Assembly: GCA_016870325.1 (NCBI GenBank)
Contig: VGBV01000005.1
Location: forward strand, 1-43,361
Source of the DNA: Actinomycetota bacterium
Lineage (GTDB): Bacteria; Actinomycetota; Thermoleophilia; Solirubrobacterales; 70-9
Reading direction: 5' to 3'
DNA length: 43,361 nucleotides
Position 1 is the stretch's first letter; each line of letters starts with the position of its first letter. The notes beneath the pieces are model-generated. The model ran no database searches, had not been told where the DNA came from, and saw only the letters and a program-made list of their open reading frames with translations. The translations under genes were made by a program, and so were the position numbers. Positions 1 to 43,361 of this stretch are shown in pieces.

Positions 1-153
1 GGGCTCCTCCTCGGCCTCGCGCACCTCCTCGGCCTCGCGCTTGACCTCCTCCTCGGCCTTGCGCTCCAGCGCCTCCTCGGCCTCCCTGATCTCGCCGGCC
101 AGGCCGCGTCGGTGCTGGGCAGGGGAGCCGCTCTGGGTGTCGTCCTCCCTCAC
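1..153 (-). CDS. Ala/Glu-rich charged protein, N-terminal part only
   Basis: Reading leftwards from a GTG at 153, an open frame of 51 codons runs off the window edge. It begins VREDDTQSGSPAQHRRG and becomes a run of Glu, Ala, Arg and Lys (EAEEALERKAEEEVKREAEE), the composition of a long charged helix or coiled coil. The GTG overlaps the TGA of the PAP2-like gene (GTGA), which suggests translational coupling. I do not recognise a family. The start is uncertain because the Shine-Dalgarno-like GGAGG sits very close to the GTG. Confidence 0.5.
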   Translation of the reverse strand, partial: MREDDTQSGSPAQHRRGLAGEIREAEEALERKAEEEVKREAEEVREAEEEP

Positions 154-1136
154 GCCTCCAATCGTCGCATTCCCCCCTGATCGTTGGCGATCGCCTCCAG
201 CCGCTGCAGCGCGCCGCTGACGGCGTCCGCGAGCGGCTCGGCCAGATGCTCTCCCCAGCGCACGGCGGCCACGAGCGCCGCCCCTGCGATCAGGTCGATG
301 ACGTAGTGCTCCCCCAGGTAGACGAGGGCGAAGCCGAGCGTCCCGGCGTAGGCCCAGCCGAGCGCGCCCTCGACCGGGCCCGCCTCGCTCAGCAGGATCG
401 CGGCCATCATCGAAGCCGCGAAGTGCAGCGAGGGCATCGCCGCCCAGGGGTTGCTGCCGAGGAAGTCGTAGAGGTGCTCCCAGGCCGCCCCCCACTCCTC
501 CTCGCCGACCTCCTGCATGATCCGGCGCAGGCGCTCGTCCGCGTAGCCGTTCTCCGCCGCCCACCACGGTGGCGCCGTGGGCACGGCGGCGTAGACGGCG
601 CAGCCGAGGTCGAACACCCCCGCCATCTGTCGCGCAGAGCGCGGGAAGCGCTCGGGGTGTTTGGCGAGGATCCAGAGCAGGGAGCTGTGGGGCTCGAAGA
701 ACCAGGCCCAGTGCACCCACGAGAGGACCCGATCGACCGGGTTGCCCCGGCCCAGCCCCTCCAGCGCCCGCTGCAGGCGCACGTTCGGCAGCTCGCCGCG
801 CCCGATCGCCAGGTCGGCGCGGATCGGGTAGGTGACCCGGAGCCGCCGCCGCAGCGCCTCGGGATCGTCGTGGGGCATGTCCTTCGCGTTCAGGAAGCCC
901 CACATCTGCAGCGCGTAGAGCCCGACGTCGCGGGTCTTGGTGCGCGGCGCCAGCACCGCCAGCGCCAGCGGGCCGCCAACCAGGGCCGCCGTGGTCACCG
1001 CCGGCGGGATGTTGAGCCGTTTGCGGGCGAGCGGGACCGCGAAGGCCGCAGCGAGGGCGGCCGATGCGACTCCGCGGACGACCGGCGCCCACTTCGAGCG
1101 CGGCCGTGCAGCGCGCTTGAGGGGGGACTGGAGCAA
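150..1136 (-). CDS. PAP2-superfamily membrane phosphatase/phosphotransferase
   Basis: This is an integral membrane protein of about 328 residues. The C-terminal part carries the two histidine motifs of the PAP2 superfamily: a PSLH motif in WAAMPSLHFAASM and an HYxxD motif in GEHYVIDLIAG. These match the inositol-phosphorylceramide-synthase-like branch of PAP2, whose members hydrolyse or transfer phosphate-linked lipid head groups at the membrane. Hydrophobic segments near the N-terminus (AALAAAFAVPLA, VGGPLALAVLAP) and around the motifs are likely transmembrane helices. The start is taken as TTG at 1136, since the frame upstream runs antisense through the epimerase gene. The TGA overlaps the next gene's GTG. 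The substrate cannot be told from sequence. Confidence 0.75.
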   Translation of the reverse strand: MLQSPLKRAARPRSKWAPVVRGVASAALAAAFAVPLARKRLNIPPAVTTAALVGGPLALAVLAPRTKTRDVGLYALQMWGFLNAKDMPHDDPEALRRRLRVTYPIRADLAIGRGELPNVRLQRALEGLGRGNPVDRVLSWVHWAWFFEPHSSLLWILAKHPERFPRSARQMAGVFDLGCAVYAAVPTAPPWWAAENGYADERLRRIMQEVGEEEWGAAWEHLYDFLGSNPWAAMPSLHFAASMMAAILLSEAGPVEGALGWAYAGTLGFALVYLGEHYVIDLIAGAALVAAVRWGEHLAEPLADAVSGALQRLEAIANDQGGMRRLEA

Positions 1137-1188
1137 GGGCCGGAGTCTATGAGCGCTGGGCCGGCGGGGCCGAATAGGGTCTTGCCGG

Positions 1189-2178
1189 ATGCAGGCCGAG
1201 CGGATCGAGCTCCAGGGACGACGGGTTGCCGTCACCGGCGCCGGCGGCTTCATCGGCGGCGCCGTCTGCCGGGCGCTGAGCTCCGAGGGAGCATCGGTGA
1301 TCGGGATCGAGGTCCTTCCCGAGCAGGAGGAGGAGCTGCGGGCCGCGGGGGTCGAGCCGCGCATCGCCGACGTCGCCGACCGAGCCGCGATCGCCGCCGC
1401 GCTCGAGGACGCCGAGCTGGTCGTCCACACCGCCGCCTACGTGCGCGAGTGGGGCTCGATGGAGGACTTCATGCGGGTCAACGTCGGGGGAACGGCAAAC
1501 GTTCTCGACGCCGCCGAGGCGGCGGGAAGCGAGCGCGTCGTCCACATCAGCTCGGTCGTCGTCTACGGCTACGAGCACGAAGGCCACCAGCGCGAGCACG
1601 CGTTCCGTCGCGCGGTCGGCGTCCCCTACATCGACACAAAGAGCGCCTCCGACGCGCTCGCCGCGCGCCGCGGCGCCGTGATCGTGCGCCCGGGCGACGT
1701 CTACGGGCCCGGCTCGATCCCCTGGCTGGTGCGGCCGGTGCAGCTGATGGCCTCGCGCCGGCTGGCGGTGCCGAACAAGGGCGACGGCACCATGCTCCCC
1801 GCCTACATCGACGACCTCGTGGCCGGGATCCTGCTGGCGCTCCGAAGGGGGACGCCCGGGGACACCTACACCGTCTGGGACGGCCACGGCGTCAGCTTCT
1901 CGGACTACTACGGGATGCTGGCCGCGGCGCTCGACCTGAGAGAGCCGCCGAGGCTTCCGAAGCCGCTGCTGTTCGCCGCCGCCGGAGCGTTGGAGGGCTT
2001 CGCTCGGCTGCGCGGAGTGCCGCCCGCGATGGGCCGCCACGGCGTCACCTTCCTCGACCGCCGCGGCACCGCCTCGAACGAGCGCGCGCGAGAGGAGCTC
2101 GGCTGGTCCCCGTCGGTCGAGCTGCCCGAGGGCATCCGCCGCAGCGCCGAGTGGATCCGGGCCCAGGGAATCACCTGA
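1189..2178 (+). CDS. NAD-dependent epimerase/dehydratase (extended SDR)
   Basis: A 329-residue extended short-chain dehydrogenase/reductase. The nucleotide-binding motif VTGAGGFIGGAVC (GxxGxxG) lies near residue 16. The catalytic YxxxK is YIDTK, and the conserved VRPGDVYGPGS follows it. The order fits sugar-nucleotide epimerases and the related 3-beta-hydroxysteroid-dehydrogenase-like branch. It probably oxidises or epimerises a hydroxylated substrate with NAD(P) in the cytoplasm; the substrate is unknown. It is divergent from the PAP2-like gene with a 52-base gap and convergent with the FAD/Fe-S gene. The ATG at 1189 is the first good start; no strong ribosome site is visible. Confidence 0.85.
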   Translation: MQAERIELQGRRVAVTGAGGFIGGAVCRALSSEGASVIGIEVLPEQEEELRAAGVEPRIADVADRAAIAAALEDAELVVHTAAYVREWGSMEDFMRVNVGGTANVLDAAEAAGSERVVHISSVVVYGYEHEGHQREHAFRRAVGVPYIDTKSASDALAARRGAVIVRPGDVYGPGSIPWLVRPVQLMASRRLAVPNKGDGTMLPAYIDDLVAGILLALRRGTPGDTYTVWDGHGVSFSDYYGMLAAALDLREPPRLPKPLLFAAAGALEGFARLRGVPPAMGRHGVTFLDRRGTASNERAREELGWSPSVELPEGIRRSAEWIRAQGIT

Positions 2179-2194
2179 TCCGCTCGAGGCACAT

Positions 2195-2235
2195 GTTGGC
2201 GCCTTTGTCTCGCTATGCGTGACTAAGGCGCCAAC
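2195..2235. terminator. Imperfect palindrome at a convergent gene junction
   Basis: The arms GTTGGCGCCTT and AAGGCGCCAAC are perfect 11-base complements. The stem continues inward as GTC/GAC and CGC/GCG with single mismatches around a TAT loop. It fills the gap between the epimerase and the FAD/Fe-S gene and includes the TAG stop of the latter, so it could terminate transcription from both sides. There is no T-run. Confidence 0.5.
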
Positions 2236-5165
2236 GCGGGCGGCCGGGTGGCCCACTCCAGGCCCTGCACGATGGACGCGTAGGTGACGCCCAGCCCCTG
2301 CTGCAGGCCGATCTCGCAGGTCCGATTGCTGCAGAAATGCCCGGTGATCGGGCCTGCTCCCACGAACTCGGCGGCTTGATCCGCCGTCGCGGAGCGCGTC
2401 AGCTCGGGATGGAGCAGACCACGGTCGCCCGCCATGCCGCAGCAGGTGGCGCGAATCGGGACGAAGACCTCGTCTGCGACAGCTCCGGCCAGGGTCTCGA
2501 GCTTCGCGGTCAGCCCGAGATGACGGGTTGAGCAGGTTGGGTGGATCGCGCTGGTGCCACCCACCTTGGAGCTCACGGACAGCCCCGGCAGCAGCCGGTC
2601 GTGCGCCCATTCGACAGAGTCGAGGATCTCCAGCTTCTCGTGGCGCTCGCGGTTCTCCTCGCTCAGCGCCGCAGCCACCTCCTCCCGCAGGCCCAGCGAG
2701 CACGAACTGGCGTCGATCACGACGGGCAGCCTGCCCTCCCCGCTCCAGCGCCACAACGACTCCACGGTGCGGTTCGACATCAGCTCGTGTCCCCGTCTGA
2801 ACCCCTTCGAGCTCCACGGTACGCCGCAGCAGTTGCCGGCCGCGTCGTCGGGGATCCAGACCGGGTGACCCGCTCGCCGCGAGAGCTCGACCATTGCCTC
2901 GGGCAGCGGCAGGAACGGCTCCCGGTGCGGGTGGCGCGGACGCCCGAAGATGCGGTTGACGCAGGCGGGCATGTAAACGGCGGCCGCACCCTCGCGCTCC
3001 GTGGCGGGCAGCCTCCCTGAGGCGGCGTGCGGCATCTCCGGCGGGAAGTCAGGGACGACTTCGTCGCTGACCAAGGCCCGCGCGATCCGCGCTCCGGCCC
3101 GCCCGGGGAGGCCCCCCAGCGCCCCGCCGGTCCGCAGCCCAACCCGCGCCAGCCGCTCGACCCCGCTCCAGCGGCGCGCCAGGCCCTCGGCGCGCGCCTC
3201 CGCCCTCTCCGTGCGCTGGCGCGCGCGCAGCTCCTTGACCAGCCTGCCGGTGTCGATCGCCAGCGGGCAGGCGGGGCCGCAGGAGCCGTCGACGGCGCAG
3301 GTCTCGAGCGCCTCGTACTCGTACTGCTCCAGCAGCGCGCGCTGGACGGGTGAGCCGGGCTGCTGGCGGGCCAGCTCGCGGCGGACGACGATGCGCTGGC
3401 GCGGGGTCAGCGTCAGGTTGCGGCTCGGGCAGACCGGCTCGCAGAAGCCGCACTCCACGCAGTTGGTGACGACCTCCTCGATCGCGGGGGTCGTCTTCAG
3501 GTTGCGCAGGTGGGCGCCGGCGTCGCGGCTCAGCAGCACGCCGGGCGCGAGCACCCCGTCGGGGTCGGCCAGCCGCTTCAGCCGCCACATCAGCTCGGTC
3601 GCCTTCGCGCCCCACTCGCGCTCGACGTAGGGGGCCATGTTGATCCCGGTGCCGTGCTCGGCCTTGAGCGAGCCGTCGTACTTGTCGAGGATCAGCTCGA
3701 CCAGCTTCTCCATGAAGGACTCGTAGCGCTCGGTGTCCCCGGGCTTGGAGAAGTCGGGGGTGAGCATGAAGTGCAGGTTCCCGGCCGAGGTGTGTCCGGC
3801 GACCCCGGTGAGGAAGCCGTGCTCGCCGAGCAGCGCCTGCACGTCGCGGGCGCACTCGGCGATGCGCGCCGGGGGCACGCAGACGTCCTCGATGATCAGC
3901 GCCGTGCCCGGCGGGCGCAGGCGGCCGATCAGCCCGTGCAGGCCCTCGCGCACCGTCCAGGCGACCTCGATCCGCTCGTGATCGCGAGTGAAGTCGGACG
4001 GCCGGATCGGGGAGCGGGATTCCAGCACCTGCTCCGCGCCGGCGACAAGCTCGTCCAGCCCCTCGTCCGTGTCGGCGCCGAACTCGACCAGCAGCGCGGC
4101 GGAGGCCGGCGGCAGCTCCATCCAGTCGGCGGGGGCGCCGGCGATGTTCTGCGAGGCGACCATCAGCGCCGGGGCGACCATCAGCTCGACCGCCGTGGCG
4201 CCCGCGGCCACGAACTCCGGAACGGGCTCGGTCGCCGACTCGATCCCGTCGAAGTGCAGCCAGGAGACCGCCGTGCGCGGGGGCTGGGGAACCGTCTCGA
4301 ACACCGCCTCCGAGACGAAGGCGAGCGTGCCCTCGCTGCCGACGAGCAGGCGCCGGAAGATCTCCAGGGGGGTGTCCGCGTCGAGGAACGCGCAGAGCCG
4401 GTATCCGGTCGTGTTCTTGATCTCGAACTTGCCGCGGATCCGCGCCGAGAGCTCGGCGTCGGCGCGCAGCTCGTCGCGGATCCGCTCCAGGCCGCGAGCC
4501 AGCTCGGGCTCGGCCGCGGCGAACGCAGCCTCGGCGCCCGGCTCGCCGGTGTCGATGCGCGTGCCGGAGGGCAGCACGAACGTGAGCTCGCGGACCGTGC
4601 TGTAGGAGTCGGCGGTCGTCCCGCAGCGCATGCCCCCGGAGTTGTTGGCGATGGCGCCGCCGACGGTGCAGATGTCCTTGCTGGCGGGATCCGGGCCCAG
4701 CTTGCGGCCGTGAGCCGCGAGCACCGCGTTTGCGTGGCCCAGCAGGGTCCCCGCGCCGACGCGGGCGAGGCGCCCGCCGTCCTCGGCCGCGACACCCTCG
4801 AAGCCCCGGCGCACGTCGAGCAGGATGCCCTCTGTCTGGGCCTGGCCGTTGAGGCTGGTGCCGGCGGCCCGCATCGTCACCGGCTCCCCGGCGCCGCGCG
4901 CGCACGCGAGCACGGCGGCGACGTCGTCGGCATCGCGCGGCCGCACCACCACCTTCGGGATCAGGCGGTAGGGGCTGGCGTCCGAGGCGAAGCTGATGAG
5001 GTCGATGGCGCGGCTGAGCACTCGGTCGGCGCCCAGCAGGCCCTCCAGCTCGGAGCGAAGCGGCTCCGGGGTCCCGCCCGCGAGCTCGTCGGGGGCGCGG
5101 TCGGAGGCGGCCCCGGAGCTATCGGGGGCGAGCGGCTCGACGGGCGGGGCCGGAAGCTCAGCCAA
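2223..5165 (-). CDS. FAD-linked and Fe-S 2-hydroxyacid dehydrogenase (D-lactate/D-2-hydroxyglutarate dehydrogenase-like)
   Basis: A 980-residue multidomain flavoprotein. An N-terminal FAD-binding 4 domain (PKVVVRPRDADDVAAVL near residue 70, then AAGTSLNGQAQ and GGAIANNSGGM) is followed by the FAD-oxidase C-terminal domain. Next come two Fe-S cysteine clusters, CVECGFCEPVCP near 570 and CAVDGSCGPACP near 620. The C-terminal third has two CCG motifs (GNCCGVPW near 776, ATCCGMAGD near 911), as in GlpC/LldE-type electron-transfer domains. The family oxidises D-2-hydroxyacids such as D-lactate or D-2-hydroxyglutarate and passes electrons on towards quinone or cytochromes. The start is TTG at 5165. 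It follows the ThDP decarboxylase gene by 21 bases and is probably in one operon with it. The substrate is inferred only from the family. Confidence 0.85.
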   Translation of the reverse strand: MAELPAPPVEPLAPDSSGAASDRAPDELAGGTPEPLRSELEGLLGADRVLSRAIDLISFASDASPYRLIPKVVVRPRDADDVAAVLACARGAGEPVTMRAAGTSLNGQAQTEGILLDVRRGFEGVAAEDGGRLARVGAGTLLGHANAVLAAHGRKLGPDPASKDICTVGGAIANNSGGMRCGTTADSYSTVRELTFVLPSGTRIDTGEPGAEAAFAAAEPELARGLERIRDELRADAELSARIRGKFEIKNTTGYRLCAFLDADTPLEIFRRLLVGSEGTLAFVSEAVFETVPQPPRTAVSWLHFDGIESATEPVPEFVAAGATAVELMVAPALMVASQNIAGAPADWMELPPASAALLVEFGADTDEGLDELVAGAEQVLESRSPIRPSDFTRDHERIEVAWTVREGLHGLIGRLRPPGTALIIEDVCVPPARIAECARDVQALLGEHGFLTGVAGHTSAGNLHFMLTPDFSKPGDTERYESFMEKLVELILDKYDGSLKAEHGTGINMAPYVEREWGAKATELMWRLKRLADPDGVLAPGVLLSRDAGAHLRNLKTTPAIEEVVTNCVECGFCEPVCPSRNLTLTPRQRIVVRRELARQQPGSPVQRALLEQYEYEALETCAVDGSCGPACPLAIDTGRLVKELRARQRTERAEARAEGLARRWSGVERLARVGLRTGGALGGLPGRAGARIARALVSDEVVPDFPPEMPHAASGRLPATEREGAAAVYMPACVNRIFGRPRHPHREPFLPLPEAMVELSRRAGHPVWIPDDAAGNCCGVPWSSKGFRRGHELMSNRTVESLWRWSGEGRLPVVIDASSCSLGLREEVAAALSEENRERHEKLEILDSVEWAHDRLLPGLSVSSKVGGTSAIHPTCSTRHLGLTAKLETLAGAVADEVFVPIRATCCGMAGDRGLLHPELTRSATADQAAEFVGAGPITGHFCSNRTCEIGLQQGLGVTYASIVQGLEWATRPPALAP

Positions 5166-5186
5166 GGCGGTCCGTGCCCGGCATCG

Positions 5187-6785
5187 TCAGAACAGGTGCA
5201 TCCCGGACGCCACGGGGACCTCGATCAGCTGCGGCTTGCCCGAGCCGATCGCGCCCTTCAGCGCCTCGTGCAGCGCCTCGCGCTCGCCGACCTGCTCGGA
5301 GGCGACGCCGTAGCCGGCGGCGACCTCGGCGGTGTCGACCGATGGGAGGTCGAGGCCGGGGGCGCCCTTGACCTCCTCGATGTCGGCGAACCACTTCAGG
5401 ATCGCGTACTCGGAGTTGCGCAGGACGAGGAAGGTGACGGGAACCTCATAGGCCACCGCCGACCACAGGCCCGTGATCGCGTACTGGGCCGAGCCCTCGC
5501 CGAGCACGCAGACCACGGGCCGCTCGGGCTGGGCGAGCTGGACGCCGATCGCGGCCGCGAGCCCGAAGCCGAGCCCGCCGCCGGCGCCGAAGTAGTAGCT
5601 GCCCGGCGCCGAGAGCCGCAGCTGGTTGCGCAGCGCCAGCGTGCTCGAAGGCGACTCCAGCACCACGATCCCGTCCTCGGGGAAGACACCGGCGAGCGTG
5701 TTGTGGACCATCGTCGGCGTCAGCGGGTCGGTCGCCTCGCCTGCGACCGCCTCGGGTAGTGGGGTCGGCCCGGCCCGGCTCGCCTCCCCCACCTCGGCGA
5801 GCACCGCCGCAAGCGCGAGCGCGACATCCGCGACGATCGCGTCGCCCATCGGCGCCCGCGCGGCCTCGTCGGGGTCGGAGGTGATCTGGACCAGCTCGGC
5901 GCCAGCGGGCAGCAGCGGGCCGGGGATGTGGGGGTAGTAGGGGAAGACCGAGGAGCCGACGACCAGGACCAGGTCGCGGCCCTTGAGCGTCTCGGCGACG
6001 GGGCCGATCGCGGGCGGCAGGATCCCCTGGAAGAGGGGATGGCCCTCAGGGAAGCCGATGCGCCCGCCGCCGGGAGCCGGGGAGGCGAACACCGGCAGCA
6101 TCTGGCGCTCGGCCAGGGCGATGGCGGCGTCCCAGCCGCCGGCGGCGTCGATCTCGGGGCCGGCGATCATCACCGGGCTCTCGGCCGCCTCCAGCCTGCG
6201 AGCGAGCTCGGTGACCGCACCGGGATCGGCGCCGGCGCGCGTCTCGACCCTGCGCGCGGCGACCAGACCGGCCTCGGTCGCGTCCACCTCGCGGTTCCAG
6301 TCGTCCATCGGCACCGAGACGAAGGCCGGGCCTTTGGGCGGGGCCGAGGCGAGGTGGATTCCGCGGGCGAGCGCCAGCGGCACGTCCTCGGCCCGCGGCG
6401 CCTCGAAGCTCCACTTCACGAACGGGTGCGGCACCCGCGTCGCGTCGCGGTTGGTGAGGTTCGCCTGCATCGTGATCTGGGCCCGCACCTGCTGCCCCGC
6501 CGTGACCAGCAGCGGCGACTTGTTCGCCTGGGCGTTGAAGATCGCCCCCATCGCGTTGCCGACCCCGGGGGCGGTGTGCAGGTTCACGTGGGTGACGCCG
6601 CCCGATGCCTGCGCGTAGCCGTCGGCCATGCCGACCACGACGGCCTCCTGCAGCCCCAGCACGTAGCGGAAGTCGTCGGGGAACTCCGCCAGCATCGGCA
6701 GCTCGGTCGAGCCGGGGTTGCCGAAGACGGTCGTCATCCCGTGCTCGCGGAAGAGATCGAGCGAGGCTTCGCGCGCGGTCGGCAT
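5187..6785 (-). CDS. mdlC: Benzoylformate decarboxylase-like ThDP enzyme
   Basis: A 532-residue thiamine-diphosphate enzyme, close to the 528 residues of Pseudomonas putida benzoylformate decarboxylase, which turns phenylglyoxylate into benzaldehyde and CO2. Ser26 (GNPGS), Glu47 (LQEA) and His70 (NLHT) fall at the same numbers as in that enzyme. Differences: the position of catalytic His281 appears to be Tyr284 (VFPYYPHIPG), with His286 nearby. The Mg/ThDP motif reads GEGS at 429 instead of GDGS and later RNSE instead of NNGT. It is therefore a clear family member whose substrate may differ, and acetolactate-synthase-like or other 2-ketoacid decarboxylase activity is possible. The ATG at 6785 gives the family N-terminus. 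It is the first gene of the unit with the FAD/Fe-S dehydrogenase and divergent from the GGDEF-EAL gene. Confidence 0.8.
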   Translation of the reverse strand: MPTAREASLDLFREHGMTTVFGNPGSTELPMLAEFPDDFRYVLGLQEAVVVGMADGYAQASGGVTHVNLHTAPGVGNAMGAIFNAQANKSPLLVTAGQQVRAQITMQANLTNRDATRVPHPFVKWSFEAPRAEDVPLALARGIHLASAPPKGPAFVSVPMDDWNREVDATEAGLVAARRVETRAGADPGAVTELARRLEAAESPVMIAGPEIDAAGGWDAAIALAERQMLPVFASPAPGGGRIGFPEGHPLFQGILPPAIGPVAETLKGRDLVLVVGSSVFPYYPHIPGPLLPAGAELVQITSDPDEAARAPMGDAIVADVALALAAVLAEVGEASRAGPTPLPEAVAGEATDPLTPTMVHNTLAGVFPEDGIVVLESPSSTLALRNQLRLSAPGSYYFGAGGGLGFGLAAAIGVQLAQPERPVVCVLGEGSAQYAITGLWSAVAYEVPVTFLVLRNSEYAILKWFADIEEVKGAPGLDLPSVDTAEVAAGYGVASEQVGEREALHEALKGAIGSGKPQLIEVPVASGMHLF

Positions 6786-6916
6786 CGCGAGCAGCCTATT
6801 GGGCGGCGGCATCCCGCCTGCAGACGGCCGAGACCCGGCTAAAGGCCGCGGCCGCCGCCCGCCGATATTCCTCGTGACTGCATAGGGAGGCGCGGGACGC
6901 GCCGAGACGGCTGACC

Positions 6917-8617
6917 ATGGCAACCGTTCAGACACCCGGAGCACCGGCCGCGGCGAGGACCGCCCTGGACGGAGAGGCGCGCCTCCACGCCCTGCTCGGC
7001 AGCATCGCGGACGCCCTGATCACCGTCGACGGACGCGGCGCGATCGAATCGGCCAACCCGGCCGCCGAGCAGTTGTTCGGATACCCCTCCGCCGAACTGC
7101 TCGGCCGCAGCTTCACGGCGCTGCTCGCCGAGCCCCACAACGACGAGTACTCCAGCTACCTGCGCTCCTTCGGCGCCGGGGAGCGGCCCGCGATCCTGAA
7201 CTCGCCGCGCGAGCTGATCGGCCAGCGCGGCGACGGCTCCTGCTTCCCGCTCGAGTTGACGATGACCGAGGCCGTCCTCGACGTGCCCGTGCTCGTCGCG
7301 GTCGCCCGCGACGTCACCGAGCGGCGCAAGGCCGAGGACCGGCTGCGCCGGCTCGCCGACCTCGACCCGCTGACCGGGCTCTACAACCGCAGGCGGTTCG
7401 AGCAGGAGCTCGACGGCCACATCGCCTACGCCGCCCGCTACGGAAGCGGCGGCTCCGTGCTGCTGCTGGACCTCGACAACTTCAAGTACGCCAACGACTC
7501 CCTCGGCCATCGGGCCGGCGACGAGCTGCTGGGCGCGGTCGCCTCGCTGCTGAAGGGATGGCTGCGAAAGACCGACGTCCTAGCCCGCCTCGGCGGCGAC
7601 GAGTTCGGGATGCTGCTGCACGGCGTCGACATCGCCAAGACGCAGGCGGCCGCGGAGGAGCTGCGCGCCCTGATCGGCAACAACCCGTTCGTGATCGACC
7701 GTCAGAGCATCCGCGCCACGGTCAGCGTCGGCATCGCCACGGTCTCGCGCGAGGGGATGAGCGCGAACGAGCTGATCGCCCAGGCCGACCACGCCAAGTA
7801 CAAGGCCAAGGAAGCGGGCCGGGACCGCGTCTCCGCCTTCGACCCCGACAGCCCGATCACCCACGAGGCGATCCAGGTCTGGTCCGACCGCGTGCGCGAG
7901 GCCGTCGAGAAGGGCCGATTCGTGATCCACGCCCAGCCGATCCTCGACCTCGCGACCGATCAGGTCTCCCAGTACGAGCTGCTGATCAGCATGCGCGGCG
8001 AGGACGGCGAGCTGGTCCCCCCCGCCTCGTTCCTGGACACCGCCGAGCGCTTCGGCCTCGTCCAGAGCCTCGACCGCTGGGTCGCCCAGCAGGCGATCCG
8101 CCTGATCGAGTCCCACAAGCGCGCCGGCCGCGATCTGGTGCTGGAGGTGAACCTGTCAGGCAAGACGCTGGCCGACCCGGAGTTCGCGACAGGCCTCGGC
8201 CGCGAGATGGTGAGAGCGGGGATCGAGTCGGCCAACCTGATCTTCGAGGTGACCGAGACGGCGGCCGTCGCCGACATCGAGCAGGCGCGCCGCTTCGCCG
8301 AGAGCCTGACGAGGATGGGCTGCCGCTTCGCCCTCGACGACTTCGGCTCGGGCTTCGCCTCCTTCTACTACCTCAAGCACCTGCCGATCCACGTGCTCAA
8401 GATCGACGGCGAGTTCGTCAAGGACCTGCCCCGTAGCCCCAACGACCAGCTGATCGTCAGCGCGCTGGTCCAGGTCGCCCGCGGCATGGGCATGAAGACG
8501 GTCGCCGAGTTCGTCGAGGACGAGGAGACCCTGACGATCCTGAAGCGCCTCGGCGTCGACTACGGGCAGGGCTACTTCATCGGCCGCCCCGCCCCCGTGG
8601 GCGAGCTCAGCGGCTAG
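6917..8617 (+). CDS. PAS-GGDEF-EAL cyclic-di-GMP signalling protein
   Basis: A 566-residue cytoplasmic signalling protein. A PAS domain (about 22-140) carries GYPSAELLGRS and ends in DVTERRKAEDRL. A GGDEF domain (about 145-305) has intact GGDEF at 226-230 and an RxxD inhibitory site (RKTD, 217-220) five residues before it. An EAL domain (about 315-562) starts with YELL at 353 in place of EAL. It keeps VNLSG, FEVTET, DDFGSG, LKID and AEFVE, so both cyclic-di-GMP synthesis and hydrolysis look chemically possible. No transmembrane segment is seen. The ligand of the PAS domain is unknown. Its TAG stop lies inside the first CTAG-bounded dyad element. Confidence 0.92.
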   Translation: MATVQTPGAPAAARTALDGEARLHALLGSIADALITVDGRGAIESANPAAEQLFGYPSAELLGRSFTALLAEPHNDEYSSYLRSFGAGERPAILNSPRELIGQRGDGSCFPLELTMTEAVLDVPVLVAVARDVTERRKAEDRLRRLADLDPLTGLYNRRRFEQELDGHIAYAARYGSGGSVLLLDLDNFKYANDSLGHRAGDELLGAVASLLKGWLRKTDVLARLGGDEFGMLLHGVDIAKTQAAAEELRALIGNNPFVIDRQSIRATVSVGIATVSREGMSANELIAQADHAKYKAKEAGRDRVSAFDPDSPITHEAIQVWSDRVREAVEKGRFVIHAQPILDLATDQVSQYELLISMRGEDGELVPPASFLDTAERFGLVQSLDRWVAQQAIRLIESHKRAGRDLVLEVNLSGKTLADPEFATGLGREMVRAGIESANLIFEVTETAAVADIEQARRFAESLTRMGCRFALDDFGSGFASFYYLKHLPIHVLKIDGEFVKDLPRSPNDQLIVSALVQVARGMGMKTVAEFVEDEETLTILKRLGVDYGQGYFIGRPAPVGELSG

Positions 8618-8780
8618 TGGCCCTCCTCAAAACGTCTCACCGGAAATGACTGGTCCAGATCACCACCATGCTGCGTCCTCGGTCGTCCGGATAGCGCTGC
8701 TATTCGGACTCCCTGCCTCCTTGCCTGGCGGCGCCTGGCCTGCGTCATTTCCTGGCGAACGTTCCGAGAAGGGCCACTAG
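8614..8780. repeat. CTAG-bounded dyad element 1 with nested hairpin
   Basis: This 167-base dyad element has perfect 11-base ends, CTAGTGGCCCT and AGGGCCACTAG. The arms continue imperfectly inward; AACGT and GGAAATGAC recur on the left and their complements on the right. A nested hairpin sits in the middle: GTCCGGATAGC at 8685-8695 and GCTATTCGGAC at 8699-8709 around a GCT loop. There is no protein-coding signal. The left end overlaps the stop codon of the GGDEF-EAL gene and the right end abuts element 2 at a shared CTAG. It may be a terminator, a structured RNA or a miniature mobile repeat. Confidence 0.7.
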
Positions 8781-8944
8781 ATGATTGATTCCACGACCAC
8801 GCACGCCTGAGGCCCCGCATGGCGCATCGCATCCCGGCGTCCTCGGGCCTGCCCTTGGCGCCACCAAGGGCTGCGCCATGCGTCCTTGGGCTGCTCGGCC
8901 ATGCGTGCCCTCAGGCGCACGGCGCCGTGGAATCAATCATCTAG
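8777..8944. repeat. CTAG-bounded dyad element 2 (long copy of a repeat family)
   Basis: This 168-base element has perfect 19-base ends, CTAGATGATTGATTCCACG and its complement at 8926-8944. Further inward the arms still pair (CGCCTGAGG and CGCATGGC with their complements), giving arms of about 46 bases. The right end contains the TAG stop of the SCP2/R2-like gene. A 57-base relative with nearly identical ends is at 37339-37395, so this is a dispersed family. Elements 1 and 2 together fill the 323-base gap between the two convergent genes, and I see nothing else there. Confidence 0.75.
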
Positions 8945-10716
8945 GCGGGCGCGGGGGTCGGATCGGGCTCGTCGACGCGACTGCGCTCGTCGAGGCCGCT
9001 GAAGTCGCAGGGGCCGGGCATCAGCTCCTCGGCGGGCGGGATCTCGACGCCGATCATCTTCATGCGGCGGCTCAGCGCCTGGTAGGCGAAGCCGTAGATC
9101 TGCGAGGAGTGATGCCCGTAGGACCAGAAGTCCGCGGAGTTCCGCTCCTGGCGCGGCACGAAGACCTTGGCCGACTCGGGAAGCAACTCGCAGAGGCGGT
9201 CCACGATCACCTGCTTCATCTCGGGGCGCTCCCGGCAGACGTCGCGCAGGAAGCGGACGCCGAAGGCGATGTGGCGGTGCTCGTCCTGCTCGACCAGGCG
9301 GAAGCCCTCGTTGAAGCCCGGGTAGATCTGGTGGTCGTCGGTGTACTGGATCAGGAGCCGCTGGCCCGGCATCGCCAGCACCCCCTCGGTGACCATGTGG
9401 TAGGTGACGACGCCCTGCACGAACAGCTCCAGGTCGTCGGGGCGGGCCTTGATGCGGTCGGCGATGTCGCGCAGGGAGTCGTCGAAGAGGAAGTGCCAGG
9501 GGCCCATCTGCTGCAGGTGCTCCTCGATCTCGCGCAGGCGCGAGCGCAGGTCGTCTGACTCCAGCGCCATCACCTCGGCCATGAAGCGGTCGAAGAAGAT
9601 GGCGTGGCGCATCTCGTCGACGAGCTGGGTCGAGAGGAAGGCCTCGACCTCGCCGCTGGGGGCGGCGAGCACGAACGGGGCCAGGTCCGCGGTGACGCGC
9701 TCCTCGCCGACGTAGAAGCTGCCAAAGCTGAACATGGTCTCGAGCTGCGCCTCGGAGGGGTTGGCGAGCCAGTGCTCGCGGTCGACCGAGAAGTCGAGCT
9801 CGTGCGCGCGCCAGTTCTGGCGCTCCCAGAGCGCGTAGAGCTGCTCGTAGTCCATCAACCCGCCCTTGGGGCGGCTGGCTGCGCCGGGATCGCCGGGGTC
9901 GTCGGCCGCGGGCTTCGACCCCCAGGTCCCGGAGTGGCGCCGCTGGGTCTCGCGCTGGCGCGCCTCGCGCTCCAGCTCGGGGCCGTCCTGGCCCGCGGCT
10001 CGGTCGATCCAGCGGCCCATCAGGGTGACCGGTGGGACCTTTCCCTTGATCTCGGTCAGGCTGAGCCGCGTGGCGTCGGTCGGCGAGAGCTCGCCCGAGA
10101 GCAGCCGCAGCCAGTCGGAGTGGCGCATGCGGACGATGGCGTCTGCCTCGGCGTCGAGACCGGCCTGGCAGGAGATCGCTCCGTCGTCGACCCTGATCGT
10201 CCAGGCCCCGCCGCCCTCACCGACCAGCTCGTAGGCGATCGCGAAGCGGTGGCCGCGGGTCCACTCGGGCTCGATCGCATAGGCGAGCGAGCGATAGAGC
10301 AGGTCGGCGTCGATCGGCAGCCCGGCCTGGGCGAGCTCGCGCGGGCCCGCCTCCTGGTTCATCCGCCGCAGCGCCAGCGCCTTGCGGCGCTTGCCGCGCA
10401 CCCGCACGCGGCGGCGCAGCATCGCCGCGATCGGGTTCGAGCCGCCGGCGAGCTCGGCGAGGGTGCGGGAGTCGGTCTCGATCGCGAACGCGTCCCCGTT
10501 GAGCTCGCCGCCGGGGCTGACCTCGTCGACCCGGGCGTGGCCGCCGTTCGGCGACACGCGCCAGGCCCCCAGGTCCCGGAGCTCGAGGCGATAGCTCAGC
10601 CCCTCGGGCAGCGACGCGGCGGCCACCGGAAGCGACTGCAGCATCAGCCTGGCGGCGAGCTGGGGCTCCGACTCGGCCATGCGGCGGAGCGCTTCGTTCG
10701 CTGTTCCGCGGGCCAT
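8941..10716 (-). CDS. Tandem SCP2-like domains fused to an R2-like ferritin diiron protein
   Basis: A 591-residue fusion. Residues about 35-120 and 135-245 look like two SCP2 sterol-carrier-type lipid-binding domains (the second with HRFAIAYELVG, WTIRVDDGAIS and a later LMGRWIDRA). A charged linker (about 245-288) leads to an R2-like ferritin domain (about 288-575). A full set of diiron ligands can be seen: Glu338 or 339 (VGEERV), Glu368-x-x-His371 (DEMRH), Glu444 (VTEG) and Glu479-x-x-His482 (EHRH). Ribonucleotide reductase R2 and the R2lox ligand-binding oxidases share this pattern. No large ribonucleotide reductase subunit gene is nearby. An oxidase acting on a lipid-like substrate is an inference. 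The start is ATG at 10716. Confidence 0.75.
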   Translation of the reverse strand: MARGTANEALRRMAESEPQLAARLMLQSLPVAAASLPEGLSYRLELRDLGAWRVSPNGGHARVDEVSPGGELNGDAFAIETDSRTLAELAGGSNPIAAMLRRRVRVRGKRRKALALRRMNQEAGPRELAQAGLPIDADLLYRSLAYAIEPEWTRGHRFAIAYELVGEGGGAWTIRVDDGAISCQAGLDAEADAIVRMRHSDWLRLLSGELSPTDATRLSLTEIKGKVPPVTLMGRWIDRAAGQDGPELEREARQRETQRRHSGTWGSKPAADDPGDPGAASRPKGGLMDYEQLYALWERQNWRAHELDFSVDREHWLANPSEAQLETMFSFGSFYVGEERVTADLAPFVLAAPSGEVEAFLSTQLVDEMRHAIFFDRFMAEVMALESDDLRSRLREIEEHLQQMGPWHFLFDDSLRDIADRIKARPDDLELFVQGVVTYHMVTEGVLAMPGQRLLIQYTDDHQIYPGFNEGFRLVEQDEHRHIAFGVRFLRDVCRERPEMKQVIVDRLCELLPESAKVFVPRQERNSADFWSYGHHSSQIYGFAYQALSRRMKMIGVEIPPAEELMPGPCDFSGLDERSRVDEPDPTPAPA

Positions 10717-10745
10717 CGGAGCGATTCTGCCAGAAGCGTCGAGGA

Positions 10746-10763
10746 TTTGGCCAGCCAGCCAAA
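10746..10763. promoter_or_regulatory. Dyad TTTGGC-N6-GCCAAA in a divergent promoter gap
   Basis: A perfect inverted repeat of two 6-base arms separated by 6 bases lies in the 85-base gap between the SCP2/R2-like gene and the oxidase-like operon. The position and form suit a dimeric regulator binding site. No regulator gene is adjacent, so this is only a candidate operator. Confidence 0.35.
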
Positions 10764-10801
10764 CCTCTCCGAGCGGCCGCGCTCAATAGACTGCCGTCGC
10801 C

Positions 10802-11599
10802 TTGTTCGGACCCGAGTCCGCACATTCCCCGAATGCCGACGACCTCAACGCCCTCTATTGGGTGTTGCTGGCGATCGCCGTCGCGCTCGCGCTCGCGATC
10901 AACGGCGCGCTGATCTGGTTGGCGATGCGCTACCGGACCGCTCGGGGGAGCGAGCCGCGCCGGCTCCGTAGCCGCCGCCCGGCGCAGGTCCTCGTAGCCG
11001 GCTCCTTCGGCGTCCTCGCCCTGGTCCTGTTCGTGCTCGGCGTCGTCTTCACCGAGAGCGCCAGCGACGTCGAGCCCTCGGGCCCCGATGGGCTCCAGGC
11101 CTCGAGCCAGCTCACCGCCCAGCGCGACCTCTCGATTCCCGTCGACACCGAGCCGCTCACCATCACCGCCTCCGGCCAGCAGTGGCTGTGGCGCTACGAG
11201 TACCCGGACGGGACCTACTCCTACTACGAGCTCGTCGTCCCCGTCGACACCGCGGTGCTGGTCGAGCTCGACTCGACCGACGTCGTCCACCGCTGGTGGG
11301 TACCCGGGCTGGGGGGCAAGTTCGACGTCGTCCCCAACCAGGTCAGCCGCACCTGGTTCAAGGCGGACACCGAGGGCGTCTACTACGGCTCGAGCTACCA
11401 GTTCTCCGGCGCCTCCTACGCAGCGATGCGCACCGAGGTTCAGGTCGTCAGCCCGACCGAGTACCAGGCCTGGCTGACCCAGCAGGCTGACGACATCGCG
11501 GCGGCCCAGGACTTCGTGCAGGAGGAGCTGGCGATCCGCGGCGAGCCCGGGACGCGCTCCGGGGCCGCCAGCGTGCAACCCGTCGGAGGTGAGCAGTGA
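10802..11599 (+). CDS. Cytochrome oxidase subunit II homologue lacking CuA ligands
   Basis: A 265-residue subunit II homologue with two N-terminal membrane helices (about 18-42 and 62-84) and an exported cupredoxin domain. Family landmarks are present: GQQWLWRYEYPDG at 125-137 and VVHRWWVPGL at 161-170, including the conserved His163. The CuA loop, normally CxExCxxxHxxM, reads SYQFSGASYAAM at 198-209. Both Cys are Ser (198, 202), Glu is Gln200 and His is Tyr206; only Met209 and His163 remain. It should not bind the dinuclear CuA centre. Quinol oxidase subunit II also lacks CuA, but the partner subunit I lacks all metal ligands too. The start is TTG at 10802 with almost no leader. Its TGA overlaps the next gene's GTG (GTGA). 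Confidence 0.88.
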   Translation: MFGPESAHSPNADDLNALYWVLLAIAVALALAINGALIWLAMRYRTARGSEPRRLRSRRPAQVLVAGSFGVLALVLFVLGVVFTESASDVEPSGPDGLQASSQLTAQRDLSIPVDTEPLTITASGQQWLWRYEYPDGTYSYYELVVPVDTAVLVELDSTDVVHRWWVPGLGGKFDVVPNQVSRTWFKADTEGVYYGSSYQFSGASYAAMRTEVQVVSPTEYQAWLTQQADDIAAAQDFVQEELAIRGEPGTRSGAASVQPVGGEQ

Positions 11600-13338
11600 G
11601 CGGTGCCATCACCCCACAGCGGCCCGAGCTGGTCAGCGAGGGCGTCCCCTCGCGGAGACCGCGCTGGCTCGAGATCGCGACCAGCGGCGACCACAAGGAC
11701 GTCGGCCGCATGCTGGTGGCCGCCTCGCTCGGGTTCCTAACCCTGGGCCTGCTCGCCTTCCTGCTGATCAGGCTGCAGCTGATCGTTCCCGAGAACACCC
11801 TGATCGAGCCCGTCACCTTCAATCGCCTGCTGTCGGTGATGGCGGCGACGCTGGTGATGCTGTTCGCGCTGCCGCTCGCGCTCGGGCTCTTCACCTACCT
11901 TGTGCCGCTGCAGGTGGGCGCGCGCTCGCTCGCCTTCCCGCGCCTGGCGAACCTGGGCGCCTGGCTCTACATCGTCGGCGGCGCGGTCCTCTACATCAGC
12001 TTCGTCTACACGCCCCCCGAAGCCGGCGTCAACCCGCTGCCGCCCCTCTCGGACACCGCCTTCATCTCCAACAACGGCGTCGACGTCTGGATCGCCGCGG
12101 TCGGCTTGAGCGCGCTCGGCTTCACGCTGCTGGCGCTGAACCTGTTGGTGACGCTCCGGAAGATGCGCGCTCCCGGTCTGGCCTGGCGGCGGCTCCCGCC
12201 CTTCTCCTTCTCGGCGGCGGTCTCGAGCTGGATCCTGCTCGTGATCGGGCCGGCGATGCTGGCGGCGCTGACGATGCTGGAGATCGACCGCCACTTCGGA
12301 GGCGTCTTCTTCGACCCCGGCGAAGGCGGCGCGCCAACCTATTGGCAGCACCTGAGCTGGATCTTCTTCACCGGCTGCTACCTGCTGATGATCCTGCCCG
12401 CCGCGGGCGCGATCTCCGAGATCCTTCCGACCTTCTCGCGCAAGCCGCTGATCTCCCGGCGCGCGGTCAACGCCTCGATGGCCGCGATCGGCGCGATCGG
12501 GCTGCTGGCGTGGATGCAGAACATGTTCACCGCCTCGATCCCGGTCGGCTGGCTCTACTTCGCGATGCTGGCGGCGCTGGCGCTGATCGTGCCGCTGGGC
12601 GTCCTGTTCGTGAACTGGCTGGGCACGCTCGCCTCGGGCGCGATCGAGATGCGCGCGCCGATGCTGTTCGCGCTCGGCGCGATCTCGACGCTCTCGATCG
12701 GGCTCACGGCCGAGCTCGCGCACGCCGTCGTCCCGGTCAACTGGCTGCTCGCCGACACGACCGACTCGACCGGCGCGACCGGCTACGTGCTGGTGGGCGG
12801 CTCTGTGCTCGGCGGCCTCGCCGCCCTGCACTACTGGTTCCCGAAGATGACCGGGCGCCTGATGGGCGAGTCGCAGGCCAGGATCTCGTTCTGGGCGATC
12901 ATCGCCGGGGTGCAGCTGACCTTCATCCCGATGTTCCTGGCGGGGTTGAACGGCCAGCCCGTCGACGCCTACAAGTACTACGAGGACAGCGTCTATGACG
13001 GCTCCGGGACGGGCCTGGAGGTCGTCACCGACAGCTTCCAGAGTCTCGATACCTACAACCTGCTGACCACGATCGGCGCCTTCATCCTGGTGACGGGCAT
13101 CGTGCTGTCGCTGGTCAACGCGGTGCGCAGCCTCAGCCACGGCGTCCGCGCCGGCCACGACCCGTGGGGGGGCGACACGCTCGAGTGGCTGGCCCTCTCG
13201 CCGCCGCCTCCGCACAACTTCGACGTCGTCCCCGATGTGCGCAGCGACGAGCCGATGCGCGACATCCGCGACGCCGTCAGGGAGCGCCAGGCGCCGGCGC
13301 CGCCCGCCAAGGCCGAGAGCGACGAGCCGGTAGCCTGA
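11596..13338 (+). CDS. Heme-copper oxidase subunit I homologue lacking all heme and copper ligands
   Basis: A 580-residue multi-helix membrane protein that aligns with CoxA along its length: GDHKDVGRM at 31, TYLVPLQVGA at 100, LAFPRLANL at 112, ISEILPTFSRKPL at 273 and HYWFPKMTGRLMGE at 412. The ligands are missing. The low-spin heme His position is Met82. The HPEVY segment reads TGCYL at 259-263. The CuB His pair is Gln308-Asn309 (WMQNMF). The HxH that binds both hemes is Ala394-Thr-Gly396. The D-channel Asp is Ser111, the E286 region is lost, and the K-channel Lys position is Leu337. The reading frame is clean and codon use resembles its neighbours. It is a non-catalytic homologue by sequence; its function is unknown. 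Confidence 0.88.
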   Translation: MSGAITPQRPELVSEGVPSRRPRWLEIATSGDHKDVGRMLVAASLGFLTLGLLAFLLIRLQLIVPENTLIEPVTFNRLLSVMAATLVMLFALPLALGLFTYLVPLQVGARSLAFPRLANLGAWLYIVGGAVLYISFVYTPPEAGVNPLPPLSDTAFISNNGVDVWIAAVGLSALGFTLLALNLLVTLRKMRAPGLAWRRLPPFSFSAAVSSWILLVIGPAMLAALTMLEIDRHFGGVFFDPGEGGAPTYWQHLSWIFFTGCYLLMILPAAGAISEILPTFSRKPLISRRAVNASMAAIGAIGLLAWMQNMFTASIPVGWLYFAMLAALALIVPLGVLFVNWLGTLASGAIEMRAPMLFALGAISTLSIGLTAELAHAVVPVNWLLADTTDSTGATGYVLVGGSVLGGLAALHYWFPKMTGRLMGESQARISFWAIIAGVQLTFIPMFLAGLNGQPVDAYKYYEDSVYDGSGTGLEVVTDSFQSLDTYNLLTTIGAFILVTGIVLSLVNAVRSLSHGVRAGHDPWGGDTLEWLALSPPPPHNFDVVPDVRSDEPMRDIRDAVRERQAPAPPAKAESDEPVA

Positions 13339-13344
13339 CGGCCA

Positions 13345-14409
13345 ATGGATGGCCCTCGCTCCGGGGCGGGCGGGAGTGAACAGCTCCGCCGCTTCCGCCT
13401 CTTCGCAGACCTGACGGTCGTCGCGACCTTCGCCCTGATCGTGCTCGGCGGGATCGTCCGCGTCAGCGAGTCCGGCCTGGGCTGCGGCCCGGGTGGCAGC
13501 GGCACCGAGGGCTGGCCGCTCTGCAACGGCGAGGCGATCCCGTTCTTCCACAACACCGAGGTGATCGTCGAGTTCTCGCACCGCACCCTGGCGGCGATCG
13601 TGACGGCCCTGATCGCCGTCCTCGTCTGGACCGCGTACCGGCACCTGCGCGAGCTGCGCTGGCCGCTGCGCCTGTCGCTGGTCGCGGCGGGCCTGGTGCT
13701 CGTGCAGGCGGCGCTCGGCGGCCTCACCGTGGAGAAGAGCCTCGCCGAGGAGCTCGTCGCCGCCCACCTGGGCCTGGCGATGATCCTGATCGGGCTGCTG
13801 CTCTGGATCGGCGTCCGCGCCCGCGCCGAGCTCGCCGCGAGCAAGCCCGGCGAGGGCCCCAAGCCCTCCTCGGCGGCGCCGGTGCGCGGGCTGAAGCCCT
13901 TCGCCGCGGCCGCCGCGGTGCTGCTGCTCTGCGCGATCGTCGCGGGCGGCTACGTCGCCGGCACCGAGGAGGAGGGCATCCACGGCAGCGGCAAGAACAT
14001 CGCCGGCGCCCACATGGCCTGCGGCGAGCAGTTCCCCGGCTGTCTCAACCAGGGCATAGCCCCGTTCGGGGTCAGCAGGCTCTCGGACATACACCTGACC
14101 CACCGCATGTTCGTCTACGCGACGACCTTCGCCATCCTGCTGCTGCTCGGCGTCGCCTGGCGGCGCGGCGCGCGCTCCCCCCTGATGGCCACGGCCCTGG
14201 GCCTGCTGGTGGTCCAGGTCGCGCTCGGCGCGCTCAACGTCGTGCTCGAGGAGCACGCGGCCCTGATCGTCGCCCATCTGATCATCGCCACGCTGCTCTG
14301 GAGCACCCTGCTGCTGATCGCCTACACCCTCGCCTGGTCGCCGGCCCCCGCGCTGGCGAGATCGCCGGCGGGGCGCAAGGCCCGGTCCGCCGCGACGGCG
14401 GAGGCCTGA
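13345..14409 (+). CDS. ctaA: Heme A synthase CtaA
   Basis: A 354-residue polytopic membrane protein of the COX15/CtaA family, which oxidises the C8 methyl of heme O to make heme A for aa3 oxidases. Visible features are IVLGGIVRVSESGLGC near residue 33 and a Cys pair in each half (about 47/60, then CGEQFPGC near 225-232). Heme-ligand histidines lie in EFSHR, AAHLG, THRMF and VAHLI, two per four-helix half. The Cys-pair loop matches the type with a redox-active disulfide on the outer face. It starts 7 bases after the ligand-less subunit I gene and runs straight into ctaB, so it is co-transcribed with them. Confidence 0.92.
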   Translation: MDGPRSGAGGSEQLRRFRLFADLTVVATFALIVLGGIVRVSESGLGCGPGGSGTEGWPLCNGEAIPFFHNTEVIVEFSHRTLAAIVTALIAVLVWTAYRHLRELRWPLRLSLVAAGLVLVQAALGGLTVEKSLAEELVAAHLGLAMILIGLLLWIGVRARAELAASKPGEGPKPSSAAPVRGLKPFAAAAAVLLLCAIVAGGYVAGTEEEGIHGSGKNIAGAHMACGEQFPGCLNQGIAPFGVSRLSDIHLTHRMFVYATTFAILLLLGVAWRRGARSPLMATALGLLVVQVALGALNVVLEEHAALIVAHLIIATLLWSTLLLIAYTLAWSPAPALARSPAGRKARSAATAEA

Positions 14410-14410
14410 G

Positions 14411-15397
14411 GTGGAGGCCAAGACAGGCACCTTCGCGCGAAGGCGCCTGCAGGCGGGCCGCAACGCCGCCGCCCGTCGCCGCGAGCGCCACGGCGGGACC
14501 GAGGCCGCGCTCTCGAGCGCGCTCGAGCGCCACGGCGCGCTGCAGGTGCTGCGCGACTACTTCGCGCTGACCAAGCCGAGGGTGATCTCGCTGCTGCTGC
14601 TGACGACGGTCGCCTCGATGTTCGTCGCCGACCCCTCGGGGCCGCCGCTCTCGACGATCCTCTGGACCATGCTCGGCGGCTATCTCGCGGCCGGCGGGGC
14701 GGGCGCGATCAACCACTACCTCGAGCGCGAAGCGGACGCCCGCGTGGCACGCACCATGGGCCGGCCGATCGCCAGCGGCAGGATCGAGCCCTGGCACGGC
14801 CTCGCCTTCGGGATCGCGCTGGGCGCGATCGCCGTCGCCCAGCTGGGGCTGACCGTGAACACGCTGACCGCGGTGCTCGCGGCCGGCGGCCTGCTCGGCT
14901 ACATCTTCCTCTACACGCTGTGGTTGAAGCCCCGCACGCCGCTCAACATCGTGCTCGGGGGCGCCGCCGGCGCGGTGCCGCCTCTGGTCGGCTGGGCCGC
15001 GGCGACCGGCGAGCTCTCCGCCCAGGCGCTGTGGCTGTTCGCGATCGTCTTCTTCTGGACCCCGCCTCACTTCTGGGCGCTGTCGCTGCTGATCGCCGAC
15101 GACTACGCCCGCACCGGGGTGCCGATGCTTCCGGTCGTCCGCGGCGAGGGAGAGACCCGGCGCCAGATCCTGACCTACACGGTGCTGCTGGTCGCGATCT
15201 CGGTGGGGCCGGTGCTGACCGGGCTGTTCGGCGGCATCTACCTGGCTTCGGCGCTGCTGCTGGGCGCCGCCTTCATCGTGCTGGCCCACCGCCTCTCCGC
15301 CGAGGCCTCGAAGCAGGCCGCCCGCGTCCTCTACCTGAGCTCGCTCGCCTACCTGGCGCTGCTGTTCGTGGCGATGGCCGTGGACCGCGCCGCGTAG
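14411..15397 (+). CDS. ctaB: Heme O synthase (protoheme IX farnesyltransferase) CtaB
   Basis: A 328-residue UbiA-family membrane prenyltransferase that farnesylates protoheme IX to heme O. LTKPRVISLLLLTTVASM marks the first helix. The prenyl-diphosphate/Mg site is the NHYLEREADARVARTMGRP region. YTLWLKPRTPLNIVLGG and the later DDYARTGVPMLPVV complete the family pattern. About 50 residues precede the family core and are basic. The GTG at 14411 begins one base after the ctaA stop. It supplies the CtaA substrate; both probably serve the canonical oxidase at 17.8-22.5 kb as well as whatever the local pair does. Confidence 0.93.
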   Translation: MEAKTGTFARRRLQAGRNAAARRRERHGGTEAALSSALERHGALQVLRDYFALTKPRVISLLLLTTVASMFVADPSGPPLSTILWTMLGGYLAAGGAGAINHYLEREADARVARTMGRPIASGRIEPWHGLAFGIALGAIAVAQLGLTVNTLTAVLAAGGLLGYIFLYTLWLKPRTPLNIVLGGAAGAVPPLVGWAAATGELSAQALWLFAIVFFWTPPHFWALSLLIADDYARTGVPMLPVVRGEGETRRQILTYTVLLVAISVGPVLTGLFGGIYLASALLLGAAFIVLAHRLSAEASKQAARVLYLSSLAYLALLFVAMAVDRAA

Positions 15398-15418
15398 GGG
15401 TCGGGTAGGCTTCCCGCC

Positions 15419-15529
15419 GTGGATCGGGAGCGCGCCAGAGCGAACATCGGCAGCGGGCTGCTGCTCGCGACCCTTGCGCTGTTCGTGTTCGGGCTCGCCT
15501 TCTACGTCACGATCCTCTACCTCGGATGA
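15419..15529 (+). CDS. 36-residue single-helix membrane protein
   Basis: A very short frame from GTG at 15419 encodes a basic head (VDRERARANIG) and one hydrophobic helix (SGLLLATLALFVFGLAFYV) ending TILYLG. Its TGA overlaps the next gene's ATG (ATGA), which supports translation. The size and place after ctaB fit a tiny accessory or assembly subunit of an aa3-type oxidase, but no family motif proves this. Confidence 0.6.
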   Translation: MDRERARANIGSGLLLATLALFVFGLAFYVTILYLG

Positions 15530-15777
15530 GCCAGCCTCCCAAGCCCACCGAGCAGATCTACCTGAGCGGCGCATCGGCGATGCCGCCGCTGCTCGCGCTC
15601 GGGCTCGTGGGGATCGTGGTCGGCGTCTTCACCTGGTGGCCCTACGCTGCCATCGGCGGCCTCGTCGCCCTCGTCGCACTGGTCGGCTGGCTGCGCGCCA
15701 ACCGCCGCGAGATCGCCGCGCTTCCGAACCAGCAGCGCACCGACACCGGGCCGATCCCCTTGTCGGGCCGCGAGTAG
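15526..15777 (+). CDS. Small two-helix membrane protein, possible oxidase subunit IV-like
   Basis: An 83-residue protein with a short polar head (MSQPPKPTEQIYLSG), two hydrophobic segments (about 19-36 and 38-56) and a polar tail (RANRREIAALPNQQ). It is the last gene of the ligand-less oxidase/ctaA/ctaB operon and overlaps the 36-residue gene by ATGA. Actinobacterial aa3 oxidases have small subunit IV proteins of comparable size and topology, so this is a plausible but unproven assignment. Confidence 0.65.
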   Translation: MSQPPKPTEQIYLSGASAMPPLLALGLVGIVVGVFTWWPYAAIGGLVALVALVGWLRANRREIAALPNQQRTDTGPIPLSGRE

Positions 15778-15794
15778 CCTCCTCGGCCTCCCGC

Positions 15795-15840
15795 CGAGTG
15801 GACGCTGATCCGTGCCATGACACGGATAGCCGTCCACTCG
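15795..15840. terminator. Long hairpin at a convergent junction
   Basis: Two 20-base arms (15795-15814 and 15821-15840) pair almost fully around a CCATGA loop. The outer CGAGTGGAC/GTCCACTCG and inner ATCCGTG/CACGGAT blocks are perfect. It lies between the end of the oxidase-like operon and the end of the convergent CBS gene and probably terminates transcription in both directions. No T-run is seen. Confidence 0.55.
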
Positions 15841-15867
15841 TCGTGAGCTCCGCCGGCCTGACGAGAG

Positions 15868-16269
15868 CTACGGGGGCGTGATCGAGCTGGTCGCGCCGAC
15901 CGTCGTCCAGACGCGGACGATGTCGCGCATCGAGAGCACCCCGACGAGCTCACCTCTCTCGACCACGACCAGGTGGCGGATGCCGAGCTTGACCATCTCC
16001 TCGGCGGCGCGCTCGAGGCTCCAGTCCGGCGGCGCCGAGATCACGCTGTCGCTCATGTGATCTGCGACCAGGGCCTTGTCGGGGTCCTCCCCGCCGCCGA
16101 TCGCGTTCAACACGTCGCGCTCGGTGATGATCCGCGGCGCCGGCGAGTGCTCGTCGAAGACGAGCGCGGCGCCGGTTCCCTTCTCGGTCATCTTGGCCGC
16201 GGCGTCGCGCAGCGTGTGCCCCGGCCCCACGGCCAGGATCACGCTCGACATGCCTTCGCGAACCTCCAC
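15868..16269 (-). CDS. Two-CBS-domain protein
   Basis: A 133-residue protein that is essentially one CBS pair (Bateman module). The first repeat holds LRDAAAKMTEKGTGAALVFD and ITERDVLNAI; the second holds LERAAEEMVKLGIRHLVVVE and GVLSMRDIVRVW. Such stand-alone modules bind adenine nucleotides and often sense energy state. I chose the GTG at 16269 because GAGGAG sits 5 bases upstream; an ATG six codons in is the alternative. It is divergent from the diheme cytochrome gene. The target is unknown. Confidence 0.85.
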   Translation of the reverse strand: MEVREGMSSVILAVGPGHTLRDAAAKMTEKGTGAALVFDEHSPAPRIITERDVLNAIGGGEDPDKALVADHMSDSVISAPPDWSLERAAEEMVKLGIRHLVVVERGELVGVLSMRDIVRVWTTVGATSSITPP

Positions 16270-16408
16270 CTGCGCTCCTCGGTCGCTGCGCGGCCGCGGC
16301 CGCTAGTGCCTTTCTGCTCAAAGCCTATAAGAGAAGCGCGCCGCGCCCAAACCGCGGGCCAAGGCGGAGAGAAGCCCGAGGGGGGCGACATATAGGATTC
16401 CCCACCCG

Positions 16409-17083
16409 ATGCGGCTTCCTCGAAGCAGAAGGCAGGTGAAGCTCATCCTCGGCGCGGCTGCGTCCGTGGCGGCCCTGGCCGCCCTGACCGGGTGCGACCT
16501 GCAGGAGGACGCCGACACCGAGCGCGGCGAGCAGCTCTTCACCGAGAAGTGCGGAGGCTGCCACGTGCTGACCGGGGCCGGGACCAACGGCGACATCGGG
16601 CCCGACCTCGACCTGGCCTTCCAGGACGCGCGCGCGTCCGGCATGGACCAGGACACGATCGAGGGCGTCGTCCAGACCCAGATCGCGAACCCGCGGCCGG
16701 CCGACCCCGCCGACACGACCGTCTACATGCCCGCCAACCTGGTCGAGGGCGAGGACGCCGAGGCCGTCGCCGCCTACGTCGCGAGCGTCGCCGGCTTGCC
16801 GGGCATCGAGGCGCCCGAGTTCATCGCCCCGGAGTTCTTCGCGGCCAACTGCGGCGGCTGCCACACGCTCGGGGCCGCCGGCACGACCGGCGACATCGGC
16901 CCCAACCTCGACGACGTGCTGCCCGGGCAGAGCCCCGCGCAGATCGCCGAGTCGATCGCCGACCCCAGCGCCCAGATCTCATCCGGCTTTCCCGACGGTG
17001 TCATGCCCGCCTACGCGGACACCCTGACGCCGAAGCAGCTGCAGCAGCTGGTCCAGTACCTGCAGCAGTCGGTCGGCGGCTGA
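16409..17083 (+). CDS. Diheme cytochrome c lipoprotein
   Basis: A 224-residue exported electron-transfer protein. A basic, hydrophobic signal ends in the lipobox LTGC (Cys29), predicting attachment to the outer face of the membrane. Two cytochrome c domains follow, each with a CxxCH heme site: CGGCH at 48-52 and again at 148-152. Likely Met axial ligands are in YMPAN (107) and VMPAYAD (199). The halves share GAxGTxGDIGP, which points to internal duplication. It may donate electrons to the canonical oxidase with the intact CuA site nearby (inference). It stands alone, divergent from the CBS gene and convergent with vapC. Confidence 0.88.
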   Translation: MRLPRSRRQVKLILGAAASVAALAALTGCDLQEDADTERGEQLFTEKCGGCHVLTGAGTNGDIGPDLDLAFQDARASGMDQDTIEGVVQTQIANPRPADPADTTVYMPANLVEGEDAEAVAAYVASVAGLPGIEAPEFIAPEFFAANCGGCHTLGAAGTTGDIGPNLDDVLPGQSPAQIAESIADPSAQISSGFPDGVMPAYADTLTPKQLQQLVQYLQQSVGG

Positions 17084-17104
17084 CGCCCCGCAGCCGGAAC
17101 CAGG

Positions 17105-17533
17105 TCAATCCATGAGCGGGTTGACCCAGCGCAGCTCTGTGAAGCGCGCGAAGTCGCTGTCCGCCGAGCAGACCGCGACACCGTGCTCGAGCGCCAGCGC
17201 GGCGATGTGCGCATCGGGGATCAGGTTGCCGGTGACGCCGTGCTCCTTGACGAGATCGCCGAGCAGCTCGCTGTGCCGCTCGGTCGGCGACGGGATCCAC
17301 GCGGCCGGCGCCGCGAGCCAGGCCTCCACCTGCCCCCAGGCCTCTGAGGCCGACAGGGGTCGCTCGTAGGCACGCGGGTGGGTGCTGATCCGCGCGAAGG
17401 CCAGCAGCGAGGCCCATGGAAGGCCGACCCGAACACCGCCGTTGAGCACGCCGCCGAGCCAGTCCCGGGCTCGCTCGTGCTGCACGGCGCTCCGATCCCG
17501 CGCGAACAGCAGCAGGTTTGCGTCGATGACCAT
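17105..17533 (-). CDS. vapC: VapC-family PIN-domain toxin
   Basis: A 142-residue PIN-domain ribonuclease. Acidic active-site residues appear in MVIDAN (Asp4), PDAHIAALA and SADSDFARF, and the ending LRWVNPL is typical of a VapC subgroup common in actinobacteria. These toxins cleave RNA, often tRNA, when freed from VapB. The gene overlaps the vapB stop by one base (TGATG), which couples translation. Confidence 0.88.
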   Translation of the reverse strand: MVIDANLLLFARDRSAVQHERARDWLGGVLNGGVRVGLPWASLLAFARISTHPRAYERPLSASEAWGQVEAWLAAPAAWIPSPTERHSELLGDLVKEHGVTGNLIPDAHIAALALEHGVAVCSADSDFARFTELRWVNPLMD

Positions 17534-17763
17534 CAGGAGCCGGCGGCCTCGTCGAGCAGCTCGGAGACGTCACCGACGTTGGTGACGTCGATCCGGGCCC
17601 TCATCTCGGAGGTCGCCTGCTCGAATCGGGCGCCGCGGGGCGCCTCGAGCAGCCCGGCCCGCGCAATCTCGTTCAGAGCAGCGCTCAGCCCGAGCCCGCG
17701 CTCACGCCGCAATCGCTCGACGGCCCGCGCGACATCAGGGTCCAGGGTGACGGTCGTGCGCAC
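17533..17763 (-). CDS. vapB: VapB-family ribbon-helix-helix antitoxin
   Basis: A 76-residue protein whose N-terminal half (MRTTVTLDPDVARAVERLR then SAALNEIARAGL) is a ribbon-helix-helix DNA-binding domain. The acidic C-terminal tail would wrap and inhibit the VapC nuclease. It comes first in the pair, as usual for autoregulated vapBC operons. Confidence 0.85.
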   Translation of the reverse strand: MRTTVTLDPDVARAVERLRRERGLGLSAALNEIARAGLLEAPRGARFEQATSEMRARIDVTNVGDVSELLDEAAGS

Positions 17764-17800
17764 GGTTCAAGGCTATCGCATCAGCATGCTCCCTCATTTG

Positions 17801-17810
17801 CATCATGATG
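17801..17810. promoter_or_regulatory. Short palindrome upstream of vapB
   Basis: CATCATGATG is a perfect 10-base palindrome 38 bases upstream of the vapB start, in an AT-richer patch of this GC-rich window. VapB-type repressors bind palindromes in their own promoter, so this is a possible operator. Confidence 0.3.
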
Positions 17811-17817
17811 TGCTGCT

Positions 17818-17833
17818 GGGCGGGCCGCCGCCC
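17818..17833 (-). terminator. GC-rich hairpin after the canonical oxidase operon
   Basis: GGGCGG and CCGCCC pair around a GCCG loop directly after the stop codon of the small membrane protein gene, where the leftward oxidase operon should end. There is no T-run, so this is tentative. Confidence 0.35.
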
Positions 17834-17834
17834 G

Positions 17835-18050
17835 TCAGCGCGGCTCGGAGCCCTCTCGCTGCCAGGTACGCAGCAGGCCCCAGACTCGCCACGCTCCGAT
17901 CGCGAGCAGCACAAGGCCGGCCAGGGCGCCCGCGAGGCCGCTGACGAGGACGGCGAGCGCCACCACCACCGCGCCGGCGGCGACGAACATCATCAACACC
18001 CGGAAGGCGTCTGCCTCGTTGCGAAGCGGGTTGCGGACGCGCTCTTCCAC
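17835..18050 (-). CDS. Small two-helix membrane protein of the oxidase operon
   Basis: From GTG at 18050 the frame gives 71 residues: a polar head (VEERVRNPLRNEADAFR), a hydrophobic hairpin (VLMMFVAAGAVVVALAVLV then LAGLVLLAIGAWRVWGL) and a polar tail. It follows coxC by 20 bases as the last gene of the canonical oxidase operon and may be a subunit IV-like or assembly protein. An ATG further upstream would overlap the coxC end and is less likely. Confidence 0.6.
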   Translation of the reverse strand: MEERVRNPLRNEADAFRVLMMFVAAGAVVVALAVLVSGLAGALAGLVLLAIGAWRVWGLLRTWQREGSEPR

Positions 18051-18070
18051 GGCAGTGCCGCGTCGCCCTT

Positions 18071-18697
18071 CTAGAGGATGTAGACGGTCACGAACACGAT
18101 GATCCACATCACGTCCACGAAGTGCCAGTAGATCCCGGGCACCTCGACGCCCAGGTGGTCCTTGGCCGCGGGGCCGTAGTGGCCGCGGAAGGCGCGCACG
18201 CTGGCGATCGCCAACAGCGTCAGACCGATGAAGACGTGCGCTCCGTGGAGTCCCGTGAGGCCGTAGAAGATCGAGCCGAAGGCGTCGTCGCGGGCGCTGA
18301 ATCCGATGTGGACGTACTCGTTCAGCTGGATGAAGAGGAAGGTCGCGCCGAGCAGGAAGGTCGAGACGAGACCCATCTTCAGCCCGCGGTGGTTGCCGGC
18401 GCGGATCGACTCGAGCGCCCAGTGCATGGTGAAGCTGGAGCTGACCAGGATCGCGGTGTTGAAGCCCGCGATCAGGACCGGCAGCTCGAACGGCTCGGGC
18501 GGCCAGGGGCCTTCGTTGGCGACGACGCGGAGGAAGAAGTAGGAGGCGAAGAACGCCCCGAACAGCATCGTCTCGGTGATGATGAAGAGCAGGATCCCGA
18601 GCGTCTGCCGATCGATCTTGGAGCTCTCGTGGGCCTCCGGCGGGCCGTGATGGTGGTCGTCGGGGTGGGCCCCGGCGGCCAGGGAAGCCGACTCCAT
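18071..18697 (-). CDS. ctaE: Cytochrome c oxidase subunit III
   Basis: A 208-residue subunit III with several membrane helices. Family signatures include LGILLFIITETMLFGAFFASYFFLR near residue 33, GLTGLHGAHVFIGL and the ending YWHFVDVMWIIVFVTVYIL. Subunit III stabilises subunit I and its proton uptake. The ATG at 18697 overlaps the stop of the preceding stress-like gene (TGATG). A His-rich stretch (HPDDHHHGPPEAH) precedes the first helix. Confidence 0.93.
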   Translation of the reverse strand: MESASLAAGAHPDDHHHGPPEAHESSKIDRQTLGILLFIITETMLFGAFFASYFFLRVVANEGPWPPEPFELPVLIAGFNTAILVSSSFTMHWALESIRAGNHRGLKMGLVSTFLLGATFLFIQLNEYVHIGFSARDDAFGSIFYGLTGLHGAHVFIGLTLLAIASVRAFRGHYGPAAKDHLGVEVPGIYWHFVDVMWIIVFVTVYIL

Positions 18698-19752
18698 CAG
18701 GCGCTCACCCCCGCTGCTGCCGGCTCGCTCGAAGCCCGTCCGGGGCTCGACTCGATGTGCTCGACCGGGATCTCCGTGATCTCCTTGACGCGCTCGATCA
18801 GCCCGTCGTCGAGCCACTGGGACTGCTGGCCCTTGAGGGTGGAGATCAGGATCTCGTCGACCCGGTAGTGCTCGATCGCATTCTCGATCGCGTGGAAGGG
18901 CTCGGGGCTCATCGGCTGGCCCGTGGCGTCGATGTCCTTGCGGTAGAGCTCGGCGAGCGTGGCCGCCAGGTTGGCGCAGACCTCCTCGCGCTCGACGTCG
19001 CCCGAGCGCGGGCAGATGAAGGTGAAGCGATGGGGCTTGTCCTTGGCGCGCCGCTCGAGCTCATCCAGCAGGCCCTTGCTGTGCACCGTCTTCGTGCCGA
19101 CCACCAGGGTGTGGGTCAGGTCCCAGCGCACCGCGTCGTCGTCGACCCGGACCGGGACGTGCTCGACGCGCGCCTCGAGCCGGTCCTTGGCCCACTCGAC
19201 CAGAGACTTGCGCGTGAGCCCGAAACGGGTGTCGTAGAGAGCCGAGATCAGCACGTAGTCGGGCTTGGTCGCCCGCGCCGCGTCATCGAGCGCCAGCGAG
19301 GAGTCGGGGTCCATGACCCCACCCTCGGTCTCGATCCCGAAGTCGGAGAGCACAGCGCGGGTGACGTCGACGCGGCTCTGGGCGGCTTCGCGCAGCTCCG
19401 TGGTGTCGACGATCTGGCCCACCGCGGGCTGGTTCTGGGGTGCGACCACGCCGAAATAGTCGGCGCCGGCGCCGGCCAGCTCGCGCGCGGCCGTGACCAG
19501 CTTGCGCCCGCCGGCGACCTCGTTCAGGAAGATCAGGACCCGCTCCACGCCCTCGCGCGATGGCGGCGGGTCGGGGTCGCCCTGGCCGCTGGGCTCGGGG
19601 GCCGCGACGACCTCGGACTCGTGCTCGGCCGGGGTGCCGATGTCGGTCGACTCCTCGCCCGAGAGGCCGGGGTCGGGTGAGGTCGGATCCTCGCCGGGGG
19701 AGTCGAGCGCGTCGGCGATCGCCTCGTCCGCCTTCCTCTCGGCGTCGCTCAC
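18697..19752 (-). CDS. Universal-stress-protein-like protein within the oxidase operon
   Basis: A 351-residue soluble protein. About 65 acidic, Pro-rich residues are followed by two alpha/beta regions resembling UspA folds, the first starting RVLIFLNEVAGGRKLVTAAREL and the second RWDLTHTLVVGTKTVHS. The end of the second holds HYRVDEILISTLKGQQSQWL, similar to the nucleotide-binding end of USP domains. The GTG at 19752 overlaps the coxA stop (GTGA), and its own stop overlaps the coxC start, so it is tightly locked into the operon. Its role is unknown; regulation or assembly of the oxidase is a guess. Confidence 0.6.
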   Translation of the reverse strand: MSDAERKADEAIADALDSPGEDPTSPDPGLSGEESTDIGTPAEHESEVVAAPEPSGQGDPDPPPSREGVERVLIFLNEVAGGRKLVTAARELAGAGADYFGVVAPQNQPAVGQIVDTTELREAAQSRVDVTRAVLSDFGIETEGGVMDPDSSLALDDAARATKPDYVLISALYDTRFGLTRKSLVEWAKDRLEARVEHVPVRVDDDAVRWDLTHTLVVGTKTVHSKGLLDELERRAKDKPHRFTFICPRSGDVEREEVCANLAATLAELYRKDIDATGQPMSPEPFHAIENAIEHYRVDEILISTLKGQQSQWLDDGLIERVKEITEIPVEHIESSPGRASSEPAAAGVSA

Positions 19753-21662
19753 GAGGGCGCCCCGATGCCGGCCCTACTGGGCTCGGGCCGCTTCACCTCG
19801 GCCTCCTCGCCGGCCATGATCGCGTGCCGGGCGCCCGGGACCCCGAACTCATAGGGGCCGCCGACCACCCGCGGGATCTCGTCGAAGTTGAAGATCGGCG
19901 GCGGCGAGCTGACCTGCCACTCGATCGTCTTCGCGCGCCAGGGGTTGGGCCCGGCCTTGGGCCCGTAGCGCCAGCTGACGATCATGTTGTAGAGGAAGAC
20001 GAGCTGCACGGCGCCGAGGATGAAGGCCGAGACCGTGATCATCAGGTTCCAGTTGCCGAACTCGGCCGCGTAGTCGGCGACGCGCCGCGGCATCCCCTCC
20101 ATCCCGATCCAGTGCATCGGCACGAACGTGCCCCAGGTCCCGACCAGGGTGCCCCAGAAGTGGATGCGCCCGAGCCGCTCGTCGTACATGCGGCCCGTCA
20201 TCTTCGGGAACCAGTGGTAGATGCCGGCGAAGATCGTGAACACCGAGCCGCCGAAGAGCACGAAGTGGATGTGGGCGACGACGAAGTAGGTGTCGCTGAC
20301 GTGGATGTCGATCGGGATCATCCCCAGCATCACGCCGGAGATGCCGCCGATCGTGAAGGTGACGATGAAGGCGAGCGAGAACAGCATCGCCGTGGACTTG
20401 AGGTGGATCTTGGCCTCGAACAGCGTTCCCAGCCAGGAGAAGATCTTGATCCCCGTCGGCACCGCGATTAGCAGCGTCGTGATCATCATCGGCACCCGCA
20501 GCCACTCGAACATCCCGGCCACGAACATGTGGTGGGCCCAGACGGTGTAGCTCAGGATCACGATCCCGAGCAGCGCCAGGGCCATCAGCCGGTAGCCGAA
20601 GATCGGCTTGCGCGCGTGGGTCGAGATGACCTCGCTGATGATCCCGAAGCCGGGCAGCATCATGATGTAGACCGCCGGGTGGGAGTAGAACCAGAAGATG
20701 TGCTGGTAGCTGATGACATCGCCGCCAAAGGCCGCCTGGAAGAAGTTGGTGTGCAGGACGCGGTCGAACAGGACCATGAACTGGACGCCTGCGATGAACG
20801 GCGTCGCGGCCACGACCAGCAGCGAGGTCGAGAGGTTCGCCCAGACGAGCAGCGGCATCCGCCAGATCGTCATCCCGGGCGCACGCATAGTGATGATCGT
20901 CACGAGGAAGTTGAGGGCCGTCGCCACCGACGAGGCGCCGGCGAACTGGACCCCGAGGTTGAAGAAGCTCTGGCCCAGCGGGGCCCCGGTCGAGAGCGGG
21001 GCGTAGCCCGTCCAGCCGGCGTCGAAGGCGCCGCCGGGGACGAAGTAGCTCGCCAGGAAGAGGGCGCCGGCGATCGGCAGCATCCAGAACGAGAGCGCGT
21101 TCAGGCGCGGGAACGCCATGTCGGGCGCGCCGATCATCAGCGGCAGCACGTAGTTGGCGATCCCGGCGAAGACCGGGATCACGAAGACGAAGATCATCAG
21201 CGCCGCGTGGGTGGAGAAGAGCCCGTTGAAGACCCCGGGGTCGACGATCTGGGTGCCGGGCTGGGCCAGCTCGGCCCGCATCAGCATCGCCAGGAAGCCG
21301 CCCGCGAAGAAGAAGAAGAATGTGGTGACGATGTACTGGATGCCGATCACCTTGTGATCGGTGTTGACCTTGAAGTAGTCCTTCCAGGTCTTTGCGCCGT
21401 GGTCGGCGTGGTCGTCGGGGATCGTCGGCGCGCCGGCGCACCAGCGGAACCAGTAGTCGAAGCAGCCGATCCCGATCAGGAACCCGAGCGGGCCGGTGAT
21501 GGCCGGGACGACGATATGCGGGTAGCCGGTCGGCTCGGTCTGGTAGAGGTCGAGGCCCGAGATCGCGCGCAGCGCGATCACCAGGCCGAAGCCGAAGCCG
21601 GCACCGATCAGGAAGTAGAAGAGGCCGCGCCACCAGCCGGGGCTGGTCAGTGCCGACGTCAT
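19749..21662 (-). CDS. ctaD: Cytochrome c oxidase subunit I, A2 type
   Basis: A 637-residue catalytic subunit with every ligand in place: low-spin heme His152 (STHAALM), CuB His328 and cross-link Tyr332 (YSHPAVY), CuB His377-His378 (WAHHMF), and His464 and His466 (VAHIHFV) for the two hemes. K-channel Lys406 (PTGIKIF) is present. Glu of HPEVY is replaced by Ala with a preceding Tyr-Ser, the mark of A2-type oxidases. About 95 N-terminal residues with two extra hydrophobic segments (near 12-34 and 49-66) precede the usual subunit I start. It reduces oxygen and pumps protons. It stands between coxB and the stress-like gene. Confidence 0.95.
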   Translation of the reverse strand: MTSALTSPGWWRGLFYFLIGAGFGFGLVIALRAISGLDLYQTEPTGYPHIVVPAITGPLGFLIGIGCFDYWFRWCAGAPTIPDDHADHGAKTWKDYFKVNTDHKVIGIQYIVTTFFFFFAGGFLAMLMRAELAQPGTQIVDPGVFNGLFSTHAALMIFVFVIPVFAGIANYVLPLMIGAPDMAFPRLNALSFWMLPIAGALFLASYFVPGGAFDAGWTGYAPLSTGAPLGQSFFNLGVQFAGASSVATALNFLVTIITMRAPGMTIWRMPLLVWANLSTSLLVVAATPFIAGVQFMVLFDRVLHTNFFQAAFGGDVISYQHIFWFYSHPAVYIMMLPGFGIISEVISTHARKPIFGYRLMALALLGIVILSYTVWAHHMFVAGMFEWLRVPMMITTLLIAVPTGIKIFSWLGTLFEAKIHLKSTAMLFSLAFIVTFTIGGISGVMLGMIPIDIHVSDTYFVVAHIHFVLFGGSVFTIFAGIYHWFPKMTGRMYDERLGRIHFWGTLVGTWGTFVPMHWIGMEGMPRRVADYAAEFGNWNLMITVSAFILGAVQLVFLYNMIVSWRYGPKAGPNPWRAKTIEWQVSSPPPIFNFDEIPRVVGGPYEFGVPGARHAIMAGEEAEVKRPEPSRAGIGAPS

Positions 21663-21744
21663 CGCCGCGCTCCGCTCATCGCTGCGATTGTTCCAAACAG
21701 GCCAGTCCGGGAGCCGGCGGCGCAGGAGAGGGCCCGGGCGCGGC

Positions 21745-22509
21745 TCATGAGGCGGGCGAGCCCGCGGGCTCGGGCTGGTCGGACGGGATCGGATCCTGCT
21801 CGGAGATCCACCTGTCGAACTCGGCCCGGGTCTCGTGCACGACCACCGGAGCGCGCATGGTCGTGTGCCCGAGGCCGCAGAGCTCGGTGCAGACCAGGCT
21901 GAATTCGCCCGCCCGGTCGGGGGTGACCACGAAGTCGTCGTCGATGCTGGCGCCGGGGGCCCCCGGTACTGCGTCGCGCTTGATCCGCCACTCCGGCACC
22001 CAGAACGAATGCAGCACGTCGAGGGCGCGCATCGTCACCTCGACCTGGCGGTCCTCGACGACGTGCAGCTCGTCGGCCTGCACGTTCTGCTCGGGGTAAG
22101 TGAAGCTCCAGGCGAACTGCTGGCCGGTCACGGTGATCGGTATCGCGCCGGGCTCGCTCGCCTCGATGTCGTCGAGCACGACCCAGGAGTAGCCCGCGAG
22201 CCCCAGCACGATCACCGTCGGGATCACGGTCCAGATGATCTCCAGGCGCGTGTTGCCGTGGATCGGCTCGCCGTCGCCCTCGTCCCCGGGCTTCGCGCGC
22301 CAGCGATAGATCGCGTAGAAGAGGGGCACCATCACGATCCAGAAGACGAAGGACGAGAGCACGATGGCGACGTCGAGCAGGCGGTCGATGTCGGCGGCGG
22401 CGGTCGAAGCCTGCTCCCCGTTCCAGTCGGGGATCAGCATGAGCACGCTGGTGATGACCGTGAGGACGATCGTCGCCGCCGCGAGCCTGAGGATCGGGAG
22501 ACCCTGCAT
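21745..22509 (-). CDS. ctaC: Cytochrome c oxidase subunit II with intact CuA site
   Basis: A 254-residue subunit II with two membrane helices (about 10-26 and 46-68) and a periplasm-facing cupredoxin domain. Landmarks are GQQFAWSFTYPE and LHSFWVPEW. The CuA loop CTELCGLGHTTM is complete with both Cys, Glu, His and Met. It accepts electrons from cytochrome c and passes them to subunit I. It is the first gene of the canonical operon, separated from coxA by 82 bases. Contrast it with the CuA-less paralog at 10802-11599. Confidence 0.95.
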   Translation of the reverse strand: MQGLPILRLAAATIVLTVITSVLMLIPDWNGEQASTAAADIDRLLDVAIVLSSFVFWIVMVPLFYAIYRWRAKPGDEGDGEPIHGNTRLEIIWTVIPTVIVLGLAGYSWVVLDDIEASEPGAIPITVTGQQFAWSFTYPEQNVQADELHVVEDRQVEVTMRALDVLHSFWVPEWRIKRDAVPGAPGASIDDDFVVTPDRAGEFSLVCTELCGLGHTTMRAPVVVHETRAEFDRWISEQDPIPSDQPEPAGSPAS

Positions 22510-22547
22510 CGGGCGGCATTCTAATGATCGAGCGGCGGCTGGCTCTG

Positions 22548-22565
22548 TGAAGGCTTGAGCCTTCA
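22548..22565 (-). terminator. Short hairpin between glycosyltransferase and coxB
   Basis: TGAAGGCT and AGCCTTCA are perfect 8-base complements around only two bases, so the real loop is probably wider. It includes the glycosyltransferase stop codon and may separate that gene from the oxidase operon. Confidence 0.35.
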
Positions 22566-23927
22566 GTCACTACCGCCCGACGGCACCGGCGCCAGGCGCT
22601 CCAGCTCGCCCCGCGAGGCGGCGATCACGCCCTCGGCGACGCGCTCCCAGCTCCAGAGCTCGTCCACCCTCGCGGCCAGCGCCTCCCCCACCCGCAGGCG
22701 CTCGGGCGCCGGCAGCGCCAGCCAGCCGTTGACCCGCTCGGCGATCGCCTCGACCGAGCCGGGCCCGACCTCGAAGGAGAGCAACTCGGCGTGCTCGGGA
22801 ACGGCCTCGGCCAGCTCGCTCGAGACCTCGAGCATCCCCGAGTGCGCGGCCGAGACCGGCGGCACGCCGCAGGCGGCGGCCTCGGCCGCGACCATCCCGA
22901 AGGCCTCCGGGAAGACGGAGGGCATGACCAGGGTCTGGGCGGCCGGCATCACCCTGCCCACCTCGGAGTGCTCGAGCCGGCCGCTGATCGAGATCGAGGC
23001 GGCCGTCGGACCGTCGAGCTCTGAGATCTGCTCCGCAAGGCTGTCGCGCAGCTCCCCGAAGCCGGCCAGCAGCAGCCGCGCGCCCGGGTGGGCGCGGCGC
23101 ACCTGTGGCCAGGCGGAGACCAGCAGGTCGACGCCCTTGTTGCGCAGCAGCTTGCCGACGAACAGGACCCGCGGCGAGCCCCCGGCCCACTCGCGGAGCG
23201 CTGCCGCCGCGGCCGGCCCGTCGCGGCCGAAGCTCTCGTCGGGGGGCTCACCCGCGATCTCCTCCGCCAGCTCGACCACCCCCGCCAGCGCCTCGGCCTC
23301 GGGCGCGGAGCGGAACTCGCGGGTGTCGACGCCGGGGGGACCGAGCCGGGTCCGCGCCGGCAGCCCTGGATCCGGAATCGTGCGCCACAGGTCCTCGGCG
23401 GTGTGGCGCGAGCCGACCAGCAGCCCCGAGGCGGCGTCGGTCCCCTCGCGGGCGTAGGGGACGAAGCGCTCGGGGTGGGGCATGACCGTGTAGGAGAGGT
23501 CCGAGCCGTGCACCTTGATCGCGTAGCGGAGCCCGGCGCGGGCGAGGATCACCGGGCCCATGATCAGGTGGTTGGCGAGCGCGGCGTCCGGCTCTCCGAC
23601 GTCCTCGACCACCGCCCGGACCGCCTCGACGTTGGCCGCCAGGTAACGGTCCAGCTCCGCTTCGCTCAGCTCGGGGAACGTCTTGACCTCGAAGCCCTCG
23701 TAGCGGTCGGCGACGTAGACGGGCAGCAGCCCGCCGATCTCGGGGACGTGCACCGTGACGCTGCCGGGACCCGAGCCGCCGACCCAGTCGAGCTCACCCG
23801 CGGCGCGGTCCTGGCAGAGCAGGTGGACCTCGTGGCCCAGCCCCGCAAGCGCACGGGCGAGGCTCGCGTTGTAGACGTTGGAGCCGGTGCCGCGCAGCAG
23901 GTAGCCGTGGAAGATGAGGACGCGCAC
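22563..23927 (-). CDS. GT4-type glycosyltransferase
   Basis: A 454-residue GT-B glycosyltransferase. The N-terminal domain begins MRVLIFHGYLLRGTGSNVYN with the acceptor-side glycine motif. The C-terminal donor domain has RVLFVGKLLRNKGVDLL near residue 252 and the EX7E motif in FPEAFGMVAAEAAACG. It probably transfers a sugar from a nucleotide donor to a glycan or lipid with retention of configuration. Donor and acceptor are unknown. It is divergent from the zinc-ribbon gene. Confidence 0.88.
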   Translation of the reverse strand: MRVLIFHGYLLRGTGSNVYNASLARALAGLGHEVHLLCQDRAAGELDWVGGSGPGSVTVHVPEIGGLLPVYVADRYEGFEVKTFPELSEAELDRYLAANVEAVRAVVEDVGEPDAALANHLIMGPVILARAGLRYAIKVHGSDLSYTVMPHPERFVPYAREGTDAASGLLVGSRHTAEDLWRTIPDPGLPARTRLGPPGVDTREFRSAPEAEALAGVVELAEEIAGEPPDESFGRDGPAAAAALREWAGGSPRVLFVGKLLRNKGVDLLVSAWPQVRRAHPGARLLLAGFGELRDSLAEQISELDGPTAASISISGRLEHSEVGRVMPAAQTLVMPSVFPEAFGMVAAEAAACGVPPVSAAHSGMLEVSSELAEAVPEHAELLSFEVGPGSVEAIAERVNGWLALPAPERLRVGEALAARVDELWSWERVAEGVIAASRGELERLAPVPSGGSD

Positions 23928-23960
23928 CGGGCAAACCTATTCGCGGGGCCAGCGGTTGTT

Positions 23961-24248
23961 ATGTTGCGGCCCATGCAGAACCAGAAGCAGCGCTACCGCC
24001 TGCGCGCGCCCGCCTCCGGCAGGGAGGCGATCGCCGAGGTCAGCGGCGACGGCGTCTACGTCGACCGCGAGTCGGGGGAGGAGATGGAGGTCGTCGCCCA
24101 GACGCTTCCGCTGGCGCCATCGGAGTCGGCGCTGCTGCGCACCCCCGAAAACCTGCGCTGCTGCCGTCGCTGCGATCAGCTGATCGGGCTCGACGTCAGC
24201 GACTGTCCCTACTGCGGCCTGCGCCAGTCGGCCCTCGACGGGCAGTGA
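23961..24248 (+). CDS. Small zinc-ribbon protein
   Basis: A 95-residue protein ending in a four-Cys metal site, CRRC then CPYC with 11 residues between, the arrangement of a zinc ribbon. The first 65 residues are polar with no known motif. ATG at 23961 and at 23973 are both in frame; neither has a clear ribosome site, and the first may be nearly leaderless. Its stop overlaps the GTG of the next lipoprotein gene (GTGA). The function is unknown. Confidence 0.65.
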   Translation: MLRPMQNQKQRYRLRAPASGREAIAEVSGDGVYVDRESGEEMEVVAQTLPLAPSESALLRTPENLRCCRRCDQLIGLDVSDCPYCGLRQSALDGQ

Positions 24249-24565
24249 TCGGGCGCTCACGCGGAGCGGCCCTGCTGCTCGCGGGGGCCGCGTCCCTCTG
24301 CCTGCTCGTCTTCGCCGGATGCGGCGACGAAGAGGACCCCGAGGTGACGCTGCCGACGATCTCGGTCGAGGAGACGACCGCGACCGAGCAGACCGAGGCG
24401 ACCGAGACGGAGGCGGGGACGACGGCGGCGCCCGAGAACGGCGGCACGCCGAGCTACGACCCCGACAAGCCCGACTCGGCGAGCAACGACAAGCCTCCGG
24501 ACCCGGGCAGCCCCGAGGAGCAGTTCGAGAACTTCTGCAAGCAGAACCCGGGCGCCTGCGGCTAG
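24245..24565 (+). CDS. Small Thr/Glu-rich lipoprotein
   Basis: A 106-residue exported protein. A signal sequence (LLLAGAASLCLLVFAGC) ends in a lipobox with Cys near position 26. The remainder is low-complexity Thr, Glu and Pro, closing with EEQFENFCKQNPGACG, whose two Cys may form a disulfide. It is translationally coupled to the zinc-ribbon gene. I recognise no family. Confidence 0.65.
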   Translation: MIGRSRGAALLLAGAASLCLLVFAGCGDEEDPEVTLPTISVEETTATEQTEATETEAGTTAAPENGGTPSYDPDKPDSASNDKPPDPGSPEEQFENFCKQNPGACG

Positions 24566-24588
24566 GGGCGGCCGGGCCCGTTCGACCC

Positions 24589-25272
24589 TTACCCGGCGAC
24601 GAAGGTCGCCGAGTAGAGCAGCCGGGCGGAGTCGTACGTGCAGCCGTAGGGCCGCCGGCTGCCCTTCTTCTGCTGGGGGGAGCCGGCCTCGACGTTGGCG
24701 AAGCCGCCCTCGGTGGTGCAGCCGCCGCGCTTCTCGGTAGAGCGCCGGCTCGCCGTCCACCTGGTGGCGCCGCCCTGGCCGACGGAGAAGGCGGGCGCCC
24801 AGCTGGGGATCGTGAGCGCGACGATGTCCTTGCGGCCGACCGGCAGCGGTGTCGTCAGCGAGAAGGTCGTGGTCGAGCCGAATAAGGGACCGAGGTCCTC
24901 GGCGGGGCTCTGGCGCAGCAGCTTGTAGCGGGGTGGGCTCTTCTTGCCCTTGACCTGGCGAAGGATTCCGATGCGAGCCACCGAGGCGCCGAACTCGCGG
25001 TTGAAGGCGCGGCGGTCGGGCTTGCGCGGCTTGCCGAGCTTGATCGACCAGGCGACGATCTCGCCGCCCTCGGGGACGACGAAGGGATCGCGGACCTGGC
25101 CGATCGAGCGCTGGAAGCCGGTCACCCGCGCCTCCACCAGGCAGTTCTGCGGGCAACTCGCCTTGGCCGGCTTGGCGGCGCCGAGGATCAGGGTCGGGGC
25201 CGCCGAGGCCAACGAGGCGCACAGCGCGACGGCGGCGGCGGCCGCCAGCGCGGCCGCCAGGAGCCTGCTCAT
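24589..25272 (-). CDS. Exported protein, paralog A of a tandem pair
   Basis: A 227-residue secreted protein with a clear signal peptide (MSRLLAAALAAAAAVALC through ASAAP). Conserved blocks shared with the next gene are CPQNCLVEARVTGFQRSIG, PEGGEIVAWSIKLGKP, DIVALTIPSWAPAF and RPYGCTYDSARLLYSATFV. Two N-terminal Cys (CPQNC) and further C-terminal Cys may form disulfides. The beta-rich pattern suggests a compact extracellular domain. I recognise no named family. ATG at 25272 is chosen because the signal peptide starts there. Confidence 0.7.
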   Translation of the reverse strand: MSRLLAAALAAAAAVALCASLASAAPTLILGAAKPAKASCPQNCLVEARVTGFQRSIGQVRDPFVVPEGGEIVAWSIKLGKPRKPDRRAFNREFGASVARIGILRQVKGKKSPPRYKLLRQSPAEDLGPLFGSTTTFSLTTPLPVGRKDIVALTIPSWAPAFSVGQGGATRWTASRRSTEKRGGCTTEGGFANVEAGSPQQKKGSRRPYGCTYDSARLLYSATFVAG

Positions 25273-25283
25273 GGATCGCCCCC

Positions 25284-26018
25284 TCACGGCCGCTTGACGA
25301 TCGTCGCCGAATACAGCAGGCGCGCGGTCTTGTAGGTGCAGCCGTAGGGGCGATCGGAGCCGAGCGCCTGCTGGGCCTTGCCGGCCTTGATGTCGTCGGC
25401 CTTGTTGCACTTGTTCTTCTTGCGGCTCGCCTGCCAGGCGGTGCTGCCGCCGAGGTTGACCGCGAAGGCCGGCGCCCAGGTGGGCACGGTCAGCGCCACG
25501 ATCTGGTTCTTCTTGACCTTGAGCGGGCGCTGCAGGGCGAAGGTGGTGGTCGTGCCCAGGTAGGCCGAGAGCTGCTCGACCGGGGACTGCGATTTCAGCT
25601 CATAGACGGGGTTGCCCTTCTTGATCTGGGCGTTGATCGGCTTCAGCACCGAGACGCGCGCGGTCGGGGTGCCGCCGAAGAAGTCGTCGAAGAACTCGAT
25701 CTGCTTGCTCGTCGGGCGCGAGAGCTTGATCGACCAGGCGACGATCTTGCCGGCGTAGGGGACGCGGAATGGGCTCTTCGTCCTCCCTATCGTGTTCTGG
25801 AAACCGGTGGTCTTGCCGATCGCCTGGCAGTTGTCGGGGCAGGCCGGAACGGCGGGGGCGGCGGCGCCGAGCACGACGATCTTGGGCGCGGCCTGGGCGG
25901 GGCCGGCGCCGAGGGTGAGCGCGAGCGCGAGCGAGCCCGCCAGCGCGAGCGCGGCGAGGGATGCCCTGGCGATGCGCGGGCGTGCGGGTGCGTGAGCTTC
26001 GTGGCCCATGAACTCCAT
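25284..26018 (-). CDS. Exported protein, paralog B of a tandem pair
   Basis: A 244-residue secreted protein similar along its length to its downstream neighbour (CPDNC, GFQNTIGR, GKIVAWSIKLSRP, QIVALTVPTWAPAF, RPYGCTYKTARLLYSATIV). The signal peptide runs through SLALALTLGAGPAQA. Eleven bases separate the two genes, indicating a tandem duplication in one operon. ATG at 26018 has AAAGGTG just upstream; ATG at 26009 is the alternative. The function is unknown. It is divergent from the ABC exporter genes. Confidence 0.7.
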   Translation of the reverse strand: MEFMGHEAHAPARPRIARASLAALALAGSLALALTLGAGPAQAAPKIVVLGAAAPAVPACPDNCQAIGKTTGFQNTIGRTKSPFRVPYAGKIVAWSIKLSRPTSKQIEFFDDFFGGTPTARVSVLKPINAQIKKGNPVYELKSQSPVEQLSAYLGTTTTFALQRPLKVKKNQIVALTVPTWAPAFAVNLGGSTAWQASRKKNKCNKADDIKAGKAQQALGSDRPYGCTYKTARLLYSATIVKRP

Positions 26019-26081
26019 TGAACACCTTTGTTCGGCGAGGGTTGCGGGTTCCCTACCAGGATCGGCGGCTACCCTGCCCGC

Positions 26082-27056
26082 GTGGCCGCGATCGAGACGA
26101 AGCAGCTTGCGCGCGAGTTCGAGGGTGGGATCAAGGCCGTGGACGGCGTCGACCTGGATGTCGCCGGGGGCGAGATCTACGGCTTCCTCGGACCCAACGG
26201 CGCCGGCAAGACGACCACGGTGCGGATGCTGACGACGCTGCTGGCGCCGACGGGCGGCAGCGCCACCGTGGCGGGCTTCGACGTCGCAGCCGAGCCCGGC
26301 GAGGTCAGGCGCAAGATCGGCGTGGCGCTGCAGGAGGCGGCACTCGACCCGCTGATGACCGGGCGCGAGCTGATCCACCTGCAGGCGACGCTGCACGGGC
26401 TGCCGCGCGAGCGCGGCGACGAGCTCGGTGACGCCCTGCTCGGCCGGGTCGGGCTGACCCAGGCCGCCGACCGCCGCGTCGGCACCTACTCGGGGGGGAT
26501 GCGCCGCCGCCTCGATCTTGCAGCCGCCCTCGTGCACGAGCCCTCGGTGCTGTTCCTGGACGAGCCCACCACGGGCCTCGACCCCGTCAGCCGCCAGGCG
26601 ATCTGGGAGGAGGTCGAGAAGCTGAACGCCGAGGGAACCACCGTCTTCCTCACCACCCAGTACCTGGAGGAGGCCGACCAGCTCGCCGACCGGGTCGGGA
26701 TCATCTCGGCCGGAAGGATCGTCGCCGAGGGAACCCCGGCGGCGCTCAAGTCCGAGGTCGGCAAGCCCCACCTGGAGCTCTCGCTCGTCGACCAGCATGG
26801 CCGCGAGGCCGACTGCGAGCGGGTGCTGGCGCGCTTCGGCAAGCCGCTGCCCGCCAAGGACGGGAAGCTGCTGGTCGAGCTCGAGCACGGCACCTCCGAG
26901 GTCGGCCCGATCGTCGTCGCGCTCGACGAAGCCGGGCTCGCGGTCGAGTCGCTGGACCTGGTCCAGCCCTCGCTGGATGACGTCTTCGTGGCCAAGACCG
27001 GTGAGCACCTGGAGGGCGCCGAGGAGGCGCCGGCAGACGAGGCCATAGCCGGGTGA
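26082..27056 (+). CDS. ABC exporter ATP-binding protein (DrrA-like)
   Basis: A 324-residue ABC ATPase with Walker A GPNGAGKT near residue 39, signature YSGGMRRRLD, Walker B VLFLDEPTTGLDP and switch His replaced by Gln (LTTQYLEE), as is usual in the DrrA drug-export group. The C-terminal 80 residues form the extension of that group. It energises export by the two ABC-2 permeases that follow. GTG at 26082 begins the family N-terminus. It heads an operon whose genes overlap by four bases. Confidence 0.92.
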   Translation: MAAIETKQLAREFEGGIKAVDGVDLDVAGGEIYGFLGPNGAGKTTTVRMLTTLLAPTGGSATVAGFDVAAEPGEVRRKIGVALQEAALDPLMTGRELIHLQATLHGLPRERGDELGDALLGRVGLTQAADRRVGTYSGGMRRRLDLAAALVHEPSVLFLDEPTTGLDPVSRQAIWEEVEKLNAEGTTVFLTTQYLEEADQLADRVGIISAGRIVAEGTPAALKSEVGKPHLELSLVDQHGREADCERVLARFGKPLPAKDGKLLVELEHGTSEVGPIVVALDEAGLAVESLDLVQPSLDDVFVAKTGEHLEGAEEAPADEAIAG

Positions 27057-27844
27057 GCGGGCGCCTGGCGGCGAACGCGCGCGTCGTCGCCGCGCTGGGG
27101 GCGCGCTCGGTCAGGCAGACGCTGCGTCGCCCGCAGCTCGCCGCCCCGCTGATCATCTTCCCGACGCTGCTGTTGGCGATCCAGACGGGCGGCGCCGGCG
27201 GCGCCGTCGACCTCCCCGGCTTCCCCGAGGTCAACGGCTTCCTCGACTTCATGCTGGCCGGGGCGATGGTGCAGTCGTGCCTGCTCGCGGGCAACTCCGG
27301 CGGCATCGCGCTCGCGCTCGACATCGAGATGGGCTTCACCGACCGCCTCTTCGCCGCGCCCGTAAGCCGCTACTCGGTCGTGCTCGGACGGCTGGCGGGG
27401 ACGACGGTGCTCGGCGCCTTCACCGCGGTCTGGTTCATCGCGATCGGCCTCATCTCCGGAGCGACGATCGAGGAGGGGGTGCTGGGAGCGATCTGGATAA
27501 TCGCGCTCGTCGCCGCCACCGCGCTCGCTTTCGGGTCGATCGGCGCGGCGATCGCGCTGCGGACCAACAGCGCCAGCGTCGTGCAGGGGCTGTTCCCGCT
27601 CGTGTTCGTGATCCTCTTCCTCTCCAGCGCCTTCTTTCCCGCCAACCTGATGCTGGAGCCCGCCGCCTCGGTCGCCGAGTACAACCCGCTCAGCTTCATC
27701 GTCGAGGGCCTGCGCGAGCCGATTCTCTCCTCCTTCGACGGCGAGGACGAGCTGCTCGCCCTGGGGTCGGTGCTCGCGCTGATGGCCTTCGGGCTGTGGA
27801 TGTGCGCGCTGGCCCTGAAGGGGCGCGTACGGAGGGGCGCGTGA
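27053..27844 (+). CDS. ABC-2 type permease, first copy
   Basis: A 263-residue permease with about six membrane helices. The ABC-2 pattern is visible as GFTDRLFAAPVSRYSVVLGRL in the cytoplasmic loop and the YNPLSFIVEGLREPIL block before the last helix. Its GTG overlaps the ATPase stop (GTGA). It is likely to pair with the next permease to form a heterodimeric exporter. The substrate is unknown. Confidence 0.88.
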   Translation: MSGRLAANARVVAALGARSVRQTLRRPQLAAPLIIFPTLLLAIQTGGAGGAVDLPGFPEVNGFLDFMLAGAMVQSCLLAGNSGGIALALDIEMGFTDRLFAAPVSRYSVVLGRLAGTTVLGAFTAVWFIAIGLISGATIEEGVLGAIWIIALVAATALAFGSIGAAIALRTNSASVVQGLFPLVFVILFLSSAFFPANLMLEPAASVAEYNPLSFIVEGLREPILSSFDGEDELLALGSVLALMAFGLWMCALALKGRVRRGA

Positions 27845-28614
27845 GCGCCCGGCAGAGCGGGGGGGCCATCAGGGTGCTGATGCGCCGCGCCCTGAACGAG
27901 ATCACGCGCGTGCCCGGCGCCGCGATCCCCGGCGTGCTCGCTCCGTCGATCTTCTTCCTCGGGCTGACCAGCGTCTTTGGCAGCCTCACCCTGCTGCCGG
28001 GCTTCGACACCCAGAGCTACCAGAGCTTCCTGATCCCGGTCAGCCTGATGCAGGGCGCCGCCTTCACCGGCGCCGCGACCGGGGTCAATCTCGCCCGTGA
28101 CATCGAGCAGGGCTGGTTCGACCGGCTGCTGGCCTCGCCGGCGCCGCGGCCGGTGCTGCTCGCGGGCCTGGTGCTGTCGGCGAGCTTCAGGGCGCTGATC
28201 CCGGCGACCTTCCTGCTGATCGTCGCCTTCGCGATCGGGGCCGAGTGGCCGGGCTTCGGCGGGCTGGCCCTGGCGCTGCTGATCGTGATGGGCATGGCGA
28301 TCGTCGCCGCGACCTGGGGCACCTCGCTGGCGATGCGGTTCAAGTCCCAGTCGGCGGCACCGCTGATGCAGGCCGGGATGTTCCTCGCCGTGCTGCTGAC
28401 CACGGCCTATGCGCCGCTGGAGCTGCTGCAGGGCTGGCTCCAGGAGATCGCGCGGATCAACCCCGTGACCCAGGTGATCGAGGCTGCGCGCCAGGGCTTC
28501 ATCGGCGAGGACGTCACCTGGGCCGGCACCTGGCCGGGCCTGCTGGCGCTGGCCGGCCTCGCCGTCCTCTTCACCTGGATGGCGCTGCGGGCGATGCGCC
28601 GCATGACCGCATGA
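27841..28614 (+). CDS. ABC-2 type permease, second copy
   Basis: A 257-residue permease similar to its neighbour: QGWFDRLLASPAPRPVLLAGL in the loop and INPVTQVIEAARQGFIGEDV before the final helix. About six membrane helices are seen. GTG at 27841 overlaps the first permease stop (GTGA), and its stop overlaps the glycosidase ATG (ATGA), so all four genes are coupled. Confidence 0.88.
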   Translation: MSARQSGGAIRVLMRRALNEITRVPGAAIPGVLAPSIFFLGLTSVFGSLTLLPGFDTQSYQSFLIPVSLMQGAAFTGAATGVNLARDIEQGWFDRLLASPAPRPVLLAGLVLSASFRALIPATFLLIVAFAIGAEWPGFGGLALALLIVMGMAIVAATWGTSLAMRFKSQSAAPLMQAGMFLAVLLTTAYAPLELLQGWLQEIARINPVTQVIEAARQGFIGEDVTWAGTWPGLLALAGLAVLFTWMALRAMRRMTA

Positions 28615-29849
28615 ACGACGCACTGCGATCGCTGGAGCTCGCCGAAGCCACGCTGCGGGAGGGCTGGACACAGGGCGAGCGCGACGGCGTCCCCTACTCG
28701 TACGTCCCCCCCAGCCCCACCCACTACTACTGGCAGTGGTACTGGGACTCGTGCTTTCACGCGATCGTCTGGCGCCGCTTCGACCCCGATCGAGCCCGCC
28801 TGGAGCTGACCTCGCTGCTGAACGGCGGCCACGAGGACGGCTTCATCGGGCACACGACCTTCTGGGACAGACCCGTGGACATGCGCCGGCGCTGGACCTA
28901 CAACGTCGGCTCGCGCGACGCCGCCAACACCTCGACCATCCAGCCGCCGCTGCTGGCCTGGGCCTGGCGGATCGCGGTCGGCGACCCCGCCGCCGAGCCC
29001 CGCATCGCCGCCCACCACCGCTGGCTGCGCGAGCACCGCGACCTCGACGGTGACGGCCTGCTCTGGATCGTGCAGCCCGATGAGTCCGGGCTCGACTCCT
29101 CCCCCAAGTTCGACCCGGTCTGGGGCCGGCGCGCGCACGCCCGGCTCGGCTTCATCGCGCTGATCCAGCGCAACCGCCGCCGCGGCTGGGACGCCCGCCG
29201 CATCCTCGACTCCGGCGGGCCGCTGCTGTGCGAGGTCGTCGTCAACGTGCTCTGGTGCCTTGCACGCCGCGCCGCCGGGGAAACCTCGATCACGCCCGCG
29301 ATCGTCGAGCGCTTCTGGGACCCCGACCGGGGCCTGTTCTGCGACGTCGCCCGGGGCGACGTCGCGCGCCCGCGCGAGATGGACGCCGTCGGCGGCGACC
29401 ACCGCATCCGCACCTCGACCTGGTCGGCGCTGGCGCCGCTGGCGCTGCCGGACCTGCCCGAGGAGATCGGGCGCCGCCTGGTCGGCGAGCACCTGCTCGA
29501 CACCAAGCGCTACTGGACGCCGGTGCCCGCGCCCTCGGTCTCGGTCGAGGAACCGAGCTTCGAGCCGCGCGACTGGGAGACCTGGCTCGTGCGCCGCTAC
29601 TGGCGCGGGCCGACCTGGATCAACGCCGCATGGCTGCTGTGGATGGGCCTGCTGCGCCTGGGCCACGAGGCCGAGGCGCAGGCGATGGCCAACGCCCTCT
29701 GCGGCGCCTACGCGCGCGAGGGCTCACGCGAGTTCTACGAGCCCTTCAGCGGCGAGGGACTGGGCGCGGAGCAGTTCGGCTGGTCGACGCTGATCTCCGA
29801 GCTGGCCGACCCCGACCCCGCCTCCCCGGGCTCGCACCTGGGGGCCTGA
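28611..29849 (+). CDS. GH63-like glycoside hydrolase (MGH1/glucosylglycerate hydrolase type)
   Basis: A 412-residue (alpha/alpha)6-barrel glycosidase. Family blocks are YYWQWYWDSCFHAIVW near 39, a QPDESGLDSSPKFDPVW block near 155, RYWRGPTWINAAWLLWMGL, and FYEPFSGEGLGAEQFGWS near the end. Likely catalytic acids are an Asp in the DESGLD block (157 or 162) and Glu387 in AEQFGWS, by analogy with mycobacterial glucosylglycerate hydrolase. No signal peptide is seen, so it should act in the cytoplasm on a small alpha-glucoside or alpha-mannoside such as a compatible solute. It is translationally coupled to the ABC exporter, a pairing that suggests handling of a glycosylated compound (inference). Confidence 0.82.
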   Translation: MNDALRSLELAEATLREGWTQGERDGVPYSYVPPSPTHYYWQWYWDSCFHAIVWRRFDPDRARLELTSLLNGGHEDGFIGHTTFWDRPVDMRRRWTYNVGSRDAANTSTIQPPLLAWAWRIAVGDPAAEPRIAAHHRWLREHRDLDGDGLLWIVQPDESGLDSSPKFDPVWGRRAHARLGFIALIQRNRRRGWDARRILDSGGPLLCEVVVNVLWCLARRAAGETSITPAIVERFWDPDRGLFCDVARGDVARPREMDAVGGDHRIRTSTWSALAPLALPDLPEEIGRRLVGEHLLDTKRYWTPVPAPSVSVEEPSFEPRDWETWLVRRYWRGPTWINAAWLLWMGLLRLGHEAEAQAMANALCGAYAREGSREFYEPFSGEGLGAEQFGWSTLISELADPDPASPGSHLGA

Positions 29850-29854
29850 ACGCG

Positions 29855-29883
29855 GACGGGCCCGGCCGCAGGCCGGGCCCGTC
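29855..29883. terminator. Strong bidirectional hairpin
   Basis: A perfect 13-base stem, GACGGGCCCGGCC with its complement, encloses a GCA loop just after the glycosidase stop and before the convergent exported-protein gene. It is the strongest terminator-like hairpin of the window. Confidence 0.75.
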
Positions 29884-29903
29884 GCGCAGCGGTTCTGTTC
29901 GGC

Positions 29904-30344
29904 TCAGTCGAAGGTGCCGGGGAAGGCGACGGAGACACCGCGCTTGCAGATGACCTCCTTGCCCTTGACCTTGACCTTGCGGCCGACGGCCTCGACGCGG
30001 AAGCGGCGGCTGTTCTTGATCTTCTTCGGCGCCTCGCCGATGATCTCGAACTGGCCGCGGGCGCTGCCGCCCTTGCTGACGGCGTGGCCGAGCGCGGCAC
30101 CCTGGAAATCGTCGTTGGGCGCGAGCCAGTAGAGCAGCACCGAGCGCTGGCGCTCGCAGCGCGGCAGCGAGGACTGCAGCACCCCGGTGACGACGATGTT
30201 GCGCTTGCCGTGGGCCGAGGTCTCGACCTGGGCCGAGGTGCCGACGCGCTTGATCTTGCTCTTGCCGACGCCGACCGCGGACACGATCAGGCATGCGGAC
30301 AGCGCTGCGATGAAGACTGTGAGGAACTTCCTGCGGCGGTTCAT
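29904..30344 (-). CDS. Small exported protein of unknown function
   Basis: A 146-residue basic protein with a signal sequence (MNRRRKFLTVFIAALSACLIVSAVG). The mature part is rich in Lys, Val and Gly (RFRVEAVGRKVKVKGKEVICKRG) with a probable beta fold and two Cys (near 63 and 132) that could form a disulfide. AAGGAAG lies 6 bases before the ATG at 30344. I recognise no family. The gene stands alone. Confidence 0.65.
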   Translation of the reverse strand: MNRRRKFLTVFIAALSACLIVSAVGVGKSKIKRVGTSAQVETSAHGKRNIVVTGVLQSSLPRCERQRSVLLYWLAPNDDFQGAALGHAVSKGGSARGQFEIIGEAPKKIKNSRRFRVEAVGRKVKVKGKEVICKRGVSVAFPGTFD

Positions 30345-30450
30345 AGGCGGCTTCCTTGTTCGGAGACGGATCCTGTCCCCGACGGCTTCGCGCCCGTGGA
30401 CCCGATTCCTGCCCGGGCCCGTACCCGGCTGCGCCGTCGGCGTCGGAAGC

Positions 30451-30669
30451 CTACTTGTAGCGGTAGGTGATGCGGCCGCGGTCGAGATCGTAGGGAGAGA
30501 GCTCGATCTTGACCCGGTCGCCGGGCAGGATGCGGATGTAGTGGCGGCGCATCTTGCCCGAGATGTGGCCGAGGACCTCGTGGTCGTTGTCCAGCTTCAC
30601 GCGGAACATCGTGTTCGGGAGGGCCTCGGTGATCTCGCCCTCCATCTCGATCTTCTCTTCTTTGCCCAT
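30451..30669 (-). CDS. infA: Translation initiation factor IF-1
   Basis: A 72-residue OB-fold protein, the standard IF-1 length: [19 protein letters not shown], then [26 protein letters not shown] and the ending [10 protein letters not shown]-1 binds the ribosomal A site during initiation. It is not next to rpmJ or other ribosomal genes in this window. ATG at 30669. Confidence 0.96.
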
Positions 30670-30712
30670 GCGGCAGGGAAAGGTAGCGGGTTGCCCCTCG
30701 TGCGACGGGCCC

Positions 30713-31498
30713 CTACTTGCCCTCGAACGTCGCGTTCCCCGGGCCGTCGGCGAGGAAGCTCTTGACCGCGTTCTGCAGGTCCTCGCTCGCGAACAGGTCC
30801 GCGAATTGCCCGGGGGTGACCTCGTCGGCCGCAACCACGCCGCCCTCGCGGAAGGCGCGGATGATGCGCTTCGTGGCTCCGTGGGCGACCGTGGGCCCGT
30901 CGGCGAGCCGGTGGGCGAAGCGCAGGCCCTTCTCCAGCAGCTGGTCGTCGGGAACGACGCGGTTGACGACGTTCCAGCGCTCGAGCGTGGCGGCGTCATA
31001 GAGGCCGCCGCTCATCACGAACTCGGCCGCCCGCGCCGGGCCCGCGCGCTCGGCCATGCGCTGGGTGCCGCCGGCGCCCGGGGTGAGGCCGACCACGGCC
31101 TCGACCAGGCCGAAGCGCGCGCTCTCGGTCGCCCAGAGCATGTCGCAGGCGAGGGCGATCTCCAGTCCGGCGGTCAGACAGAGGCCGTGGACCAGGGCGA
31201 GTGTCGGGATCTCGAGCGACTCGAGCTTCTGGGCTGCCTCGACGAGGCTGCCCAGCGACTCCCCCGGCGTGCCCTCGTTGACCACGCGCTGGAACATGTT
31301 GACGTCGGCGCCCCCCGTGAACAGGTCCCCCTCGGCGCGCCAGACGAGCGCCCGGGCGCCCGAGGACTCGACCTGGTCCACGCAGGCCATCAGCGCCTTG
31401 AAGGCGTCCTCGCCGAACAGGTTCAGGGGCGGGTCGTCCAGGACCAGGTGGGCGAGGTTCCCGTCCTGCTCCAGGCGCACGGGCCGCTTCTCAGCCAT
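30713..31498 (-). CDS. Enoyl-CoA hydratase/isomerase family protein
   Basis: A 261-residue crotonase-family enzyme. The oxyanion-hole region [11 protein letters not shown] is near 60 and [16 protein letters not shown] near 104. The two catalytic Glu of crotonases are present as Glu113 and Glu133 (FGLVEAVVG), followed by [12 protein letters not shown]. It probably hydrates 2-enoyl-CoA esters in fatty-acid or amino-acid breakdown, but other crotonase reactions cannot be excluded. The start has GAGGAG five bases upstream and overlaps the HIT gene end by 8 bases. Confidence 0.88.
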
Positions 31499-31904
31499 CG
31501 TCGCTCCTCAGCTTGGCCGCGATCGCGGCGATCTCCTCCTCGGGCCCGCCGCGCGGGATCCAGGGCAGCTCCAGGGGGTCGTCCTCGTAGCGCGGGATCA
31601 CGTGCCAGTGATAGTGGAAGACCGTCTGCCAGGCGGCCGGGCGGCAGGCGTTGAGGAGGTTGAAGCCATCGGGCTCCAGCACCTCCTCCATCCGCCTCGC
31701 GAGCCGCTGGGCCGCCACCGAGGCGGCCGCGAGGTCCTCGGGGTCGATCTCGATCAGGTCCGTGGAGTGCGCGCGCGGCACGACCAGCGCGTGCCCGGGC
31801 GTGGCCGGGTTGATGTCCATGAACGAGACCGTGCGCTCGTCGGAGTCAACGGTCTGGCTCGGGATCGAGCCCTCGACGATGCCGCAGAAGAGGCAGTCGG
31901 ACAT
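31491..31904 (-). CDS. HIT-family nucleotide hydrolase
   Basis: A 137-residue HIT protein. MSDCLFCGIV provides a CxxC metal site, and the histidine triad HYHWH at 97-101 is followed by VIPRY. HIT proteins of this branch hydrolyse nucleoside phosphoramidates or dinucleotides. It precedes and overlaps the enoyl-CoA hydratase gene. ATG at 31904. Confidence 0.92.
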   Translation of the reverse strand: MSDCLFCGIVEGSIPSQTVDSDERTVSFMDINPATPGHALVVPRAHSTDLIEIDPEDLAAASVAAQRLARRMEEVLEPDGFNLLNACRPAAWQTVFHYHWHVIPRYEDDPLELPWIPRGGPEEEIAAIAAKLRSDDG

Positions 31905-31997
31905 CGGCGCGCAGCTTATCTGCTCTAGTCTTCTCGCCGTTCGATACGGCGGGGATTGCCTCGCCGGCGGGGGAAGAAGAACTCGAGGGAGGCGAAG

Positions 31998-33236
31998 TTG
32001 CGCGCAGGCTCGGTTTTGTTCCGGTTCAACACACGCTCCGCGATGGCGACCGCGGCCGCGGTCGCGGCGCTGGCGCTGGCCGGCGTCTGGGCGGCGGCCG
32101 CCGAGGCGATGCCGCGTAAGGGCCCCGCGGGGCTCGCCTTCTACAAGCCCCCGAAGCAGCTGCCGAAGGGGCACGGAAAGCTGATCTGGGCGCGCAAGGC
32201 CGGGGGCCTGGTGCCGCTCGCCGACGCAGCCGCCACCAAGCTCGTCCTCTACACCTCGCGCAGCCCGCAGGGCAAGCTGATCGCCGTCTCGGGCTCGGTC
32301 AGCGTTCCCGAGGGCAAGGCTCCGAAGCCGGGCTGGCCGGTGATCAGCTACGGGCACGGCACCGGCGGCATCGCCGACATCTGCGCCCCGAGCCGCAACG
32401 CCGCCGGCGGCCCCGCCCAGCCCTACACCTCCTACATCGATCCCGAGCTGAACGCATGGCTGCGCGCGGGCTACGCGGTGGCGCGGACCGACTTCCCGGG
32501 CCTCGGCACGCCCGGCAGGCACTCCTATCTGGTCGGCGAGTCCGAGGGACGCGGCGTGCTCGACATCGTCAAGGCGGCCCGCCAGCTTCAGCGCGACCGG
32601 GCCCGAGGCAACATCGGGCGCCGCTTTCTGCTCGCGGGCCACTCCCAGGGCGGCCACGCGGTGCTGTTCGCCGCGGGCCTGGCCAAGCGCTGGACGCCGC
32701 GGCTGCAGCTCCAAGGCACCGTCTCCTACGCGCCGGCCTCGCACCTTCGTGAGCAGACCTCGCTGCTGCCGGCACTGACCTCGCCGAGCCCCCTGAGCGC
32801 GCTGGCGACGATGATCCTGGCTGGCGCCGCGACGCAGTCGGCCGCGATCGACGTGCCGACGCTGCTCTCCGATCCGGCGCTGGGCTTCTATCCCCAGATC
32901 GACCGCGTCTGCCTGCAGCAGCTCAGCGAGCCCTCCAGCCTCGGTGGGATCGCCCCCTCTGCGCTGCTGCGTCCCGGGGCCGACACCACCGCCCTGTTGG
33001 CGGAGCTCGAGCGCATGAACCCGGCGGTGCGCTCGAGCGCGCCGATCCTGATCGCCCAGGGGAAGGCCGACGCCACCGTCTTCGAGCTGTTCACGAACCA
33101 GCTCGACGACGAGCTGGCGGCCCTGGGCAACGACGTCACCTACCTCACCTACGACGGCGTCGACCACGGCGCCATCGTCAGCGCCGCCGCTGCCGACGCC
33201 CTCGCCTTCTTCGAGGCCCGGCTGCCCTCCCCCTGA
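31998..33236 (+). CDS. Secretory lipase-family alpha/beta hydrolase
   Basis: A 412-residue exported hydrolase of the secretory lipase (LIP) type. A hydrophobic signal (ATAAAVAALALAGVWAAAAEA) follows a basic head. The nucleophile elbow GHSQGG places Ser near 216; the acid is in AQGKADATV and the His in VDHGAIV. YGHGTGG near 118 is the oxyanion region. TTG at 31998 is chosen because GAGGGAGG lies 5 bases before it; a TTG at 31956 is the alternative. It likely cleaves lipid or other esters outside the cell. Confidence 0.85.
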   Translation: MRAGSVLFRFNTRSAMATAAAVAALALAGVWAAAAEAMPRKGPAGLAFYKPPKQLPKGHGKLIWARKAGGLVPLADAAATKLVLYTSRSPQGKLIAVSGSVSVPEGKAPKPGWPVISYGHGTGGIADICAPSRNAAGGPAQPYTSYIDPELNAWLRAGYAVARTDFPGLGTPGRHSYLVGESEGRGVLDIVKAARQLQRDRARGNIGRRFLLAGHSQGGHAVLFAAGLAKRWTPRLQLQGTVSYAPASHLREQTSLLPALTSPSPLSALATMILAGAATQSAAIDVPTLLSDPALGFYPQIDRVCLQQLSEPSSLGGIAPSALLRPGADTTALLAELERMNPAVRSSAPILIAQGKADATVFELFTNQLDDELAALGNDVTYLTYDGVDHGAIVSAAAADALAFFEARLPSP

Positions 33237-33257
33237 ACCGGGGCCGCCGCCGCGGGG

Positions 33258-34697
33258 CTACGCGCCCTTGTCCTCGGCCAGGTCCCGCGCGAGCGCAACC
33301 GCGGCGGCGCGGTCGGGCAGCTCGCCGGCGTAGGAGGCGGCGCGCAACTCCTCGAGGATCTCCCCCAAGGCGGGGCCGGGCTCGATCCCGAGCTCCGCCG
33401 CCAGCTCGTCGCCATCGAGGGGAGGCCGAGGCGGGTCGCGGTGCCATTCGAGAGCGTCCACGAGCATCTCGCGGGCCAGCGCCATGTGCGCATCGACCAT
33501 CTCCTCGCTCGCGATCGGGCCGCTGCCCCTGGCGGCGAGCCTGTCGGCCGCGCTCAGCAGCGTGACGTCGGCCGAGACCGGCTCGGTCGCCCTCAGGTAG
33601 TCGTAGGCCGCGCGCCGCGAGAGCGGGCGCTCCCAGATCAGGAAGCCGAGCCGCAGGTGGTGGCGGGCGAGGCCCTGCAGGTGCGAGCTCAGCAGCCTGC
33701 TGGTGCGCAGGCGCTCGCAGATGCCGGCGATGATCTCGGCGCCGACCTCGTCGTGGCCGAGGAAGGTGACGTACCCGTCGCGCTCTCCCCTGGTCTCGGG
33801 CTTGCCCAGGTCGTGGAAGAGCGCGCCGAAGCGCAGCGCATGTCCCCGGGTCATCTCGTCGGCGAGCGGCTCGTCCAAGAACTCGCTGATCGACTCCCCG
33901 AGGCCCGGCGCGAGTCCCTCCGGGTCGGACTCCAGCCGCAGCCACTCGGCGAGCACCTCGAGGGTATGCCCGTGCACGTCGAGGTGGTGGTTGGGATTCT
34001 GGGCGACGCCGCGGGTCGCCTCCAGCTCGGGCAGCACGACCGCGGTCAGCCCGAGCTCGTCCATCAGCTCCAGCGCACGCAGCGGCGCCGGTCCCCCCAG
34101 CATCGAGCGCAGCTCGGCGAACTGGCGCTCCCCCGCCGCGCGGGTCGCCCTGCCGGCCTCGGCGCGGGCGAGCTTCATCGTCCCGGGCTCGATCTCGAGG
34201 TCGTGCGCCGCGGCCAGCCGCGGCGCGCGCAGAAGGCGCAGGGGGTCCTGCTCGAAGGCGGCGTCCGAGACGGCGCGCAGGCGGCGCGCACCCGCGTCGG
34301 AGAGGCCGCCGGTGGGGTCGATCGGGTCGCCTCCGTGCAGGGGAACCGCGATCGCGTTGACGGAGAAGTCCCGCGCTCGCAGGTCCTGCTCGATCGTCTC
34401 GGCGCGCAGCGGCGTCACGTCCACATGCCAGTCCTCGGCCTGAGCGCGCCAGCCGGGGTGGTGCTCGGAGAGCGGGAAGGCGACGCCGCCACGGGGGTGT
34501 GCGATCGCGCGCGCGGCCTCGCGCTCGGCGCCAGGGGCGACCGCGAGGTCGGCGTGGCCGACCCCTTCGCCCAGAGCCGCGTCGCGGACGGCGCCGCCGA
34601 CGATCCAGGCTGCGGTCTCAGCGGCCAGGGCCTCGCGCGATGCGGCCACCGAGGCGGCGGCGCCGAGCCGTCGCTCCAGGCCCGCGGCCTCGCTCAT
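33258..34697 (-). CDS. tRNA nucleotidyltransferase/poly(A) polymerase family protein with altered DxD motif
   Basis: A 479-residue class II nucleotidyltransferase with a following HD domain. VGGAVRDAALG near 33, RARDFSVNAIAVPL and DPTGGLSD then EQDPLRLLRAPRLAA are the head and neck motifs. FGALFHDLGKPETRG is the HD motif. The catalytic DxD, DRD in E. coli Cca, reads His48-Ala-Asp50. CCA addition normally needs both Asp, so activity may be lost or changed; the HD part could hydrolyse phosphoesters. ATG at 34697 overlaps the alanine racemase stop (ATGA). Confidence 0.85.
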   Translation of the reverse strand: MSEAAGLERRLGAAASVAASREALAAETAAWIVGGAVRDAALGEGVGHADLAVAPGAEREAARAIAHPRGGVAFPLSEHHPGWRAQAEDWHVDVTPLRAETIEQDLRARDFSVNAIAVPLHGGDPIDPTGGLSDAGARRLRAVSDAAFEQDPLRLLRAPRLAAAHDLEIEPGTMKLARAEAGRATRAAGERQFAELRSMLGGPAPLRALELMDELGLTAVVLPELEATRGVAQNPNHHLDVHGHTLEVLAEWLRLESDPEGLAPGLGESISEFLDEPLADEMTRGHALRFGALFHDLGKPETRGERDGYVTFLGHDEVGAEIIAGICERLRTSRLLSSHLQGLARHHLRLGFLIWERPLSRRAAYDYLRATEPVSADVTLLSAADRLAARGSGPIASEEMVDAHMALAREMLVDALEWHRDPPRPPLDGDELAAELGIEPGPALGEILEELRAASYAGELPDRAAAVALARDLAEDKGA

Positions 34698-35821
34698 CGC
34701 GCGTGGGAGCGGGGCACCCTGGGCGAGACCCCGCAGGTGATCTCGTAGTTGATCGTCTCCAAGGCCGCCGCCAGCTCCTCGGCCCTGATTCGCTCCTCGC
34801 CCTGGGGGCCGATCAGCACAGCCTCGTCGCCGGGCTCGACGTCGGTCTCGGGGCCCAGGTCGAGCGTCAGGTTGTCCATCGAGATCGTTCCCACGATCGG
34901 CCTGCGGCGCCCCCGCACGAGCACCTCGCCGTTGTTGCTGAGCGCACGACGGACCCCGTCCCCGTAGCCGATCGGCAGCACCCCGACCCAGGTCTCCGCC
35001 TCCGCGCGCCAGCTGCGGCCGTAGCCGGCGCTGGCGCCGGCCGGGAAGCGCTTGACGTCGGCGACGTAGGAGCGCAGCTCCAGCGCCGGGGCGAGCCCCC
35101 GTTCGGCGGGATCGCCCTGGAAGGGGTCCATCCCGTAGAGCGCGACGCCACAACGCACCATGTCGAAGTGGGTCCGGGGGTCGCGCAGGGTGGCGGCGCT
35201 GTTGGCGGCGTGGACGATGGCGCCGGGTGCGAGCTCGCGCACCCGCTCTGCGACCGGAGCGAACGCCTCGAGCTGCTCGTCGAGGAAGGGATCGCCGAGC
35301 TCGTCCGCGATCGCGAAGTGCGTCCAGGCGCCCGCCAGCTCGAGGCCATCGTCCTCGGCGCAGGCCCGCGCCAGCCCGAGCACGAGCTCGGGGTCACGCT
35401 CGCCGAGGCGTCCCATGCCGGAGTCGTGCTTGACATGCAGGCGCACGCTCTCGCCCCGCTGTGCCGCCATCCGGGAGCAGAGCGCCCGGAAGCCCTCGCG
35501 CCAGACGGCGACCTCTGCGCCCGCGTCGAGCGCGCGGGACAGGTCGCGCTCGCTGAGCGCGCCCATCACGAACAGCGGCGCCTCGGGGAAGTGCTGACGC
35601 AGCTCCTCGGCCTCGGCCGCGGCCGCCACCGCCAGCCGGGTCGCGCCGCCGCGCATCGCCGCCGCGGCGCAGGGGGCGGCTCCATGGCCGTAAGCGTCGG
35701 CCTTGACGACGGCACAGAGCTCGACCCCCTCGCCGACCGCCCGCTTCAGGGCGCCGGCGTTGGCCTCGACCGCACCCGTGTCGATCCGGGCCCAGGCCCG
35801 TCCCGGCTCCGGGCCGCTCAT
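34694..35821 (-). CDS. alr: Alanine racemase
   Basis: A 375-residue PLP enzyme that makes D-alanine for peptidoglycan. The PLP-binding Lys40 sits in VVKADAYGHG, and the second catalytic Tyr is in the SAGYGRSW block. HDSGMGRLG and SMDNLTLDLG are family blocks. Its start overlaps the nnr stop and its stop overlaps the nucleotidyltransferase start, each by ATGA, so the three are translated together. Confidence 0.95.
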   Translation of the reverse strand: MSGPEPGRAWARIDTGAVEANAGALKRAVGEGVELCAVVKADAYGHGAAPCAAAAMRGGATRLAVAAAAEAEELRQHFPEAPLFVMGALSERDLSRALDAGAEVAVWREGFRALCSRMAAQRGESVRLHVKHDSGMGRLGERDPELVLGLARACAEDDGLELAGAWTHFAIADELGDPFLDEQLEAFAPVAERVRELAPGAIVHAANSAATLRDPRTHFDMVRCGVALYGMDPFQGDPAERGLAPALELRSYVADVKRFPAGASAGYGRSWRAEAETWVGVLPIGYGDGVRRALSNNGEVLVRGRRRPIVGTISMDNLTLDLGPETDVEPGDEAVLIGPQGEERIRAEELAAALETINYEITCGVSPRVPRSHAR

Positions 35822-37329
35822 GGCGCCAGCCCCGCCGGAATCGACTCGACCACGTCTCCGGCTATCACCGACTCGGCGGCGCCGACCCGTTCCGCCGCCA
35901 CCCGCCCGCTGCGGGCGTGAGCGATGACCGCGGCGCAGGCGGCCGCGAAGGGCTCGACGCCCCGTGCCAGCATCGCCCCGGCGATGCCCGAGAGCACGTC
36001 GCCGGTGCCCGCGGTGGCGAGTCCGGGGGCGCCGCCTCGGTTGACGGCGAGCCGCTCCCCGTCGGTGACGATCGTGTCGTCGCCCTTCAGGACCACGATT
36101 GCGCCGCTCTGCTCGGCGGCCTCGCGTGCGCAGCCGAGGCGCCGGGCCTTGATCCGCTCGGAGTCGAGCTCGAGCAGCCGCCCGAGCTCGCCCTCGTGCG
36201 GGGTGATCACCGTCGGGTGCTCGCGCTCGCGCAGGCTCGCGAGCCTGCCCGCGTGCGCGTTGAGGCCGTCGGCGTCGATCAGCAGCGGCGCCTCGATCCG
36301 CTTCGCGAGCTGGCGCACCAGGTCCTTTGTGCCATCGTCGCGGCCGATGCCGGGGCCGAGCACGACCGCGGCGGCGCCTTCGACGACCTCCATCACCTGC
36401 TCTGATGCCGCCCGGCGCAGGCTGCCCTCACGACTGGCGCAGCCGACCGACATCACCTCGGTCAGCTTCACCTCGAAGACCTGCTCGAGCTCGGCCGGGA
36501 CGGCGACGGTCGCATAGCCCGCGCCCGCCCTGATAGCGGCGCTCGCCGAGAGGCAGACGGCGCCGGTGAGACCGCGCGAGGCGCCGACGATCACCACCTG
36601 CCCGGAGCTGAACTTGGTCGACTCGGCCCCGCGCGGCGAAGGCAGCGAGAGGACGGCGGGCTCGATCAGCCCGGCGCCGGGCCTGACGGGGGCGCCATCG
36701 GGGATGCCGATCGGCGTCACCCGCAACTCGCCCGTGTGCAGCTTTCCCGGCGCGATCCAGTGGCCGAGCTTGGCGGCGTGGAAGCTGACCGTGACGTCGG
36801 CGACCACCGCGAGGCCCTCCACCTCGCCGCTCGAGGCGTTGACGCCGGAGGCGATGTCCACCGCGACGACGGTCGCCCCCGAGGCGTTGATCGCGTCGAT
36901 CGCAGCGCCGGCGGGGTCGCGCGGCTCCCCCGAGAAGCCCGTGCCGAAGATCGCGTCCACGACCACGCTCGCCCCCTCGAGCGCCTCGACCAGCTCGGCG
37001 GCGGAGACCTGTCGGGCCGATGGGATGCGCTCGAGGTTGGCCCCGGCGTCCGGCGACAGCTCCTCGGCGGGCCAGAGCAGCAGCGCCTCGGCCTCGTAGC
37101 CCATCCTGGCCAACAGGCGCGCGACGACTAGGCCGTCGCCGCCATTGTTGCCCTTGCCGCAGACCACGGCGACGCGCCTGCCCGCGGCCGCCTTGGCCGC
37201 CGCCTCGGCGACGGCCCGCCCGGCGGTCTCCATCAGATCCAGGCTCGGCACGCCCCGCTCGCGGATCGCCCAACCGTCGGTGGCCCGCATCTCCTCGGCG
37301 TCGAGGACGGGGGAAAGCCATGCCTCCAT
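35818..37329 (-). CDS. nnr: Bifunctional NAD(P)H-hydrate epimerase/dehydratase
   Basis: A 503-residue metabolite-repair enzyme. The N-terminal YjeF_N epimerase part (about 1-215) has GKGNNGGDGLVVARLL and VDAIFGTGFSG. The C-terminal dehydratase part (about 230-500) has GPGIGRDDGTKDLV, DADGLNAHAG, PHEGELGRLL and the ATP-site NRGGAPGLATAGTGDVLSG. Together they restore NAD(P)H from its hydrates. The gene sits in its usual actinobacterial place between acpS and alr. The 57-base CTAG repeat lies 10 bases upstream of its ATG. Confidence 0.95.
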   Translation of the reverse strand: MEAWLSPVLDAEEMRATDGWAIRERGVPSLDLMETAGRAVAEAAAKAAAGRRVAVVCGKGNNGGDGLVVARLLARMGYEAEALLLWPAEELSPDAGANLERIPSARQVSAAELVEALEGASVVVDAIFGTGFSGEPRDPAGAAIDAINASGATVVAVDIASGVNASSGEVEGLAVVADVTVSFHAAKLGHWIAPGKLHTGELRVTPIGIPDGAPVRPGAGLIEPAVLSLPSPRGAESTKFSSGQVVIVGASRGLTGAVCLSASAAIRAGAGYATVAVPAELEQVFEVKLTEVMSVGCASREGSLRRAASEQVMEVVEGAAAVVLGPGIGRDDGTKDLVRQLAKRIEAPLLIDADGLNAHAGRLASLREREHPTVITPHEGELGRLLELDSERIKARRLGCAREAAEQSGAIVVLKGDDTIVTDGERLAVNRGGAPGLATAGTGDVLSGIAGAMLARGVEPFAAACAAVIAHARSGRVAAERVGAAESVIAGDVVESIPAGLAP

Positions 37330-37338
37330 GCGGCCAGA

Positions 37339-37395
37339 CTAGATGAGTGATTCCACGACCACGCACGCCTGCACGGCGCCGTGGAATCATCATCT
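37339..37395. repeat. Short copy of the CTAG-bounded dyad repeat
   Basis: The left 33 bases match the left end of the element at 8777-8944 with one difference. The right 25 bases match its right end except for one missing A. The roughly 110-base centre of the long copy is absent. The ends form an inverted repeat around ATTCCACG/CGTGGAAT. It fills the gap between the nnr start and the acpS stop and contains no coding signal. Confidence 0.75.
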
Positions 37396-37404
37396 CTCCG
37401 GGTC

Positions 37405-37764
37405 TCAGCCGGGCCGCAGGGCGAGCGCCACCGCGGCGGCGGCCTCGCGCGAGTGGGTCAGGGAGATCGAGATCGCGGAGTCGCCGGCGAGCTCCGCGGC
37501 GCGGCCGTGCAGGCGAATCGTCGGCGGGCCGCCGGGGACCACCTCGATCGACGAGGGCGGCACGGCCGGACCGCCGAGCGACTTGATCACGGCTTCCTTG
37601 GCCGCGAAGCGCGCGGCAAGATGGCGGCCGGGACGGGCGCGGGCCTCGGCGTAGTCGAGCTCGGCCTGGGTGAACAGGCGCCGGCGCAGGCCCGGCCTGC
37701 GCTCGAGCGCGCGCTCGACCCGCTCGATCTCGATCAGGTCGATGCCCAGCCCCGGGGCGGCCAC
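37405..37764 (-). CDS. acpS: Holo-ACP synthase
   Basis: A 119-residue phosphopantetheinyl transferase that moves phosphopantetheine from CoA to acyl carrier protein. [12 protein letters not shown] carries the metal-binding Asp, and [12 protein letters not shown] is the second signature with its Glu and Lys; [16 protein letters not shown] closes the fold. GTG at 37764 gives the usual N-terminus and has GGTGGAG six bases upstream; GTG at 37776 is the alternative. Confidence 0.92.
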
Positions 37765-37776
37765 CCGATGCTCCAC

Positions 37777-39354
37777 CTAATCCGAGAAGATGACGACGAA
37801 GCGCGAGGTGGCGCGGTCGCCGTCGCGCTCGGTGCCGGCCGCGATCAGGTCGAAGGCCTCGAGGTAGGGCCTCGCCTGCTCGAAGTCGGAGTCGGCCTGG
37901 CCGGTCGAGTCGACCAGCTCGACGATCGGCGCGAACTCGAGCAGGAAGTTGATCGCGGTGCCCTCGCCCAGCGCCTCCGTGGCGTCGCCGAAGCCCTGCG
38001 AGCCGTTGAGTCCGCCCTCGCCCGAGAGCAGGAAATCCGTCGCTGGGCCGATGCCGATCGCGATCTGCTCACCCGAGGCGAGCACGTTTACCGGCGCCGG
38101 CAGGTCGGGGACCGAGATCGAGAAGCCCTGGGCGCCGCCGGACCCGCTCAGCGGCCGCACCTTGCCCTGGCCGCTGCCCCGCGCGCCGGAGCGGATCGCG
38201 GCCATCAGCCGATCGCGCACGGCGGCGTCGGAGACCTGAATCAGGCCGCCGATCTCGAGGCTGACCAGGCTGGTGCCGGAGGCGAAGAAGGCGACGTCGC
38301 CGACCGCCTCCAGGTCGCTGAGGCTGAACCCGAGCTGGCTTTCGAGCTCGGCGTTGAACTGGTTGACCTCGGCCTCGGAGAGCCCGGCGCCGCTCGCCTG
38401 GCCGAAGGACGAGGCGAAGCTCTCGCCGAAGGAGGGGATCGCCGCGGCGAGCCAGGAGTCCGCGAAGCCGGCGTCGAGCAGCGTCGAGGCCTCGCCGGCG
38501 TTGACCTCGCCCGCCGCGCCCGAGAACTCGACGCGGACCTCGTCCTCGCTGACCTCGACCGCCCCGAGGATCGGCTTCTCGAGGTACTGGCCGAAGGCCT
38601 TCTCGAGGCTCTGGCGCTGCTGGGGGTCAAGGCTCGACCCAGCGCTCTCGAGGATCCCGGCGCCGTCCACGTAGAGGCTGGCGTAGAGATCGGAGTCCGC
38701 GCCATCGAGGAAATCCGTGTAGTCGGACTGCGAGGAGAGGTTGTCCCCGTCGCTCGCGTCGATGCTGTCCCGGAGGCCCTGCTCGTTTCCGATCAGGGCG
38801 ATGCCGTCGTCGACCGCAAAGGCGAGCGGGTCATCCGACGACGGGTCCTGCGCGACCTCGTAGCCGACGCCCTCGTAGCTCCCCTCCTGCAGCTGCCCTT
38901 CGCTCTCGGCCAGCTTGCGGATGCTCTCCTCGGCCTGGCCCTCATCGGTGACCTCGACCACGAGGGCGCCGGCGGTGGGCTCGGCCTCGCTCTCGCCGGC
39001 ACCCGAGGGCTTGACCTCGACGCCGCTGGCGTAGAAGGCGGCCCGCTGGCCGAGCCAGGGCTCGATGTCGTTCGCCCAGCTGAAGTCGGTGCCGTCCTCG
39101 CGCGCGCTCTGATCGATCTCGTCGATCAGCCTTCCGCCGAGCTGGTCGCCGTCGGGAAAGCGACCGAGGATCGAGTCGATCGAGTCCTTCAGGTCCCCCT
39201 CCGGCCTGACGGCGCCCTCGACGAAGAGGACGGAGTCGGCCGGCGCATACTTGGTCAGGCCGGAGACGTCGCCGCCGTCTTCATCGCTTCCGCAGCCGGC
39301 GCTGGCCGCCCCGAGGGCGGCGCCGAGCGCGATTGTGGTCAGGGAGCGCTTCAA
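37777..39354 (-). CDS. Large lipoprotein, DUF3352-like
   Basis: A 525-residue exported lipoprotein: a signal (LTTIALGAALGAASAGC) with lipobox Cys near 21, then an acidic Ser/Asp/Gly-rich body. Phrases such as YAPADSVLFVEGAVRPEGDL, DGIALIGNEQGL and INFLLEFAPIVELV fit the DUF3352 type, whose role is unknown. The start is TTG at 39354, preceded by a run of nine C and no Shine-Dalgarno site. It is inserted between glmS and acpS, which are usually closer neighbours. Confidence 0.65.
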   Translation of the reverse strand: MKRSLTTIALGAALGAASAGCGSDEDGGDVSGLTKYAPADSVLFVEGAVRPEGDLKDSIDSILGRFPDGDQLGGRLIDEIDQSAREDGTDFSWANDIEPWLGQRAAFYASGVEVKPSGAGESEAEPTAGALVVEVTDEGQAEESIRKLAESEGQLQEGSYEGVGYEVAQDPSSDDPLAFAVDDGIALIGNEQGLRDSIDASDGDNLSSQSDYTDFLDGADSDLYASLYVDGAGILESAGSSLDPQQRQSLEKAFGQYLEKPILGAVEVSEDEVRVEFSGAAGEVNAGEASTLLDAGFADSWLAAAIPSFGESFASSFGQASGAGLSEAEVNQFNAELESQLGFSLSDLEAVGDVAFFASGTSLVSLEIGGLIQVSDAAVRDRLMAAIRSGARGSGQGKVRPLSGSGGAQGFSISVPDLPAPVNVLASGEQIAIGIGPATDFLLSGEGGLNGSQGFGDATEALGEGTAINFLLEFAPIVELVDSTGQADSDFEQARPYLEAFDLIAAGTERDGDRATSRFVVIFSD

Positions 39355-39387
39355 GTTGGGGGGGGGATGCTAGCCAGGAGCGGGTAC

Positions 39388-41250
39388 CTACTCGACGGTG
39401 ACCGTCTTCGCCAGATTCCTCGGCTGATCCACGTTGAGGTCGTTGAGCCTGGCGATATGGTACGCGAGCAGCTGCAGCGGGATCACCGCCAGGATCGGCT
39501 CCAGGATCCAGTCGGTGTCCGGGATGTAGAGCGTCTGGTTCGCCACCTCGGCGACCTGCTCCGATCCGGCGCTCGCGATCGCGACCACGTCGGCGCCTCG
39601 CGCGCTCACCTCCTGCATGTTGGAGAGCATCTTCTCCAGCACCGGGCTCTCGGTCGCAACGCAGACGACCGGGGTGTCCTCATCCAGCAGCGCGATCGGG
39701 CCGTGCTTCATCTCGCCGGCCGCGTAGGCGTCGGTCGGGATGTAGGAGATCTCCTTCAGCTTCAGCGCTCCCTCCAGGCAGACGGGGAGGCCGATGTGCC
39801 GCCCGAGGTAGAGAAAGAACCTGCGCTTGTGGTGCGTGCGGGCGATCGCCTGGACCTGCTGGTCGGCGACCTCGATCGTCTCCTCGATCTTCGAGGGGAT
39901 GTGCTTGAGCTCGGCGATCAACTCGGTCAGCCGCTCGTCCGGGATCGTGCCGCGCAGCTCCGCGATGCGCAGGCCGAGCAGATACATGACCGCCACCTGG
40001 CTGACGAAGGTCTTGGTGGCGGCGACGCCGATCTCGAGGCCCGCGCGCGTGAACAGCACGGCGTCGGAGTCGCGGGTCGCCTGGCTGCCCATCACGTTGG
40101 TGACGGCCAGGACCTTGGCGCCGCCCTCGCGGGCCAGGCGCATCGCGGCGAGCGTGTCAGCGGTCTCACCGGACTGGGTGATGCCGATGACGAGATCGTT
40201 GGGGCGCAGGACGGGATCGCGGTAGCGGTATTCGGAGGCGACGTCCATCTCGACCGGGACGCGCGCCCACTGCTCGATCGCGTAGCGGCCGACGAGGCCC
40301 GCGTGGTAGGAGGTGCCGCAGGCGACGATCACGATGCGGTCGACGTTGCGCAGGTACTCGTCGTCGAGCTCCATCTCCGAGAGGTCGACGCTGTCGAGGC
40401 TGGGGAGCCGGTCGGTGATCGTCTCGGCCACCGCGTCGGGCTGCTCGTGGATCTCCTTCATCATGAACGTCTCGTAGCCGCCCTTCTCGGCCGCGTCCTC
40501 GTCCCAGGTGATCTCCTGCTCGCCGCGCTCGACCGGGTTCCCTTCGGCGTCCGTGATCACGGCGCCGCCGGGGGTGATCGTGACCAGCTCGTCGTTGTCG
40601 ATCTCCATCACGCGGCGCGTCTCGCGCAGGAAGGCGGGGATGGCCGAGGCCACGAAGGTCTCGTGCTCGCCGAGGCCGATCACCAGCGGGCACTCCTTGC
40701 GCGCCGCGACGAGCACGTCGGGCTGGTCCGAATGCATGGCGACGAACGCGTAGTGGCCGCGCAGCTCGCCGAAGGCATCGCGCACGGCCTTGGTCAGGTC
40801 GCCGTCGAAGTGACGCTCGATCAGGTGGCTGACGATCTCGGCGTCGGTCTCGGAGCTGAAGACGTGGCCGTCGTCGGCGAGCTCCTTGCGCAGCTCGCTG
40901 TGGTTCTCGACGATCCCGTTGAGCACGATGTGGATCTTGTCGCCGCAGTCGCCGTGCGGGTGGGCGTTCTCCTCGGTGACGCGCCCGTGGGTGGCCCAGC
41001 GGGTGTGGCCGAGGCCGATCGTCGCGGGCGCGGTCGCCAGCGCGACGTTGCCCGACCCGTTCGCCGAATGCTCCCGCATCGCCGCGCGCAGGTTCGCCAG
41101 GTTGCCGACAGCCCTGACGCTGTCGATCTCACCGTCCGAAATCACCGAGACCCCCGCCGAGTCATAGCCCCGGTACTCGAGCTTCTCGAGCCCGGCGATC
41201 AGCAGGTCCCGGCACGGTCGGTCGCCTACGTATCCGACTATGCCGCACAT
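39388..41250 (-). CDS. glmS: Glutamine-fructose-6-phosphate aminotransferase
   Basis: A 620-residue two-part enzyme that makes glucosamine-6-phosphate from fructose-6-phosphate and glutamine. The start at 41250 puts Cys2 (MCGIVGYVGD) in place as the nucleophile of the glutaminase domain after Met removal. GHTRWATHG and NGIVENHSELR follow. Two SIS domains (GTSYHAG near 295, SQSGETADTL-type ITQSGETADTLAAM) bind the sugar phosphate, and the ending PRNLAKTVTVE is canonical. It follows glmM by 21 bases in a cell-wall precursor operon. Confidence 0.97.
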   Translation of the reverse strand: MCGIVGYVGDRPCRDLLIAGLEKLEYRGYDSAGVSVISDGEIDSVRAVGNLANLRAAMREHSANGSGNVALATAPATIGLGHTRWATHGRVTEENAHPHGDCGDKIHIVLNGIVENHSELRKELADDGHVFSSETDAEIVSHLIERHFDGDLTKAVRDAFGELRGHYAFVAMHSDQPDVLVAARKECPLVIGLGEHETFVASAIPAFLRETRRVMEIDNDELVTITPGGAVITDAEGNPVERGEQEITWDEDAAEKGGYETFMMKEIHEQPDAVAETITDRLPSLDSVDLSEMELDDEYLRNVDRIVIVACGTSYHAGLVGRYAIEQWARVPVEMDVASEYRYRDPVLRPNDLVIGITQSGETADTLAAMRLAREGGAKVLAVTNVMGSQATRDSDAVLFTRAGLEIGVAATKTFVSQVAVMYLLGLRIAELRGTIPDERLTELIAELKHIPSKIEETIEVADQQVQAIARTHHKRRFFLYLGRHIGLPVCLEGALKLKEISYIPTDAYAAGEMKHGPIALLDEDTPVVCVATESPVLEKMLSNMQEVSARGADVVAIASAGSEQVAEVANQTLYIPDTDWILEPILAVIPLQLLAYHIARLNDLNVDQPRNLAKTVTVE

Positions 41251-41271
41251 GAGAGGCGACATAGGGTACTG

Positions 41272-42582
41272 CTACCCGAACTCCGTCTCGACCATCGCCA
41301 CCAGGCGCGAGCAGACCTGCTCGCACTCACCGTCGCTCGGGGCCTCGACCATCACCCGCAGCAGCGGCTCGGTGCCGGAAGGCCTGACCAGCACGCGCCC
41401 ACGGCCCTCGAGCTTGCCGTTCTCTTCCTCGACTGCCGCCCAAAGCGCTTCGGCGCGAGCAACCGCCGAGCGGTCGGCGATGCGGACGTTCTGCATCCGC
41501 TGGGGCAGGCGCTCGAAGGCCTCGACCTGCCCGAGCCTCCGGTCCCCGAGCGCCCTCAGGGTCAGCAGCGCGGCGGCGATGCCGTCGCCGCTCGGCGTGA
41601 ACCCCGTCCAGATGATGTGCCCGGATTGCTCGCCGCCCAGGGTCCAGTCGCGCTCGCGCAGCGCCTCGCTCACGTAGCGGTCCCCGACCTTGGTCTGGGC
41701 GACCTCGATGCCCTCCGCCTGCATCGCCGCATGGAAGCCGTAGTTGGTCATCACGGTGACGGCGACGCCGCCGGCGAGCTCGCCGGCCGCGCTCAGGTGG
41801 CGCGCCGCGAGCGCGATCAGCTCGTCGCCGTCGTGGACGCCGCCCTCGCCGTCGATCGCGATCAGACGGTCGCCGTCCCCGTCGAAGGCGAACCCGATCT
41901 CGGCCTCCGAGGCGCCGACCCTCTCCGCCAGAGGCTGCGTGTGGATGGCGCCGCAGCCGTCGTTGATGTTGCGCCCGTCGGGCTCGGTGGCGCTCGCCAG
42001 CACGGTGGCGCCGAGGCGCTCGAAGATCGCCGGCGCCACGCGGTAGGTGGCGCCGTTGGCGCAGTCGAGCGCGATCGTGCGGCCAGAGAGGTCGAGATCG
42101 CCGAAGGCCGTGCGCAGCTCGCGGATGTAGTCGTCGAAGGCGCCCCCGAGCTCGTCGACGCGGCCGGCCTCGGCTCCGGCGGGGTCCTCCAGCCGCGCCT
42201 CGATGCTCGCCTCCATCTCATCGTCGAGCTTGGTCCCGCTGCGGTCGAAGAACTTGATCCCGTTGTCCCCGTAGGGGTTGTGCGATGCCGAGACGACGGC
42301 GGCGAGGTCGAAGTCCAGCCGCCGCGCCAGCACCGAGGCCGCGGGCGTCGGCAGCACGCCGGCGGTCATCGCGTCGCCTCCACCCTCCGCGATCCCCGCC
42401 GCGAGCGCGGCCTCGAGCATCGGCCCGGACTCCCTCGTGTCCCGGACGATCAGCACCCGCGGGCGCCCGGCGTCGATCGCGCTCGCGGCGGCCCGCCCCA
42501 GGGCCATCGCCAGCTCCGCGGTCAGGAACTCCCCAACCGGGCCCCGCACCCCGTCGGTCCCGAACAGTCTGCGTTCCGCCAT
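41272..42582 (-). CDS. glmM: Phosphoglucosamine mutase
   Basis: A 436-residue phosphohexomutase that converts glucosamine-6-phosphate to glucosamine-1-phosphate. The phosphoserine is Ser100 in VVSASHNPYGDNGIKFF. The Mg site is FDGDGDRLIAID near 233, the sugar loop GGEQSGHI, and the phosphate loop RPSGTEPLLRVM near the C-terminus. FGTDGVRG starts the protein as usual. It lies between rpsI and glmS. Confidence 0.97.
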   Translation of the reverse strand: MAERRLFGTDGVRGPVGEFLTAELAMALGRAAASAIDAGRPRVLIVRDTRESGPMLEAALAAGIAEGGGDAMTAGVLPTPAASVLARRLDFDLAAVVSASHNPYGDNGIKFFDRSGTKLDDEMEASIEARLEDPAGAEAGRVDELGGAFDDYIRELRTAFGDLDLSGRTIALDCANGATYRVAPAIFERLGATVLASATEPDGRNINDGCGAIHTQPLAERVGASEAEIGFAFDGDGDRLIAIDGEGGVHDGDELIALAARHLSAAGELAGGVAVTVMTNYGFHAAMQAEGIEVAQTKVGDRYVSEALRERDWTLGGEQSGHIIWTGFTPSGDGIAAALLTLRALGDRRLGQVEAFERLPQRMQNVRIADRSAVARAEALWAAVEEENGKLEGRGRVLVRPSGTEPLLRVMVEAPSDGECEQVCSRLVAMVETEFG

Positions 42583-42590
42583 CGCGGGCT

Positions 42591-43361
42591 CTAGCGCTTG
42601 GAGAACTGCGGGCGCTTGCGCGCCTTCTTCAGGCCCGCCTTGCGGCGTTCCTTCACCCTGGCGTCCCGCGTCAGCATGCCGCGGCGCTTGAGCTCGGCGC
42701 GCAGGTCGGGATCGACCTCGCAGAGAGCGCGGGCGATGCCGTGGCGAACGGCCGCGGCCTGGCCGCTGATGCCGCCGCCGTGGACGTTGATGCGCACGTC
42801 GACGTTCGTCTCATAGCCGGTCTGCACCAGCGGCTGCTTGGCGACCGACTGCAGGTAGAGGCGGGGGAAGTACTCCTCGAGCTTGCGCTTGTTCACCTCG
42901 ATCGCGCCGCTGCCCGGTGTGAGCATCACGCGCGCGACCGAGGACTTGCGCTTGCCGGTCGCGATGTGGCGCGCGTCGCCGGAGAGCTTCGTCGCCTTGA
43001 CGGCGAAGGGCTCGGGCTCCTCGCCCTCGGCCATCACCTCGGCCTCGCGGCGGGCGCGCTCCTCCTCCTCGGCCTCGCGGCGGGCCTTCTCCTCGGCGGT
43101 CTCGGGCCGCTTCTCGTCCTCGATCGCGATCGGGTCGAGCTCGGCGCCGGGGACGACGTCCTTCTCCTCGGCGGGCTTCTCCTCGGCCGCCGGCTTCTCG
43201 GCGGGGGCCTCCTCGGCGGCGGGGGCCTCCTCGGCGGCGGGGGCCTCCTCGGCGGCGGGTGCCTCCTCCTCGGCGGCGGGTGCCTCCTCCTCGGCGGCGG
43301 GTGCCTCCTCCTCGGCGGCGGGTGCCTCCTCCTCGGCGGCGGGTGCCTCCTCCTCGGCGGC
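42591..43361 (-). CDS. rpsI: Ribosomal protein S9 with long acidic repetitive extension, N-terminus outside window
   Basis: The C-terminal 130 residues are S9: [49 protein letters not shown] and the basic tail [11 protein letters not shown]. The frame stays open upstream to the window edge, giving at least 256 residues. The extension has a charged [11 protein letters not shown] stretch, a middle part and a tandem Ala/Glu/Pro repeat. A start at 43037 or 43034 would give a plain S9 of 148 or 147 residues, but the in-frame repeat upstream argues for a longer protein. Actinobacterial S9 proteins often carry N-terminal extensions. Confidence 0.88.
43203..43361 (-). repeat. Tandem 18- and 21-base coding repeat in the S9 extension
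   Basis: Three 18-base units (43203-43256) are followed by five 21-base units (43257-43361) running off the window. On the minus strand they encode AAEEAP and AAEEEAP. The 21-base units are near identical, so copy number may vary between strains by slippage while the frame is kept. Confidence 0.85.

What the first reader, a model, noticed from the sequence alone, without database searches (positions are those of the whole stretch)
11596..13338. Full-length oxidase subunit I without any heme or copper ligand
The protein aligns with heme-copper oxidase subunit I from GDHKDVG to HYWFPKMTGR without needing frame changes. Yet the low-spin heme His is Met82, HPEVY is TGCYL (259-263), the CuB His pair is Gln308-Asn309, and the HxH heme pair is Ala394 and Gly396. 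D- and K-channel residues are also gone. All known respiratory oxidases and nitric oxide reductases of the superfamily keep these histidines. An open 580-codon frame in a coupled operon suggests selection for a non-catalytic role: assembly platform for heme A insertion, partner of the canonical oxidase, ion path or sensor. I know of no described family with this set of losses.
Basis: partly seen in the sequence, partly recalled or inferred. Interest (0 to 1): 0.95.

Follow-up and report, generated by a model that had tools for sequence, protein, structure and literature searches.

The report
Metal-free pseudo cytochrome oxidase pair
A family of soil actinobacteria carries, next to a working cytochrome c oxidase, a second full-length copy of its two core subunits that has lost every amino acid that would hold heme or copper, yet is kept intact by selection, so the respiratory-oxidase fold appears to have been reused for a job that is not oxygen reduction.

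Summary
Window 11596-13338 is an intact COX1-fold protein (AlphaFold2 pLDDT 92.9; best solved matches are oxidase subunit I) lacking all six metal-ligand His, the Tyr, the D/K-channel residues and both heme-propionate Arg. Its coupled partner, 10802-11599, is a subunit II that has lost both CuA Cys and one His. A canonical oxidase lies 6 kb away. The pair occurs in 35 of 37 genomes of the bacterium's family; all 36 distinct subunit I sequences read lack the full ligand set. A second family (5/5 genomes) and one genome in a third family also lost ligands in both subunits. That last loss is independent: its congener is intact and an AU test rejects one origin (p=0.008). About 70 other class orthologues looked at are intact. 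dN/dS of 0.03-0.15 excludes decay, although the dead copy evolves faster than the active one. Former CuB, heme-a3 and propionate positions now hold near-invariant Gln, Asn, Leu, Glu and Asp, while former heme-ligand positions drift. Best reading: a metal-free I-II heterodimer kept as a structural or assembly partner of the active oxidase. The partner is inferred, not shown. I found no description; a published classifier discards such sequences by rule.

The parts
10802..11599 (+). coxB2: subunit II paralogue with cupredoxin domain; CuA ligands Cys, Cys, His replaced by Ser, Ser, Tyr; first His and Met kept
   Evidence: Pfam COX2 E=5.8e-19; alignments; ligand string HSQSYM versus HCECHM; AF2 pLDDT 82, two TM helices plus beta domain
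11596..13338 (+). coxA2: subunit I paralogue (580 aa, 12 TM) without any heme or CuB ligand; 4-base overlap with coxB2
13345..14409 (+). ctaA, heme A synthase; the only copy found in this genome; Glu and four His of the family present by eye
   Evidence: Pfam COX15-CtaA E=9e-38; one hit in own genome
14411..15397 (+). ctaB, heme O synthase; the only full copy found in this genome; directly follows the coxA2 unit throughout the order
   Evidence: TIGR01473 317 bits; one hit over cut-off in own genome; synteny
16409..17083 (+). two-domain c-type cytochrome downstream, retained near the unit in relatives
   Evidence: Pfam Cytochrom_C / CBB3, two stretches; synteny
19749..21662 (-). coxA1: canonical subunit I with all ligands (HHYHHHH; YSHPAVY motif without the Glu)
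   Evidence: Pfam COX1 E=5e-150; ligand check
21745..22509 (-). coxB1: canonical subunit II with complete CuA site (HCECHM)
   Evidence: TIGR02866 over cut-off; ligand check
18071..18817 (-). coxC1: subunit III of the canonical oxidase
   Evidence: Pfam COX3 E=2e-39

Best explanation
coxB2-coxA2 encodes a catalytically dead, (nearly) metal-free heterodimer derived from a complete A1-type cytochrome c oxidase that the order still has in other families. Shown from sequence: both subunits lost their metal sites together, the fold is predicted intact, purifying selection keeps the pair, and positions of the former CuB/heme-a3 pocket were rebuilt as a conserved Gln-Asn-Leu-Glu set plus an Asp at the former propionate-Arg site. 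Inferred: the subunits still assemble as a I-II unit and act as a structural or assembly partner of the respiratory chain, most likely of the active oxidase encoded next door (coxB1-coxA1-coxC1), for example as an occupant of a supercomplex or a docking platform during assembly, through surfaces and the highly conserved cytoplasmic C-terminal tail rather than through cofactors.
For: Ligand loss in subunit I is always paired with CuA loss in subunit II, in three lineages. All genomes with the dead pair that I checked also encode a ligand-complete oxidase, as a rule a few kb away where contigs are long enough. dN/dS is 0.026-0.15 for the dead coxA2 against 0.02-0.064 for active copies, LRT against 1 well over 100 for every pair tested. 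Frames are open in family members at 50-80% identity. AF2 pLDDT 92.9, pTM 0.91; TM-scores (query-normalised) 0.82-0.88 to solved oxidases. Q308 35/36, N309 36/36, L370 35/36, E373 34/36, D457 35/36 in the family, while former heme-ligand columns are among the more variable ones. coxA2-coxB2 distances stay correlated after removing the ctaB signal (0.78, against 0.50 for coxA1-coxB1), consistent with a retained complex. C-terminal tail 516-558: 17 of 43 columns invariant, the most conserved segment.
Against: No physical interaction, expression or phenotype is shown. Amino acid change in the dead copy is 2-5 times faster than in coxA1 (16 times in G158), so constraint is looser than in the enzyme. 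One near-complete relative (G002) lacks coxB2, coxA2 and ctaB yet keeps coxA1, so the pair may be dispensable. The correlation test has only 11 genomes. The conserved tail is also a conserved part of active oxidases, so it need not be a new docking site.
Confidence: 0.42

Rival explanations
1. Heme A (or heme O) hand-over platform: CoxA2-CoxB2 receives heme from CtaB/CtaA and passes it to apo-CoxA1.
For: The genome's only ctaA and only full ctaB follow coxA2 directly; ctaB adjacency is near-universal in the family; the one relative lacking coxA2 also lacks a detectable ctaB. H413 with Tyr at H94 in 20-22 of 36 members could still hold a heme.
Against: The same gene order exists in ligand-complete orthologues, so it is inherited. 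In the window's branch both low-spin ligands, both propionate Arg, and two helix-IX Gly (replaced by Leu and Glu) are gone. ctaA is far away in G004.
Confidence: 0.15
2. New transport or ion-conducting function: the former binuclear pocket is rebuilt as a buried polar/acidic site (T259-Q308-N309-E373, D457) used for proton, ion or small-molecule passage.
For: These replacements are among the most conserved columns of the family although they differ from the ancestral residues.
Against: D-channel (D124, N131) and K-channel (K354) residues are lost, so no inherited proton uptake route remains. The second family has a different set (H at the Glu position, V at the Asn position, E at the Asp position). 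Burial and hydration were not computed.
Confidence: 0.15
3. Residual electron carrier: a low-spin heme with Tyr/His or His/His ligation is kept in part of the family.
For: YTMQNAH-type members keep H413 with Tyr at H94; G158 keeps H94 and H413 while losing every other site.
Against: The window's own branch has M82 and G396 and no CuA, so no entry or heme site; column 396 is one of the most variable in the family.
Confidence: 0.08
4. Slowly decaying relic without function, or an assembly/binning artefact.
For: Faster evolution than coxA1; absent from G002; independent losses fit relaxed selection once another oxidase suffices.
Against: 35 of 37 family genomes keep it, including a single-contig genome (G004); no internal stops in the family; dN/dS 0.03-0.15; new residues fixed near-invariantly.
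Confidence: 0.05

Closest known systems
A-type heme-copper oxidase subunit I (CtaD/CoxA; Pfam PF00115, TIGR02891)
   Same: Full-length COX1 fold, 12 TM helices, tail motif LEW..SPPP..NF; 32-33% identity to C. glutamicum CtaD (7q21); direct descent from an A1-type copy (GHPEVY) in the order
   Different: No heme a, heme a3 or CuB ligand, no Tyr, no D/K-channel residues, no propionate Arg pair; scores 419 bits against the TIGR02891 cut-off of 671
Cytochrome c oxidase subunit II (CoxB/CtaC; PF00116, TIGR02866)
   Same: Two TM helices and cupredoxin domain, conserved WRYEYP and DVxHxWW motifs
   Different: CuA Cys, Cys and second His replaced by Ser, Ser, Tyr; below the TIGR02866 cut-off (137.4 versus 147.7)
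Quinol oxidase subunit II without CuA (CyoA, QoxA)
   Same: A subunit II that lost CuA (own knowledge)
   Different: There subunit I stays fully catalytic; here subunit I is dead too
Pseudoenzyme subunits of respiratory complexes (for example non-catalytic MPP-like core proteins of complex III; own knowledge)
   Same: Dead paralogue retained for structure
   Different: Here it is an entire two-subunit redox core, and the loss arose more than once

Membership tests
Heme-copper oxygen reductase superfamily (fold/ancestry) | COX1 fold and homology over full length | tested here: met
   PF00115 E=2.7e-93; Foldseek query-normalised TM 0.82-0.88; tree nested with order's A1-type orthologues
Heme-copper oxygen reductase (as enzyme) | six His ligands of low-spin heme, high-spin heme and CuB | tested here: not met
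   MTLQNAG in place of HHYHHHH; PMC3084760 discards sequences without these His
Heme-copper oxygen reductase (as enzyme) | active-site Tyr linked to CuB His | tested here: not met
   L263
Heme-copper oxygen reductase (as enzyme) | D- and K-channel residues of A-type | tested here: not met
   D124 to S, N131 to A, K354 to L in the window
Cytochrome c oxidase subunit II | CuA ligands Cys, Cys, His, His, Met, Glu carbonyl | tested here: not met
   HSQSYM
Cytochrome c oxidase complex | binds heme A and copper | not testable with these tools
   needs purified protein
Nitric oxide reductase (cNOR/qNOR) | HCO fold with His ligands and FeB site | tested here: not met
   no His at metal positions; closest relatives are A-type oxidases
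Pseudogene | broken frame or dN/dS near 1 | tested here: not met

The most novel reading that the evidence does not exclude
The core heterodimer of a respiratory oxidase has been converted, at least twice in one order, into a cofactor-free membrane machine with a new conserved polar site in place of the binuclear centre and a function of its own (transport, sensing or obligate scaffold), which would be a kind of heme-copper superfamily member not described before.
Probability: 0.3. Interest if true: 0.92.

Novelty: new variant of a known kind. Interest (0 to 1): 0.8.

Why it matters
The metal ligands are what define this superfamily, and published classification discards sequences without them, so such proteins are invisible by design. 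A conserved family with both redox subunits dead, beside an active copy, and with an independent recent loss in a genus that also has an intact species, gives a natural experiment on what the oxidase scaffold does apart from catalysis. It also warns that counting coxA genes in genomes and metagenomes overstates the number of oxidases.

Tried and rejected
Displaced-His explanation: rejected, since the alignment runs without gaps through the ligand helices and nearly all relatives agree. Frameshift or sequencing artefact: rejected by 80% and 71% identical orthologues and by single-contig G004. Operon linkage to ctaA/ctaB as evidence for a heme chaperone: rejected as independent evidence because the linkage is older than the loss. 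Single origin of all losses: rejected by AU test p=0.008 and by the intact congener G180; whether the window's family and the second family share one loss or lost separately is open, because both sit on long branches (sister support 100/99 may include long-branch attraction). A coordinate-based pocket measurement was not possible because the model coordinates are not exposed. Several pairwise dS values are saturated (over 5) and were not used.

Full report
What was checked. The frame 11596..13338 (GTG, 580 aa) is open and overlaps the end of the upstream frame by four bases. It matches Pfam COX1 over the whole model (E=2.7e-93) and nothing else. It aligns over its full length with solved A-type oxidases (C. 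glutamicum 7q21 best, 32-33% identity). It is 33% identical to the canonical subunit I in the same window (19749-21662, minus strand).

Ligands. In P. denitrificans numbering the metal positions H94, H276, Y280, H325, H326, H411, H413 read M, T, L, Q, N, A, G in the window, and H, H, Y, H, H, H, H in the canonical copy. Also gone are D124, N131 and K354 (proton channels), H403, and the propionate arginines R473/R474, now V456/D457. Two helix-IX glycines (bovine G352/G355, which from my own knowledge pack against heme a3) are L370 and E373. The upstream gene 10802-11599 is a subunit II whose CuA motif has Ser, Ser and Tyr in place of Cys, Cys and His, keeping the first His and the Met.

Distribution. 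In 37 genomes of the same family, 35 encode coxA2. The exceptions are a 54%-complete genome (G014) and G002, which also lacks coxB2 and ctaB. I read 36 distinct sequences of the family: none has the canonical set, and all have N (35 of 36 also Q) at the CuB His pair. The low-spin His H94 is Y in 22 of 36, otherwise F, M, G, A and others; H413 survives in 20. A second family of the order (five genomes, one genus) has lost ligands with a different pattern (S at H94 in all; H276 mostly kept; V, Q or T at H325 and V at H326; H413 kept in two of five; propionate R474 to E), and its subunit II is also dead. One genome of a third family, G158, reads HQYSRQH with subunit II HSQGFM, while its congener G180 is intact in both. 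About 70 further orthologues from the order and class are intact in subunit I, and subunit II keeps both Cys and both His wherever it was found. Record titles place the family in Solirubrobacterales, Actinomycetota.

Origin. Trees place all these coxA2 in one clade of the order whose other members are complete A1-type oxidases (GHPEVY). G158 groups with G180 at 100/100, and one origin for all losses is rejected (AU p=0.008). The window's family and the second family are sisters at 100/99 but both lie on long branches, so whether they share one loss is open. The canonical copy in the window is of the YSHPAVY kind, so the dead copy is not a recent duplicate of it.

Selection. Pairwise maximum-likelihood dN/dS for dead coxA2 is 0.026-0.08 for close pairs and up to 0.15 for wider ones; active copies give 0.02-0.064. 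In the same genome pairs dN of dead coxA2 exceeds that of coxA1 by 2-5 times (16 times for G158/G180), whereas active coxA2 and coxA1 in sister families evolve at about equal dN (0.043 vs 0.042; 0.083 vs 0.091; 0.106 vs 0.100; one pair 0.143 vs 0.088). So constraint changed but did not vanish. The former metal columns split into two kinds: Q308, N309, L370, E373, D457 are in roughly the most conserved fifth of the protein, while 82, 263, 394 and 396 are in the more variable third. That is what reuse of part of the site, and abandonment of the heme ligands, would look like.

Fold. AlphaFold2 with 66 related sequences gives pLDDT 92.9 and pTM 0.91 with the full set of helices; Foldseek TM-scores to solved subunit I, normalised by the query, are 0.82-0.88. 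Subunit II models with two TM helices and a beta domain (pLDDT 82).

Context. Gene order coxB2-coxA2-ctaA-ctaB; ctaA and full-length ctaB are the only copies found in this genome. The same order, with or without ctaA, is present around the ligand-complete coxA2 of sister families, so linkage to heme synthesis predates the loss and is weak evidence for a heme-chaperone role. The canonical operon lies within a few kb in nearly all members with long contigs. Distances of coxA2 and coxB2 remain correlated after control for ctaB (0.78), more than coxA1-coxB1 (0.50), consistent with a retained I-II complex (11 genomes, suggestive only).

Interpretation. Shown from sequence: a conserved, doubly ligandless paralogue pair under purifying selection, with more than one origin of the loss. 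Inferred: no oxygen reduction; in the window's branch no heme in the old sites; the two subunits still pair. Guess with moderate support: structural or assembly partner of the active oxidase. Heme hand-over and transport remain possible.

Literature. The classifier paper PMC3084760 states that sequences without the six conserved His were discarded, which would hide this family. Absence from that library is not proof of novelty.

Noticed in passing
L163 / L211 (G158) versus L169 / L212 (G180): Within one genus one species has an intact second oxidase and the other a dead one that still keeps both low-spin heme His; looks like an early stage of the same conversion.
   Followed up: partly
G002 (L209, L210): 97%-complete five-contig relative keeps coxA1 but has no coxB2, coxA2 or detectable heme O synthase ctaB; either a missing stretch of the assembly or a real loss that would leave the oxidase without heme A.
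   Followed up: partly
own genome C1:19403-19660 (L003): Short COX1 fragment (34.8 bits) just ahead of a heme-binding-like CHTF stretch that appears in another frame; looks like the remains of another oxidase type.
   Followed up: no
18697-19752, minus: 351-aa protein without Pfam match, conserved between coxA1 and coxC1 in the family; sequence resembles two universal-stress-protein-like halves by eye.
   Followed up: no
15868-16269, minus, and 16409-17083, plus: A two-CBS-domain protein and a two-domain cytochrome c stay beside the dead oxidase unit across the family.
   Followed up: partly
8941-10716, minus: Divergent neighbour looks by eye like a lipid-carrier-type domain fused to a ferritin-like (R2-like oxidase) domain; kept next to coxB2 in the same-genus genome (78%).
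   Followed up: no
L106, L109, L113, L138, L139: In the second family the helix-IX Gly that is Glu in the window's family is His in 4 of 5, so that pocket was rebuilt differently.
   Followed up: partly
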